Below are positions 1 through 55,785 of a stretch of DNA of 55,785 bases, in pieces. The translations under genes and the position numbers were made by a program. Every line of letters begins with the position of its first letter. The first letter of the stretch is position 1. The notes beneath the pieces were generated by a model. The model was not told the origin of the DNA and did no database searches. It saw nothing but the letters and a program-made list of their open reading frames with translations. This stretch comes from Lachnospiraceae bacterium (GTDB taxonomy: Bacteria; Bacillota; Clostridia; Lachnospirales; Lachnospiraceae): positions 1-55,785 of the forward strand of contig CASJPF010000025.1 in assembly GCA_949383255.1 (NCBI GenBank), given 5' to 3'.

Positions 1-308
1 TCTGACGACATTATACTATGATTGCTGCGCAGTCACAGTATATTCATGCCCATTCGGGCAGGTATAATGTCTGACGACATTATACCATGTCCCACAAGAT
101 ACTGTAAAGCTGTACTCCTATTTTTGTCAGGATTTTGGATTATATTCGTTACTTTTCATACCGCACCATGCACTTGCTGCATGGTGCGGAGCCAGCGCCA
201 AAATGCCTGCTTTGTGGCATTTTGTGTGCATCAATTATTGCAATTCACACCAAATCATCATAAATCAACACGAAATCTAGCGCGAGCGTGAATTATAACT
301 TATATTCG
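1..308. other. Intergenic region rich in palindromes
   Basis: I find no credible gene here. The stretch holds several dyads: 61-86 (11-bp arms around TGAC), 161-189 (12-bp arms CCGCACCATGCA and its complement, 5-base loop) and 199-224 (9-bp arms). The right half of the 61-86 dyad occurs again at 1-16 at the cut edge of the window, so it is a tandem repeat. TTATATTCGTTAC also recurs (about 139-151 and 301-313). The region lies downstream of the minus-strand SDR gene, so some hairpins may end its transcript, but none has a clean T-run. Confidence 0.5.
61..86. repeat. 26-bp palindrome, half copy repeated at 1-16
   Basis: Arms GGTATAATGTC (61-71) and GACATTATACC (76-86) are perfect reverse complements around TGAC. 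TCTGACGACATTATAC at 70-85 is repeated exactly at 1-16. This could be an operator, a hairpin or one unit of a repeat array cut by the window edge. Confidence 0.6.
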
Positions 309-1289
309 TTACCGCTGTTCACCCTCTTTAATCATATAATTCACAAACATTTTAATATCTGTCAAAACTGCCTCTTTATTGCAGAGATACCCGTCCTTAC
401 CGCCAAACCTTGCTGCATATGTAGTCCTAAAATCATATTTTACAGGTGTGCCTTTCAGTTCATTTTTAAAGACTTCGCCTGTCAATGCCTTATATACTTC
501 CGCAGCGGAAACTGGTTCTGTCGCAACATTGAAGCACGTCATATTCTCATTCAGTGCGGTCTGAATGTCCTCCCACAACCGCCCTAGCGAATAAAACTGA
601 AACGTGCTGCGACTGTCTGTAAAGTGCAGTGCTGTAAATCCCAACTTTTTAAACTTTTTCTTTAAAAGGCCTTTTTTCTCGCGGTCAAGCTTTACACAGC
701 GATAAAATCCATTTCCAGCCGCCTCATAACAATCTTCCAACCGAATCGCATCATCCGCTTTTTCCAAAACTTTCAATTCAAGATACTTTTCCTTTTTCAA
801 CATAGGAGGAATTATATTCATATAATCATAGATAAAATTCTTCTTAATATTATATCCATACAGCGCAGGCAATCTGACAATCAATGCATTTGGATAGTTT
901 TTTTGCACCCACTTTTCTAAATAATAGCGATTTAGTCCATATGGCTGAAAGCGGTTTTCTTTTCCGCCTTTTCCATCAGACAGCGGGGAATCTTTCTCAT
1001 CCACACCCACGGGATTGCTGTATACATCTATGGTAGAAATCAGCACAAGACGCTGTGGATTGATTGCTTTTATGTTCTTTTCCGCTTCCAAAATCTGTTC
1101 CAAATCCTGCTCTGGCGCATTGTTTGCAAAATACTTTTCCGCCTGCACACCCGCGTAAATAAGAACCTCCGGCTCAAGACCATACGCTTTCTCTATATTC
1201 TGTGAATCGTATACTCCCTTAATGCGGTTTCTTGCCCTCGAATAAAGATTGCTTCCTACAAACCCAGTGTAACCTACCAATGCTACCAT
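309..1289 (-). CDS. NAD(P)-dependent SDR / nucleotide-sugar epimerase-dehydratase-like protein
   Basis: A 326-residue short-chain dehydrogenase of the extended (epimerase/dehydratase) type, probably acting on a nucleotide-linked sugar in the cytoplasm. The Rossmann loop GYTGFVGSN is at residues 6-14, with all three glycines of GxxGxxG. The LISTIDVY strand is near 83-90 and the active-site tyrosine is probably Y117 in PYGLNRYY. The usual YxxxK lysine is replaced by arginine (R121), which is odd and may mean altered or lost redox activity. A clear AGGAGG sits 7 bases before the ATG. The gene stands alone with its own promoter (TTGCCA-17-TACAAT at 1367-1395). It does not look like HldD, so I do not assign it to the heptose pathway. 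The exact substrate is unknown. Confidence 0.75.
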   Translation of the reverse strand: MVALVGYTGFVGSNLYSRARNRIKGVYDSQNIEKAYGLEPEVLIYAGVQAEKYFANNAPEQDLEQILEAEKNIKAINPQRLVLISTIDVYSNPVGVDEKDSPLSDGKGGKENRFQPYGLNRYYLEKWVQKNYPNALIVRLPALYGYNIKKNFIYDYMNIIPPMLKKEKYLELKVLEKADDAIRLEDCYEAAGNGFYRCVKLDREKKGLLKKKFKKLGFTALHFTDSRSTFQFYSLGRLWEDIQTALNENMTCFNVATEPVSAAEVYKALTGEVFKNELKGTPVKYDFRTTYAARFGGKDGYLCNKEAVLTDIKMFVNYMIKEGEQR

Positions 1290-1366
1290 ATTCGTTCCTC
1301 CTATAACTTTTCTATACTCTCAAAAACTGCCTTTGTTTTAATATTTCATTTTGTCTAATTATATTC

Positions 1367-1395
1367 ATTGTAAACCATCAAAGGTTTCTTGGCAA
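1367..1395 (-). promoter_or_regulatory. Sigma-A-like promoter for the SDR gene
   Basis: On the minus strand, TTGCCA (1390-1395), a 17-bp spacer and TACAAT (1367-1372). The same hexamers and much of the flanking sequence recur at 5285-5313 before the GtrB/YfhO operon. Confidence 0.6.
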
Positions 1396-1429
1396 TGTCA
1401 TTTTATCTATTTATTGATGTCTAAGTTAC

Positions 1430-1563
1430 AGTTCAGCTTAGGACTTTGCACTACGCTGCAAAGTCCGTAAAAATACATAGTGGTTGAGAAACATCAAGCC
1501 ATCGCGAAGCAATTATGCATGGCTTGATTCCTGTAACAGGAAGCCAAAGGCTGAATTGTTACA
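1430..1563. repeat. Multi-hairpin dispersed repeat, family B copy 1
   Basis: An outer imperfect inverted repeat (GTTACAGTTCAGC near 1426-1439 against GCTGAATTGTTAC near 1549-1562) encloses three inner stems. These are GGACTTTGCA at 1441-1450 with TGCAAAGTCC at 1457-1466, ATCAAGCCAT with ATGGCTTGAT, and CCTGTAACAGG. A decayed copy in opposite orientation lies at 42961-43070. Such nested palindromes are typical of dispersed intergenic elements; function unknown. Confidence 0.6.
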
Positions 1564-1566
1564 TGT

Positions 1567-4170
1567 CTAAATAGTAACGTCTAAATATCTTTTCCGATGC
1601 AGATTCACATTCCCAACAAAAACAAACAAAATGATGAGTAACGCAGATAATGAAATGCCGATACCTGTTTTCAGCCCATACGTACAATATGACAAAACAA
1701 CATGATGTTTTCCTTCTGGAAGCTCAATTCCCATAAACATATCATTCATTGGATATACTTTGACCTTTTCTTCATCCACACATGCATTCCATCCTTTACT
1801 GTAAGGAATTGCAATACATAATATTCGATCTCGATCTGAATCTACATTGCATTCTATTCGATTTGTAGTTAGTGCAATATCTGTGACAGACGCCCCTTTT
1901 CTCTGCAAGATACATTCTTCAAAATCAGAAAAATCATAAGAAAAAATTTTTAAGTTGTCCGCAGGAAAACTTTCTGCTTTGGTAAAAGCAATCGTAATTT
2001 CCTGCTCCTCTACAGATGTTGCAGCGCCCAGATTTACCCCTGCATTCCCATTGTAAAAGTCCTGTGTAATATTTGCTTCTTTTATCCGATTCTCTGCCGG
2101 AATTTTTACTGTAAAACCGCCATTTAAGTCCATATGATCAAAGGATAAATAATTTTCTCCCTTTCTTTCCAATGGAACTTGAAGTGATAAAACCGCACCA
2201 GGTTTTAAAATAACCATACCATTTTCAACGTTTCCCTTTTCAATATTCTTAATTTGATATGGTATTTGTTTTAGTCTTGTTTCAGGTATATTCACACGCT
2301 GAAGCTTTCCTTCATACGCTTCTATCACCGCGGTATTCAATATAATCTGTTGTTTCTCAAATCCATTTTTCCCCTCATATAGTCCTTCTTCCAGCACAGA
2401 ATCATAAGAATAGAAAAGAGGAAGTGCATTGCTGTTTTCATACAAACTCCATTCTCCATCTTGCGTTTCTCTCACTTTTTCGTATCCATATGGAATCAAA
2501 ACATTGGAATCTGTTCGTTTCACCATATATTTTACAGCGGAAAGTGTTTCTAGGATTGTTCTCTGATCAAGTCCAACATTCATATGATTTAGCGAAGAAT
2601 CTGGATTGACATCCCACTCCAATAACGCATTGGTAAAATAAGGATTTTCTATACTAAAGTACTCTGACACCCCATAATATTGTTGAAACAAGGCAATATT
2701 CTGTCCATTTCTTGGCTCTGTAAAAGTTCTCTCATTACTGATGCGATAGATAGTAGTATCATCAATCAGCTCATCCACTACATTGCGTTCCATAACATAA
2801 AAGATTTCTCTATCTCTTGCATTGCACTGCCATGCCTTACAGATTGTCATAATCATCACACAAGCAAACAGCAAATTGCACAATGCGCTCATTTTAATTT
2901 TTCTTGCAATCGGAAATAAAATACATAAAAATGCTACAATCAGTCCATAAGAAAACATAATAATTGGAAATTGTTCTGTATCCCACCAATTCTTTATCTT
3001 TCCATATAAACCCAAAAAGCAAAATAGTCCCGTCAATATTATTTTTTGAACCATATTTAATTCCTGAAGAAAGTCCCACTGCATCACCACCAAATATGCA
3101 ATATAAAGTATAATGACTATTTCCCATCTATCATAAACAGCGCCAAATCCTGACATAATACAACTAACTGCTGGAATCCATGTAAGCAAAATTAGCATAC
3201 TAATATTGAGCTTTTCTTGTTTTCCTTTTGTTGATAATAAAGTACATAATACTGCGATTACTCCAATTGTCGCGACAGAAAGCACCTGTCCATTAGTCTG
3301 TGGGAAAAACAAATTTATCAAAAAATTTTTTATCTCTTTCCATGAATATATCAGATCAAACTGTGTCTGCACATATGCTCTATTGCTGTTAAGAAAACCT
3401 AGAACAGATGGCAAAAATATAAAAGCTGCCAGTGCAAGCCCTAAAAGATACTCTATAACCATCTCGAATATTTTTATAAAACTGCTTTTCCACTGCTCAT
3501 GCATTTTAATCAATCGGTATATTACATATATCCCCAAAGCGATTGAGCCAATATAAAGATAATAAAATCCACAAAGAGCAAATAAAAATGTACTCATAAA
3601 AAGTATTCCTTTTCTCTTCTCTTTTAGAACTCTCTCCCCACCTAACAACATCATAGGAATATACATCATCGCATGAACAAAAATTATATGAATATTGGCT
3701 TGCAATGTAAAACCACTAAAAGTATAAACAAACGTTCCTATTACATATGCGCTTGTTTTCAATTCATTATTATGTTCTCTCACAAACCATAAAAACGCAA
3801 TTCCGCCTAAATAGACCCTAAAATAAAACAAAAACGAATAAAAAAAGGGTAAACTGGCCTCTGGTATCAAAGCACTTAGCAAATAAAAGGGATCGCCAAA
3901 ACCATGCCAGTTTAACGCTGTGATCAAGTCATCTCCCATACCTAAACTCAACTCAAACAATGGAACCGTCAGATTTGACATAAAATTACGTATCATCCTA
4001 CTAATATACAACATAACGGGATACATCTGTGTTACCGCATCCCATCCTCCCAGCGCTGCATATCCATTACTGCTCATATCATAAATCTTCGGAACTGCAT
4101 AGCCCCAATAACATATTGAGCAGGCAAGATAAACCTGATATTTTTTCCATAATTTTCCTGGCAAATTCAT
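1567..4170 (-). CDS. yfhO: YfhO family membrane glycosyltransferase (GT-C type)
   Basis: A large polytopic membrane protein of about 867 residues, close to the usual YfhO length. The N-terminal two-thirds carry about 12-14 membrane segments; the early loop with GYAALGGWDAVTQMYP and the GDPFYLLS motif are typical. The C-terminal ~350 residues form a mostly soluble domain, ending in one more membrane segment. In Bacillus subtilis and Staphylococcus aureus, YfhO moves a sugar from undecaprenyl phosphate onto lipoteichoic acid, with CsbB making the donor. The CsbB-like gene lies 31 bp upstream here, so the same pairing is likely. No GtcA-type flippase is seen nearby. I chose the ATG at 4170, which has AGGAG 7 bases upstream; the ATG at 4188 lacks a good site. 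The acceptor polymer is inferred. Confidence 0.85.
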   Translation of the reverse strand: MNLPGKLWKKYQVYLACSICYWGYAVPKIYDMSSNGYAALGGWDAVTQMYPVMLYISRMIRNFMSNLTVPLFELSLGMGDDLITALNWHGFGDPFYLLSALIPEASLPFFYSFLFYFRVYLGGIAFLWFVREHNNELKTSAYVIGTFVYTFSGFTLQANIHIIFVHAMMYIPMMLLGGERVLKEKRKGILFMSTFLFALCGFYYLYIGSIALGIYVIYRLIKMHEQWKSSFIKIFEMVIEYLLGLALAAFIFLPSVLGFLNSNRAYVQTQFDLIYSWKEIKNFLINLFFPQTNGQVLSVATIGVIAVLCTLLSTKGKQEKLNISMLILLTWIPAVSCIMSGFGAVYDRWEIVIILYIAYLVVMQWDFLQELNMVQKIILTGLFCFLGLYGKIKNWWDTEQFPIIMFSYGLIVAFLCILFPIARKIKMSALCNLLFACVMIMTICKAWQCNARDREIFYVMERNVVDELIDDTTIYRISNERTFTEPRNGQNIALFQQYYGVSEYFSIENPYFTNALLEWDVNPDSSLNHMNVGLDQRTILETLSAVKYMVKRTDSNVLIPYGYEKVRETQDGEWSLYENSNALPLFYSYDSVLEEGLYEGKNGFEKQQIILNTAVIEAYEGKLQRVNIPETRLKQIPYQIKNIEKGNVENGMVILKPGAVLSLQVPLERKGENYLSFDHMDLNGGFTVKIPAENRIKEANITQDFYNGNAGVNLGAATSVEEQEITIAFTKAESFPADNLKIFSYDFSDFEECILQRKGASVTDIALTTNRIECNVDSDRDRILCIAIPYSKGWNACVDEEKVKVYPMNDMFMGIELPEGKHHVVLSYCTYGLKTGIGISLSALLIILFVFVGNVNLHRKRYLDVTI

Positions 4171-4201
4171 AATTATACTCCTCATCATTTCTTTATTGAC
4201 A

Positions 4202-5170
4202 TCACTTATCTCTCGACAAAATTTCCCAGAAAAAATATCTCGGTCGATGTTTTGTCTCTAAATAATTTCTGCCCACATACTCTCCAATAATGCCAAGAGA
4301 CAATAGAATCGCTCCGCCAAGAACCCAAATCGACATTAATATAGAAGACCATCCACTAACTGTATAGCCAAAATAATGCTCGTATATAATGTGTATAATC
4401 ATGCCCACTCCCACCAACAAAGCCAGAATACCCATCGCAAAAACCATCCGAATTGGCTTGATACTAAAAGATGTGATTCCGTCTGCTGCCAATGTAAACA
4501 TTTTTGACAGAGAATATTTTGATTTTCCTTGCATTCGCGGAAATACATCAAAATGCACAACCGTAGATTGTAAGCCAATATTAGGAATAATACCGCGAAG
4601 AAATAGATTTACCTCATCATATTCTGCCAAAGCATTCAGTGCTTTAGTGCTCATCAATCTGTAATCTGCTGAATTTTCATAAATATCACATCCCATTAGC
4701 TGCATAATCTTATAGAATAAAGTTGCTGAAAATTTTTTAAAAATCCCATCTGTATTTCTTGAATTACGCACGCCATAAACAATCTCATTCCCATCATTAT
4801 ACGCCTCGATAAACCATTCCATTGCGTTGATATCTTGTTGCAAATCCGCATCAATTGTAATTGTATAATCACAATATTTTCTGGAATACATCATACCTGC
4901 AAGAATAGCATTCTGATGTCCCCTGTTATGTGCAAAGCGAAGCCCTTTTATTTCTTCATTCTTTTTATACAATTCTTGAATAATCTCCCATGTCCTATCC
5001 TTTGAACCATCATCTACAAACACAATCCGACTTTTATTGGATATCAATTCTTTTTGTGTCAATTTATGAAGCTTGTCCAATAATTTTGCAGCCGAAATTT
5101 CCAAAGCTTCCTCCTCATTGTAACAAGGAACCACAATATAAAGAATCCCTTTTTGTCTATCACTATTCAT
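4202..5170 (-). CDS. GT2 polyprenyl-phosphate glycosyltransferase (CsbB/GtrB-like)
   Basis: A 322-residue membrane-bound GT2 that should transfer a sugar from a nucleotide donor to undecaprenyl phosphate on the cytoplasmic face. The GT-A domain has IVVPCYNEEE at 12-21, VDDGS at 52-56 and the metal-binding DAD at 107-109. Two C-terminal membrane helices are followed by GIIGEYVGRNYLETKHRP, a signature of this family. YfhO follows in the same operon, as in the CsbB-YfhO pair of Bacilli. An in-frame ATG at 5269 would give 33 extra residues, but the promoter at 5285-5313 puts transcription start almost on top of it. The start at 5170 gives the usual family length and is preferred. Which sugar is used cannot be read from sequence. 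Confidence 0.85.
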   Translation of the reverse strand: MNSDRQKGILYIVVPCYNEEEALEISAAKLLDKLHKLTQKELISNKSRIVFVDDGSKDRTWEIIQELYKKNEEIKGLRFAHNRGHQNAILAGMMYSRKYCDYTITIDADLQQDINAMEWFIEAYNDGNEIVYGVRNSRNTDGIFKKFSATLFYKIMQLMGCDIYENSADYRLMSTKALNALAEYDEVNLFLRGIIPNIGLQSTVVHFDVFPRMQGKSKYSLSKMFTLAADGITSFSIKPIRMVFAMGILALLVGVGMIIHIIYEHYFGYTVSGWSSILMSIWVLGGAILLSLGIIGEYVGRNYLETKHRPRYFFWEILSRDK

Positions 5171-5284
5171 TTCTTCTCTATTCCTTCCCTTCTTTGTCTG
5201 TCCAAAAACAATAAATTTGTCACTGTATTTTATCTGTCCCTTTTTCTTATCTCCCAATGTGCTTATCATACCCGTTTATATTTG

Positions 5285-5313
5285 ATTGTAAATCATTCTA
5301 TACTTGTTGGCAA
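5285..5313 (-). promoter_or_regulatory. Sigma-A-like promoter for the GtrB-YfhO operon
   Basis: On the minus strand, TTGCCA (5308-5313), a 17-bp spacer and TACAAT (5285-5290). The hexamers are identical to those at 1367-1395, and the sequence upstream of the -35 is also shared. Expected start is near 5278, leaving a leader of about 108 bases before the ATG at 5170. Confidence 0.65.
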
Positions 5314-5393
5314 TCTCATTTTATCAGAAACCTTCCACTCTATTATATTACGCATAGTATCCCCTCTAACCATCCAAAATTCTTTCGCCCATG

Positions 5394-5486
5394 CGAATCG
5401 AGCAGGGAAAAGCCATCTTCCCCTACTCGCGCGCCGGGCACCTGTCAGCTTTGCTGACATTCTTCCTTTGGGTGCCCATGTGCATA
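5394..5486 (-). repeat. Dispersed intergenic repeat, family A copy 1
   Basis: The minus strand reads ATGCAC, GGCACCCAAA, GTCAGCAAA, then GGTGCCCGGCGCGCGAGTAG. The same order, with similar spacing, is found at 36849-36934 on the plus strand. Internal stems include GTCAGC/GCTGAC and GGGCACC/GGTGCCC. Both copies sit just beside an intrinsic terminator. Confidence 0.65.
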
Positions 5487-5488
5487 AA

Positions 5489-5523
5489 AAACCAGGCACA
5501 AAACAATCCTTTGCCTGGTTTTA
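5489..5523 (-). terminator. Intrinsic terminator of the CotH-VTC-DUF4956 operon
   Basis: A 10-11 bp stem (AAAACCAGGCA, 5489-5499, with TGCCTGGTTTT, 5513-5523). On the minus strand it is followed by a T-run (5487-5492). It lies just after the DUF4956 stop codon. Confidence 0.75.
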
Positions 5524-5543
5524 TAGAAAACTCTCATATTGAT

Positions 5544-6218
5544 TTAATAAGTCACTTCCCCGTCATGGTCAATTATCGATACGTAAGACACCCCTTCAAG
5601 AGCACTTAGTTTCTGCACGAGACCGCCGCCGTCCTTTACTCGCAGCTCCATCACAATACTCATTCGTTCGGGCGCAATATTCCTCGATTTTACCTTAAAA
5701 TATTTCGTGTATTCTGTCACTACCTTACTGATATCCTCCTCCATATCGCAGTACATCGTCTGCACCATCAGTATCATTGGTGCCTGCGCAGCAGGAAACT
5801 TATCCAACACAAAAATCATTGCTGTCACAATTACCGATAAAATACCAGCCACATTAAATAATCCTACACCGCAAATAATTCCTATTGCTAAGGCCCAAAA
5901 CATAAAAACCAAATCTAAAGGGTCTTTTACCGCCGTCCGAAATCTGACAATGGACAATGCACCCACCATACCAAGAGAAACCACAATGCTGGACTGAATT
6001 GTAATAATAACCGCGGCCGTGATCATTGCAGTTGCCGCAAGTGAAATATTAAAGCTTTTATTATAAAAATTTTTTCTTGCAAAAATTCGATAGATAAAAT
6101 AAATATACAATGCAAAAATCAAAGTGATGGCAAAAATCAATATCGTTTCCGACAAAGATAAGTCAGCCACCGCAAATGTATTGACAAATGACTTTTTTAA
6201 GATATCATTGAACTTCAT
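5544..6218 (-). CDS. DUF4956 family membrane protein
   Basis: A 224-residue membrane protein with about four transmembrane segments in its first 140 residues. It carries the hallmark loop SLGMVGALSIVRFRTAVKDP (about residues 78-97) and a soluble C-terminal domain. The family is found next to VTC-domain and CotH-kinase genes, as here. Its biochemical role is not known; a channel or membrane partner of the VTC protein is possible. I start at 6218, where AGGAGG stands 9 bases upstream; the longer frame from 6254 lacks a site. It overlaps the VTC gene by 4 bases (ATGA type), which implies translational coupling. Confidence 0.8.
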   Translation of the reverse strand: MKFNDILKKSFVNTFAVADLSLSETILIFAITLIFALYIYFIYRIFARKNFYNKSFNISLAATAMITAAVIITIQSSIVVSLGMVGALSIVRFRTAVKDPLDLVFMFWALAIGIICGVGLFNVAGILSVIVTAMIFVLDKFPAAQAPMILMVQTMYCDMEEDISKVVTEYTKYFKVKSRNIAPERMSIVMELRVKDGGGLVQKLSALEGVSYVSIIDHDGEVTY

Positions 6219-6916
6219 AGCATATTTCCTCCTGCAATGCTGTATTTCCTGCACATATAATATTTGGAGTACGTCGTCTGGCGCAAGCCTTCTGTCTGAA
6301 CCGCCGAATAGATAAAATCTGGAAGCAGTTCGTCAAACTTAACTTCCAAAATATGTTCTCCCAAAGGCATAACTGGCCTTGAGACAATATTGTTATCCAG
6401 AAATCCTTCTATGAAGCTGCAAGAACGTATATTTGTATCAAATGTTACTCTAACATTGCCATCTCTATATACAAAAGGAATTCTGTCATATTCAACAATC
6501 ACTTTTGGTCTCAAAAGTCGTATATTCTGCCACAAACAAAACTTACGATACACATCTGCCTCCACTGCGTCCATATCTACTGGCAAACCTTGCATTATCT
6601 TCCTACACAGTGCTTCATCAATCCTGCATGAAAGTTTTCTCGTTTTACCACGCTCTTTTTTCTTTAATTCTAATCGAATATATGTTTTATCATCATTATA
6701 AATCCTCAGCCGAAATTTCTCGCGCGGGTCATTTCCATTAATATTGTCATAGAGACAGCGTTCCTCATAATCATCAAAATATAAACTTCTTATTCTGTAT
6801 TTCTTATTATCACCAGCATATTTATCATATTCCATCAGTCCTTGTATTTTATTTCCAATCAATGCCAACTGCTGCCCAGAACAGATATATTTATATTCAT
6901 GCCTATACTCACTCAT
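6215..6916 (-). CDS. VTC-domain protein (polyphosphate polymerase-like)
   Basis: A 233-residue protein with the VTC/CYTH-like tunnel fold of polyphosphate polymerases (PF09359 type). Visible marks are HEYKY near the start, RSLYFDD about 45 residues on, then KFRLRIY and IRLELKKKERGKTRKLS, the basic strands that bind phosphate chains. Late in the protein is LEVKFDELLP. In eukaryotic Vtc4 this domain makes polyphosphate from ATP; in bacteria with CotH and DUF4956 neighbours the substrate is unproven. The ATG at 6916 lies inside the end of the CotH gene (8-base overlap). A GTG at 6937 is possible but would overlap more. Confidence 0.8.
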   Translation of the reverse strand: MSEYRHEYKYICSGQQLALIGNKIQGLMEYDKYAGDNKKYRIRSLYFDDYEERCLYDNINGNDPREKFRLRIYNDDKTYIRLELKKKERGKTRKLSCRIDEALCRKIMQGLPVDMDAVEADVYRKFCLWQNIRLLRPKVIVEYDRIPFVYRDGNVRVTFDTNIRSCSFIEGFLDNNIVSRPVMPLGEHILEVKFDELLPDFIYSAVQTEGLRQTTYSKYYMCRKYSIAGGNML

Positions 6917-8624
6917 ATGATATCTGCCCCCACTCACTCTTTAAATAATCAAGGCGCTGCTCGATAAATGTCAACAATTCTTGCACGTCTGCCATATATG
7001 CTTCCTGCTTTTGAGCGAGTCCTTTTGCATCCGAAAAGATATTCCAGCGAATCATATTACAATCATTTGACTTCGCAATCAGTTCCCTATTCTGATAAAG
7101 CATATTCTCTGCATATTTTCTAAGCTGCGGTTCAAATTCTTGAAAAAATATCTTTGCCACTTCTTTTCTAAAATCCTCATGCTGATACAAAGCATACCAA
7201 ATATCAGAATCTTTCTCCTGCGACGCAGCATATAATCCAACAGGATCATGCAAATTAATTCCAGAATTGGTGATACCAGACGCAGCAATGGACTTATCAT
7301 AATCCCAACAAGGCCCCGCAAAAAATTTGTCACTGATGCTGTCATCATATTTATACAAATACTGACTTGTAAAAGAAGCATCCAAGTTTTTTACAAACTC
7401 CTCAAGCAAATACTTCCGCGCAAAAGAATCCATATCAATATAATCACTGTATGCCGCGCCAGTATAAGGACTATGGCCATCTTTAGAAAAAATTGCATCT
7501 TCAAAATCTTGATAGCGATTGGCAATATAAGAAACTTGCTCATAGGATGCATATTTAGGACTTGTAAATACCACTGGCTGCATTCGAGACGTAAGAAATC
7601 CACTCGCCTCCAACCCATAACGGTCACTCGAATCAAGCTCTAACAAATACCCACCAGAAATATTATCGGGCTCTTTTGGTATTTGGTATCCTTTGGTGCT
7701 AAAAAGCCTTCCTTGAGGCTCCATAAAAAACTCCATTGAATCAAGAGGCACGTTGTCATTTAATGCTTTCACTTCATCTTCCAAGTCCCGCACAGAAACT
7801 CTATTTTTTCCCACTTCAATCTTTTCCGTAAGCAGATAGTTTCCGAGAAAATTGCCGTTTGCATAGACATCAACATACTGTGCGTCTGGCGTGTATGCCA
7901 AATCTAAAAGTTTCGCCATAGAAAAGGCTGTCGCATTTCTAAGAAGCGTATGGTCAAAAGCATTTGCAATTAAAATCCACTTTTTTGCTGAACCCATACC
8001 AAACAGATCTGCTTTTTTTTCTAATTTTATGGTGTACGATTTCTTATCGGTGTCTTCAAAGGAAGAATTGCCGCGGCAGTGTATCTCCTCAATATTACCC
8101 TCAAAATATTTGTGTCCCTTTCCATCTAAAAACAATGCTGCTCCAGACTCCGAATAATCTTTTGCCGCATGGAGCTGGTCTAACATCCCTGAATCTGTTT
8201 CCAGAAAAAGTGCAGGAATCTCAGAAGTATACATCACTTCCAGTGCATAGTTCAAACTGTCCGGTGAATCGTCTGTACACACTGTATACTCTCCCTGTAA
8301 AAAACGATACTTTCCACCACTCTTTATTTTTTTCCCATCAATATAGACAACCTCTGTGCCAAAAATTTCTAAGTCCAACTTTTTTCCCTGAAATGCTCCT
8401 GGCAGAAACAAATAATATTTGTTGTTTTGCTCATCCTTCCACCACTTAACGTTAACATTCTTCTTCACCTCAACAGAAAGCGCAAACGCTCCCTCAGAAA
8501 CTGTGGTCTGCTCTGTACTCACAGAACTTCCCTCTGTAAAATCTAGCACTCCAATTGTGGCTGTCAGCAAAAATAGCAATAGTATTATCACTGCTCTTCT
8601 ATAATTTCTAAAACAAATTTCCAT
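6909..8624 (-). CDS. CotH kinase family protein, exported
   Basis: A 571-residue protein with one N-terminal membrane segment (about residues 10-28), so the bulk should lie outside the membrane. A linker and small beta domain lead into the CotH kinase domain at about 160-540. Marks include RGNSS, SYTIKLEKKADLFGMG, the ATP-site stretch FLGNYLLTEKIEVG and the acidic CWDYDKS motif. Bacillus CotH phosphorylates spore-coat CotB and CotG; homologues beside VTC and DUF4956 genes occur widely outside spore loci, so a spore role should not be assumed. It is first in a three-gene overlapping operon with a promoter at 8666-8694. Confidence 0.82.
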   Translation of the reverse strand: MEICFRNYRRAVIILLLFLLTATIGVLDFTEGSSVSTEQTTVSEGAFALSVEVKKNVNVKWWKDEQNNKYYLFLPGAFQGKKLDLEIFGTEVVYIDGKKIKSGGKYRFLQGEYTVCTDDSPDSLNYALEVMYTSEIPALFLETDSGMLDQLHAAKDYSESGAALFLDGKGHKYFEGNIEEIHCRGNSSFEDTDKKSYTIKLEKKADLFGMGSAKKWILIANAFDHTLLRNATAFSMAKLLDLAYTPDAQYVDVYANGNFLGNYLLTEKIEVGKNRVSVRDLEDEVKALNDNVPLDSMEFFMEPQGRLFSTKGYQIPKEPDNISGGYLLELDSSDRYGLEASGFLTSRMQPVVFTSPKYASYEQVSYIANRYQDFEDAIFSKDGHSPYTGAAYSDYIDMDSFARKYLLEEFVKNLDASFTSQYLYKYDDSISDKFFAGPCWDYDKSIAASGITNSGINLHDPVGLYAASQEKDSDIWYALYQHEDFRKEVAKIFFQEFEPQLRKYAENMLYQNRELIAKSNDCNMIRWNIFSDAKGLAQKQEAYMADVQELLTFIEQRLDYLKSEWGQISYE

Positions 8625-8665
8625 CTATGCCGCACCTTTAACCGATTCACTCAAACTTGTTCTAA

Positions 8666-8694
8666 AGTATAAATCGCAATGAATCACATCACAA
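8666..8694 (-). promoter_or_regulatory. Sigma-A-like promoter for the CotH operon
   Basis: Minus strand TTGTGA (8689-8694), 17-bp spacer, TATACT (8666-8671). The spacing is ideal and the -10 matches five of six bases. Confidence 0.55.
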
Positions 8695-8777
8695 CATACT
8701 TAGACTCTTTTTAACAAAATTTTAAAGCAATTTATATTTTGTTTATAAATCTCTTTTTCATTTTCTGCAAAAAATAA

Positions 8778-8817
8778 GAAATGATGCATCGGCTTTTTAT
8801 TTCTGACACATCATTTC
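8778..8817 (-). terminator. Intrinsic terminator after the GtrII-like gene
   Basis: Stem GAAATGATG (8778-8786) with CATCATTTC (8809-8817), loop about 22 bases. On the minus strand it is followed by CTTATTTTTTGC. It closes the operon 12091 to 8830. Confidence 0.65.
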
Positions 8818-8829
8818 GCTTTTTACCCA

Positions 8830-10401
8830 TTATTCACACATCTTTACAACCCATATATCATTGATTTTTTGTACACATCCACTATGGGGATACGCTGGCA
8901 TATTCTGATAAATCTCTGTCTGCATAATTTCCTCTTTCTTATCAAATCGCAGATCCGCCATCTCATACCCAACAAACATTTTGATAAAATTATCTCTCAC
9001 ACTCATTGTGATAAGACCATTCTCAAACGCAACACCATCAAGCTCTCTAAGGTCCTCCGCATTGAGTACATCAACTTCCACGCTGCTTGGATTATCCTTA
9101 TAATGAAATTCTCCCAATATCTCAATGCTGTCCCCTTCCTCGAATCCTGGGGTTGTCTCAACCATAGCAATCACCCTATTAAAATATTGCTGCACGCGCT
9201 CTGTCGCAAAATTTGTCCTCAAATATGCGCGATTCGCCAAAAGATAATCCGTATAGCCACTCACAAATATCGTAGACACTGTAATAATTACAAGCAAATA
9301 ACGCATTATCTTTCTCCATCTCACGGGTATTGGCTTTACATGCCAGTCCTCCATACAGTACTCCAAAAGCGCCAATACCAATATATAAATCAGTGCATAA
9401 GCATACAACATCAGCATAGAGTAGCTTACTTCTGGTGCCATAAAATAGATAAAGGCTGCGGCCAGCGGAACCAAAAAGCACAGAACGATCAACATGAAAA
9501 ACGTAAGCTTGTCTTTATATAGTTTTCTCTCAATCGCAAGATATACAAATAATACAATCGCAAGAATACAAGTAATAACATTTGCTACCTGTGCTGTACT
9601 ACTTACAAACGCAAATGGTTTCCAAAGAAAGTATTCCAAAAAACGCTTATAACAGCGCGCAATTAAAATTGGCATCTCACGAATTGCAATCTGTCCCATA
9701 TTTCCCACACCGCCATATGTCTCATTATCAATGTTAGGATATATAATATGGGAAAGTTTCATATACAGAAAAACACTTATGCCAAGTACTATCACACACA
9801 GGATTCCCTTTTTCAATATTTCAGGAAATTTTTTGTTGTGATAAATATCAGAAATCATACCAAGTAACATCAACGTGATCGCCAAACTCGCATAACTTTG
9901 GTAGGTTCCAAGTGCACAAATTAGCAAGCCTATAGAAAGCAGCCACCCATATCGATACTTTCGCAATAAATATACAGACAGCGTTACCATCAAAATACCG
10001 ATTCCAGAAGTATGCGCCATAAACATAAAGGACATTGTACTAACCACGCTTGGAAACGTCTCAAGCACCACCGCTGTAAGAACTGCACTCGTAGTACTTT
10101 TTAATTGCAAAATTTCCAAAACCAAACATGCCGATATCGCAATACACAATATTAATAAAAAGCCATGCACAGCCGGCACACTAAATCTTCCCCCAAGCGG
10201 ATGGATATACTTTAAAAACCATCTCCCTAAGTAATCACCACTGCCATAAGTTCCCATACTGTTCGCATCATCCCAATTGAGAAACTTGTGTGTAAGCATA
10301 TAAAAATGCGTAAGCCATCCCACAATAATGCCTGATAAAAAACATATTCTTGTATGTTTTGGAATCTTTTTATTTAACTGCTCTAACAAATCAAAACTCA
10401 T
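8830..10401 (-). CDS. Glucosyltransferase domain membrane protein (GtrII-like)
   Basis: A 523-residue polytopic membrane protein with about 11 hydrophobic segments, matching the GtrII-type glucosyltransferase domain family (PF14264). The first loop FLNWDDANSMGTYGSGDYLG holds acidic residues where GT-C enzymes place their catalytic aspartate, and GRWFLKYIHPLGG follows. The C-terminal ~100 residues are soluble. Shigella phage GtrII glucosylates O-antigen from polyprenyl-phosphate glucose; the acceptor here is unknown but would be a surface glycan. The start overlaps the DUF6311 gene upstream by 11 bases, so the two are co-translated. A terminator follows at 8778-8817. Confidence 0.78.
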   Translation of the reverse strand: MSFDLLEQLNKKIPKHTRICFLSGIIVGWLTHFYMLTHKFLNWDDANSMGTYGSGDYLGRWFLKYIHPLGGRFSVPAVHGFLLILCIAISACLVLEILQLKSTTSAVLTAVVLETFPSVVSTMSFMFMAHTSGIGILMVTLSVYLLRKYRYGWLLSIGLLICALGTYQSYASLAITLMLLGMISDIYHNKKFPEILKKGILCVIVLGISVFLYMKLSHIIYPNIDNETYGGVGNMGQIAIREMPILIARCYKRFLEYFLWKPFAFVSSTAQVANVITCILAIVLFVYLAIERKLYKDKLTFFMLIVLCFLVPLAAAFIYFMAPEVSYSMLMLYAYALIYILVLALLEYCMEDWHVKPIPVRWRKIMRYLLVIITVSTIFVSGYTDYLLANRAYLRTNFATERVQQYFNRVIAMVETTPGFEEGDSIEILGEFHYKDNPSSVEVDVLNAEDLRELDGVAFENGLITMSVRDNFIKMFVGYEMADLRFDKKEEIMQTEIYQNMPAYPHSGCVQKINDIWVVKMCE

Positions 10402-12091
10402 TGAAATGATACCTTTCCTGTCTCAACGCAAACGTTGTCCCCACAACATATGCATCTGCCTTATAAAAATTAAGATCACAATCCATATTTTTTTGTATTT
10501 CATCTTGCCGAAATACAAAGAGATATGTGTCATCTGGATTGCGCAACGCTTCTTGTGTATCCTCATCTACACCGATTCCCCGCGCAAAATAAAAGTTATT
10601 CATTGTGAGCCTATTGTCCATTGCCCACCTTGATATCTCTAATATCTCTTTATTTTCAAAGCTATTTGACACCCAAACCAAATGTTTCAGACTTTCTCTC
10701 TCTGAAAGTTCCTCCCAAACTGGATCTTGGAAAGGTGAAACATATATTTCTTTTTTTGCAAATTGCTTTCTCAAATCCACAAGTCTGCCGCTAATGTCAA
10801 ATACTTGAAGAAAACAACAAACCGCTATTGTGACAGTCCCAGCAGTAACTGCTGTTTTTCTGTATTGCAGCCTACTTTTTTCCAAAACGCTATCCCATAA
10901 CTTCGCATTACAGACAATCACAACAATATATATCAAATAATTTACCGGCCAGATAATTCTTCCTGTAGCGCGGAAAATGCTCCAATAATGCGTCAGCGTA
11001 CTACTGTCTGTAAGCACAAACAAAAGTTTATCATTCCAAGTCACTATAGGAGATGCCGCAAACACAATTAATCCCACCGACACTATCACTCCAACTAAGA
11101 TCTCTATCCAATTCTTTTTCATGCACTTACTCTTGTTTTTTATCAACTCTAAAACCACAAAAATAACCGCAATCGACATTAGCACAAAAATTCCAAGTCC
11201 AAGATATGCAAATCCCTCATACTGCAACTCGTTGTACATCGGAAGTGCATCAAAAAAACGAGAATATCCTTTCTCATTAAAAAAACCATTTAAATTAAAA
11301 CTGCACTCCCCCAATCCCTTATCATTCGATACTGCACGTGTCGAAAATCCTCCCAGCAGATAGGTGCTGATAAAGAGCATACTGGCAAACGACACCCCAG
11401 GAAGCAAATACTTCCATTGAAATCTTTTTTCCCTCAAAATACTACATAAAATATATCCACACAAAAATGCACCGCACATTGGAAGAAAATACATATGCAC
11501 GGCTGCTATAAGCGCCCCTAAAATGCCCCAGCACAATATCGTTTTTTTGGTATTTTGATAATCTTTTCTATTTCTAATGTATAAATAAACAGCAGCGAGG
11601 ATCAGCCAATGCCCGCTGAGTGCAGTATGTTTAAACATCCGTTCAATTACAATCGGCGACACCACAAAAAAAACGCTACCAATCAGTGTCTGTATTTCTC
11701 CAATAGAAAATTCCCGTAATATTTTAACAGCAAAAAATCCATGTAATGCAAAACAGGCGATTCCCCACCATCCAAAATATTGAAACGTATCCGGCAGAAT
11801 AAAAGAAAACATTTTAAAAAAAACGGCCAGTACAGGTATCGAGTCTGTAAAAATAATAGAGGTGTAGGAAGGATAAGCCAAATTGTCTGTAAGACCAATC
11901 GGAAAAGTCCAGTCACCACGTCTATAAAAACACCAGCCTAAATAATGCTGTGTCAAATCTCCTTTCCCCAACAGCCAGTCATCATAGAAGGGATTTAATA
12001 CATCAACTCCATATAATGCTATAAACACCACAATGCCAATCATAGAAGATAATATATATAATATACCATCACTATTTCGTTTTCTGCGCAT
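10391..12091 (-). CDS. DUF6311 polytopic membrane protein
   Basis: A 566-residue membrane protein with about 11 helices and a C-terminal soluble tail of about 120 residues. The DUF6311 marks are clear: GDLTQHYLGWCFYRR, FPIGLTDNLAYP and IIFTDSIPVLAVFFK in the first 120 residues. The family is poorly studied; its layout resembles GT-C glycosyltransferases using lipid-linked donors, which is inference. A paralogue with the same motifs lies at 21601-23262. The ATG has AAAGGAAAG about 8 bases upstream. The promoter is at 12288-12316 and the GtrII-like gene overlaps its end. Confidence 0.78.
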   Translation of the reverse strand: MRRKRNSDGILYILSSMIGIVVFIALYGVDVLNPFYDDWLLGKGDLTQHYLGWCFYRRGDWTFPIGLTDNLAYPSYTSIIFTDSIPVLAVFFKMFSFILPDTFQYFGWWGIACFALHGFFAVKILREFSIGEIQTLIGSVFFVVSPIVIERMFKHTALSGHWLILAAVYLYIRNRKDYQNTKKTILCWGILGALIAAVHMYFLPMCGAFLCGYILCSILREKRFQWKYLLPGVSFASMLFISTYLLGGFSTRAVSNDKGLGECSFNLNGFFNEKGYSRFFDALPMYNELQYEGFAYLGLGIFVLMSIAVIFVVLELIKNKSKCMKKNWIEILVGVIVSVGLIVFAASPIVTWNDKLLFVLTDSSTLTHYWSIFRATGRIIWPVNYLIYIVVIVCNAKLWDSVLEKSRLQYRKTAVTAGTVTIAVCCFLQVFDISGRLVDLRKQFAKKEIYVSPFQDPVWEELSERESLKHLVWVSNSFENKEILEISRWAMDNRLTMNNFYFARGIGVDEDTQEALRNPDDTYLFVFRQDEIQKNMDCDLNFYKADAYVVGTTFALRQERYHFNEF

Positions 12092-12120
12092 ACTTTCTTT
12101 CCTTTTCCAAGTAATTTTTC

Positions 12121-12255
12121 GTTACTATTCACAGCCTAGAAGCCGCTCATAGTAACGATTCGGGACGATATTCAGAATTTTGCTTTCGCAAAAATCGCCC
12201 CTCATTTCTGAATCATGTTCTCACGGAATGCGCAGTTCAGCGCATTCCTGTCCCG
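12121..12255. repeat. Multi-stem structured intergenic element
   Basis: Four or more stems are nested in 135 bp. GTTACTAT (12121-12128) pairs with ATAGTAAC (12149-12156), and CGGGAC (12161-12166) with GTCCCG (12250-12255). Inside the second pair are ATTCAGAA/TTCTGAAT, TTTTGC/GCAAAA and GGAATGCGC/GCGCATTCC. It looks like a dispersed palindromic element or structured RNA. No protein is encoded. Confidence 0.55.
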
Positions 12256-12287
12256 TGAAAAGTAATAATTTCTCATAATCTAGTACC

Positions 12288-12316
12288 ATTCTAACCACTC
12301 TTATCACAAATTGCAA
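12288..12316 (-). promoter_or_regulatory. Sigma-A-like promoter for the DUF6311-GtrII operon
   Basis: Minus strand TTGCAA (12311-12316), 17-bp spacer, TAGAAT (12288-12293). Expected start is near 12281, giving a long leader that includes the structured element at 12121-12255. Confidence 0.6.
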
Positions 12317-12333
12317 GAAATTATTAACCTTAC

Positions 12334-12362
12334 TTGTCTTTTATCCTCTTTCCTTTTATACT
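12334..12362 (+). promoter_or_regulatory. Sigma-A-like promoter for the LIC_10190-like gene
   Basis: TTGTCT (12334-12339), 17-bp spacer, TATACT (12357-12362). A perfect 12-bp dyad begins inside the -10 and covers the start site, a likely place for repressor binding. Confidence 0.5.
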
Positions 12363-12543
12363 ATAAGAAGCAAGAGCTGCTTCTTATAGTCGATTTACGG
12401 TGCAAAGGACGCGCCTTTTATCAGAGGTAAAGGGCAACTTCTGATAAGATATAATATGCCTATGAATATCTGTAAGCATACAGACACAGACTAAATATAT
12501 CGGTTTGCAAAAATATTATACATGACAGAAACGGAGGATCACT

Positions 12544-14256
12544 ATGATAACAGTATTATTAAACTGGGGATATATTTTTATTATCACATATCTGATTGGA
12601 TTAGGATTTTTTAAGCTATTATCAATTCTTTTAAAAAGACCATTTACCATTACTTTTTTTTCCTCGATATTATGTGGTATTGCAGTCACTACTGTTTACG
12701 CCCAGATGCTAAGCCTTTTTTGCAAAATCGGTTTTTTTGCGAATTTATTTCTCGTTATACTCTGTATTGTTACAGTAATTATTTATCCCCGTTCTTTTTA
12801 TAAAAAAACGCTGCAAAAAATAAAACTTACCTTTTTTTCTTGGCAAGGATTGTTATATATTGGTCTGATTCTTTTTATTGCCTTTTATACATCGCGCGGT
12901 ACTATCCACACAGATACAAGCTTGTATCATGCACAGGCAATTCGATGGTACGAGGAATATGGTGTTGTAAAAGGTCTTGGAAACTTGCAATGGCATTTTG
13001 CATACAACAGTTCCTATTTTGCATTTGCATCTCTATTTAGTATGCAATTCTTGTGTGGTCAATCACTTCACTGTACAACAGGCTTTATTGCCATTATTTT
13101 AATACTATGGTCTATACATCACCTGCGCGGATTTCTCACCCATACAAGTCATCTGTCGGATATGTGTTGTGTTGGTATCCTTTTCTATGCGCTTGTCAAC
13201 CTGACCGGATGTATCTCTCCAGCCTCCGATTATGCCTCCATGTATATGGCGCTCTATTTGATTGCCCGTTGGTGTGAAACAATAGAACAATCCCCTCATA
13301 ACGTTGATGCATTTGCACTTTTAAGCGTTTTTTCAGTGTATGTAATGACTCTCAAACTATCCACGGGATTGCTAATTTTGCTCGTAATCTTTCCGCTGGT
13401 ATGTCTTATCAAAGCCAAACGCATCAAGGATATTTTAATTTATTTTTCTCTTGGTCTCTTGACAGTGATACCTTTTCTCATTCGGAATGTCATTATATCT
13501 GGCTGGCTTTTATATCCATTTGCCGCAATTGACTTATTTCAGTTCGACTGGAAGATGCCAAAAAGATATGTGATGATTGACTCTGCCACCATAAAAGTAT
13601 GGGCAAGGTGTTTGTATGATCCGAACTTAATTAATATGCCTTTCCAAGAATGGCTGCCTATATGGTGGAATGCGCAAGAGCGCTATGCTCAGATGCTCAT
13701 TCTAACCAACCTACTCGCCCTTGTTTTAGATATCGCAATATTACTGCACAAAATAATAATCAAATCCAAACTATGTTGGAATACAATACTGCTCAATCTG
13801 TGCACTTTTGCCTGCCTGATTTCCTGGCTATTTTTGGCGCCATTTATCCGATATGGTCTTGCATTCCTTCTTGCAGTCCCTATGCTTTCTATTGGAATGT
13901 GGCTGGGAATGTGGCCGAAAAAAACAGAACCAAGCAGCTTTTACAAATTATTTTCAGGCAGTATTGTGTTTCTTATGTTTTTTGTGCTCACGCCATATTG
14001 GGATCATTACTTTGTAGATGATATTGTATTTATCAAACAAAATTTAAAGCAGCCTTATTATATCTGTCAAAAAGATTATGACACTTCCGCAATGAAAGAA
14101 TATGATATGAATGGAATTGTCATATACTGTCCAGAAGAGGGACAGATTACAGGTTATGACTATTTTCCTTCGTCATCATATGATTATATGATTCAACTCA
14201 CAGAACTCAGAGGAAAGGCCCTCAAAGATGGATTTCGATCCCTAGAGCGAGAATAG
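12544..14256 (+). CDS. LIC_10190-like polytopic membrane protein, GT-C-like
   Basis: A 570-residue membrane protein with about 12 hydrophobic segments and a short soluble tail. The loop HTDTSLYHAQAIRWYEEYG (about residues 122-140), followed by VVKGLGNL, fits the LIC_10190 family of membrane proteins found in polysaccharide clusters. The aspartate in this loop is placed like the catalytic residue of GT-C enzymes, which is inference. GGAGG lies 8 bases before the ATG. It is the only plus-strand gene between 1 and 32 kb and is monocistronic. Its neighbours suggest glycan assembly, but the reaction is unknown. Confidence 0.65.
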   Translation: MITVLLNWGYIFIITYLIGLGFFKLLSILLKRPFTITFFSSILCGIAVTTVYAQMLSLFCKIGFFANLFLVILCIVTVIIYPRSFYKKTLQKIKLTFFSWQGLLYIGLILFIAFYTSRGTIHTDTSLYHAQAIRWYEEYGVVKGLGNLQWHFAYNSSYFAFASLFSMQFLCGQSLHCTTGFIAIILILWSIHHLRGFLTHTSHLSDMCCVGILFYALVNLTGCISPASDYASMYMALYLIARWCETIEQSPHNVDAFALLSVFSVYVMTLKLSTGLLILLVIFPLVCLIKAKRIKDILIYFSLGLLTVIPFLIRNVIISGWLLYPFAAIDLFQFDWKMPKRYVMIDSATIKVWARCLYDPNLINMPFQEWLPIWWNAQERYAQMLILTNLLALVLDIAILLHKIIIKSKLCWNTILLNLCTFACLISWLFLAPFIRYGLAFLLAVPMLSIGMWLGMWPKKTEPSSFYKLFSGSIVFLMFFVLTPYWDHYFVDDIVFIKQNLKQPYYICQKDYDTSAMKEYDMNGIVIYCPEEGQITGYDYFPSSSYDYMIQLTELRGKALKDGFRSLERE

Positions 14257-14288
14257 ACATAAGGAACAATGCCTTATGTCAAGATTTT
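14256..14288 (+). terminator. Probable terminator of the LIC_10190-like gene
   Basis: Stem GACATAAGG (14256-14264) with CCTTATGTC (14272-14280), followed by AAGATTTTC. The T-run is weak. It begins at the stop codon. Confidence 0.45.
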
Positions 14289-14306
14289 CTGATGCTACGA
14301 GTGCTA

Positions 14307-14351
14307 TAGAATGTGTTTGAAAACAGGAATAATTTTTTCAAACACATTCTA
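14307..14351. terminator. Long perfect hairpin between convergent genes
   Basis: A 17-bp perfect stem (14307-14323 with 14335-14351; arm TAGAATGTGTTTGAAAA), loop 11 bases. It lies between the convergent LIC_10190-like and gmhB genes, so it could stop transcription from either side. A poly-T tail is inside the stem rather than after it. Confidence 0.45.
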
Positions 14352-14354
14352 GTG

Positions 14355-14530
14355 CTCCATCCAGACAGAAATTAGAGTTGTGCATTGCATGGTTCGTGCC
14401 AGTGCTAGGCAGAATTTCGACGGCGATGCGGTTGCATCGTCTAGAAATTTTAACGACGCAACGGTGCGAAACAGGCGGTTCATGAATCTAATTTCTGACC
14501 AGATGGAGTAAGTACTCCACCCGGTCAAAA
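14355..14530. repeat. Large multibranched structured element
   Basis: An outer imperfect 21-bp stem (14355-14375 with 14488-14508, 18 of 21 pairing) encloses a central hairpin. That hairpin is AATTTC/GAAATT around CGATGC-GGTT-GCATCG (14413-14449). A further small hairpin follows the outer stem at about 14502-14518. It fills the space between convergent genes and has no open frame of note. It may be a dispersed repeat or a structured RNA. Confidence 0.5.
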
Positions 14531-14548
14531 TTCTATCTAACTGGATCA

Positions 14549-15085
14549 CTAGTCTTCACATATACAAATATGTTGCGCAAAGTCCCACAAATTTTTAAAT
14601 AAACATTTTTTATACTTATCTTGCAGTATCTCTGAAACAGGGTGGCCACTCAGAACTAATGCATATTTACATCCTGCGTTGAATGCCGTCATCAAGTCTG
14701 ACTCTTTATCCCCAACCATATAAGACTGCCCCAAATCAATCTTCCACTCTGCCACTGCACGGTCTATCAAGCCAGTATGTGGTTTTCTACACAGGCATTT
14801 ATCCTGTTCCACATGAGGACAATAATAAAAAGCATCAATCGCTGCATCATGCCTGCTTAAGATTGCATTCATATAATGGTGAAGCTGTTCAACGTCCTGT
14901 TTTTTGTAATATCCTCTGCCGATACCTGACTGATTCGATATCACAATGAGTTTGTATGCATGCGCTTTTAGCAGTCTTAATGCTTGAAATGTTCCATCTA
15001 TAAACACAAGTTTGTCTGTCTCATGCAAATAATCTACTTCAACATTCAAAGTCCCATCCCTATCCAGAAAAACTGCCTTATCCAT
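14549..15085 (-). CDS. gmhB: D-glycero-beta-D-manno-heptose-1,7-bisphosphate 7-phosphatase
   Basis: A 178-residue HAD-IIIA phosphatase of usual GmhB length. The nucleophile and acid are D8 and D10 in FLDRDGTLN. Motif II is SNQSGIGRG, the zinc-binding Cys/His loop is CPHVEQDKCLCRKP, and motif III/IV is VGDKESD. It removes the C7 phosphate from heptose bisphosphate in the cytoplasm. AGGAG lies about 10 bases before the ATG. It is the last gene of an operon that also encodes HldE-type kinase and nucleotidyltransferase, GmhA and a GT9, so the pathway assignment is well supported by context. Confidence 0.9.
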   Translation of the reverse strand: MDKAVFLDRDGTLNVEVDYLHETDKLVFIDGTFQALRLLKAHAYKLIVISNQSGIGRGYYKKQDVEQLHHYMNAILSRHDAAIDAFYYCPHVEQDKCLCRKPHTGLIDRAVAEWKIDLGQSYMVGDKESDLMTAFNAGCKYALVLSGHPVSEILQDKYKKCLFKNLWDFAQHICICED

Positions 15086-15105
15086 TTTATCTTATCTCCT
15101 ATGGC

Positions 15106-16305
15106 CTATCCTGACAACGCTTGAATCACTTGCTCCACGCTTACCTCATCTACACATTGATACCTTCCTGTTTTCAACAGATGCTCCTTGCACGCAGCAG
15201 TAATTTTCTCATATGCACAGCCCGCACAGTCCTTCTTTGCACTGCATACAATAATTGGTTCATGTCCCTTACAGTCACGTTCACAACGATATGGCAGAAA
15301 CCTGCCGTATGCAAACTCTCCAAAAATACAAACACCCTTTGTATTTACTGCAGCCGCAAAATGAATGCCGCTGGTATCATTACCTACTAACAATTCGGCA
15401 TTCCGAATGATTTCAGCAAGCTCAAACAGTGTTGTTCTTCCAAACAAATCATGTACTCTTTCCTTAAGTTCTTCCCGTTTCATTGCCTCCACAAACTGCC
15501 GAAATAGATATGCTTCATTTTGTCCTCCACACAAATACAAATCCATTTCTTTTTCCTTGACAATGTATTCGCCAACCTGCGCATACCGCTCAATTGGCCA
15601 CATTTTTTTCCCAGAACTTCCTCCCGGGAAAATAACAGCATATGGCTTTGGCGGTATGATTTCCTGACGGACATGTGCTTGTGGAAGAGACGGGTATCCC
15701 GCATAAAAATCAAATCCAAGCCCTCTGATAAAGGCAGCATTTCTCTCAAGCTCCATCAGGTTCTTTCCTCCCGACGGAATCAGTCTATCATAAGTAGCAT
15801 CTAATTTTTTACGAATATACCGAAACGCTATAAATCTGCTTAGATTCATTCTGGATTCATCCGCCACAAAAGCAATTTTTTCTTTTGCTGGAATGTTCCT
15901 AGCCAAAAGATCCATATCAATCGTGCGAGAATATTCTGTCTGTAGCAATGTATGAAACATTCTTTTATGAAAACGCCTCCAAATTTCTTTTTTATATTGA
16001 TTATCTGCTTCAAACTTCTTACTCTCTATTGATATCACTTCATCAAAAAATCCTGTATTCTTTGCGATATCGGTGCAAAAAGCATTGCATACCAAAGTAA
16101 TCTTCTGTCCTTTATACAACTTTTTATACTGTTCTGCGCTGTCAAGCCAAATCAAAAAATCTCCAATCGCATCAATTTTTATGATAATTATCCCCTGTGC
16201 ACCACGGGCAGCAGGTCTTTGATTTTTTAGTCCTACTACCCGAAATTGTGTAAACCAGATATTGATCCATCTGCAGGCTTTGTCACATACACTTCGCCAT
16301 GCCAT
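15106..16305 (-). CDS. Glycosyltransferase family 9 (heptosyltransferase-like)
   Basis: About 399 residues. GT9 marks are IIIIKIDAIGDFLIWLDS near residue 40, FPGGSSGKKMWPIERYAQ in the middle, and LLVGNDTSGIHFAAAV with GVCIFG toward the C-terminus. GT9 enzymes transfer heptose from ADP-heptose to a growing glycan. Its place between gmhA and gmhB makes heptose the likely donor sugar. A late CAGC and nearby cysteines may bind a metal. The acceptor in a Gram-positive cell is unknown. The frame opens at a TTG (16314); I prefer the ATG at 16305, just beyond the gmhA stop, with GGAGG 12 bases upstream. Confidence 0.85.
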   Translation of the reverse strand: MAWRSVCDKACRWINIWFTQFRVVGLKNQRPAARGAQGIIIIKIDAIGDFLIWLDSAEQYKKLYKGQKITLVCNAFCTDIAKNTGFFDEVISIESKKFEADNQYKKEIWRRFHKRMFHTLLQTEYSRTIDMDLLARNIPAKEKIAFVADESRMNLSRFIAFRYIRKKLDATYDRLIPSGGKNLMELERNAAFIRGLGFDFYAGYPSLPQAHVRQEIIPPKPYAVIFPGGSSGKKMWPIERYAQVGEYIVKEKEMDLYLCGGQNEAYLFRQFVEAMKREELKERVHDLFGRTTLFELAEIIRNAELLVGNDTSGIHFAAAVNTKGVCIFGEFAYGRFLPYRCERDCKGHEPIIVCSAKKDCAGCAYEKITAACKEHLLKTGRYQCVDEVSVEQVIQALSG

Positions 16306-16306
16306 A

Positions 16307-16909
16307 TCATTCAAAATCCTCCATCCAAAATCCCTGTTCCTGCAGCCCTTTTTCTATCAATCCACAAAGCGTATGAATTAATAAAATATGCATTTCCTGA
16401 ATCCTCGGCGTATTCTCCGAAGGAACATTCAGCAGGTAATCCGCTATTAACTTTATCTTTCCACCTGTAAGACCAGTCAGCCCAATCGTGTGTATGTTCT
16501 GCTTTTTTGCCTCCTGTAAGGCATTGATTACATTTGCAGAATTACCACTGGTTGATATACCAATTAATACATCTCCCTCTCTTCCAAGTGCTGCAACCTG
16601 TTTAGAGAAAATATTCTCATATTCATAATCATTTGCAATCGCTGTCATCACTGTCTGATTTGCATTCAATACAATTGCTGCGATTCCTCTGCGCTCCATC
16701 TGATATCTTCCCACAAGCTCTCCTGCCATATGCAGTGCGTCTGACGCACTTCCGCCATTCCCGCATATCAAAAGCTTATTTCCTCTCAAGTATGCACCTA
16801 TACAGACCCGCGCCACTTGTTCTATTGCTCCAATCAGTGCCTCATCACGCAAAAGTTTTTCTTTTGCTATAATGCTCTCCTGGATATTTTCTCTAATATA
16901 GTTCAGCAT
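16307..16909 (-). CDS. gmhA: Sedoheptulose-7-phosphate isomerase
   Basis: A 200-residue SIS-domain protein. It converts sedoheptulose 7-phosphate to D-glycero-D-manno-heptose 7-phosphate, the first step of the heptose pathway. Diagnostic motifs are CGNGGSASDALHMAGELVGR, STSGNSANV and RIQEMHILLIHTLC, where the last supplies zinc or active-site Glu and His. GGAGG lies about 10 bases upstream of the ATG at 16909, and the start overlaps the upstream gene by 7 bases. A longer reading frame from 16966 would run back into that gene and is not supported. Confidence 0.92.
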   Translation of the reverse strand: MLNYIRENIQESIIAKEKLLRDEALIGAIEQVARVCIGAYLRGNKLLICGNGGSASDALHMAGELVGRYQMERRGIAAIVLNANQTVMTAIANDYEYENIFSKQVAALGREGDVLIGISTSGNSANVINALQEAKKQNIHTIGLTGLTGGKIKLIADYLLNVPSENTPRIQEMHILLIHTLCGLIEKGLQEQGFWMEDFE

Positions 16910-17397
16910 ACACTTCTGCCCTCCACTGCTCTTTTTATTTTTTCTATGATATTTGTTGTAGAGCATCCATCTACCATACTGACATAATCAACTCTGCCTC
17001 CATAGACAGCGGTGTGCTCCATCTCTGGAATCTGTACCCCTGCATAATCACCGCCTTTCACAACAATATCAGGCTGTATTCGGTCAATAATACGACATGG
17101 CGTCCTATCCGAAAAAATGCATACATAATCTACACTCTCAAGCCCTGCAATGACAACTGCCCGTTCCTGTTCTGGCACAATTGGTCTAAAACTGCCTTTG
17201 AGTGCCCGAACAGAACTGTCCGAATTAAGCAGCACTACTAGAATATCCCCTTTTGCCTTTGCCTCCGCTAAATAGGTAACATGTCCTGCATGCAGAACAT
17301 CAAAACATCCACTTGTAGATACAACAATCTGTTTCTGTTGTCTTGCTTTCTGTACTTCTTGTTCAAGCTCATCCAAAGTTATAATCTTTTTTCTCAT
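16903..17397 (-). CDS. hldE2 (rfaE2): Heptose 1-phosphate nucleotidyltransferase (HldE C-terminal domain type)
   Basis: A 164-residue stand-alone nucleotidyltransferase equal to the C-terminal domain of HldE. The signature is TSGCFDVLHAGHVTYLAEAK, with ALKGSFRPIVPEQERA and VVKGGDY after it. It should join AMP from ATP to D-glycero-beta-D-manno-heptose 1-phosphate, giving ADP-heptose. In E. coli the kinase and this domain are fused; here they are two genes overlapping by about 29 bases, a split form known in other bacteria. GGAG is 7 bases before the ATG. Confidence 0.88.
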   Translation of the reverse strand: MRKKIITLDELEQEVQKARQQKQIVVSTSGCFDVLHAGHVTYLAEAKAKGDILVVLLNSDSSVRALKGSFRPIVPEQERAVVIAGLESVDYVCIFSDRTPCRIIDRIQPDIVVKGGDYAGVQIPEMEHTAVYGGRVDYVSMVDGCSTTNIIEKIKRAVEGRSVC

Positions 17398-18373
17398 TTA
17401 ATTTCTCCATCAACTCATCTCTTGTGACAACTGCTGTCCCTCTTTTCCCTATAACAATTCCTGCCGCAATATTGGCTAAAATTACCGCCTCATCAATTGT
17501 AAGTCCACTCGCAAGCCCTAATGTAACTGCGCTAATTACAGTATCGCCGGCACCTGTAACATCAAACACTTGAACTGCCTTGGAAGCGTAATCTCTTCTA
17601 TTACTGCCGTTTTCAAAAATGGATATCCCCTCAGAGCCTCTTGTCACAATGATGCATTTCGCCTTGGATCGCTCCAAATAAGCTTTACCTGCCCTATCTA
17701 ATGAATCCAAATCCCCTATCTGAATATTGACTGCGTTTTCTAATTCCAGGTTATTTGGCTTAACAAAACTCGCATTCTCAAAAGCATCAATATGTCGGCT
17801 TTTGGAATCGACTGTAACAATAACATGATTTATATTGCAAAGATGAATTATCTTTCTCACAAACTTTGAGTCGTCCAACACACCCTTACAATAATCTGAA
17901 AGCACTACAGCATCCCACTCAGATATGTGAGATGCAATATATTCAAAAATTTTTGTACAAACGTTCTCCTGTATTGGGCTGTTATCTTCTTTATCCACCC
18001 GCAAAAGCTGCTGCGCCTTCGTCGCAAAACGTATCTTAACAGTAGTCAGGCGATCTCCATCTGCAAAAATACCCTCTGTATCAATAGAGGCATTTCTCAA
18101 AAACTCCCTGAGCCATATCCCACTGTCGTCCAATCCCGCTACGCCTGCCATAGCAAGTTTTCCACCCATAGCATGCATATTTAATGCCACATTGGAAGCT
18201 CCCCCTGCACTTCTCTGTGTTCCTTTGTAATTTAAAATAGGAACCGGAGCCTCCGGTGATATTCTGCCTACTTTTCCCAGAATATATTCGTCTACCATCA
18301 AATCTCCAAGCACCAAAATCCGCTTCTTATGAAAATTATTTAGAACAGCATTTGCCAATCGATCCTCTCGCAT
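17369..18373 (-). CDS. hldE1 (rfaE1): Heptose 7-phosphate kinase (HldE N-terminal domain type)
   Basis: A 334-residue PfkB/ribokinase-type sugar kinase equal to the N-terminal domain of HldE. Marks are LVLGDLMVDEYILGKVGRIS, SAGGASNVALNM, SDYCKGVL, DSKSRHID and the PfkB active-site signature DVTGAGDT near the C-terminus. It phosphorylates heptose 7-phosphate at C1 in the beta form, pointing to the ADP-heptose rather than the GDP-heptose branch (which uses a GHMP kinase). I start at 18373, which has AAAGGA 10 bases upstream and lies 4 bases past the previous gene; the frame from 18469 would overlap that gene. Confidence 0.9.
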   Translation of the reverse strand: MREDRLANAVLNNFHKKRILVLGDLMVDEYILGKVGRISPEAPVPILNYKGTQRSAGGASNVALNMHAMGGKLAMAGVAGLDDSGIWLREFLRNASIDTEGIFADGDRLTTVKIRFATKAQQLLRVDKEDNSPIQENVCTKIFEYIASHISEWDAVVLSDYCKGVLDDSKFVRKIIHLCNINHVIVTVDSKSRHIDAFENASFVKPNNLELENAVNIQIGDLDSLDRAGKAYLERSKAKCIIVTRGSEGISIFENGSNRRDYASKAVQVFDVTGAGDTVISAVTLGLASGLTIDEAVILANIAAGIVIGKRGTAVVTRDELMEKLNEKKDYNFG

Positions 18374-18377
18374 AAAG

Positions 18378-19385
18378 TTATAATCCTTTCCCAGAACATG
18401 TATTGTTGTCTGTTTCTGCTTTCTCCTGATCGCTTCTACTACCACGTTCAATATTTGTTTCTCGTTCAATATAGATAGGACGATTCTTTACCTCCATATA
18501 AATTCGTGCAAGATACTCCCCAATTACCCCTAATGTGGTGATAATCACCCCCCCCAGAAACAGAAGGACAATCATAATGCTGTTGTAACCAGTTCTAGGA
18601 ACAAGTGGGTTTTTGAGCGCGGCAATACCAATTGTAGCAGCATACAGAAAAGAAGCAATTGTAATGATTATACCGAGATATATCACTCCGCGCAAGGGCG
18701 TTGTCGCAAAAGCGATAAATCCATTGTAAGCATAACGCAACAATCCAAAAAAACTCCATTTGGTGTGCCCTGCAACCCGCTCAACATTTTCATACTCTAT
18801 CCACTTGTTTTTAAATCCCACCCAAGAATAAATTCCTTTTGTAAAACGCTCTCGTTCACTCATTGACACAATGGAATCCACAACAGTTCTCTTCATTAAA
18901 CAGTAATCTGTACTTCCTGATATCAAATCTAAGACAGTAATATAATTAATAATCGAGTAAAACGCCTTTGAAAAAACACTTCTTATCAAAGGCTCTCCTT
19001 TTCTGGATACCCGCCTTGCAGTAGCTCTGTCATATCCTTCTTTTTCAATTGCGTCAATCATTTGTACTAACAATTTGGGTGGATGCTGTAAATCTGCATC
19101 TATAAGTGCAACGTAGTCGCCAGTGCTTTTGCTTAATCCTGCATAGATTGCCGATTCTTTTCCAAAATTTCTTGAGAGGGCAATATACTGTACCAGCCCT
19201 TCATTTGCAGTTTCTACCACCCTTTTAATTTCGTCTAGTGTATTATCTTTACTCCCATCATCAACATATGTGATGATAAAATGAAAAGCAGGAAGTTCCT
19301 GAAAAACTTCCTTAACAGCATTATAAAATAATTTGATACATTTCTCTTCATTATAACATGGTACGATTAATTCTATTGTTTTCAT
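18378..19385 (-). CDS. GT2 polyprenyl-phosphate glycosyltransferase (GtrB/DPM1-like)
   Basis: About 335 residues. The GT-A domain begins IELIVPCYNEEKC, with YVDDGSKDNT near 40-49 and the DADLQHP metal site near 95. Two C-terminal membrane helices are followed by GVIGEYLARIYMEVKNRPIY. It should load a sugar onto undecaprenyl phosphate for use outside the membrane, perhaps by the DUF6311 protein in the same operon. The ATG at 19385 has AAGGA about 6 bases upstream; the frame from 19457 would add residues that overlap the upstream gene. Second of three GtrB-like enzymes in the window. Confidence 0.85.
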   Translation of the reverse strand: MKTIELIVPCYNEEKCIKLFYNAVKEVFQELPAFHFIITYVDDGSKDNTLDEIKRVVETANEGLVQYIALSRNFGKESAIYAGLSKSTGDYVALIDADLQHPPKLLVQMIDAIEKEGYDRATARRVSRKGEPLIRSVFSKAFYSIINYITVLDLISGSTDYCLMKRTVVDSIVSMSERERFTKGIYSWVGFKNKWIEYENVERVAGHTKWSFFGLLRYAYNGFIAFATTPLRGVIYLGIIITIASFLYAATIGIAALKNPLVPRTGYNSIMIVLLFLGGVIITTLGVIGEYLARIYMEVKNRPIYIERETNIERGSRSDQEKAETDNNTCSGKGL

Positions 19386-19437
19386 GCGTTTTCCTTCAAT
19401 CTTAGTTTCCTTCACTCCTGTCGCTTTTCTATACCAA

Positions 19438-20502
19438 TTATGGCTTGTCCTTCCCATAAGTTTTTCCCATTTTAACTGGATAATGGAATATTTTCAACAC
19501 AACATACCATACAATCATTAAAAACGTATACTGTGTATACCAAAAATGATTTAGAAAATATAAATCTCTGTTTTTTATTGTCAATTTTACCGCCTCCAAA
19601 ACCACAGGTACCACCAAACCACAATATGGTATAAAAAACAATTTTCTTTTACGAAGCCCACTTTCTTTTTTGCTTCGTTGTGCAAATCCTACGCCTTCTG
19701 TTTGGAATAAATTATTTTTAACACGCCACTTCAGTTTACTCAAATATGTTTTTTTATCTAATCCAGCGCGATGACATATAAAGTCCTCTTTCATTACTAC
19801 TGCACACATTGTTTGTTGAACCATATTAGAAAAAATATTAGCGGCAAAACTTTTATTTTTCCCATCTCTATAATAAATCGCACGTGCTGTCTCAATCTCA
19901 AACATATTTCCCAAAGCATCAAACAAAGGAAGCACTGTACACCCCTGAAAGCTTAGCAATATTCCATTTCCAACATCTTTATGTTTATATTGTCTTGTTA
20001 AATCCTCTATACGATTGTATCCATTATATCGGTAAACAAAATTGGAAAATGGGTCACCTATAAAATTTGCATATCGTACTACTCCATTTTCTCCCTGTTT
20101 GCACACTTGACCTGTCGACACAATATTTTTAACAAAGGGATAGCTTTCCATAATGCTAACTCTGTTTTTTAATGAATTCATATTAATAAAAGACTCATCC
20201 GAATCAATAAAAATTCCATACCTACCCTTTGCAGCCAATAACCCTTGCTGTTTTGCAAATTCCGGCAATTTTCTCGCATTGTGTATCATTACTGCATCAT
20301 ATTTCTGTGCTATCTTTGCTGTTCGATCTGTAGACCCCCCATCGACAAGTAATATTTCTATTTGTGTCTGATCAAATTCCTGTTCTCGAATGCTTTTCAG
20401 TGAATCCTCCAGCGTTTTCTCCGAATTAAAAGTAGGCATTATAATCGAAATACTATATACGTTCTCTATTCTCTGCTTCTTCACCCTATTCAAAACCTCC
20501 AT
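19438..20502 (-). CDS. Glycosyltransferase family 2
   Basis: A 354-residue GT2. The N-terminal GT-A domain has SIIMPTFNSEKT, LLVDGGSTDRT and the acidic metal site FIDSDE. The C-terminal third has two short hydrophobic stretches (about 285-305 and 325-345), suggesting membrane association. Substrates are unknown. It starts 3 bases after the previous gene with only a weak ribosome binding site, so it is probably translationally coupled to it. Confidence 0.8.
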   Translation of the reverse strand: MEVLNRVKKQRIENVYSISIIMPTFNSEKTLEDSLKSIREQEFDQTQIEILLVDGGSTDRTAKIAQKYDAVMIHNARKLPEFAKQQGLLAAKGRYGIFIDSDESFINMNSLKNRVSIMESYPFVKNIVSTGQVCKQGENGVVRYANFIGDPFSNFVYRYNGYNRIEDLTRQYKHKDVGNGILLSFQGCTVLPLFDALGNMFEIETARAIYYRDGKNKSFAANIFSNMVQQTMCAVVMKEDFICHRAGLDKKTYLSKLKWRVKNNLFQTEGVGFAQRSKKESGLRKRKLFFIPYCGLVVPVVLEAVKLTIKNRDLYFLNHFWYTQYTFLMIVWYVVLKIFHYPVKMGKTYGKDKP

Positions 20503-20505
20503 ACT

Positions 20506-21555
20506 TTACCAACCCCGAAGAATCCTAATTAATCGAAACCATGTTTTAGGACACTTTTTCCAAAATAAAATACTCCAATAAATTCCCCAATCTTTGCATC
20601 CCTTTTTAGGAATTCTTTTCAAATCACTGATATACTTATCATATAGCCTGTGTATTTCAGCAAAATAATCGCCTCTTTCTCGTTCATTTTTTTCATGCGC
20701 ATACACCATAAACCATGACCGTAGCACTACCAGATATCCTCCCGGCAAAACTGCATTGTATACATCCTCCCATCCAAGTGTTCTATAATAGTCCAGCTCT
20801 TCTTCCAAAGCATATACATAATGTTTGACATGCAATGACACTGTACTTTTATGACTTAGTGACATTGCACAAACTCGATACAATATATGAATCTGATTTG
20901 TAACCACAATTTTTTTTGCCATTCCAGAAACACGACTTGCACAGAAAGAATCATTAAAGTAATGTGTAGGCATTTTTTCCTTTACTTTCATAAAGGCTTC
21001 CACCATCTGATCCATAAAGGCTTTCTTGAATAACATTCCCCAGAAAAATCCAGGACGTACATCTGTATTACAACGATATCTTAATCCAAAATCATGTCCG
21101 GACATTATTTGCGGTTTTCCAAGAATATCTTTTGATAAGTTTTCTTCCCAGTTATAATTGCTTATTTCTGCAAAATCATTCACTCTTCTGTTAAATGTTG
21201 TAACTACTTCCGCATCGGGATAAGAATCTGAAATTCTCATAACATCCTCAAGCAAATACGGACTCCATACATCATCATCATCAGACAATACAATATAATC
21301 TCCTGATGACGCTCTATACCCCCGCTCTCTTGCAGCAGATGCCCCACTATTCTCTTGATGAAATACATGAACCCTTGCATCAATATGCTCATAATGATAC
21401 ATAATTTCCAATGTTTGATCTTTTGAGCCATCGTCCACAAGAATCAATTCTATATTTTTGTATGTCTGTGCCAATATACTATCCACTGTTTCATTTAGAA
21501 AATCAGCTCCATTATAAGAGCCAATCACAATACTAATTAATCTACTGTCTTCCAT
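20506..21555 (-). CDS. Glycosyltransferase family 2
   Basis: A 349-residue GT2 without membrane segments. Marks are SIVIGSYNGADFLNET at the N-terminus, LILVDDGSKDQT, and the metal site VLSDDDDVWSPYLL, where four aspartates run together. It should transfer a sugar from a nucleotide donor to a lipid-linked glycan on the cytoplasmic face. GAGGAG lies 6 bases before the ATG. It lies between the DUF6311 gene and another GT2 in the heptose operon. Linkage and donor cannot be told. Confidence 0.82.
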   Translation of the reverse strand: MEDSRLISIVIGSYNGADFLNETVDSILAQTYKNIELILVDDGSKDQTLEIMYHYEHIDARVHVFHQENSGASAARERGYRASSGDYIVLSDDDDVWSPYLLEDVMRISDSYPDAEVVTTFNRRVNDFAEISNYNWEENLSKDILGKPQIMSGHDFGLRYRCNTDVRPGFFWGMLFKKAFMDQMVEAFMKVKEKMPTHYFNDSFCASRVSGMAKKIVVTNQIHILYRVCAMSLSHKSTVSLHVKHYVYALEEELDYYRTLGWEDVYNAVLPGGYLVVLRSWFMVYAHEKNERERGDYFAEIHRLYDKYISDLKRIPKKGCKDWGIYWSILFWKKCPKTWFRLIRILRGW

Positions 21556-21600
21556 TTTCTACTCCTCTCGAGTTGCTGTCATGACATAGACATTTATATT

Positions 21601-23262
21601 CTAATAATCAAATTCATTGACTTTCCCAGCATTATCCAGCCAAGTCACCCCAACTACAAAATCACTCACATTGTAATATTTCAACTCATGCATATGCTCT
21701 TCCATCAAATCTATTTGTTCGGGCAAAAAAACATAAATATTCTCGCTTTTTGCTTCTCCTCTTTCCAGCTCGGTCATGTTATCTCTCATTCCATCAATTT
21801 CTCTCGCAAAATAAAATCCATTCATTGTCAAATCGTATTCTAATGCAATTGCTGCCAATGAGATATAATAATCAATTCGTTCTTCTGGATAAGAAATATT
21901 TAAATGATTAAAATTCCTATATGCTGTAAGAGATTCCCAGAAATTTTCATCATTGTTCACATATATGATATTCTTCGAAAACCTCTGATGTTTCGTATTT
22001 AAAATACCATGTATGTCAAACATTTGTATACACATACATATCACTATAAGTATCATTCCAATAGGATTTCTTAATTTTGCAACAAATTTTATACAATAGA
22101 TTATTATCAAATAATATGCTGGCCAAACCAGTCTACCTGTGGAACGAAAAACAGCCCACAAGTCAACTATCTTTTGCGGCAAAGGCAATTCAAATAGCTT
22201 TCTATCTCCAAAAGTTACAATAGGAGATAATGCCCATATGATAGAAACAACACCAATTCCAAACAAAACAATATTAGAATAACAAATCCGAAACCTTTTT
22301 CGTTTAATAATTCCCAAAATAATCCACATAATGATACATATAACCAGTAAACAAATAACTCCCATTCCAAGATAGGCAAAACCTTCCTGTTGCATACCTG
22401 AAAAACATTCCCCTAACTCTGGAAGTATGTTAGAATAACCTCTAGGATTAAAAAAAGAATTTAAATTAAGACTAAAATTTCCAAGACCAAAAGCATTTGT
22501 AGCAGCACTTGACGTAAATCCACCTAACAACCAAAAATTAAACAATATTCCCAAGATATATGCTGCCATTGGAGTAAAATATTTTATCTTCTTCTGTTCA
22601 ATGATACTCTGAATAGCATATGCCGCAACAAAAAGGAAACACATTGGAAAAAAATAAAAATGTATACCTGAAACTAAAAATCCTAAAATTCCCCATTGTA
22701 TAATAGACTTTTTGAAGCTTTTGTAATTTTTTTTATGCTGTATCAACATATCAATTGAAGCCAAAATCAACCATTGTGCACTTAAAGAAGAATGCATAAA
22801 CATTCTATGAATAATAATCGGTGAGAAAATTAACACAACTGTACCTGCCAATGTACTAGTCAAACTCAACTTTAAATCATTAAAAATTTTAATCGAAAAA
22901 TACCCTTGAAGCCCAAAACAAATCAATCCCCATAATCCAAAATATTGGAAATATTCTGGAAGTATTCTGTTCCAAATTTTGAAAAATACTGCAAAAATAG
23001 GAATAGAATCCGTAAATATAATAGATGTTTGTATCGGATATGCCAAATTGTCTGTCATCCCAATCGGAAAATGCCAACCTGCCCTGCGATAAAATTCCCA
23101 GCCAAAATAATGTTGTGACAAATCTCCATGTCCAAACAGCCAGTCTACAAAGCAAGGATTCAAAATCCGAACTCCATAAACCATCACAAATGATATCACT
23201 CCCAATAAAAAACCAATGCCAGAAAAATATTTCCTGCATATCATGATGAGTTTTTCCACCAA
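21601..23262 (-). CDS. DUF6311 polytopic membrane protein, paralogue
   Basis: A 553-residue membrane protein with the same plan as the one at 10391-12091: about 11 helices and a soluble tail. The shared marks are GHGDLSQHYFGWEFYRR, FPIGMTDNLAYP and SIIFTDSIPIFAVFFK. Both also share a late segment with TMNGFYFARE. The two are clearly homologous but well diverged, so this is an old duplication or separate import. The frame opens with TTG (23262); GTG at 23259 and ATG at 23244 are also possible, with GGCGGAG just upstream. Role inferred as lipid-linked sugar transfer; not proven for this family. Confidence 0.75.
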   Translation of the reverse strand: MVEKLIMICRKYFSGIGFLLGVISFVMVYGVRILNPCFVDWLFGHGDLSQHYFGWEFYRRAGWHFPIGMTDNLAYPIQTSIIFTDSIPIFAVFFKIWNRILPEYFQYFGLWGLICFGLQGYFSIKIFNDLKLSLTSTLAGTVVLIFSPIIIHRMFMHSSLSAQWLILASIDMLIQHKKNYKSFKKSIIQWGILGFLVSGIHFYFFPMCFLFVAAYAIQSIIEQKKIKYFTPMAAYILGILFNFWLLGGFTSSAATNAFGLGNFSLNLNSFFNPRGYSNILPELGECFSGMQQEGFAYLGMGVICLLVICIIMWIILGIIKRKRFRICYSNIVLFGIGVVSIIWALSPIVTFGDRKLFELPLPQKIVDLWAVFRSTGRLVWPAYYLIIIYCIKFVAKLRNPIGMILIVICMCIQMFDIHGILNTKHQRFSKNIIYVNNDENFWESLTAYRNFNHLNISYPEERIDYYISLAAIALEYDLTMNGFYFAREIDGMRDNMTELERGEAKSENIYVFLPEQIDLMEEHMHELKYYNVSDFVVGVTWLDNAGKVNEFDY

Positions 23263-23319
23263 AGCTCCGCCCTTTCACTCGCTACTATACATTATTTTAG
23301 AAAAAATAATCATAAATAT

Positions 23320-24492
23320 TTACAAAAGAGCATTTCTATTCCTTAAATATAGTGTATCTATAAACTCTCCAAATACGCTACCTGCATCATCCCACAAAAA
23401 ATGAGAAGAATACTGGTATGCACTCTTCCTAATATTTTCATAACCTATCTTGTCAGATAGGACTGCACGCATTTGATATAACAATCCATTGACGGTATTT
23501 TCCTTGCATAGATAACCAGCCTTTCCATAATCAATCGCTTCGCAAATACCTGGAGAATGAAACGCAATGCATGGTGTACCGACACAACCTGCCTCTGTGA
23601 TCGGAATCCCCCATCCCTCTCTAATAGAAGGAAACAAAAGCACCCATGAACGACTTAGCAATTCCAACTTTTTTTCCTCTGAAACATATCCCCAACTTAC
23701 AATATCGCCTGTAGGATTTTCCCCTAATGCATCTTCCCATATCAGATGATTTTTGTTACAAACTGGCATCAAATTTTTATTTACATATTCTTGATCCTTT
23801 TTTCCCACAATCCATAATCTTGCACTAGGATTTTCCTTTTTCAAGCAAGCAAGCGCTTCTACTGCCACATCAATTCCTTTATATGGCGAGTATCTGCCTA
23901 CATATATAAAGGTCGGATTTGTCTCTTTTTGACACCAATCTTCTATTTTCCATGGTTTAAAGGATACTCCATTATAGATAATTTTTATTTTATTTTTATC
24001 GTATCCTCTCTCGATAAGTTCATCTCTTGTTGATTTTGACACTGTAATGACAGAATCAAAACGATTTAAACGAAGAAAGCTCTCCTCAAATGCCTTTCCT
24101 ATTTTGCTAAGCGGAAACTTTGCACTATAATCCCATATTTCCTTGGTAAGCTGATGAATATAAAAAATTCGTTTATAACGTTCAACCCAAAGAGGAGTAA
24201 AAAATCGATGTGTATTACACTGTTCTATTACGAAATCAATACAATTACGATATCTTTTATAAAATCGCATTGCTGCTGGAATAACCGTAAACACATTTCC
24301 ATGTCTGATATAAGTTATCCCATCAATCTCCTCATATTCTGCTTGTCCCTCATTTCGTGCCGAAAAGTGGTATATCTTATATTTCTTTTTATCGGCACGA
24401 CTTAACATCTCATGTGTATGAACTTCTGCACCACCTGCCTTGGGCGACCTGATATCTCTCCATGATAACGCTAGTATTGTTATTTTCTTCAT
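23320..24492 (-). CDS. Glycosyltransferase family 4
   Basis: A 390-residue GT-B fold enzyme. The N-terminal domain opens with ILALSWRDIRSPKAGGAEVH, where the glycine-rich GGAE loop binds the donor. The C-terminal GT4 domain has FIYVGRYSPYKGIDVAVEAL and the nucleotide-sugar motif EGWGIPITEAG (EX7E). Cytoplasmic, retaining; sugar unknown. I start at 24492, where AGGAGGGG is about 7 bases upstream; the frame continues to 24552 without a site. It is the first gene after a 166-bp gap in the operon and may have its own promoter there, though I see no strong one. Confidence 0.85.
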   Translation of the reverse strand: MKKITILALSWRDIRSPKAGGAEVHTHEMLSRADKKKYKIYHFSARNEGQAEYEEIDGITYIRHGNVFTVIPAAMRFYKRYRNCIDFVIEQCNTHRFFTPLWVERYKRIFYIHQLTKEIWDYSAKFPLSKIGKAFEESFLRLNRFDSVITVSKSTRDELIERGYDKNKIKIIYNGVSFKPWKIEDWCQKETNPTFIYVGRYSPYKGIDVAVEALACLKKENPSARLWIVGKKDQEYVNKNLMPVCNKNHLIWEDALGENPTGDIVSWGYVSEEKKLELLSRSWVLLFPSIREGWGIPITEAGCVGTPCIAFHSPGICEAIDYGKAGYLCKENTVNGLLYQMRAVLSDKIGYENIRKSAYQYSSHFLWDDAGSVFGEFIDTLYLRNRNALL

Positions 24493-24658
24493 AAATATGC
24501 CCCTCCTAATATGATTCACACGAGAAGTCATCCACATTCCCTTTATATCCAACTAACTCATATCAATAACATAATTAGATTCATAATTGCTGTTATTCAT
24601 ATTAATTCCGTCCCCATTTAATTTCTCTTACTCTTCTTATTATTTTAATACATAAAAA

Positions 24659-26074
24659 TTAAAACTGAAAATAAATAAATGGACTTGCCCCTGTATAAGC
24701 AAGACCAATTGTCAATCCAAGAAACACAAACCAAATAATCAGTGAAGATATCTTGCTTAAATCCATAATCCCATAATATCCATTGCAGAAATTTTTTGTT
24801 TCACTTTTTCGATAAGCTTTTATATGACACACAATCATAAGAAGCAATGAGAAAAATGTCCACGAATACAAATGACTGACACCTTTGCTTAAAAAAATCA
24901 TGCGTTTTATAATGATAAATGCAATACTTATATTATCTGCCCTAAAAAATATCCAACAAAAACACACAAAAACATCTGTTCCAATAATATATAAAATATT
25001 CTGTATAACACCCTGTTCGCTGTCTTTTTTCGCAAGTTTTTTGTGCACGCACAGTGCAATTCCATGTAGCGAACCCCATACAATAAATGTCCAATTCGCT
25101 CCATGCCATAAACCACCTAATGCCATAGTAAGCATTAAATTGAGATAAGTTCTTATCTTTCCTTTTCGATTGCCGCCTAAAGGAATATAGAGATATTCTT
25201 TTAACCATGTAGAAAGGCTAATATGCCAGCGCTTCCAAAATTCTGATACATTTTTCGAGATATAGGGCATATTAAAATTTCTTGTGAAATCATACCCAAG
25301 ACACTTTGCACTTCCTATCGCCATATCAGAGTATCCTGAAAAATCAAAATAAATCTGCATTGCATAAGATACTGCTGCGAAAGCAATTGTCTCTGCACTG
25401 AATACTGTCGGATACCGGAACACCTCGTCAACATACACAGATAAATTATCAGCCAACACAACTTTCTTAAATAACCCAAATACAAAAATCTGCAACCCTG
25501 TTTCAAGATTTCTAATAGACACATTTCTATCCTCTGACAACTGAGGAAGAAATTCTGAAGCCTTTACAATCGGACCAGCTACCAATTGTGGGAAAAAGGC
25601 AATATAAAGCGCCACATTAACAAAACTTTGTTCCGCTTTTATCTTTCCTAAATGAACATCAGCAATATAACTAATTGCCTGAAATGTATAAAACGAAATT
25701 CCCACAGGAAGAATAATATTTAATGTTCCAACTCTTGAGATAGAAAACATTTTGCAAAATGACTCTACAAAAAAATTATAATACTTAAAAATCCCAAGCA
25801 CAACAAGAACAATACAGATTGCTGAAATCAAAACAGCCTTGTTTTGATGATATAATCCAGCAAAATATGCAATAAGTGTCACAAATAAAATTAAAAAACA
25901 AAATCGCCAATCCCACCAGCCATAAAATATATAACTAGCAATCAGCAAAATCATATGTCGGACAAAATAAACACAGTTTCCGAACTTTTCTTTTACTGCC
26001 TTCACATTTGTTATTTCTTCTAGAGCAATAACAAGTATAAAAAATACAATAAACGTTAAACTTGCAAATGTCAT
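24659..26074 (-). CDS. MBOAT family O-acyltransferase (AlgI/DltB-like)
   Basis: A 471-residue membrane-bound O-acyltransferase with about 11 membrane segments. The catalytic histidine region GGLWHGANWTFIVWGSLHG and the block NVSEFWKRWHISLSTWLKEYLYIPLGGNRKG-type (about residues 265-300) are both present. It should pass acyl groups, probably acetyl, across the membrane to a partner. The gene directly upstream (26075) is an SGNH-fold protein abutting it with no gap, the usual two-part acylation unit. Its ribosome site overlaps the end of that gene. Confidence 0.87.
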   Translation of the reverse strand: MTFASLTFIVFFILVIALEEITNVKAVKEKFGNCVYFVRHMILLIASYIFYGWWDWRFCFLILFVTLIAYFAGLYHQNKAVLISAICIVLVVLGIFKYYNFFVESFCKMFSISRVGTLNIILPVGISFYTFQAISYIADVHLGKIKAEQSFVNVALYIAFFPQLVAGPIVKASEFLPQLSEDRNVSIRNLETGLQIFVFGLFKKVVLADNLSVYVDEVFRYPTVFSAETIAFAAVSYAMQIYFDFSGYSDMAIGSAKCLGYDFTRNFNMPYISKNVSEFWKRWHISLSTWLKEYLYIPLGGNRKGKIRTYLNLMLTMALGGLWHGANWTFIVWGSLHGIALCVHKKLAKKDSEQGVIQNILYIIGTDVFVCFCWIFFRADNISIAFIIIKRMIFLSKGVSHLYSWTFFSLLLMIVCHIKAYRKSETKNFCNGYYGIMDLSKISSLIIWFVFLGLTIGLAYTGASPFIYFQF

Positions 26075-27133
26075 CTATTTCCCCTCAATTTCCATAATCT
26101 TATCAAACAGTGCATTTGCAACTAACTCATGTCCTCTCCTATTTAGATGCCCCTTGCCTGCTTCTGTGTTTGAAAAACCGAATGGCAGTTCATAATTCTG
26201 TCTGTAATTTTCAAGAAATATACCTGACATGTCCAGAAATTCTATTCCATAATTTCTACATGCCGATGCAAATTCTGCTATGTCTTGCGGATTTCCAACT
26301 GTTCCCACTGTCCCATCATCATTTATACAAATATTTGGCATATAAAATACAAGTAATTTTACCTTATAACCACTGGCTTCCTTTGCAAGCTTCTCCATAT
26401 ACCTATTCAATTGTGTGTTATATACCGAATCTATATTTACTAAAGTATCACCAGAATTACTATTATCTGCCTTCGTTGCTGTATCATTATCATTCTCTGC
26501 TAGACTAGCATCATTTAAATCACACATATCCCGAATCTGCCTGTGTAGCAGACAAAAATAAGGTACCTTCTGCATATAATAAATCAAACCAGAATCAAAT
26601 GCGGGCGTCCGCTTACGGGTTCCAGTCAATACTTCCTCCATACTTTCTATAGACAATTTTACAGATCTCGTTTCCATAATGACATATTTCTGCGGAGAAT
26701 ATGCTTCCAGTGCATCCTCTAGATTATCTGAACACATGAAAAAGGTATGACCTTCCATTCCTATGTTGTATACCCCATAGCCCATACCTGATGTCTGCAT
26801 TAGATAATTCAGCAGATATGATACGGAACACTTTTGCGGAACATTATATGCATTCATATGTGATGACCCCATCAGCAAAATGTCAATATCTTCTTTGTCC
26901 AGTGTATATGCATTATTATATCCATTTGCATCATTTATCCCCCAGGCAAACCCTTCATAACCAACAGAATGAAATTGATTTTCCCAAGAATAGTCCGTTG
27001 CACCTGTTTCAGAGGTTTTCCTTATCCCATGATTATAATAAAACAGACTAAATACTGATAGTATTGCCACCGCTACAATACCTGCCACAAAACATTTTAA
27101 TAGCCAGATTATAACTCCCTTACCTTTTTTCAT
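26075..27133 (-). CDS. SGNH-fold acyltransferase partner, membrane anchored
   Basis: A 352-residue protein with one N-terminal membrane segment (about 9-32) and an outer domain. GSSH at 89-92 fits the SGNH nucleophile block; GHLNRRGHE near 328-336 fits the C-terminal His block. DltD-like and AlgX-like proteins of this plan receive the acyl group from an MBOAT protein and place it on a glycan. The MBOAT gene follows immediately, which supports that role. The asparagine-rich, aspartate-rich stretch near 220-235 is an odd low-complexity insert. AGAGGAA lies about 9 bases before the ATG. A weak TATAAT is at 27187-27192 on the minus strand. Confidence 0.72.
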   Translation of the reverse strand: MKKGKGVIIWLLKCFVAGIVAVAILSVFSLFYYNHGIRKTSETGATDYSWENQFHSVGYEGFAWGINDANGYNNAYTLDKEDIDILLMGSSHMNAYNVPQKCSVSYLLNYLMQTSGMGYGVYNIGMEGHTFFMCSDNLEDALEAYSPQKYVIMETRSVKLSIESMEEVLTGTRKRTPAFDSGLIYYMQKVPYFCLLHRQIRDMCDLNDASLAENDNDTATKADNSNSGDTLVNIDSVYNTQLNRYMEKLAKEASGYKVKLLVFYMPNICINDDGTVGTVGNPQDIAEFASACRNYGIEFLDMSGIFLENYRQNYELPFGFSNTEAGKGHLNRRGHELVANALFDKIMEIEGK

Positions 27134-27186
27134 TTGACAAAATTCCTCTTTCTATAGCCAACACACTATCACAAATAACTTTATCA

Positions 27187-27192
27187 ATTATA
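27187..27192 (-). promoter_or_regulatory. Candidate -10 box for the long heptose operon
   Basis: Perfect TATAAT on the minus strand, 54 bases before the ATG at 27133. No good -35 stands at 16-18 bp; TTGTGG is 20 bp away. Weak call. Confidence 0.3.
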
Positions 27193-27295
27193 ACCTATTT
27201 ACCCAAAAAAATCCACAATATTATTTTTAACAAATTTTTATTTGTTTAATACCTATTTTCACATCGTTTGTATACAAAGACTATAAAAAAGAAAA

Positions 27296-27351
27296 CCGCA
27301 GAATCTAAAAACCCATAGTAAGACTATACAGGTATCTTAATTCATCTGCGG
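27296..27351 (-). terminator. Intrinsic terminator of the 27-32 kb minus module
   Basis: Outer stem CCGCAGA (27296-27302) with TCTGCGG (27345-27351) plus an inner ATAGT/ACTAT hairpin. On the minus strand it is followed by TTTTCTTTTTT. It lies just after the pyruvyl transferase gene. Confidence 0.65.
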
Positions 27352-27384
27352 AACATTTTATAAATAATTATAGTAACTATTTCT

Positions 27385-28584
27385 TTATCGCATCCAGTCA
27401 AAAGCCGTTTCATATAAATTGCTGTTTTCTATTATTTTATTATATTTTTGAGTGATTATCTGCCTTTCTTTCTGAAAATTCTTACACATCTCATGAATGA
27501 TTCCATCGAGTACATGCTCATCATATCCTGATAAATCTATAACATACTTCTCCTGTGCAACTTTCCGTGCCAGCTCTTGGTACTTATCCGCCCATCCAAT
27601 CACAACACAGGGCGTGCCTGCCTTATAGGAATGCACCACACCATGATACCGCGAAGCAACTGCAAAATCAATCTGTCCAACTAGCCTGGCAAACGCAATA
27701 CAGTCAACTTCCTCATCAATGTATACTACGTTGTCTTCCATTTCAAATTTGTCTGCCAGAGCTGCACAAAACTCCCTGTCACTGTCACAGTGCCTGATAA
27801 TATACACACGTTTTCCCTCACGGAGCAGTGCACAGACTGCTGACAGATAGATATTTCCCCCGCTCACGTTTGATGCATGTACTTTAAGTTTCTGGTTTGG
27901 TATTACTGCCACACTTCCCGCTTCCATTTTATATGTCTTCACAAGACTGAGATTTCTGTAAAACTGCTTTGGATTCAGAGCCTCTCCCAGCAGAACCAAA
28001 TCAGACGACAAAAAAAGATTCTCTGCCAAACAATATTTTTTCATCAAATTAAAACCAGACTGCTCTCTTGCATAAATCTTTTTTGGGTATTGCAAAATCC
28101 TTTTTGCTTTTCGCAGCAACACCCATCCAAACCACTTCGGATAATCAAATGGTCCAAACGACTGCGGCATAACAATTACAGGAATCTTAAACTTTTTCAT
28201 AAGTTCTATTTTCTTCAGCCATATATAATTATCCAAAAATCCAAACTTACTTGAAAAAACAAATCCACTTGCGTCAACGCACAAATCCGCATTGCACAAA
28301 ACCTTGCGCAAATTTGCACTGTTTCTCTGGCTCTGTATTCCCCTTGCACGCCCTGCCAGACTATACAGTCCTCCTTGCGCATCAAAAAAATCTGCTGGAT
28401 AAAAAGATAAAGTGCGCAGCTTATATTGTTCCCTGTATTTTTTCAACTGCTGTTCAGAATTTTTACATAGTGCAACCACTTTCTTATCTGGCCATTTTTT
28501 TTGCAGATAATAATACAAGTGGAACATCATTGCCTCTGCACCCTTGTTATTAAAGTTGATACCTGTAATTAAAATGTATCTCAT
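27385..28584 (-). CDS. Polysaccharide pyruvyl transferase family protein
   Basis: A 399-residue GT-B-like protein of the polysaccharide pyruvyl transferase family (PF04230). It opens YILITGINFNNKGAEAMMFHL, the typical glycine-rich N-terminus. The C-terminal half has VASRYHGVVHSYKAGTPCVV, the diagnostic RxHG block. Family members add pyruvate ketals from phosphoenolpyruvate, though many in gene clusters are untested. It is last in the minus module, after the flippase and Fe-S protein. I start at 28584 with AGGAGG 8 bases upstream rather than at 28659. Confidence 0.85.
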   Translation of the reverse strand: MRYILITGINFNNKGAEAMMFHLYYYLQKKWPDKKVVALCKNSEQQLKKYREQYKLRTLSFYPADFFDAQGGLYSLAGRARGIQSQRNSANLRKVLCNADLCVDASGFVFSSKFGFLDNYIWLKKIELMKKFKIPVIVMPQSFGPFDYPKWFGWVLLRKAKRILQYPKKIYAREQSGFNLMKKYCLAENLFLSSDLVLLGEALNPKQFYRNLSLVKTYKMEAGSVAVIPNQKLKVHASNVSGGNIYLSAVCALLREGKRVYIIRHCDSDREFCAALADKFEMEDNVVYIDEEVDCIAFARLVGQIDFAVASRYHGVVHSYKAGTPCVVIGWADKYQELARKVAQEKYVIDLSGYDEHVLDGIIHEMCKNFQKERQIITQKYNKIIENSNLYETAFDWMR

Positions 28585-28606
28585 ATAGATGCCTCCTATT
28601 GAATCC

Positions 28607-30157
28607 TTACGCCCTATGTGTCTTTTCCCTGCATTTACAGACCACTTTTTTGCATCCATTTAACAGAATCTCTTTTAAATAGCCAAATTCCTCCGTCTTA
28701 TGATAAAACAAAAAATACCCACTGTTTGGTATCAGCATCACAGCAATACATCGTACTGCAAATCCCCCCATACCTCCAAACGGAATCGCAACTGCCAGCC
28801 ATACGGTTGCAGTCCCTGTAAGCAGTGTTACAAAAACAGCTTTCCCATATGCATAAAAGTACTGTCTGACTGGCTTCTTAAAAACATTTCGATAAATTAA
28901 AACAGGATCATACCACCAGGTCGTGAAAAGCCAGCTCAAAATGGTTCCCAAAATAACCCCTGCAAGCCCAATCCGCACAACTAGCGTAATCGAAATAACA
29001 ATATTTAAGATTGCCGTCATAACTGGTCGCATTTTTCCTTTCCAAAAGAGTCCACATGCGTCCCTATATATAAATGAAGTTCTTTGAAAACCGTTTATTA
29101 TAAAATATAAGACCTGCAAAAATACCAAATCTGCTGAAAAAGTTCTCTCTTTGCCAAAAAAAATTAGAATCACCGGATTTATTAACACTAAAATACCAAT
29201 GCCGACAAACGAGTAAAACCAGTAACAGAGTAACTGTATACACCGAAAAACAAATTCGCTTTTCTCCTCTGACTCCTCTACAAATAAATTTCCTATTGTT
29301 GCCGTTACCCCTGCAAACAGCTGCATGACAATCTGAGAAATTCCAGAAATTATCGTCTGATAATTTCCATATAATGCCACAACCTTTATATGAATAAACG
29401 CAGATATCAAAATATTGTCTGTAGAATTGACAATTGTTGTATTCACTTTAAACAATGCCATGCCAAAAACATCCTTAAAAATATGCTTTTTCTCGTCCGT
29501 CTCAAGCCTCTTATAACTAGAATCCTTTATAAAAAGATATACCTTGTCTACTGTAATTGAAACCAATATATTAATCAGAACATTTGACAGAAGTCCAATG
29601 ACAGAGTAGAGCAAAAAATTCCGAAACATTGCAAGTGTAACAAGTTGAACTATTGTCACAACAAAATTGATGAGAACTTGGTAAAAGTTTACCAGATACA
29701 GTTTTTGATCTGCACGCAGCAAAATGCTCTTATATGCCCAAAACCAGTAAGATGATGCGGACTGAACCACATACAGCATATAAACCAAGTTCAAATCCAC
29801 CAAGTCCGTCGTTCCCTTAACCAGCCACGGCAAAAAAGGAAGTAGAACTATACCTACGGCCATAATGACAAAACCAATCAGAAAATAGATGCGTTTGAGG
29901 AAATGCATAATTGACTTAATTTTTTCTGTATCTCCCTCTGCAAGCGGCTCATACAGGCTAAACCCGATTGCCGTCCCAATCCCCAGCTCCGCCATGCTAA
30001 GAATGGACAATATATTGGTGAGAAGACTAGAAACCCCTAGATATTCATCACTGAGAAACTGAACAAAAATAATGCGGCTCACAAATAGAAGCACACCAGA
30101 AAAAAGCGTCCCTACTCCCCCCACCACAATATTAATAATTGCCTTTTTAACTCTCAT
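28607..30157 (-). CDS. Oligosaccharide flippase (Wzx-like, MOP superfamily)
   Basis: A 516-residue protein with about 12-14 membrane helices. The N-terminal block GVGTLFSGVLLFVSRIIFVQ, with YLGVSSLLTNILSILSMAELG after it, is typical of polysaccharide translocases. It should flip an undecaprenyl-pyrophosphate-linked glycan to the outer face. GGAG lies about 8 bases before the ATG. It is the flippase of the minus-strand module of the putative switch; the plus module carries its own flippase (34582-36084). One of four flippases in this window. Confidence 0.85.
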   Translation of the reverse strand: MRVKKAIINIVVGGVGTLFSGVLLFVSRIIFVQFLSDEYLGVSSLLTNILSILSMAELGIGTAIGFSLYEPLAEGDTEKIKSIMHFLKRIYFLIGFVIMAVGIVLLPFLPWLVKGTTDLVDLNLVYMLYVVQSASSYWFWAYKSILLRADQKLYLVNFYQVLINFVVTIVQLVTLAMFRNFLLYSVIGLLSNVLINILVSITVDKVYLFIKDSSYKRLETDEKKHIFKDVFGMALFKVNTTIVNSTDNILISAFIHIKVVALYGNYQTIISGISQIVMQLFAGVTATIGNLFVEESEEKSEFVFRCIQLLCYWFYSFVGIGILVLINPVILIFFGKERTFSADLVFLQVLYFIINGFQRTSFIYRDACGLFWKGKMRPVMTAILNIVISITLVVRIGLAGVILGTILSWLFTTWWYDPVLIYRNVFKKPVRQYFYAYGKAVFVTLLTGTATVWLAVAIPFGGMGGFAVRCIAVMLIPNSGYFLFYHKTEEFGYLKEILLNGCKKVVCKCREKTHRA

Positions 30158-30168
30158 CTATTTCTCCA

Positions 30169-31443
30169 TCATGATTTTTTGTACAAATGCAACCCAATAA
30201 GCAGTTTGCCCAACCCCATTCTGGCCAATTTTATTGCGCGATATCGTCTGATGCATCCATAGGAGCGGCTCTCTCCCAGTCTCTGCTTTCTCAATTGTTT
30301 TTTCAGGCGCTCTCTGTCCTTTCTGCCAACTTTGCAATCTGTTGCGCCAGACGGCTTCAGATCACAGGGAATCCCATACTCCACCTGACGCCCATTATGC
30401 GCATCTGCGAAAACCAGATTGTTCATCCACTGGTTTTCAAACTTTTTGTCTAAATGCTGTGAACTTTTAATATCCGAGTATTCGGCGTGGAACATAAAAA
30501 ATTCATCCTGACAGTGCTCCCATGATTTCTGTCCAGCCGCTGTTCTGACAATCAGACTGCTAGACCCTTCCGCGGAATCATCTTTTTTGGTATAGTTATC
30601 CCCAACCGACAGGTCTGCTTCCACATTTAATTTATCCATGCAGTACAGACATCGTTTCTGCTTACAGAACGCTTTCACAATCATCCGCTCATTCGCCGGA
30701 AGATGTACATGTGTTCCATTCTGAAATTCCATTCGGATATTTCCTGGCCAGCCACCTGCTCTCTTATCCCGAAAATGCAGCGCTTTCACAGGGCTGTTCC
30801 ATGATTTTAACCGCTTCAGGTATTCATATATAGAATAGGTCATTGTTTGATCGCAAAATAACCCTAGTATCAGGACCTGTTCACGGCTGCGCCCTGCCTC
30901 CTTCAGTGCATTGCACAGTCCATGCACTGCACAGCCGGTTCCAACAAAAATAACCCTTTTATCAGGATTTTCCAAGATAAACCGGACTGCTTTTTCCTGC
31001 GACACAGGAATATATCTTGACTGTTGTGTCCTTTGAAGTATCTCCTCTTCACAGATAGGCTTTGTCTCTAACTGATTTTCATAGTCATAATCCAGTACGA
31101 GAAATGCTGTGTGGTACTGGCCATCACGTAGCAGTTTTCGCACCATAGCTGTAACCACCCCACCACTGGAGGCATGCTTCAAAATTTTTTTATCCTTTGC
31201 CTGTACAGAAAAGCAGAGTGGTTCCTTTTCTATCTTAGTATCATATGTGTATGCATATCCCGGACAAGTTCTTAGACATTTTCCACATTGAATACATTTA
31301 TCATGGTTAATTACTGGCAGATATGTTTCATTCCGCCGCTCAAAACATATACAAGATACAGGACATACTGCCGCACATATCCCACATGATGTACAAAGCC
31401 CGTCCTCTGTTGTCCTATCAATATTTCGCATTTTTTTATCCAT
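30169..31443 (-). CDS. Coenzyme F420 hydrogenase/dehydrogenase beta-subunit family iron-sulfur protein
   Basis: A 424-residue protein. Two ferredoxin-type 4Fe-4S motifs lie at the N-terminus: CTSCGICAAVCPVSC (about 18-32) and CIQCGKCLRTCP (about 50-61). Then comes HASSGGVVTAMV and the FrhB-type domain, with VGTGCAVHGLCNAL in the middle. Homologues beside polysaccharide pyruvyl transferases are common in capsule clusters, including here. The reaction is not established; a flavin- and iron-sulfur-dependent redox step on a sugar or lipid is plausible. No F420 genes are nearby, so the family name should not be read as function. Confidence 0.8.
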   Translation of the reverse strand: MDKKMRNIDRTTEDGLCTSCGICAAVCPVSCICFERRNETYLPVINHDKCIQCGKCLRTCPGYAYTYDTKIEKEPLCFSVQAKDKKILKHASSGGVVTAMVRKLLRDGQYHTAFLVLDYDYENQLETKPICEEEILQRTQQSRYIPVSQEKAVRFILENPDKRVIFVGTGCAVHGLCNALKEAGRSREQVLILGLFCDQTMTYSIYEYLKRLKSWNSPVKALHFRDKRAGGWPGNIRMEFQNGTHVHLPANERMIVKAFCKQKRCLYCMDKLNVEADLSVGDNYTKKDDSAEGSSSLIVRTAAGQKSWEHCQDEFFMFHAEYSDIKSSQHLDKKFENQWMNNLVFADAHNGRQVEYGIPCDLKPSGATDCKVGRKDRERLKKQLRKQRLGESRSYGCIRRYRAIKLARMGLGKLLIGLHLYKKS

Positions 31444-31471
31444 ATACTCAAATCTTCTTCCAGCCAGTCTG

Positions 31472-32449
31472 TCATTGCATATTTTGCTTTACATAGTAAT
31501 TTGAATCCAATTTCCTGTGGCTACGGTTTTCTGCCCATTTTTTTAACAAATCAAAATTCAGTTGTTTCCATGAAAAAAGTGGAATCCTGCTCTGGAAAAA
31601 CTGATTCATAATGTATAGATACTTTCTAAATCCATAGTGCTGCCGCGCTGCCATACATATCATCCCCAAACCTGTACAGTCCAGGTTTTTGAAATCCTTT
31701 TTGGAATATTTTTTTTTGATGAACCGACAGACTTTTAAAAACTCCTGCAACCGAATCTCATAGGCATCCCACTCTATATGCGTTGTCAGTGACCCTTTGC
31801 TTTTCGTAACACAATATATTGTCTGCTGTGAAACTGTAACCTTGCTACTATGATATCCAACTTTGGTCATAAACATAATATCATTAAAAAATAACACCTC
31901 ATCAAAGCGAATATTGTGCTGATATACTACTGAATGACGAATCATACTTGCCCATGGCGCATTTGTCGCAAGCTTAATGCGTAGCATATTTTCCCTACTA
32001 GGCTTTGCGATATACTGGTTTATCCGCTTTTCATATGCCTCGTGCCTGTTACATGGTTTTCCTGAATCCAGATAAATACTGGTTGGCGTAAAAAAAACTT
32101 CATCATAATCCGATTCAAAATATGCTGACACGATATCGTACATTCCATCCACATAAAAATCATCCGCATCGGCAAACAATAACCACTTTCCATCTGCATG
32201 CTTCAACCCAATATTTCTGCATGCCCCGGCGCCCTTCACATATGAATCATTTATATAAAATTCAACGTTCTGACCATATTCCGCTCTCACACGATTAAGT
32301 TTTTCCAATCCCATACTACTGTTATCATCAACAACCACAATTTGTATATCTTTGTCCACTGGAATAGAACGAATAAGTTTCTCTAATAAATCAGGAGTAT
32401 TGTAATGCGGAATAATTATGCTAAGGTTTCTTTTCCATTCTTTTCTCAT
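31472..32449 (-). CDS. Glycosyltransferase family 2, first gene of the minus module
   Basis: A 325-residue GT2. It opens RNLSIIIPHYNTPDLLEKL, with IVVVDDNSS and the metal site FADADDFYVDGMYD. A strong paralogue, similar along its whole length and with the same HYNTP and FADADDFF motifs, lies on the opposite strand at 33579-34550. The two stand either side of the putative promoter switch. AAAGGA is about 8 bases before the ATG, and the left inverted-repeat site ends only 23 bases upstream. In the orientation sequenced here, the best promoter in the switch points away from this gene. Confidence 0.85.
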   Translation of the reverse strand: MRKEWKRNLSIIIPHYNTPDLLEKLIRSIPVDKDIQIVVVDDNSSMGLEKLNRVRAEYGQNVEFYINDSYVKGAGACRNIGLKHADGKWLLFADADDFYVDGMYDIVSAYFESDYDEVFFTPTSIYLDSGKPCNRHEAYEKRINQYIAKPSRENMLRIKLATNAPWASMIRHSVVYQHNIRFDEVLFFNDIMFMTKVGYHSSKVTVSQQTIYCVTKSKGSLTTHIEWDAYEIRLQEFLKVCRFIKKKYSKKDFKNLDCTGLGMICMAARQHYGFRKYLYIMNQFFQSRIPLFSWKQLNFDLLKKWAENRSHRKLDSNYYVKQNMQ

Positions 32450-32472
32450 TCTTTTTCCTTTAAAAAACGACC

Positions 32473-32498
32473 TTACAAAAAAGTGTACTTTTTTGTAA
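32473..32498 (+). repeat. Left crossover-like site, 12-2-12 palindrome
   Basis: Arm TTACAAAAAAGT (32473-32484), centre GT (32485-32486), right arm the exact reverse complement (32487-32498). The 26-bp length, AT-rich arms and off-symmetry two-base centre match the plan of hix-type serine recombinase sites. Confidence 0.65.
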
Positions 32499-32555
32499 AT
32501 ATAGAACAGTTGGAGAATCGTAAAATCACATGTCGAAAGAGGCGAAAAATTATTA

Positions 32556-32584
32556 TTGCAAACTCATTTGAACTGATGTAAACT
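32556..32584 (+). promoter_or_regulatory. Promoter inside the putative switch, pointing to the plus module
   Basis: TTGCAA (32556-32561), 17-bp spacer, TAAACT (32579-32584). Each hexamer matches four of six consensus bases. A weaker opposite-strand candidate (TTTACA, 19-bp spacer, AATAAT) overlaps it. Confidence 0.45.
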
Positions 32585-32607
32585 AAATAAAAAACATAAT
32601 TATAGAC

Positions 32608-32633
32608 TTACAAAAAAGTACACTTTTTTAATA
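32608..32633 (-). repeat. Right crossover-like site, inverted relative to the left
   Basis: Arm TTACAAAAAAGT (32608-32619), centre AC (32620-32621), then ACTTTTTT followed by a diverged AATA end. Read on the minus strand the centre becomes GT, as in the left site. Positions 32608-32629 are the exact reverse complement of 32477-32498. Confidence 0.65.
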
Positions 32634-32662
32634 CCTAAACAAAATAGAAAGGAACGATTATC

Positions 32663-33547
32663 ATGAATCCATATAAACTTCAACAGTCTATTGAACATGT
32701 TCCAGATATACTCATCGGAATGTTACTTCGCCAAAAAATTGAACATTCATCTTATAGGTTTGGTATAAATACAGAGAAAAACAGAAAAGAAAAAATCATA
32801 GTATCCTTAAAAACTTACAATAAACGCTATGAAACCATTGGGAGCACCTTAAAAAGCTTGTTGCTTCAAACTGTAAAACCGGATCATATTATTGTCTGGC
32901 TGGATGAAGATACCATAGAAAATAAAATAACAGAAGAAATGAGAAGCTTTGAACAGTATGGTATAGAATATAAGCATAGAAATCTTGGCTTGAAACCTCA
33001 TGGTAAATATTTCTATGCAATGCAGGAATTTCCAAACGACATTATCATTACAGTTGATGATGATATCATTTATCCTCCTAAATTAATTGAATCTTTGATG
33101 AAAACTCATGAAAAATATCCCCAATCCGTATGTGCACGAAGAGTCCATTTAATTACATTTAATTCTAACGGCAAACTTCAAAAATACAGTGATTGGAAAT
33201 ATGAATACAGAAGAATATTAACACCTTCCTATCTACTATGTGCTACTGGCGGTGCTGGCGCTCTATATCCACCACATGCGCTTCCCGAAGAAGCGTTTAT
33301 TATAGATAATATAAAAAAGTATTGTCTTACCGCAGACGATTTGTGGCTCAAAGTAATGGAACTCAAAAACGAGGTTACTGTCATATGGGTTAAAAACCAT
33401 TTGATATTACCCCCATTAGTAAAAGGTGCTCAAAAAAATGCACTTTCAATAAAAAATGTGACGCAATGTGAAAATGATCTATTTATACAGAAACTTGAAG
33501 AGATATATCCAAATGTTTTTCAGTTTTTGGTTAATTGCAACCATTAA
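32663..33547 (+). CDS. Glycosyltransferase, GT2-like (GT-A fold), first gene of the plus module
   Basis: A 294-residue protein with a GT-A-like layout. Marks are VSLKTYNKRYETIGSTLKSL, IIVWLDED, the acidic metal site ITVDDDIIYPP (near 130-140) and a late ADDLWLKVMELK that resembles the catalytic ED/DD block. It has no membrane segment. AAGGAA is about 9 bases before the ATG. It lies 29 bp past the right switch site. There is no obvious counterpart in the minus module. Donor and acceptor unknown. Confidence 0.75.
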   Translation: MNPYKLQQSIEHVPDILIGMLLRQKIEHSSYRFGINTEKNRKEKIIVSLKTYNKRYETIGSTLKSLLLQTVKPDHIIVWLDEDTIENKITEEMRSFEQYGIEYKHRNLGLKPHGKYFYAMQEFPNDIIITVDDDIIYPPKLIESLMKTHEKYPQSVCARRVHLITFNSNGKLQKYSDWKYEYRRILTPSYLLCATGGAGALYPPHALPEEAFIIDNIKKYCLTADDLWLKVMELKNEVTVIWVKNHLILPPLVKGAQKNALSIKNVTQCENDLFIQKLEEIYPNVFQFLVNCNH

Positions 33548-33578
33548 TTACCCTATAACATAATCGGAGGAACACGAA

Positions 33579-34550
33579 ATGGCAAAAAAGTATATGAGGA
33601 ATCTCAGTATCATTATTCCACATTATAATACTCCGGAATTATTGTATAAATTAATTGATTCCATTCCACAGTCTCCAGATGTACAAATCATTGTGGTTGA
33701 TGACAACAGTAATCATCATTTACAAATATTAACAGAATTACAAAAAAAGTATTGTGACCTTGTCCAATTTTATACTAATAATACTAGGCGGAAGGGTGCA
33801 GGAACTTGTAGAAATATCGGTTTACAACATGCAGATGGCAAATGGATTCTGTTTGCAGATGCAGATGATTTTTTTATGCCAGAAATGTATGAGAAAGTTT
33901 GTACTTACTTTGAAACAGATTATGATGAAGTGTTTTTTATCCCTACAAGCATCTATCTTGATACAGGAAAAATCGCCAATAGACATTTAAAGTTGAAAAA
34001 GTGTATCAATCATTTTCTTGAAAATCCAACCAAGGAAAACCTTTTGCGATTAAAAATAACAACTTGTTCTCCGTGTTCGAGATTAATCAAACACGACCTT
34101 ATTAGACAACACAATATACAATTTAAAGAAATACTATATTCTAATGATATCATGTTCACTGCCCAAAGTGGTTATTACAGTAAAAAAATAGCAGCAGACA
34201 AAAATATTATCTATTGTATGACAAGAAACCATGGTTCTCTCACAACACACACTGATTGGAATACTTTTCTAATAAGGCTTTATGAAGAAATAAACGTTTG
34301 TGATTTCCTATTAGAACACTATTCCAAAAGAGAGCTAAAAAAAATGCAATATGCCTGTAGCATAAGATTAGCGGAAGCAGTACGCCATCACTATGGATTT
34401 AAAAAGTATTTATTTATTATAAAACTATACATTCAACATGGTGTTCCAATGCTTTCCAGAGAACAATTAAACTTAAACTCACTAATAAATTATATCAAAA
34501 GTCTTTATTCAAATGGAACAGATTCAAATTATTATGTAAAAAATAAATGA
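33579..34550 (+). CDS. Glycosyltransferase family 2, paralogue of the minus-module GT2
   Basis: A 323-residue GT2 that opens RNLSIIIPHYNTPELLYKL, with IVVDDNSN and FADADDFFMPEMYE. It mirrors the 325-residue gene at 31472-32449 in length and motifs, and both end in a YYVK stretch. Having one copy on each side of a promoter switch suggests alternative enzymes for the same step. GGAGG lies 7-8 bases before the ATG. The base composition is more AT-rich than its paralogue, hinting at separate history. Confidence 0.85.
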   Translation: MAKKYMRNLSIIIPHYNTPELLYKLIDSIPQSPDVQIIVVDDNSNHHLQILTELQKKYCDLVQFYTNNTRRKGAGTCRNIGLQHADGKWILFADADDFFMPEMYEKVCTYFETDYDEVFFIPTSIYLDTGKIANRHLKLKKCINHFLENPTKENLLRLKITTCSPCSRLIKHDLIRQHNIQFKEILYSNDIMFTAQSGYYSKKIAADKNIIYCMTRNHGSLTTHTDWNTFLIRLYEEINVCDFLLEHYSKRELKKMQYACSIRLAEAVRHHYGFKKYLFIIKLYIQHGVPMLSREQLNLNSLINYIKSLYSNGTDSNYYVKNK

Positions 34551-34581
34551 TTTTATGCTGATGAAAGGAAGAATCGAACAA

Positions 34582-36084
34582 ATGCGCAACAGACATTTTC
34601 TTTATAATACAATTGCATCACTTTTCTGTCAGCTCATTGGTATCATTTGTGGCATGTTACTTCCAAGATTAATGATATCTGGTTTTGGTTCTGAGCTTTA
34701 TGGTACAACTGTTTCTATAGCAGAATTTCTAGGTTACATTTCTCTTCTTGAAGGGGGAATCGGTGGTGTGGCACGAGCGGCATTATATAAGCCGCTTTCT
34801 GAACACGATACGAATACCTTGAATCTCGTATTAGCTTCTGTACGACAATTTTTTAAAAAGATTGCCTTTATTTTCATTGGCTATACATTAATACTTGCTT
34901 GTTCCTTTAAATACATTGCTTCAAATTATAGTCTTAGTTGGACATTCACTTTTTGCCTTGTTTTCGTAATTTCTTTATCAAATCTTGCAGAGTATTATAT
35001 GGGAATTTCAAATTCGATATTACTCCATGCAGATCAACGTGGGTATATTATCAGACTACTTCAAAGTGGGACAACAATATTTAACATCTTATTAACTTGT
35101 ATTCTTATTTATTATAATTGTAATATTCTATCTGTTAAATTTTCTTATTGTTTCCTTCATATTATCAGAATTCTAATACTTAATGAATACGTTAAAAAAC
35201 ATTACTCTATCAAAGAGATCCCTGCTCAAGCAAATTATTTAAAACAAAAATGGGATTGCCTAGGACAACATATTGCATATTTCCTGCATTCTAAAACTGA
35301 CTTTTTTGTATTAACAATTTTTGTAACCCCATTAGAAGTTGCTGTTTATTCTATATATAGTTATATCATGACAAGTCTTGTCACACTCACTGGCTCCTTT
35401 ACTGCTGGTTCAGAAGCAGTATTTGGAAACATGCTTGCACAACATGAAACCAAACGTTTAATGCAATTCTTTGATTTTATAGAATTTTTGATTCATTTCG
35501 TTGTGATTACTATATTTACAACGGGAGCAATTATGATTATGCCATTTATCCAATTATATACAAATACATTTACAGATGCAGAATATTATAGACCTATTGC
35601 AGCAGGATTACTTTTGCTTGCCGAAGGCATTTATTGCCTAAGACAACCATATCACCAATTGACAATTGCCGCCGGAGAATTTAAATCTACAAAAAAAGCT
35701 GCTTTTATAGAAGCTGGATTAAATATCATATTATCCTGTATTCTTGTGCATAAAAACGGCATTATAGGCGTTGCATTAGCAACTGTAACAGCGATGATTT
35801 ACCGAACTATCTACTATATTCTATATTTATCACAACATATTATAAAACGAAAAGTATGTAAATTTATAAAGCGCTGGATTGTAACACTAATTAATGTATG
35901 TACGATACTACTATGTTTTTATTATCTTCCACTTCAAGTACAGGAAATCCAGAATTATCTGGAGTGGATTAAGAGCGCAATAATTGTATTCTGTTTTTCT
36001 GCCATTATAACCAGCATATTTTCCTTAATATTTTATAGAAAGGAATGGAATCAACTAATAAAGAAAGGAAACCTAAATATTTAA
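34582..36084 (+). CDS. Oligosaccharide flippase of the plus module (Wzx-like)
   Basis: A 500-residue polytopic protein of the polysaccharide translocase type, with about 12-14 helices. N-terminal marks are NTIASLFCQLIGIICGMLLP and GSELYGTTVSIAEFLGYISL. It would export the glycan built by the plus module and is functionally parallel to the flippase at 28607-30157, though the two sequences are distant. I start at 34582 (ATGCGC), which has AGGAAG about 10 bases upstream; an ATG at 34555 adds nine residues and lacks a site. Confidence 0.83.
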   Translation: MRNRHFLYNTIASLFCQLIGIICGMLLPRLMISGFGSELYGTTVSIAEFLGYISLLEGGIGGVARAALYKPLSEHDTNTLNLVLASVRQFFKKIAFIFIGYTLILACSFKYIASNYSLSWTFTFCLVFVISLSNLAEYYMGISNSILLHADQRGYIIRLLQSGTTIFNILLTCILIYYNCNILSVKFSYCFLHIIRILILNEYVKKHYSIKEIPAQANYLKQKWDCLGQHIAYFLHSKTDFFVLTIFVTPLEVAVYSIYSYIMTSLVTLTGSFTAGSEAVFGNMLAQHETKRLMQFFDFIEFLIHFVVITIFTTGAIMIMPFIQLYTNTFTDAEYYRPIAAGLLLLAEGIYCLRQPYHQLTIAAGEFKSTKKAAFIEAGLNIILSCILVHKNGIIGVALATVTAMIYRTIYYILYLSQHIIKRKVCKFIKRWIVTLINVCTILLCFYYLPLQVQEIQNYLEWIKSAIIVFCFSAIITSIFSLIFYRKEWNQLIKKGNLNI

Positions 36085-36114
36085 TATCAATACCAAATCC
36101 TCATATCAAAAGTG

Positions 36115-36120
36115 TATAAT
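36115..36120 (+). promoter_or_regulatory. Candidate -10 box for the serine recombinase
   Basis: Perfect TATAAT, 45 bases before the ATG, with no convincing -35. The preceding AAAAGTGTA echoes the middle of the switch sites, so a decayed site here is possible. The recombinase may also be read from the flippase transcript, which ends 80 bp upstream. Confidence 0.35.
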
Positions 36121-36164
36121 TTCTCCAAACACAAATTTACATATATATTTTGGAGGGGTAAACA

Positions 36165-36749
36165 ATGAATTATGGATATGTTCGAGTCAGCACTCGGGAA
36201 CAGAATGAGGACAGGCAGTTGCTTGCATTGCACGGCATTGGTATTTCTGCCCAAAACATCTATATTGACAAACAATCTGGGAAAGATTTCCAGCGTCCAT
36301 CTTATACGAAAATGGTCCGAGAGCTGAAAAAAAATGATGTACTCTTCATAAAAAGCATTGACCGGCTAGGACGCAATTACGAAGAAATCATAGAACAATG
36401 GCGTATGCTGACAAAAGAGAAACAGATTGATATTGCAGTACTAGATATGCCACTTCTGGATACACGTCAAGGAAAGGATCTTATTGGAACTTTTTTAAGT
36501 GATGTTGTATTACAAATACTCTCTTTTGTCGCCCAAAACGAAAGAGAAAACATACGACAACGGCAATCTGAAGGAATCTGTGCTGCAAAAGCCCGTGGTG
36601 TACGATTTGGCAGACCATCCCATCCACTACCCGACAATTTTGAAAAAACATGTCTTCGCTGGAAGCAAGGCGAGATATCTGGCACAGAAGCTGCTAGAAT
36701 CTGCGGAATGCCATTATCTACATTTCGATACAAGGCATTGCATTTCTGA
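36165..36749 (+). CDS. Small serine recombinase (resolvase/invertase family)
   Basis: A 194-residue protein, the usual size of Hin/Gin/Pin-type invertases. The catalytic domain opens YGYVRVSTREQNEDRQ, with S9 as nucleophile, R44 in SGKDFQRP, and DRLGR at 66-70 with R67 and R70. The long E-helix runs to about 135. GRPSHPLP leads into a C-terminal helix-turn-helix (about 158-192: GTEAARICGMPLSTFRYK). It has no large-serine-integrase extension. GGAGGGG is about 7 bases before the ATG. As last gene of the plus module and the only recombinase in the window, it is the natural catalyst for inversion at 32473-32633. Confidence 0.88.
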   Translation: MNYGYVRVSTREQNEDRQLLALHGIGISAQNIYIDKQSGKDFQRPSYTKMVRELKKNDVLFIKSIDRLGRNYEEIIEQWRMLTKEKQIDIAVLDMPLLDTRQGKDLIGTFLSDVVLQILSFVAQNERENIRQRQSEGICAAKARGVRFGRPSHPLPDNFEKTCLRWKQGEISGTEAARICGMPLSTFRYKALHF

Positions 36750-36809
36750 TCTTATCTAAAATACATTATTTTACTATATCAGAATATATCATGTTACAAT
36801 TAAAAAATT

Positions 36810-36846
36810 AAGGATTAAGTATCCACTCAGTTGGATCTTAATCCTT
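36810..36846. terminator. Bidirectional intrinsic terminator
   Basis: Stem AAGGATTAAG (36810-36819) with CTTAATCCTT (36837-36846) and an inner ATCCA/TGGAT stem. T-runs follow on both strands. It separates the plus module from the convergent acyltransferase operon. Confidence 0.8.
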
Positions 36847-36848
36847 TT

Positions 36849-36934
36849 ATGCACGGCACCCAAAAAGTATGCCAGCAAAACAGACGAGTGTCCAGCGACC
36901 GAGTAGGAGAGGAAGAGTCTTCCTTAATCGATTT
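36849..36934 (+). repeat. Dispersed intergenic repeat, family A copy 2
   Basis: Same order of blocks as 5394-5486 (minus): ATGCAC, GGCACCCAAA, CAGCAAAAC, then GTCC, CGAGTAGGAGAGG and TCGATT. It lies directly beside a terminator, as does copy 1. No protein is encoded. Confidence 0.65.
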
Positions 36935-37014
36935 ATAATCTACAAAATTCCCAATCAACTTGTCTTTGTATAACTCTATTATATTGTGTTAAAGAAGCAT
37001 TAGAAATTTATAGC

Positions 37015-38112
37015 TCATTGATAAAATTCTTCAAGTCGCTTACACACTAATCGATACACTTTACACTTATAAATTGACCTATCCATTACAAAAATCCTTA
37101 CATTATCCACGCAAACACTCACCACAAATATTGCTGCAATTACAAACAGCGAATAAACAATTCCGTTTCCAGATTCTACAGCAGGATCTATCCGAAATAT
37201 TCCATTCCACATATAATTATAAAACGCTGGTGTTTGATGAATAATATACACTGCAAATGTTGAACGAGATACTAAATTCACAAAACGATTCGGTCTTATA
37301 TTCCAATTCTTAAATATAAAGAAAAGAGCCAGAGAACATATAAAACCCAAAAGTGCCTCATAATGTGCATAATAATGAATAAAAATTCTATACAATCCCT
37401 CATGATTTAAGTAATTTGCTAATACTCTTATTCCACATAAAAACAGATACCCTACTATAAACCACAAAAGACTATATTTTTCAAACCATTGATATTTAAA
37501 AAATTGATATCTCTTATAAAGCCCTATAAATAGATACAAAAAGCAAAACCAAATCAATTCACTAAATGCAGGGGTAACATGTTCTATTGGAAACAGCGTG
37601 GCACATCCTATAATCAATATGCCAAATAATTTTATTATTTGTTTCGTTTTCTGCTGATTTTTTTCCATGAGCATTTCATTCAACCACGGTGTTAACAGTA
37701 ATAAACAAATATATTCCGATCCAAACCATACTGGTCTTCCAAAAATTGGAAAACATGCTTGTATCAACGTAGTTATATTAGCATCTTTACATCCAATCAC
37801 AATGCAAATAACTGTTATACTAACAGCATACAAAAATATTTCCATCCATAAATTAACAACTCTCTCAGCCCTAAACTTAGTATCTACCAAAAACCACGCG
37901 CCTATCATAACAAATGTATTACACACAAACCGTCCAGCAGAGCCTAACAATATACTATAATAATAATCTACTCCATCACCAATCAAGTAATCACCCATCT
38001 TTGTCTGTCTGGTAATATGCAATCCCATTATTAGCAGCATACATACAATACGTAACAATTCAAAATTACTCTGCCGTTTTTCCAAATCTGCAACCCTTTC
38101 ACTTCTACTCAT
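37015..38112 (-). CDS. Acyltransferase family 3 membrane protein
   Basis: A 365-residue polytopic protein of the acyltransferase-3 family (PF01757). Early marks are NFELLRIVCMLLIMGLHI, where the conserved histidine of helix 1 lies, and a later FVNLVSRSTFAVYIIHQ typical of the family end. About 10 helices are visible. Members acetylate surface sugars or lipids. It overlaps the upstream gene by 8 bases at an ATGAGTAG junction, so I take 38112 as start; longer frames up to 38160 are possible. It is last in the O-acylation operon. Confidence 0.83.
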   Translation of the reverse strand: MSRSERVADLEKRQSNFELLRIVCMLLIMGLHITRQTKMGDYLIGDGVDYYYSILLGSAGRFVCNTFVMIGAWFLVDTKFRAERVVNLWMEIFLYAVSITVICIVIGCKDANITTLIQACFPIFGRPVWFGSEYICLLLLTPWLNEMLMEKNQQKTKQIIKLFGILIIGCATLFPIEHVTPAFSELIWFCFLYLFIGLYKRYQFFKYQWFEKYSLLWFIVGYLFLCGIRVLANYLNHEGLYRIFIHYYAHYEALLGFICSLALFFIFKNWNIRPNRFVNLVSRSTFAVYIIHQTPAFYNYMWNGIFRIDPAVESGNGIVYSLFVIAAIFVVSVCVDNVRIFVMDRSIYKCKVYRLVCKRLEEFYQ

Positions 38113-40219
38113 CAAATAGGTTTTCATTTTCATAATAAATGGTTTCAACCAAAGCACCATTTGTTACAATTTCATATTCAATATCTTGTTTTCTTGAAAT
38201 ATCAATCAAATAGCGTCTTTTAATTCTTCCATTTGTCAACTGAGTCACCTCACCATCAATTTTCCAGTTTATCTTCATGTCCTTCAAATCTTCACCAGAA
38301 AATGTAACAATATATCTTCCCTCATTCAGTGGCAACTTTGTCTGTTCTTTATCCACAAAAACTGCTCCGGCAGTTCTTTTTATCTCTATTTTATACAATA
38401 TTGTAGGAATATCTTCTCTGCGCCCTACAGATAACCCTATTTGCGTATTTTGCAGACAGGTAATCTCAATTGTGGCAATGTCATCTCCCTTATTATCAAT
38501 CCTCACATTTGCAATCTCATCATTTTCCAATACATTTAACAGCAAATTATCTTTTGCTGCTGTTGTAAGCTCTATTCTGCTAGAACCAACTGGAAGATCT
38601 AAATAATAAGTAATTGTATCTGTAAGTTCATATCCCATACCTGCTGTATCCATAACAACTGTCGTATCAAAACGCACATCATAATCATACACATAAATGG
38701 TATCCTCATCAGAATAAGCTTCTATATAATTCCCTCTAATTTTATTAATATTTTCGTGGGATATTGTCATGTCATTATTACCATCTGACACTATAAAATT
38801 AAAATAATTTCCCCCATCTCTATAAAAACCATCACTTTTACCGCACACAAATTTATCATCCTCAATCAGAGCTTTACAAACAACATACTCTGCATTTGTA
38901 GCAGCTGTTACAGGAACAGATTTCCAATGACTTCCTAAACCATATTTATATGTGTCACCATGTTCTTTCAAAAAATCAATCTCAAACGCAAAACCACTAT
39001 TTATAATGTCCTCTGATGGAACAAATACAGGATTAACATAACCAATACTCAATAAAATAAATACCACTCCAAGAAATGAGTTATTGGATATATTATGAAA
39101 AATCATAGTTGCGCCATAACGTTCGTCCAGCCACCGCGCCAAAATTACTACAAGTAAAAACCAACAGACACTTGCATATCTGTTCATCGGTGCACCTTTT
39201 ATATTATAGTATTTTATCATGCCATTACACATATTAAATGCCAAAACAACAGTTGTGCATATCACAGATAATGAATCCAATAACGCAATGCTTTTTAATC
39301 CCTTTTTTAATATCTCTATCCACCTGCTAATTAAGGCCGCCAGTGCTAATCCTGCAATTATAATTCTTATTATCCAATAAAACGATTTAAATTGTATCAT
39401 TCCGCCTTCGATAGGTACATTCCATTGAATCAATAAAGAACTAAACAACGAAGGGATTCCTTTACTAAAAAAATTTTCAACATCTATCCAATTATAATAG
39501 TCGACACCACCATAACCTCCCATCGCCTCCATAATCCCTAATCCTTGTCCCGAAATTTTAATTGTGATCATATCAATAATTTTTAATATTCCCGCAACTA
39601 ACGCAACTCCCCAAAAAGCCACATAAAGATACTTGCGTTTATCATAATCTTGAAATAAGAGAATTATAAGATATACGCTTAATGGAACAAACAAAAAAAG
39701 CACCAATAACAGTCTGTCATCCGTGAACAACAATGTGTATATAGATACGAATCCAACCAAAAACAGTATCCACTTTTTCCTGTTATCCTCATAAAGCTGC
39801 AATGCCCATATTGCAAAAAGAGTAACAAATGCCACAACCATATGATACTTATTTGTCGTTCGATAGGGCAAAAGAATAAATGCAGCAAATGCAAGTAACC
39901 ATCTGGAATCTTTATTATGCATTATCAGTAAAAGTGTTAAAAAAACTGCTATTCCATACCAAAAGGAAATATATGCGAGAGAAGAAAACGTACCACTTCC
40001 TCCTATATTCAACAAATACGCGATAGCAGAACAAAAGAACCATGGATTTAAAAACGTTTTTAATCCTAACTCTTTATTACCTAATTCAAAATAGTTATAC
40101 ATATATGCATATGTTCCAGCATCATCTGTATTGCATCTACATTGTACAAATTGCAGATATGCTAAAAATATTGATACTACAACTATTATAGCTATTGTTA
40201 TATATCTTTTCTTTGCCAT
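38105..40219 (-). CDS. Large polytopic membrane protein of unknown function, GT-C-like layout
   Basis: I do not recognise a named family. The 704-residue protein has about 11 membrane segments in the first 420 residues and a soluble, probably beta-rich C-terminal ~280 residues. The first outer loop has QCRCNTDDAGTYAYMYNYFE, with paired aspartates, as GT-C enzymes have. GGAG lies 8 bases before the ATG. Its operon carries MBOAT, AlgJ/AlgX-like and acyltransferase-3 genes, so it probably works on the same surface glycan as a glycosyltransferase. That is inference from layout and context only. Confidence 0.6.
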   Translation of the reverse strand: MAKKRYITIAIIVVVSIFLAYLQFVQCRCNTDDAGTYAYMYNYFELGNKELGLKTFLNPWFFCSAIAYLLNIGGSGTFSSLAYISFWYGIAVFLTLLLIMHNKDSRWLLAFAAFILLPYRTTNKYHMVVAFVTLFAIWALQLYEDNRKKWILFLVGFVSIYTLLFTDDRLLLVLFLFVPLSVYLIILLFQDYDKRKYLYVAFWGVALVAGILKIIDMITIKISGQGLGIMEAMGGYGGVDYYNWIDVENFFSKGIPSLFSSLLIQWNVPIEGGMIQFKSFYWIIRIIIAGLALAALISRWIEILKKGLKSIALLDSLSVICTTVVLAFNMCNGMIKYYNIKGAPMNRYASVCWFLLVVILARWLDERYGATMIFHNISNNSFLGVVFILLSIGYVNPVFVPSEDIINSGFAFEIDFLKEHGDTYKYGLGSHWKSVPVTAATNAEYVVCKALIEDDKFVCGKSDGFYRDGGNYFNFIVSDGNNDMTISHENINKIRGNYIEAYSDEDTIYVYDYDVRFDTTVVMDTAGMGYELTDTITYYLDLPVGSSRIELTTAAKDNLLLNVLENDEIANVRIDNKGDDIATIEITCLQNTQIGLSVGRREDIPTILYKIEIKRTAGAVFVDKEQTKLPLNEGRYIVTFSGEDLKDMKINWKIDGEVTQLTNGRIKRRYLIDISRKQDIEYEIVTNGALVETIYYENENLFDE

Positions 40220-40274
40220 AAATTCTACTCCATCTGTGTTTTTATTTTTCTTTTCCCTTTTGCTATACTAGTTT

Positions 40275-41381
40275 TCATTTTTCCTCTATTATTTGAAAAT
40301 CTAATAACTTTTCTACATATCTCTCTGCTGTTTCAAAAACAAAAACATCCGCGTTATTATCAAATATCTGTTGTGGTTTAAATTCCCACATATGAATCCA
40401 TATACTATCTTCAAATTGTGTTGCTATAATCGGGGCTAATGCTGTAGAAAATGAATCCCTACGAACTACTAATGTTTTATGATTAGAGTACGGTACATGG
40501 TAGATAAACTCCTTAGAAAATTCCCATTTCTTTTCCTCAAGTTCTATAGTTTCTCCCCATGAAATATCATATCCAATATCGCCATTTGGTATAGAGATAT
40601 TAAGCATTTTCGCCAAATCACCAGTAATGACGCCTCTTGCCTTTAAATCTAACTCACTAAATGGAGGTAATTCTATTCCAAGTTCTTTTGCAAGACTAAC
40701 AGCCCCAACATAGGCACCTGCATTATTCCAGTGTGTATCAAGTTTATAATACAATGGTATATCTGAATATTCTTCTTTTATACAAAGCATTTCTTCTTTC
40801 GGATATACAATTCTAATATTTGTATTTTCGTTTAAATAGTCAATCAATTGATCTACTACTGTGTATTGGCTTTTTGAAACATAATATTCTGGTAATTCCT
40901 CTTTATAAATTGTTTCTTTATTAGGTACAATAAAAAGAACAAACTCTATATCTTTACTACTTAAAACTTGTTCCGCAACTTTTAAATTATCCGCTATCTG
41001 CTTAAGCTCATCTTCTGTAAAATACCAATACCCCAAAGACTGTTCTATAGGATTAAAATCTTCATTATCACAATAAAACAACCATCCATTTTGCCCAATA
41101 CAAACCCTATCTGTCGATGACTGATGAAATAAAAAATAATCTATTGCACCATTAATCTCTACTAATTGATTTCTAAAAGGAATATTATCATTAAAATATG
41201 ACTCATACATTTGGGGAAATTTCTCATAATTATCTTTGGAAATAACTGGTTTTTCCTCTAATTTGCGATTTTCATGTTCCACCGATTCCAGATGTTCTCC
41301 CATTAATGCATATAACCCCCAAGGGAAAATCGTTATTAGCAAAAAAATTATAATCCATATAACAGATTTCTGTTTCCCCAT
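40275..41381 (-). CDS. AlgJ/AlgX-like SGNH acetyltransferase partner
   Basis: A 368-residue protein with an N-terminal membrane segment (about 7-27) and an outer SGNH-like domain. Marks are ENRKLEEKPVIS, YFNDNIPFRNQLVEIN, IGQNGWLFYCDNE and the catalytic-type KLDTHWNNAGAYVG. This is the AlgX/AlgJ pattern. Such proteins take acetyl groups from an MBOAT partner; the MBOAT gene (41391-42785) lies just upstream. The unit is separate in sequence type from the MBOAT/SGNH pair at 24.7-27.1 kb. Confidence 0.83.
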   Translation of the reverse strand: MGKQKSVIWIIIFLLITIFPWGLYALMGEHLESVEHENRKLEEKPVISKDNYEKFPQMYESYFNDNIPFRNQLVEINGAIDYFLFHQSSTDRVCIGQNGWLFYCDNEDFNPIEQSLGYWYFTEDELKQIADNLKVAEQVLSSKDIEFVLFIVPNKETIYKEELPEYYVSKSQYTVVDQLIDYLNENTNIRIVYPKEEMLCIKEEYSDIPLYYKLDTHWNNAGAYVGAVSLAKELGIELPPFSELDLKARGVITGDLAKMLNISIPNGDIGYDISWGETIELEEKKWEFSKEFIYHVPYSNHKTLVVRRDSFSTALAPIIATQFEDSIWIHMWEFKPQQIFDNNADVFVFETAERYVEKLLDFQIIEEK

Positions 41382-41390
41382 ACATACCCC

Positions 41391-42785
41391 CTAAAATCTA
41401 AAATATATAAAAGGATTATACGTATTTCCTGCAAGCATTACAATGCATAATACAAAAACCATTCCACAATATGCCATTTCTAAATAGGAATTTCTCCATT
41501 TTTCAGCAAACCTAATTTTTTTAACAGCATACTGAAACAGCCCACAGCCAAATATTCCTATCAATATAATGAGTAGCGTCTTGTTTCCAAAGATGCTGCC
41601 CATTATCAAGACATCTTCCTTATAATTCCAAGGTAAAACCATTCTTTTTATAATTCCAATCGCCTGAGTCAAACCTTCTGCCCTAAATAATACCCATCCA
41701 AATATTACTGTTATGAAAACATATAAATGTGCAACAACTTTATGTTTCTTCAAAATATTACTTAATCCCACTCTCTCTATAATCTGAAGTAAGCCATGAT
41801 ACAATCCCCATAAGATAAAATTAAAACTTGCCCCATGCCAAAGACCAGTAACAATAAAAACGATTAATAAATTAATATAGGTTCTACTAACCCCTTTTCT
41901 ATTTCCTCCCATTGGAATATATAAATACTCTCTAAACCATGTTCCGAGAGATATGTGCCATCTTTGCCAAAATTCCTGTATTGAAGCAGAAAGATAAGGA
42001 TAATTAAAATTCTCCAGAAATTCAAATCCAAACATTTTCCCCAAACCAATTGCCATGTCAGAATATCCTGAAAAATCATAATATATCTGCAACATATAGC
42101 ACATTGCCCCTATCCATGCTGTTACTCCACTAATGTCAGCATAATCAATTGCATAAATTTTATCGACACATTGCGCAACTGTATTAGCAATAATTATTTT
42201 TTTGCCCAATCCATAAATAAATCTTCTGATACCTGCTGCTATCTGTTCAAGAGTTTGCCTTCTGCTATCTAATTGTTGATTGATATCCTTATATCTTACT
42301 ATTGGTCCTGCAATAAGTTGTGGAAAGAAAGAGATATACAGCGCAAGATTAACAATATTTTTCTGTGCTTTATATTGTCCGCGATACAAATCAATTATAT
42401 AGGACAATATCTGGAATGTAAAGAAAGATATTCCAATTGGTAATGAAATATCTAATAAAGTTAAATCCTGTTTAATAAATAAATTTATAATATCTATCAA
42501 AAAATTAAAATATTTGAAATAGCCTAAAATTGCAATATTTAGAATAATACCTATTATAAGTAATTGTTTTTTCTTGTTTTCATATCTCTCCATCAATAAT
42601 CCAATAACATAATTTATAAAAATAGAACAAATCATTAAAACAATATACTTAGGCTCACCCCACGCATAAAAAATTAAACTTACAAAAAGCAAAGTGATAT
42701 TCTTAAATCGATCTGGCAAGATAATATATCCAATAAAAACGACTGGCAAAAACATCCATATAAAAATCAACGATGAAAAAACCAT
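41391..42785 (-). CDS. MBOAT family O-acyltransferase (AlgI-like)
   Basis: A 464-residue membrane O-acyltransferase with about 11 helices. Marks are YSDMAIGLGKMFGFEFLENF, SIQEFWQRWHISLGTWFREY and the catalytic GLWHGASFNFILWGLYHG. It resembles alginate acetylase AlgI and pairs with the AlgJ/AlgX-like gene 10 bp downstream. The frame opens with TTG (42791), but the ATG at 42785 with AGGAA about 11 bases upstream is the better start. The promoter at 42891-42919 should drive the four-gene operon down to 37015. Confidence 0.88.
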   Translation of the reverse strand: MVFSSLIFIWMFLPVVFIGYIILPDRFKNITLLFVSLIFYAWGEPKYIVLMICSIFINYVIGLLMERYENKKKQLLIIGIILNIAILGYFKYFNFLIDIINLFIKQDLTLLDISLPIGISFFTFQILSYIIDLYRGQYKAQKNIVNLALYISFFPQLIAGPIVRYKDINQQLDSRRQTLEQIAAGIRRFIYGLGKKIIIANTVAQCVDKIYAIDYADISGVTAWIGAMCYMLQIYYDFSGYSDMAIGLGKMFGFEFLENFNYPYLSASIQEFWQRWHISLGTWFREYLYIPMGGNRKGVSRTYINLLIVFIVTGLWHGASFNFILWGLYHGLLQIIERVGLSNILKKHKVVAHLYVFITVIFGWVLFRAEGLTQAIGIIKRMVLPWNYKEDVLIMGSIFGNKTLLIILIGIFGCGLFQYAVKKIRFAEKWRNSYLEMAYCGMVFVLCIVMLAGNTYNPFIYFRF

Positions 42786-42890
42786 TGACAATTATTCCTT
42801 TCCAAGCAGCAACATATAGCTCTTAATACCTCAATGCCTAGCAAAAATCATTTTGCCAAAATTACGCACTATTATTTCTTTGCATTTTTT

Positions 42891-42919
42891 ACCATACATT
42901 ATTACATTGTTATTGTCAA
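42891..42919 (-). promoter_or_regulatory. Strong promoter of the O-acylation operon
   Basis: Minus strand consensus TTGACA (42914-42919), 17-bp spacer, TATGGT (42891-42896). Expected start is near 42884, a leader of about 100 bases. A small GCAAAA/TTTTGC hairpin lies in the leader (42841-42856). Confidence 0.65.
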
Positions 42920-42960
42920 GTAACAAAAAACGATTATACTTGAAAATATTAACGGCTTAT

Positions 42961-43070
42961 TATTCAGCTTCCTGTTACAGACATCAAATCATACAAAACC
43001 TCCTATCACTATGGTGTTTCGTAGACTTTGCAACAAATACAAAGTTCTAAACTATTGCTGAAAATCTATT
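42961..43070 (+). repeat. Dispersed repeat, family B copy 2 (decayed)
   Basis: Order of blocks matches the minus strand of 1430-1563: ATTCAGC, CTTCCTGTTACAG, ATCAA, CACTATG, GACTTTGCA, CAAAGT, then CTAA and TATTAC. Arms have drifted, so hairpins are weaker. Part of the block (TAGACTTTGCAA) also resembles the 50368-50400 repeat. Confidence 0.5.
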
Positions 43071-43076
43071 ACACAA

Positions 43077-44040
43077 CTACTCTATAAAATGATACACTGG
43101 ACTTGTCTGACATTTAGCCAGGTCAATCCATTCCCCAAGTCTTAATGCCCATTCATATGGCTGAAAACGATTTACACCTGAATTTGGAAAGAAAGTCATT
43201 TCACTTAAATATACCTTACCATCTATGTTATATAAATCGATCCTACAAAAAGCAAACGGTTTTGAAAGAATCTGTGCAACATCAACCATTCTATTCCACC
43301 CCTGCGGCTTATCCAGTTTTAGTGGTGACGGGCTGTCTCCCATGATAGTAATATCAGGAATCCTCTCAAAGTCGGATGTGTAGAAAGACCGCTGCACTCC
43401 GCTGGCGTTCGCCCTCACTCGTTGTAGTCCCTTTATTGACCATCACAAGCCTTAAAACACCATGAAAACAAAACAGCCTATAATCTAGCAATGGTTGCCC
43501 ATTTTTACTTTGGAGCTTTTTCTCCAATACAATTCTAGGCACAGTATTTTTGTACGACCATTCTCGTTTCACTGCATAATAGTTGTATTTTTGATAAAGG
43601 TGAAATAATTGCTTTAACCACTTTTCATCTGTCCTATTTTTGCGGTACAGATAATTATAGCCTGATGAGTGATTGCATTTGATATAGCATTCCTCTGGAA
43701 GTAACTGAAAATCCACTTCATCCAGACTGTCATAAATCCCATATAATGGTACCAAAATGTCCTCTAACCCGCATTCTTTTACATAATCCCTGACAGTGAC
43801 TTTATCTGCACATTTTTCCACAAGGGAGCTGTAAAAATGTTTTTTCATATACCACATTTTATCGTCAAATGTTTTTGGATGGTCAATATCAATTGGCTCC
43901 CTCTTCCGATTCATCCACAAAATCGTTTGAAAATCCAACTTTCCAAGTATGGAACATGCGATGAGCTTCATTCTAATTTTTATCAGTCTATGAAGTCTTG
44001 CTATTTTCCCAATATCACATTCTTTACCATCTCTCTCCAA
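43077..44040 (-). pseudogene. TupA-like ATP-grasp protein, frameshifted
   Basis: Two overlapping frames together make one TupA-like ATP-grasp protein (PF14305 type). The N-terminal part (to about 43400) has HPKTFDDKMWYMKKH, CYIKCNHSSGYNYLY and LDYRLFCFHGVLRLVMVNKG. The C-terminal part (from about 43415) has FAFCRIDLYNIDGKVYLSE and MTFFPNSGVNRF. A one-base shift near 43400-43420 separates them. It may be a true mutation or a sequencing error. I start at the TTG at 44040, which has AGGAGG 8 bases upstream. Intact homologues occur in glycan clusters; an intact one is at 52027-52917. Confidence 0.75.
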
Positions 44041-44064
44041 TTTCTGTTCCTCCTGCACACATTG

Positions 44065-45681
44065 TCAGACGCTATATATCGTCTCTCCATCTTTAATTGT
44101 CTCTAATACTCTAATATCTCTTATTTCCATTTTATCCACATTAAGCGGGGACTTGTCCAAAATAACCAAATCTGCCCTTTTCCCTGCTACAATACTTCCC
44201 TTTGCGTCCTCCTCAAAGTACTGATAAGCCGCATTCACTGTTACTGCTTTCAGGGCATCATATACTCCAATTGCCTGGTCTTCTCCTATTTTGCATCCAC
44301 TTCTGCTCACTCTGTTAACTGCACACCATATGGAATGAAGCATATCAGGTTTCGTAACAGGCGTATCCTGATGAAAATTCACACAGATTCCCCTATCTAG
44401 CGCATCTTTTACTGGACTGATACGCCCCCCCCGCTTCGCACCCAAATTGCTCATATGCACATCCCCCCAATACCAAACATGCCCAACAAAAACAGATGCA
44501 ATCATGGATATTTTTGCCATTCTGTCCAACTGGTCATTTCTAACTGTCTGGCAATGAATCATAACAGGTCTTAAATCTTTTTTCTTTTCTGTATTCTCTA
44601 ATACTGACTCGTATACAGATAGAAATTGTTCACTTGCTGCATCCCCATTACAATGCGCCAAAATCTGCTGATTCTTATTCATCGCTCTCTGTATATATTG
44701 ATATAGTATGTCATTCTTCAGCCATGGATATCCGCAATAACCAAGTTCCCCGCCCAGATAAGGCTCTGACATCCAAGCAGAACGGCCTTGCGGTGAACCA
44801 TCCAGCACTACTTTATAACCACCAATCTTTAAATGATTTTTATAATTACAATAATCATCTCCAAACAGTTTCATGACTTGTTCACCATCAGCCGTCATAA
44901 GAGGATATGACACGACATCCAGTTTCAGGTAGCCTGCATCATTCATTTTAATAAGCATCTCAATATCTTTTTGTGTTGATGCACCATCCTGAACGGTAGT
45001 AATTCCATTTTTAATGTATTCTGCCTGCATATTTTGCATTACTGATGAAATATCAAATTTTACCCGTGGAACAACCGCTGCCTGCAGCAGACCAACTGCC
45101 TTCTCCTCAACATATCCGCTCAGTTCACTGCTATCCTGAAAACGTCCAAAAACACCGCCATCAGGATTCTTTGTATTTTCGTCTATACAAGCAAGACGCA
45201 GTGTTGCTGAGTTCACACAGGCGAGATGTGCTGAAACATGCAAAATAATAATGGGAATTTCCAAACTTACCTGATCTAGCACCCTTTTGTCAGGGTGTGT
45301 ATGTTCTTTCAAGAAATTATGGTCATATCCAAATCCAACGACAGCATCCTTTTTTGTCAGTTTGTTCCTCTCTATATATTTCTTTAAAACACTTATCACA
45401 TCATCAAATGACACACAATCCGAAAGATTCACCATAACCGACATCTGACCATTCATGACAAAGTGACTGTGCGCGTCAATAAACGCGGGCATCAGACATT
45501 TTCCTTCAAGATTTCTTCTATGCACTGACGGTTCAGCACACTCCTCGATATCAGAAAGACGGCCCACCATTTTGATTTTTCCCTCCCTTATCAAAATAGC
45601 CTGTGGTTCCGTTCTACGCTCCTGCACCTCGTCTGTTGCATTCATTGTAATAATTTTTCCATTATAAAAGATCTGGTCCAT
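44065..45681 (-). CDS. Amidohydrolase family 3 protein (YtcJ-like)
   Basis: A 538-residue metal-dependent hydrolase of the YtcJ/amidohydrolase-3 type. Metal-binding HSH is in FIDAHSHFVMNG (about residues 68-79). Further marks are DGSPQGRSAWMSEPY, AHCNGDAASEQFL and NFHQDTPVTKPDMLHSIW. The C-terminal strand SIVAGKRADLVILDKSPL is typical. Substrate unknown. It follows a GltS-like transporter by 5 bp, so uptake and hydrolysis of an amino-acid-like compound is possible. It is out of place in a glycan cluster. GGAGG lies about 10 bases before the ATG. Confidence 0.87.
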   Translation of the reverse strand: MDQIFYNGKIITMNATDEVQERRTEPQAILIREGKIKMVGRLSDIEECAEPSVHRRNLEGKCLMPAFIDAHSHFVMNGQMSVMVNLSDCVSFDDVISVLKKYIERNKLTKKDAVVGFGYDHNFLKEHTHPDKRVLDQVSLEIPIIILHVSAHLACVNSATLRLACIDENTKNPDGGVFGRFQDSSELSGYVEEKAVGLLQAAVVPRVKFDISSVMQNMQAEYIKNGITTVQDGASTQKDIEMLIKMNDAGYLKLDVVSYPLMTADGEQVMKLFGDDYCNYKNHLKIGGYKVVLDGSPQGRSAWMSEPYLGGELGYCGYPWLKNDILYQYIQRAMNKNQQILAHCNGDAASEQFLSVYESVLENTEKKKDLRPVMIHCQTVRNDQLDRMAKISMIASVFVGHVWYWGDVHMSNLGAKRGGRISPVKDALDRGICVNFHQDTPVTKPDMLHSIWCAVNRVSRSGCKIGEDQAIGVYDALKAVTVNAAYQYFEEDAKGSIVAGKRADLVILDKSPLNVDKMEIRDIRVLETIKDGETIYSV

Positions 45682-45686
45682 ATTCG

Positions 45687-47048
45687 TTACTTCCTCCAGC
45701 TATATGTCTTTTTCCCCCATAATCCAACTGCTTTTAATAATATCAAATATATGATGGCACACACCATAAGTGCTGCTACTGCAGACAGCATTTCCATGCT
45801 TCCGGATACCAACGCCAATATAATAATATACACTGGTGTACTGGCAATCATGACCAAATTACACGCTCCAAGCTCTACACTGGTTGTTGTCTTGAAATCT
45901 GGATCAACAATCCGAACCAGCGTGACACCACTTGGAACCGTCCCTGTACAGGTCCCATATAACCCCAGTGTACGCTCAAAATCATTTACCCCGCCAAATC
46001 TTTGCCCAAAATAAAAACAGACCACAAATGTAATGATTGTAATTACTACAGACACAATCAGAATAATCCATATCCAGTCCTTAATCACAACAAACGATAC
46101 TGCCATAAAGGCACAAACTACAAGATAATCTGACGTCCATCCTGTAATTTTAGTTTGCAGTGTATTATCCTGCAAGAAATCGAGATGCAGCTTATTCATT
46201 AGAAATTTGACTATGTATGCAGCATACATTCCATTCATGAACATCATATTGCTCATTGACGTACCTAGAAATCCTGGTATTAGAGAAAGCACTCTGGCAA
46301 TCCCCACTGCTAACATATAGCAGAGACCTATCAACGCAAAATGAAAAGACAGCGTCTCAATATTACTGTTGCAGGTAGTATCTTTTACCATATACTCATT
46401 TTGCTCCTCTTTTTTGAGATATCCTTTCAGAATAGAATCATTTATTTTTCCGCAATTCTTTGATATTCCTCTTTTTATTCCTATCTTTGCGGCCGGTATT
46501 CCGACAAGAAATGCTGCGACAAAACCTATTGCTGACAGCGCAATTGCTACTGTAGAGGCATTACTCCATCCATACTGTTCAAAAATAGCACCATATGCTG
46601 CAGACTGCCCTGGTCCCTGACAAAATGCGAACTGAACAAGCATGCCATATATGGCATCCATACTAGTATTGCCGCCAATCACATAAATAATTCCAGTAGC
46701 AATAATCGGTGTTGCCGCATATAGAACACACCATACTAACCCCAATGCTGTTGCTCCTTTTATAATACCTTTGGCGTTATCTTCTTCTCCCTTATGTTCA
46801 TTACTCAAGGTGATAGAAATAAATGAAATCGTAAACAGATTATTTACAATGTTCGTAAACATATCTGCATCTGTTCCAATATTTATTGCAACTTCTGAAA
46901 CTACATTCATAAAAATAATACCGATAATTCCACCTATTACACTTGCTGGTACGAGCATATTTCTCAGAAATGATATTTTTGCCCGCAACAAAATTCCTAC
47001 ACAAAGCATAATACTTGCCAGTCCGAACGCTGTCATAAAACTCATCAT
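45687..47048 (-). CDS. GltS-like sodium:glutamate symporter family transporter
   Basis: A 453-residue polytopic transporter with about 10-12 helices. It has FLRNMLVPASVIGGIIGIIF early and a second half repeating the plan, with YGTCTGTVPSGVTLVRIVDP, as in the GltS family. GltS imports glutamate with sodium; specificity here is untested. It lies between a flippase and an amidohydrolase on the minus strand, all closely spaced, so it is probably read with the left arm of the mirrored module. Two ATG codons are adjacent (47048 and 47045) with AAGGAG just upstream. Confidence 0.83.
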   Translation of the reverse strand: MMSFMTAFGLASIMLCVGILLRAKISFLRNMLVPASVIGGIIGIIFMNVVSEVAINIGTDADMFTNIVNNLFTISFISITLSNEHKGEEDNAKGIIKGATALGLVWCVLYAATPIIATGIIYVIGGNTSMDAIYGMLVQFAFCQGPGQSAAYGAIFEQYGWSNASTVAIALSAIGFVAAFLVGIPAAKIGIKRGISKNCGKINDSILKGYLKKEEQNEYMVKDTTCNSNIETLSFHFALIGLCYMLAVGIARVLSLIPGFLGTSMSNMMFMNGMYAAYIVKFLMNKLHLDFLQDNTLQTKITGWTSDYLVVCAFMAVSFVVIKDWIWIILIVSVVITIITFVVCFYFGQRFGGVNDFERTLGLYGTCTGTVPSGVTLVRIVDPDFKTTTSVELGACNLVMIASTPVYIIILALVSGSMEMLSAVAALMVCAIIYLILLKAVGLWGKKTYSWRK

Positions 47049-47059
47049 TAATCTCCTTT

Positions 47060-48361
47060 TTATAAATAGTCAAAACAAACTGCCTTATTTTTAAATATCT
47101 TCCACACATCATATATGCAGTAAATCGTATATGGTATAATTGACGCAATTGTCGCAACTGCTGCACCTGTTGCTCCATATTTTGGAATAAGCAAATAATT
47201 TAAGGAAAAATTAATTACAATAACAGAAATAAACCATAGCGCCCTAATTTTTGCATGTCCCATAAAGTCCAGAAAGTTGGCATATAATGAAAAACTGCAA
47301 TACAAAAAATAATATGGTATTAGCAGAATTAATATGCTGCCCGCAGCTGCATACTCACCCCCATACACAGCATGAATTGCTATATTCCCAAACACAAGAA
47401 AACACACACATATCACTGCTGCCACCAAATTATTCAACCTATTTACCTTTTGGAACTTATTCTTTTTATCTATAAAGTTTTCTTTCGTAATCATTGCTAA
47501 TGAGGCAACGGTTCCCGTCCATATTGCCATATTTACATTTGTTGCCTTTGATACTAGCTGTTTTGCTATAGAGTATACAGAGACTTGTTCTTTTGAGCAG
47601 AACAAGCCAAGCATAAATGTGTCCATTTCCATAAGAACCAGCCCGCCCAATGACGTTAGGACAAGCGGTATCGCATATTTCACAATTTTTCCTTGTAACC
47701 GAAAATCCCTTATCCCTTCCTTTATCAAGCTTTTGTTATATTTTTTCAATACCAGCATAATATTACACATCATAATTACTATTCCTGCCGCACAGTATCC
47801 AAGTGCTATGTTTATTGGATTACGATTCAGCAGAAGAAACACCATAGAAAAAAAACAATACAAAAAATATTCCATAAATGTCACCGCACATAATCTTTTG
47901 TATTCCTGAATTCCAATATAAAAATGCTTAAAAAACTCGGTAAATGAATTAAAAAAAACCATTCCACCCATAATTGTCATTAGCGTTTTTAAATTTTCAT
48001 ATGGTTTAGGATAACCTATCTTTCCTACAATCCGGGGTGCCAATAAAAGAATAATTATCAAAATAACACTGCTGATAAGTCCTCGGACGACAATAGCAGC
48101 ACCAAAGCATTTCTCTCGTTCATCAATTTTTGCAATGTATACTTTAGAAGAAATATTGATTCCAAACCAGCCAATGTGGAAAGCCATATTGGCTATTGAA
48201 AAGAAAAAGACCCATTCTGCATACACATCAACACCTAAATATCTAGCATAAAAAACATCTGCAATAAAATAAAATACCATGGCAAATACTTTAGCTAGAA
48301 AGGACCATATTATGTTTGAGACTAGTTCATCTTTTAGCTTCATTTTCCATTTGTCGATCAT
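47060..48361 (-). CDS. Oligosaccharide flippase A (left arm of mirrored pair)
   Basis: A 433-residue Wzx-like translocase with about 12 helices. The first ~70 residues (from MIDKWKMKLKDELVSN) are nearly identical to flippase B at 52950-54251 on the other strand. After NISSKV the two diverge to clear but lower similarity. The shared 5' end is part of a 384-bp inverted repeat. AGGAGG is 7 bases before the ATG at 48361; the frame runs back to 48397 without a site. The sharp change from near-identity to divergence suggests recombination or gene conversion at the 5' end. Confidence 0.87.
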   Translation of the reverse strand: MIDKWKMKLKDELVSNIIWSFLAKVFAMVFYFIADVFYARYLGVDVYAEWVFFFSIANMAFHIGWFGINISSKVYIAKIDEREKCFGAAIVVRGLISSVILIIILLLAPRIVGKIGYPKPYENLKTLMTIMGGMVFFNSFTEFFKHFYIGIQEYKRLCAVTFMEYFLYCFFSMVFLLLNRNPINIALGYCAAGIVIMMCNIMLVLKKYNKSLIKEGIRDFRLQGKIVKYAIPLVLTSLGGLVLMEMDTFMLGLFCSKEQVSVYSIAKQLVSKATNVNMAIWTGTVASLAMITKENFIDKKNKFQKVNRLNNLVAAVICVCFLVFGNIAIHAVYGGEYAAAGSILILLIPYYFLYCSFSLYANFLDFMGHAKIRALWFISVIVINFSLNYLLIPKYGATGAAVATIASIIPYTIYCIYDVWKIFKNKAVCFDYL

Positions 48362-48534
48362 GAAAAATCCTCCTGTATAGAATATGATAATTATCATTTT
48401 CCCAAATCAATATACGAACCCAAAATGACATCATATTCGTCAGGTTCAAAACGTTCCATTCCACTTCCGGAAAAAAACGACAGTTCACCAAAGTAGAGTT
48501 TTTCATTTATCTCATAAAAGTCAACTCTTACAAA
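48151..48534 (-). repeat. Left copy of a 384-bp inverted repeat
   Basis: Matches 52777-53160 in inverted orientation without gaps, with about 11 mismatches over the ~375 bases I compared. It covers the last ~140 bases of an ATP-grasp gene, the intergenic ribosome site and the first ~210 bases of a flippase. Confidence 0.85.
48394..48534 (-). pseudogene. 3' remnant of a TupA-like ATP-grasp gene
   Basis: About 46 codons remain, encoding RVDFYEINEKLYFGELS and the end up to YIDLGK, stop TGA at 48394-48396. It equals the C-terminus of the intact gene at 52027-52917. Homology stops sharply at 48534, six bases before a hairpin element at 48540-48617, so insertion or deletion there removed the rest. 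Confidence 0.85.
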
Positions 48535-48539
48535 ACTAA

Positions 48540-48617
48540 GGAATTGTAGGAAAATAAGTGATGCATCCTCGAAGAAATATCCAAGTCAAGATGCGTCAGT
48601 TATTTTTCTACAGTTCC
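48540..48617. mobile_element. Candidate MITE or insertion-element remnant, 78 bp
   Basis: Terminal arms of 28 bp (48540-48567 and 48590-48617) pair with about four mismatches; arms begin GGAATTGTAGG and end CTACAGTTCC. The inner 22 bases are unpaired. TAA borders both ends, a possible target duplication. It lies exactly where the left-arm ATP-grasp gene is broken. Confidence 0.5.
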
Positions 48618-48647
48618 TAATATCATTTTGGGGAACATCTACGTCGT

Positions 48648-49080
48648 TTAGACAGTTATACCAGCTCTGACAAAAAACTGTGGATTGAGCTGATACTGAT
48701 ATTTATTAGCATCTGTCGGGTCAAATCCCCATACCTCATATCCCAATGCCCTGACCTTTTCAACCGGAAATGATGAAGCATTTATAGAATTCCAATAGTA
48801 AAATACAAACCGCCTGTCCGAATAGGTTTCCTTTAGCCACACGAGAATAAATTCATTTACGCAGGAGTCAAAAGCTATATTTATATCTCCCAAATCATTT
48901 AATGATTTACTCAACCATTTTTTTCATGGAAAAATTATATTTAAACCACATCATTCTAATATATATTAATACTTTTGATTTACTTCCTTTAAATGCCTGT
49001 TTAATGTCAAGTTCTGGTTCCTCTGTATGGCTTAGAATCGTTCCAGACGAGATTGAACACGAAATTATTGTATATTTCAT
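48648..49080 (-). pseudogene. Broken glycosyltransferase-like gene
   Basis: A first frame from an ATG at 49080 encodes about 58 residues (MKYTIISCSISSGTILSHTE onward, ending at a stop near 48907). A second frame continues from about 48914 for 88 residues. The second contains FVFYYWNSIN and EVWGFDPTDANKYQYQLN. The YW and FDPxDAxKY pattern is seen in some surface-glycan transferases of the CgeB-like kind, but I cannot name a family firmly. Full-length proteins would be about 300 residues, so the 3' part is lost toward the MITE-like element. It has no counterpart in the right arm. Confidence 0.55.
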
Positions 49081-49102
49081 TCATAACATCTCACTCCAAT
49101 TT

Positions 49103-50263
49103 TCAGTTTGCTTCCCTTTTATCTATTTCTTCAAATATATCCATATATTTTCTACTTACACTTTTCCACTGAAAAATTTTCTCAATATTGATCAAACTAT
49201 TTTGTCCCATCTCCCGTCTCATTTTTGCATTTGAGCATAGCTCTGTGAGTTTATCAGCAAAAGTATCAATAGAAGAGATAATGCCATTATTCGTTACTAG
49301 TTCTTTACTACCCTCACAGGGAGTCATTACAATCGGAAGTCCACAGGCCATAGCCTCTAACACTACATTAGGCATCCCCTCTTTTTTAGATGGAAGAATA
49401 AATATATCCGCCTGCTGATAATATGAAAGTAATTCTGCTTTATCCTTCTGCCCTTCAAAACAAATCATGCTAGTACATCTATTCTCATTGGCTATTTTTT
49501 CTAATTTTTCCCTGTATGGTCCATCGCCAACAATAACCAGTTGTATTTTTTTTTGAGATTTTTTCTCAATTTCTTTTAATTTTGGAATGATAAACTGCAA
49601 CCCCTTGCGTTCAATCAGACGGGAAACAAATAAAATCTTTATAATCTTATTATCAGTACTATATCCATTTTCACTTTTTATAATAGGATAAAATTTATTA
49701 GTATCGACACCGTTATAAATAACATCAATTGTTTTTTTGTCATAAAAATCAACTGCCAGCTTTTTTAATCCCTCACTATTCGCAATTAATGCGTCAGCAT
49801 TGCTCCATATCACCTTCAAAAACGGTCCAAGCATTTTATACAAAACCGCGAACCTATCCTGAAATCCCGGGATATCCCCGCCACCAAAGCGGATTATATA
49901 GGGAACCCCATATTTCTTTCTAAGTGCATACCCAATTGGTCCACTTGGTATTCCGAAAAAAACCTGACAAATATCAAAATGATGTTCCTTTTCTAGTCGT
50001 TTTACTATCGGCCATGCCTTATATAGATAATCTGTCATCTCCAAAAAGCTGCAATGTTCCTTATACCTTCGTTTTGATTTCACTCGAATAATGTGAATTC
50101 CGTAGCTGTCTTCTGTCTCAAGCTGTCCCTCATACCATACTGATACAATTGTCACATCATGGAGCACCTTGGCATACTCCCTTGCAAGATACATACAGGC
50201 ATTTGCTCCACCACCCCCGATAGGAGGATATTCATGAGATATCATTAATATTTTCATATGCAT
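49103..50263 (-). CDS. Glycosyltransferase family 4, copy a (left arm)
   Basis: A 386-residue GT-B enzyme. It opens MKILMISHEYPPIGGGGANA, with GGGG forming the donor loop. SRLIERKGLQFIIPKL and the EX7E motif EGMPNVVLEAMACG lie in the C-terminal domain. It is very like GT4 copy b (50886-52013) along its whole length; the first 180 residues differ at few positions. AGGAAA is about 7 bases before the ATG. The two copies are divergent, 622 bp apart. The best promoter in between points away from this copy in the sequenced orientation. Confidence 0.9.
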   Translation of the reverse strand: MHMKILMISHEYPPIGGGGANACMYLAREYAKVLHDVTIVSVWYEGQLETEDSYGIHIIRVKSKRRYKEHCSFLEMTDYLYKAWPIVKRLEKEHHFDICQVFFGIPSGPIGYALRKKYGVPYIIRFGGGDIPGFQDRFAVLYKMLGPFLKVIWSNADALIANSEGLKKLAVDFYDKKTIDVIYNGVDTNKFYPIIKSENGYSTDNKIIKILFVSRLIERKGLQFIIPKLKEIEKKSQKKIQLVIVGDGPYREKLEKIANENRCTSMICFEGQKDKAELLSYYQQADIFILPSKKEGMPNVVLEAMACGLPIVMTPCEGSKELVTNNGIISSIDTFADKLTELCSNAKMRREMGQNSLINIEKIFQWKSVSRKYMDIFEEIDKREAN

Positions 50264-50366
50264 TAATTTCCTGACTTCTATAAACTAATCATCTAAAAGA
50301 CAATAAAATAACTATGTTGTTCCTAATGATTCATAAAATTTCTACAAATTCTTTTTTGTACTTCTT

Positions 50367-50390
50367 ATAGACTTCGCAAAATATCAATTT
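50367..50390 (+). repeat. Inverted repeat pair 1, left copy
   Basis: Contains AGACTTCGCAAAATATCAAT. Itself half of a palindrome (AGACTTCGC at 50369-50377 and GCGAAGTCT at 50392-50400). Exact reverse complement at 50552-50575. Confidence 0.8.
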
Positions 50391-50434
50391 AGCGAAGTCT
50401 TAATATGTTGCTTAAAATATTTTTGTAGTCCTTG

Positions 50435-50463
50435 TTGCTTTTTCAAAAATTGCATATTATAAT
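50435..50463 (+). promoter_or_regulatory. Sigma-A-like promoter between the GT4 copies, pointing right
   Basis: TTGCTT (50435-50440), 17-bp spacer, consensus TATAAT (50458-50463). It lies inside inverted repeat pair 1. In this orientation it serves GT4 copy b. Confidence 0.6.
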
Positions 50464-50551
50464 ATCAGATATGTAAAAATGTGTATGAGTGCAGTTCATA
50501 CCGTTTAATTACTAGCTTTACAAAATTACACAACTACTTTAACACTTCAAA

Positions 50552-50575
50552 AAATTGATATTTTGCGAAGTCTAT
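50552..50575 (-). repeat. Inverted repeat pair 1, right copy
   Basis: Exact reverse complement of 50367-50390. Its outer neighbour keeps a related but drifted arm (ACTTC before, GAAGTCT inside). Confidence 0.8.
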
Positions 50576-50600
50576 TCAATACACCACTTTACAACTTTTT
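50573..50600 (+). repeat. Inverted repeat pair 2, left copy
   Basis: Contains CAATACACCACTTTACAACT. Pairs with 50821-50849 in inverted orientation at about 26 of 28 positions. It starts where pair 1 ends. Confidence 0.65.
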
Positions 50601-50820
50601 TCATAAATAGATAATATTTTATCCAAATTCTTGAAAATGCTATTTTTTCTGGATTCATAGGGTGCAAATTTTGCTAGAGAATACAATATTTGATACTCAA
50701 AATAGTTAAAATTTGTTACTAAAATATTATTTGCCACTTTGGGATTAAACCTCCACCCCCGAAAAATTAGTAAGACTCGTTACAGCGTATTAATTCAGGG
50801 AGTCTTAAATAATCAAATCA

Positions 50821-50849
50821 TTAAAAAGTTGTAAACTGGTGTATTCAAT
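50821..50849 (-). repeat. Inverted repeat pair 2, right copy
   Basis: Contains AAAAGTTGTAAACTGGTGTA. Lies 37 bp before the GT4 copy b start codon. Confidence 0.65.
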
Positions 50850-50885
50850 ATAGAATTAGAAAAATTTTTAATAAGGATTTTTACT

Positions 50886-52013
50886 ATGAAAATATTAGTT
50901 GTATCACATGAGTACCCGCCTATTGGAGGCGGTGGAGCCAATGCTTGTATGTATCTTTCAAGAGAATATGCTAGAACAGGGCATAATGTCACAGTTATCT
51001 CTGTCTGGTATGAGGGACTACCAGAAACAGAAAATGATAATGGTGTCCAAATCATTCGTATTCAGGCAAAAAGAAAGTATAAGGAACATTGCGGCTTTAC
51101 AGAAATGGCAGATTATCTCTGCAAGGTATGGCCAGTAATAAAGCACTTAGAAAAAGAACGGCACTTTGATGTATGTCAGGTGTTTTTTGGTATTCCAAGT
51201 GGTCCTATCGGATATCTGCTGAAGAAAAAATATCATATTCCTTATATCATCCGTTTTGGTGGCGGAGATATTCCGGGATTTCAAGATCGATTTACCTTTC
51301 TCTATAAAATACTTGGTCCTTTTTTAAAAATAATCTGGAATAATGCGGATGCATTGATTGCCAATAGTAAAGGACTAAAAAAACTGGCAAAAGATTTCTA
51401 TGACAAACGACAGATTGACATTATCTATAATGGCGTCGATACGACAAAATTCTATCCTACGAATATTACAAAAAACAATTCAAGTGATTGTTCGATTTTA
51501 TTTGTCTCTCGCCTTATTGAGCGAAAGGGACTACAATTTATTATTCCAAAACTACAAGAAATTCAAGAAAAATGCCATAAAAATATCCATTTAATTATTG
51601 TTGGTGATGGTCCATACAGAAAACAATTAGAAAAAATAGCTATTGAAAGTGCGTGTACAGACATGATACGTTTTGAAGGGCAGAAAGACAAAACTGAATT
51701 GCTCCAGTATTATCAGATGGCTGACCTTTTTATCCTTCCGTCTAAAAAAGAAGGTATGCCTAATGTTGTACTAGAAGCTATGGCATGTGGCCTGCCAGTG
51801 ATTATGACGCCTTGTGAAGGCAGCTATGAGTTAGTCACTAATAATGGAATTATTGCCCCAATAGACACTTTTGTCGACAATCTTGCCAAATTATGTGCAG
51901 ATGATGACTTGAGAAGAACAATGGGACAAAACAGTCTGGCTCATGTTGAGAAAATATTTAAATGGGAAAGCATTGGCAAAAACTATCTGAATGTCCTCGA
52001 AAAGACGTTGTAG
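50886..52013 (+). CDS. Glycosyltransferase family 4, copy b (right arm)
   Basis: A 375-residue GT4, paralogue of copy a on the opposite strand. Same opening (ILVVSHEYPPIGGGGANACM), same SRLIERKGLQFIIPKLQEI block and same EGMPNVVLEAMACG donor motif. It is about ten residues shorter, mostly in the middle linker near residue 195. AAGGAT is about 9 bases before the ATG. It is followed 13 bp later by an intact ATP-grasp gene and then flippase B. High similarity with drift at many third positions suggests an old duplication kept under selection. Confidence 0.9.
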   Translation: MKILVVSHEYPPIGGGGANACMYLSREYARTGHNVTVISVWYEGLPETENDNGVQIIRIQAKRKYKEHCGFTEMADYLCKVWPVIKHLEKERHFDVCQVFFGIPSGPIGYLLKKKYHIPYIIRFGGGDIPGFQDRFTFLYKILGPFLKIIWNNADALIANSKGLKKLAKDFYDKRQIDIIYNGVDTTKFYPTNITKNNSSDCSILFVSRLIERKGLQFIIPKLQEIQEKCHKNIHLIIVGDGPYRKQLEKIAIESACTDMIRFEGQKDKTELLQYYQMADLFILPSKKEGMPNVVLEAMACGLPVIMTPCEGSYELVTNNGIIAPIDTFVDNLAKLCADDDLRRTMGQNSLAHVEKIFKWESIGKNYLNVLEKTL

Positions 52014-52026
52014 AAGGGATTTTAAG

Positions 52027-52917
52027 ATGATAAAAAAACTGATTAAAATATCTTATATTAAAAATCTTTATATATTTTTGACCAATATATGTAGTATTAT
52101 CCCTGACGAACCTTATTTAAAAATTCTTTATAGAATCCGAACAGGTAAAAAATTAAATTTAACACCTCCAAAAACTTTTAACGAAAAATTGCAATGGCTA
52201 AAAATACACAACCATGATGACAGATATTCAATTATGGTGGACAAATATCTTGTGCGAGATTATATCGCAAATAAAATAGGAACTGATTATTTAATTCCAC
52301 TATTAGGCGTCTATGAGAACGCAAATCATATTAACACTGACGAATTACCAGATGAATTTGTCATCAAATGTACCCATGATTCAGGCAGTGTTATTTTATG
52401 TAATACGAAACGAGATCTAACTGATGATGTGCGTAAAAAATTGAATAAAGCACTAAAAAGGAAATATTATTATGCGAATCGAGAATACCCTTATAAGAAT
52501 GTCAAGCCAAGGATTATCATCGAAAAAATGATGCATAACCACAAGGAGAATGGACTTATAGATTATAAAATACACTGCTTTAACGGTAGGGTTCGTCTGA
52601 TCTTGGCATGTGCAGACAGGGAAGCAATGGATGGAATTAAAAAAGTATTTTATGACGAGTCCTGGAATAAGCTAGACTTGAAGCGCCCAAACACTTCAAA
52701 TGATTGTCAACTTGAACGTCCAAGGAATCTAAATAAAATGATTGAACTGGCAGAGCTATTATCCCATGACCTCCCCTTTGTAAGAGTTGACTTTTATGAG
52801 ATAAATAAAAAACTCTACTTTGGTGAACTGACGTTTTTTCCCGGAAGTGGAATGGAACGTTTTGAACCTGACGAATATGATGCCATTTTGGGTTCGTATA
52901 TTGATTTGGGAAAATGA
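52027..52917 (+). CDS. TupA-like ATP-grasp protein, intact
   Basis: A 296-residue ATP-grasp protein of the TupA-like type (PF14305). Marks are PPKTFNEKLQWLKIHNHDDR, FVIKCTHDSGSVILC, IDYKIHCFNGRVRLI and FVRVDFYEINKKLYFGEL. ATP-grasp enzymes join a carboxylate to an amine or other group using ATP; members in glycan loci may attach amino acids or similar groups to sugars. AAGGGA is about 8 bases before the ATG at 52027; the frame starts earlier inside GT4 copy b. Its last ~140 bases are duplicated at 48394-48534. It overlaps no neighbour and sits in the GT4-ATP-grasp-flippase operon. Confidence 0.85.
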   Translation: MIKKLIKISYIKNLYIFLTNICSIIPDEPYLKILYRIRTGKKLNLTPPKTFNEKLQWLKIHNHDDRYSIMVDKYLVRDYIANKIGTDYLIPLLGVYENANHINTDELPDEFVIKCTHDSGSVILCNTKRDLTDDVRKKLNKALKRKYYYANREYPYKNVKPRIIIEKMMHNHKENGLIDYKIHCFNGRVRLILACADREAMDGIKKVFYDESWNKLDLKRPNTSNDCQLERPRNLNKMIELAELLSHDLPFVRVDFYEINKKLYFGELTFFPGSGMERFEPDEYDAILGSYIDLGK

Positions 52918-53160
52918 TAATTATCATATTCTATACAGGAGGATTTTTCATGATCGACAAGTGGAAAATGAAGCTAAAAGATGAACTAGTTTCAAACATA
53001 ATATGGTCCTTTCTAGCTAAAGTATTTGCGATGGTATTTTATTTTATTGCAGATGTTTTTTATGCCAGATATTTAGGTGTTGATGCGTATGCAGAATGGG
53101 TCTTTTTCTTTTCAATAGCCAATATGGCTTTCCATATTGGCTGGTTTGGTATCAATATTT
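52777..53160 (+). repeat. Right copy of the 384-bp inverted repeat
   Basis: Counterpart of 48151-48534; positions sum to 101311 throughout, so no gap. Ends fall inside coding sequence on both sides. Long enough for RecA-dependent inversion of the 4.2 kb between copies. Confidence 0.85.
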
Positions 53161-54251
53161 CCTCCAAAGTGCATATAACCAATAGCAATAACAGGGAACA
53201 TTGTTTTGGTGCTGCTTTGGGAGCTAGAATATTTATGAGTATTATTATATTGATGACAATTATTTTAACTGCACCTTTTCTTGTGAATAAAATTGGTTTC
53301 CCCCAGCCATACCCAAACCTTAAAATTTTATTGTATATAATGAGTATAATGGTTTTTTTTAATTCCCTTACAGAATTTTTTAAGCACTTTTATATTGGAA
53401 TCCAGGAGTTGAAAAAACTATGTACTATTACGTTTATTGAGTATTTTTCATATTGCTTATTTACTATATGTTTTCTTTTTATATATGATAATCCAACAAG
53501 CATCGCATTTGGATATTGTGTTGCCGGTACAATAATTTTAATCTGTAATATACGAATTACTTCCAAAAATTATAGCGGTCAAGCAATACTTCAAGGTATA
53601 AAAGATTTGCAATTAGTAAACAAAATTCTTAAATATGCAATTCCTTTAGTTCTTACGTCAATTGGAAGTCTGGTACTTATGGAAATGGATACTTTCATGT
53701 TAGGGTTATTTGGTACCAAGCAGCAAGTTTCCATTTACTCTATCGCGAAGCAACTTGTCTCTAAAGCTACCAATGTAAATATGGCAATCTGGACAGGCAC
53801 TGTTTCTTCATTGGCAATGATCACAAAAGAAAACTTCAATGAGAAAAAACATAAATTCAAAAAAGTAAGTTTTCTCAATAATGCTGTTTCCATTTTTATA
53901 TGTCTATGTTTTGCTCTACTTGGAGGAATTGCAATCAAAATTATTTATGGAGAGGACTATATTGACGCAAGCAAAATTCTCTATTTATTGATTCCATATT
54001 ACTTTCTGTCTTGTATGTCATCACTGTATGCAAACTTTTTAGATTTTATGGGATATGCAAAGATGCGGGCACTTTGGTATATATTGGTTATTATTATTAA
54101 TTTGACACTCAATTACTTGCTAATTCCAAAATATGGCGCTGTTGGGGCTGCCATTGCTACAATAGTATCCATACTTCCATATATGAGTTACTGCATATAT
54201 GCTGTAAAAAATATCTTTCATAACAAAACTACTCTCTTTCCCATTGAATAA
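52950..54251 (+). CDS. Oligosaccharide flippase B (right arm of mirrored pair)
   Basis: A 433-residue Wzx-like translocase, same length as flippase A. The first ~70 residues are almost identical to A; beyond that similarity is moderate but continuous, with shared GSLVLMEMDTFMLGLF and SIYSIAKQLVSKATNVNMAI. AGGAGG stands 7 bases before the ATG. A stem GTCTGATGTC/GACATCAGAC at 54300-54326 follows and may end the transcript. It would export the glycan made with GT4 copy b and the ATP-grasp protein. Confidence 0.88.
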   Translation: MIDKWKMKLKDELVSNIIWSFLAKVFAMVFYFIADVFYARYLGVDAYAEWVFFFSIANMAFHIGWFGINISSKVHITNSNNREHCFGAALGARIFMSIIILMTIILTAPFLVNKIGFPQPYPNLKILLYIMSIMVFFNSLTEFFKHFYIGIQELKKLCTITFIEYFSYCLFTICFLFIYDNPTSIAFGYCVAGTIILICNIRITSKNYSGQAILQGIKDLQLVNKILKYAIPLVLTSIGSLVLMEMDTFMLGLFGTKQQVSIYSIAKQLVSKATNVNMAIWTGTVSSLAMITKENFNEKKHKFKKVSFLNNAVSIFICLCFALLGGIAIKIIYGEDYIDASKILYLLIPYYFLSCMSSLYANFLDFMGYAKMRALWYILVIIINLTLNYLLIPKYGAVGAAIATIVSILPYMSYCIYAVKNIFHNKTTLFPIE

Positions 54252-54299
54252 ATTCTTTGTCTTGAGAATAATGACACGAAAAAATACTTGGTAAAATTT

Positions 54300-54326
54300 G
54301 TCTGATGTCTAAATCTGACATCAGAC
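54300..54326 (+). terminator. Possible terminator after flippase B
   Basis: Perfect 10-bp stem (54300-54309 with 54317-54326), loop 7. No T-run follows, so rho-independent function is doubtful. Confidence 0.35.
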
Positions 54327-54345
54327 GTGCATTAAAATAAAATAA

Positions 54346-54663
54346 TTAATTTATTGAGATTTTCAAATGTTTACATATGAGATAAAAATATCTGTATATT
54401 TTTCTATATTTATGGCGTTTCAGTGCTTCTGGGGACAATCGCCCCTGCATTCCTTCTTTTATCGTATCATCACAAGGACCGCAAAAGCCACAAGGTTTTC
54501 CTTTAACAGGACTATGACAAAACCATGTCAAATTCATAACTTCCTCATAACCATTATTTATATAAAACTCTTGCATTTGTAATTCCATATAATCGACAAG
54601 AGGAAATTTATAATTTTTGAATAAAAGACAAATATCCGATGAAAAATTTTCACAATCTACCAC
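54346..54663 (-). pseudogene. C-terminal fragment of a 7-cyano-7-deazaguanine synthase-like protein
   Basis: 105 residues in frame from a GTG directly after an in-frame stop, with no ribosome site. The recognisable part is TWFCHSPVKGKPCGFCGPCD, then IKEGM and RLSPEALKRH. The CxxCxxC pattern resembles the zinc-binding end of QueC-like nucleotide alpha-hydrolases. Relatives of this type occur as solo genes in glycan loci. The ATP-binding N-terminal half is missing, so I call it a remnant. Confidence 0.6.
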
Positions 54664-54761
54664 TTAACTCTATATTGCCACTTTCTTTATCCTCTATTAT
54701 ATCAATATACAATTTGAAAGTATGCAAAATCCTTTTTATTCCCAATAGAATTTATAACAAT

Positions 54762-55703
54762 TTAGTCCTCTCTATATTCACTGATTTCTTTCACACTATA
54801 AGAAGAATCCACATGAACACCATAATAAGTTTTTACCAAAATTTCACTCATAAGCCCAAATATAAATAGAAGTAAACCTATTATAATAAAAAACACTGTC
54901 AGCAATGGTGGAAATATATTGTTGGACATCTTTCTGCCCTCACAGAACAACACAATAGACCAGATTCCACATCCTCCGCCCAGAAGCAGAAACACAAATC
55001 CCATACCACCTAATAAATGCAAGGGTCTAGTAGAATACTTATTCCAAAACCAAACTGATATCATATCTACAAAACCTTTTATTGTTCGTTTCCAATTATA
55101 TTTTGTCTTCCCAGCAGTTCTTGGCCGATGGTTCACAACAACTTCTCCAACCTTAAAACCTTTTATTTTCAAAATCGCTGGAATAAATCTGTGCTGCTCA
55201 CCATACAAATTGACATGATCAAAACATTCCTTCTTATACACTTTCAAAGAACAGCCACTATCATGAATACCATCATGCACCAAAATATGGCGAAGAAGAT
55301 TTGCTCCTCTTGATGTAAATTTTTTCATTATAGTGTCCTTTCGATGTTTACGCCATCCAGACACTACATCCAAATCATTTTCCTCAAGATACTTTATCAT
55401 CATTGGAATATCAGCAGGATCATTCTGTCGGTCCCCATCCATCGTTACAATATAATCATATTGCGCTTCCTTAATTCCAGCATCCATTGCAGCAGTCTGC
55501 CCAAAGTTTCTACGCAAACAAATATATTTCAACGGACGTAAAGTCTTACAGATTTCCTCTGTTCTGTCAGAAGAACCATCATTTACAAAAATAATTTCAA
55601 ACTCATACTGATTTTCCTCACAGACATCCTTTATTTCCTTGTGCAATTCGACCACATTACCCTCTTCATTGTATACTGGTACTACAATAGATACTTTTGT
55701 CAT
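54762..55703 (-). CDS. GT2 polyprenyl-phosphate glycosyltransferase (GtrB/ArnC-like)
   Basis: A 313-residue GT2 with two C-terminal membrane helices. Marks are VSIVVPVYNEEGNVVEL, IIFVNDGSSDRTEE and the metal site MDGDRQNDPADIP near residue 95. HRPRTAGKTKYNWKRTIKGF precedes the membrane part, as in DPM1-like enzymes, and the protein ends YYGVHVDSSYSV. AAGGAG is about 9 bases before the ATG. It is the third such enzyme here. No GT-C partner lies next to it within the window; one may be beyond the right edge. Confidence 0.87.
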   Translation of the reverse strand: MTKVSIVVPVYNEEGNVVELHKEIKDVCEENQYEFEIIFVNDGSSDRTEEICKTLRPLKYICLRRNFGQTAAMDAGIKEAQYDYIVTMDGDRQNDPADIPMMIKYLEENDLDVVSGWRKHRKDTIMKKFTSRGANLLRHILVHDGIHDSGCSLKVYKKECFDHVNLYGEQHRFIPAILKIKGFKVGEVVVNHRPRTAGKTKYNWKRTIKGFVDMISVWFWNKYSTRPLHLLGGMGFVFLLLGGGCGIWSIVLFCEGRKMSNNIFPPLLTVFFIIIGLLLFIFGLMSEILVKTYYGVHVDSSYSVKEISEYRED

Positions 55704-55785
55704 TCTGTTTTCTCCTTACCATTAATACTTATGTGAACTACCCATTGTCTAAAGCCAATGGGCTTCCTGCTTCATCAACCTCGTA

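Follow-up and report, generated by a model that had tools for sequence, protein, structure and literature searches.

A single promoter on an invertible segment reportedly serves genes on both sides of it in the sap locus of Campylobacter fetus, an arrangement that Dworkin and Blaser are said to have described in 1996. The segment there spans several kilobases, the genes that it serves encode S-layer proteins, and homologous recombination is involved. Invertible promoters that are driven by serine recombinases occur at the capsule loci of Bacteroides (PMC8375218, PMC3090145). In Salmonella, the serine recombinase Hin uses a 65-bp enhancer that is bound by Fis and lies about 100 bp from one of its sites (PMC3798978). 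Clostridia also have invertons (PMC5903667, PMC11892184), and the PhaseFinderDC gut catalogue lists Clostridia-type invertons together with proximity-linked invertases (PMC11892184).

The stretch of DNA analyzed here (the window) is a contig of 55,785 nucleotides, CASJPF010000025.1, from a Lachnospiraceae bacterium. It contains a short intergenic segment, bounded by inverted sites, between two divergent sets of glycan genes (Table 1), and this segment is inverted between species. We consider it probable that the segment is a promoter switch, predicted from sequence comparison, that would be flipped by a small serine recombinase (Rec) and would serve one of the two glycan modules at a time.

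Table 1. Coordinates of the segment, its predicted elements and the flanking genes in the window
Feature	Position	Strand	Remarks
Left recombination site TTACAAAAAAGT-GT-ACTTTTTTGTAA	32473..32498		Perfect 12-2-12 palindrome, asymmetric centre GT
Right recombination site	32608..32633		Inverted relative to left site, centre AC, outer arm imperfect (9/12)
Interior of invertible segment, 109 bp	32499..32607		Aligns to G022 when reversed
Predicted promoter TTGCAA-17-TAAACT	32556..32584	+	Toward plus module in assembly; family matrix from relatives
GT2a, family 2 glycosyltransferase, first minus-module gene	31472..32449	-	Pfam Glycos_transf_2, E 1.6e-20
FrhB/FdhB-like iron-sulphur protein, minus module	30169..31443	-	Pfam PF04432, E 7.5e-24
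Flippase-like membrane protein, minus module	28607..30157	-	MatE 22.7 bits, under the 24.9 cut-off
Polysaccharide pyruvyl transferase, last minus-module gene	27385..28659	-	Pfam PF04230, E 1.2e-26
Terminator-like hairpin and T-rich tail, 3' of minus module	27285..27351	-	RNA fold z -1.99, 7/200 shuffles as good; weak
GT2b, family 2 glycosyltransferase, first plus-module gene	32663..33547	+	Pfam Glycos_transf_2, E 3e-13
GT2c, glycosyltransferase, plus module	33579..34550	+	GT2a paralogue, 51% identity
Flippase-like protein, 509 aa, plus module	34555..36084	+	From domains and names of homologues
TATAAT, candidate own promoter of Rec	36115..36120	+	Invariant in window, G022, G021 and G034; no good -35 seen
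Rec, small serine recombinase, 194 aa, presumed invertase of segment	36165..36749	+	Pfam Resolvase (PF00239), E 1.7e-27
Terminator-like hairpin and T-rich tail after Rec, plus-module end	36810..36846	+	RNA fold z -4.64, 0/200 shuffles as good

Inverted sites, divergent modules and the predicted promoter

As is expected of an inverton, inverted repeats surround an intergenic segment, here about 135 bp long. The two 26-bp inverted sites with centres GT and AC and their 109-bp interior lie at the positions given in the first-pass annotation. When the sites are compared in inverted orientation, 23 of 26 bases are identical and 22 of these are contiguous, against 21 of 26 identities in the same direction. 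The 12-2-12 symmetry that had been ascribed to both sites is complete only in the left one, which has 12 of 12 arm matches; the right site has 9 of 12. An 18-bp site core has no exact match in the whole assembly (4,384,441 bases, 86.42% complete) other than these two sites. If two mismatches are allowed, five further places appear, compared with three for a reversed-pattern control. Within the window, the core has four matches with at most three mismatches, the mean in shuffled sequence is 0.39, and none of 100 shuffles reached four or more.

Both modules begin close to the sites, as had been proposed. The measured gaps between site and start codon are 23 bp on the minus side and 29 bp on the plus side, and an AAAGGA-type ribosome-binding site occupies this interval upstream of both GT2a and GT2b. 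The genes that follow have intergenic gaps of 28, 11 and -53 bp in the minus module before a gap of 251 bp past the pyruvyl transferase gene, and gaps of 31, 4 and 80 bp in the plus module, the last of which precedes Rec. Between the modules, the flippase-like proteins show only distant kinship (22% identity, E 3e-15). Although the 509-aa protein of the plus module has no Pfam match of its own, some of the 120 homologues listed for it carry MatE or Polysacc_synt domains or are named as export proteins. A homologue bearing the name of Lachnospiraceae bacterium A4, a likely cultured relative, has 83% identity to it, equal to the value for the protein of the congener G022. The hairpins at the module ends come from RNA folding, and a terminator scan listed neither of them. 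Elsewhere in the window (14549-18469, minus strand), genes for a HAD phosphatase, a family 9 glycosyltransferase, and SIS and PfkB proteins are adjacent. Together they look like a pathway for nucleotide-linked heptose plus a heptosyltransferase, which to our knowledge is unusual in this bacterial group.

The sequence TTGCAA-17-TAAACT, previously suggested as a promoter between the sites, is present there with its hexamers at 32556-32561 and 32579-32584, and the suggestion gains support from related segments. A promoter matrix learnt from the segments of 25 relatives (consensus TTGAAA-17-TATAAT) ranks it as the best site of the segment with a score of 10.3, which 17 of 500 shuffles equal. The best score on the opposite strand is 2.4, with 374 of 500 shuffles as good, and nothing there rises above chance. 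A matrix from 50 loci gives the window segment 11.6 versus 1.9 for the other strand. The segment of a congener (G022) has identical hexamers and spacer length, and that of a further species (G034) has TTGTAA-17-TAAACT. A generic sigma-70 scan did not list the window's sequence, whose -10 element TAAACT is far from consensus, and the predicted promoter may therefore have low activity or depend on an additional protein. Generic promoter scans were set aside as evidence, since their match numbers are at chance level (34 versus 31.3 expected, and 70 versus 69.0). Further promoters may lie within either module.

With the segment oriented as in the assembly, transcription from the predicted promoter would run into the genes for GT2b, GT2c, the plus-module flippase-like protein and Rec. 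If the segment flips, then the promoter would instead point toward GT2a, the FrhB-like protein, the other flippase-like protein and the pyruvyl transferase, so that expression of the two modules would be exclusive.

Orientation of the segment in related species

The interior of the segment is reversed in two congeners. In G022 the locus is syntenic, and seven neighboring genes have protein identities of 76-93% (Rec 93%, plus genes 76-83%, minus genes 80-89%). Its two sites match perfectly over 22 bp in inverted orientation and enclose 109 bp. The two interiors are identical at 87 of 109 positions only if one of them is reversed relative to the flanks, and they do not align otherwise. In G021 the minus flank is collinear with the window over 4.5 kb at 87% identity and is followed by 98 bp of the segment, reversed, at 91%; this contig stops inside the segment and therefore carries one flank only. 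A shuffled-identity control for the interior alignment left end gaps unpenalized and gives little guidance (mean 8, maximum 54.5%); the argument for inversion rests on the contrast between reversed and collinear alignment. When the window's intergenic region was compared with 38 genomes of the genus, the interior was found only in G000, G022 and G021, and one site alone was found in G027.

The recombinase gene of G021 (96% identity) is on another contig, behind genes for a 516-aa protein, LicD and a cytidylyltransferase. Comparison of that contig (L037:153-3037) with window positions 32663-36084 shows that the genes before Rec are wholly different in this nearest relative, whereas Rec itself and the block just upstream of it have been retained. 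If the two G021 contigs join, as we infer, then the plus module looks as if it has been exchanged in this species.

G034 has sites 137 bp apart that form a 22-bp perfect repeat in the same layout as the window. On one side lie two GT2 genes, an FrhB-like gene (67%) and a flippase-like gene (71%). On the other side are genes for a sulfatase-family protein, two GT2 enzymes and proteins of 492 and 517 aa, with Rec (78%) at the end. The predicted promoter of this segment is directed toward the FrhB side (10.1 vs -0.3) and away from Rec, opposite to that of the window. Outside this group, L069 (an Acetatifactor MAG) and L096 (Merdimonas faecis) are collinear over 6.4 kb at 85% except for one reversed 139-bp piece, which is the segment. 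Similar segments could be compared in five pairs of relatives, and this pair alone differs in orientation; in the other four the orientation is the same.

The first-pass annotation had held that a fixed orientation across strains would speak against a switch. A comparison between species did not reveal such fixation: G022 and G021 carry the interior reversed, and the predicted promoter of G034 faces the opposite way. Both orientations that an inverton should have are thus represented between species, by the window on the one hand and by G022 and G021 on the other. Old, fixed inversions would produce the same picture.

The recurrence of the two-glycan-module layout in G022 and G034 also bears on the possibility that the segment is a plain on/off switch of one module and that the other module has a constitutive promoter of its own. 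Most invertible promoters described in the relevant parts of PMC3090145 and PMC8375218 are of the on/off kind, and most relatives have the recombinase on one side of the segment and the controlled gene on the other. However, the 23- and 29-bp gaps between site and start codon, each already containing a ribosome-binding site, leave no visible room for another promoter. We regard a plain on/off switch as unlikely.

The recombinase and its association with the sites

Given that the same segment is reversed in related species, a nearby recombinase gene likely encodes the flipping enzyme. Rec, which the first-pass annotation left unnamed, is the last gene of the plus module, 3.5 kb from the segment. 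It combines the small size and Resolvase catalytic domain of DNA invertases and matches PHROG 125 'DNA invertase' with 173.8 bits. Its residues 5-10 read YVRVST and align with the VRVS-type motif of Sin; Ser9 in this N-terminal motif is the presumed catalytic serine of Rec. Among PDB entries, the score is highest for Sin (102 bits), followed by gamma-delta resolvase (76.6) and the DNA invertase 3uj3/4m6f (56.4-56.6). The Mpi model NCBIfam NF009949 gives 43.7 bits, below its cut-off of 272. These PDB and NCBIfam comparisons give no ground for identifying Rec as a Hin or an Mpi. In relatives the segment lies 3' of the recombinase gene. A search for a second segment in that place in the window found none, and the inverted repeats present at 36650-37200 extend over just 11 nt.

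The TATAAT upstream of Rec and its surrounding bases are kept in four species even though G021 and G034 have other genes in front of Rec. This conservation suggests that Rec probably has its own promoter, in which case both states of the segment could flip back. Nucleotides 36119-36159 of the window can form a hairpin (CTCCAAA/TTTGGAG) that covers the Rec ribosome-binding site, and the same fold is found in G021. The hairpin may hold translation of Rec low.

These features also enter into the question of whether the segment inverted at some time in the past and is now a locked or dead switch, with a fossil promoter in one fixed state. The two orientations are known between species with one genome for each, the outer arm of the right site has decayed, and the hairpin over the ribosome-binding site could likewise be taken as a sign of disuse. 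Against this, the reading frame of Rec is open over its full length and its product is 93-96% identical in two congeners, no mismatch interrupts the 22-bp repeat either here or in G022, and decayed outer half-sites are common among relatives. We regard a dead switch as quite unlikely.

The site is associated with the recombinase family across relatives. Inverted pairs resembling AAAGTGTACTTT occur within 1 kb downstream of rec in 25 of 80 relatives (named genomes), and three control motifs gave none each. In a looser test, an inverted site pair was found within 350 bp downstream in 48 of 100 distinct relatives, compared with 1 of 100 for a reversed-motif control. These 100 relatives were found by protein alone after removal of the site-selected loci, and with the latter included the count is 50 of 102. 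The remaining 52 have no such pair by the same test; variant sites are present in some of them, and none were found in others. A de novo search for 20-bp inverted pairs, which assumes no motif, recovered pairs downstream of rec at 28 of 75 loci (one of which, L132, has a different repeat), 2 upstream and 0 at a distance of 2 kb, the control stretches being fewer than 75 due to short contigs. A pattern search for perfect pairs is too strict for a census; of 397 genomes of the family it picked out 6, and its control picked out 1. Among the five perfect-pair loci outside the window, a Rec relative is present at four and absent from L153.

The first site begins 28-56 bp past the end of the rec match in 48 of 50 relatives, and this order of rec followed by the segment is the ancestral-looking plan outside the two-module clade. 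Genes after the cassette at the ten loci scanned encode a cytosine methylase, LRR/collagen, TadZ-like, TnpB-like, helicase, Band 7 and other proteins, and two have no Pfam match; the first five of these gene types follow a recombinase and segment at L062, L072, L080, L103 and L115. The predicted promoter is directed toward rec in 34 of the 50 segments, away from it in 10, and ambiguous in 6. The assemblies of relatives therefore mostly show the state that is predicted to be off for the downstream gene.

Two further explanations fit poorly with this association. The first is that the segment is inverted by another recombinase elsewhere, with Rec being incidental or serving other sites. Master invertases that act at a distance, such as Mpi, are known (PMC5903667), Rec is not immediately adjacent to the sites, and the genome contains other serine-recombinase-like matches (E 1e-7 to 2.5e-4). 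These matches are partial and weak, however, and the site core is found with 48 of 100 members of the Rec family, whereas the control motif is found with 1. We regard a different enzyme as very unlikely. The second is that a conventional transcription factor binds the palindromes as a pair of operators at divergent promoters and that the DNA does not invert. A divergent intergenic region is the usual place for such operators, but they would leave the reversed interiors of G022, G021 and the L069/L096 pair unexplained, and the same pair of sites is found beside recombinase genes and before unrelated genes. We give this explanation hardly any weight.

If Rec is the enzyme of the preferred promoter switch, then each 12-2-12 site would be bound by Rec dimers, which would cleave the DNA at the central GT before strand exchange. 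Because the centre is asymmetric, the ends could rejoin only as an inversion. Some relatives have pairs with the symmetric centre AT (L039:17415 and 17552; also L018, L022 and L120, downstream of rec). Such a centre has no polarity, and another factor, perhaps the spacing of the sites, would be needed to favor inversion over failed joining.

In 50 relatives, the centres of the two sites are separated by 94, 106, 115-116, 125-129, 134-139, 147, 169, 176 and 229 bp; they are 135 bp in the window and G022 and 137 bp in G034. Their periodicity peaks near 10.5 bp (R 0.734, or 0.738 without site-selected loci). Tested for phase against the main 137-bp cluster, the eight other clusters give p = 0.0023; 176 and 229 are off phase. 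We read this statistical pattern, which comes from related loci, as a sign that both sites may need to lie on one helical face. If the 10.5-bp rule is true, then these loci offer natural material for studying loop closure by a serine invertase over very short DNA.

A quick tree of the recombinases was built from 65 rows picked from the loci, and 33 of its 62 inner branches lack support. It unites the window, G021, G022 and G034, the sole rows labelled two-module, on a single branch (SH-aLRT 93, below the 95 mark). Presence or absence of the site pair does not cluster on this 65-row tree. With somewhat less than even confidence, we suggest that the locus derives from a widespread, undescribed Clostridia cassette, consisting of a small serine invertase and a segment of about 94-230 bp with sites on the same helix face, that was rewired in one Lachnospiraceae clade into a glycan selector. 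The enzyme of such a cassette would synapse its sites with no separate enhancer, although the loop between them is below the stiffness length of DNA. During rewiring, the recombinase might have moved to the end of one module and gained its promoter block, after which the module before it became exchangeable. A cell with this arrangement would pick between a stable and a swappable coat.

Comparison with described switches

A search of the main text of papers did not find the site string in connection with inversion. Of four papers that contain the string, one has it as a streptococcal primer, and the other three are on plant, worm and malaria subjects. Within the same literature, no paper combines an invertible promoter, a serine recombinase and Lachnospiraceae. 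The PhaseFinderDC invertons belong to the same general class; the site is absent from the main text of PMC11892184, and its Firmicutes_A groups may overlap with the present family. Invertible promoters are already known, and what is new here is the proposed two-module selector and the cassette family.

The locus resembles the Mpi and FinA loci of Bacteroides in having a serine recombinase and a short intergenic segment, here with a predicted promoter, in inverted repeats before polysaccharide genes with flippases (PMC8375218, PMC3090145). The sites differ, with ARACGTTCGTN given for Bacteroides (PMC8375218) and TTACAAAAAAGTGTACTTTTTTGTAA found here. The Bacteroides segments are described as 183-186 bp long and as on/off switches for one locus, whereas the present segment is about 135 bp long and lies between two modules. 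One Mpi enzyme acts at many loci, whereas here the core pair is confined to one locus of an 86%-complete genome.

Of the likeness to Hin and Gin that the first-pass annotation drew, only the 26-bp 12-2-12 site plan is retained. The 26-bp sites, the position of the promoter (here a predicted one) on an inverted segment and the serine recombinase are shared with the Hin/hix system of Salmonella (PMC3798978). However, Hin inverts about 1 kb and its gene is inside the segment (PMC3798978), whereas Rec is encoded outside a segment of about 135 bp, and its sequence has more in common with Sin and gamma-delta resolvase than with the Gin-type invertase among the PDB entries.

The proposed switch predicts that in a little-studied group of gut Clostridia a DNA inversion determines which of the alternative surface glycans is made, much as in the capsules of Bacteroides, and such a choice would be likely to affect phages and host immunity. 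The site motif can be used to find further Clostridia switches, and since an enzyme, a site and an expected promoter can be named, the prediction is directly testable. Like the S-layer switch of the C. fetus sap locus, the segment would have a single invertible promoter that serves different genes on its two sides, but here it would do so on a mini-segment, with a dedicated serine recombinase and for glycan modules.
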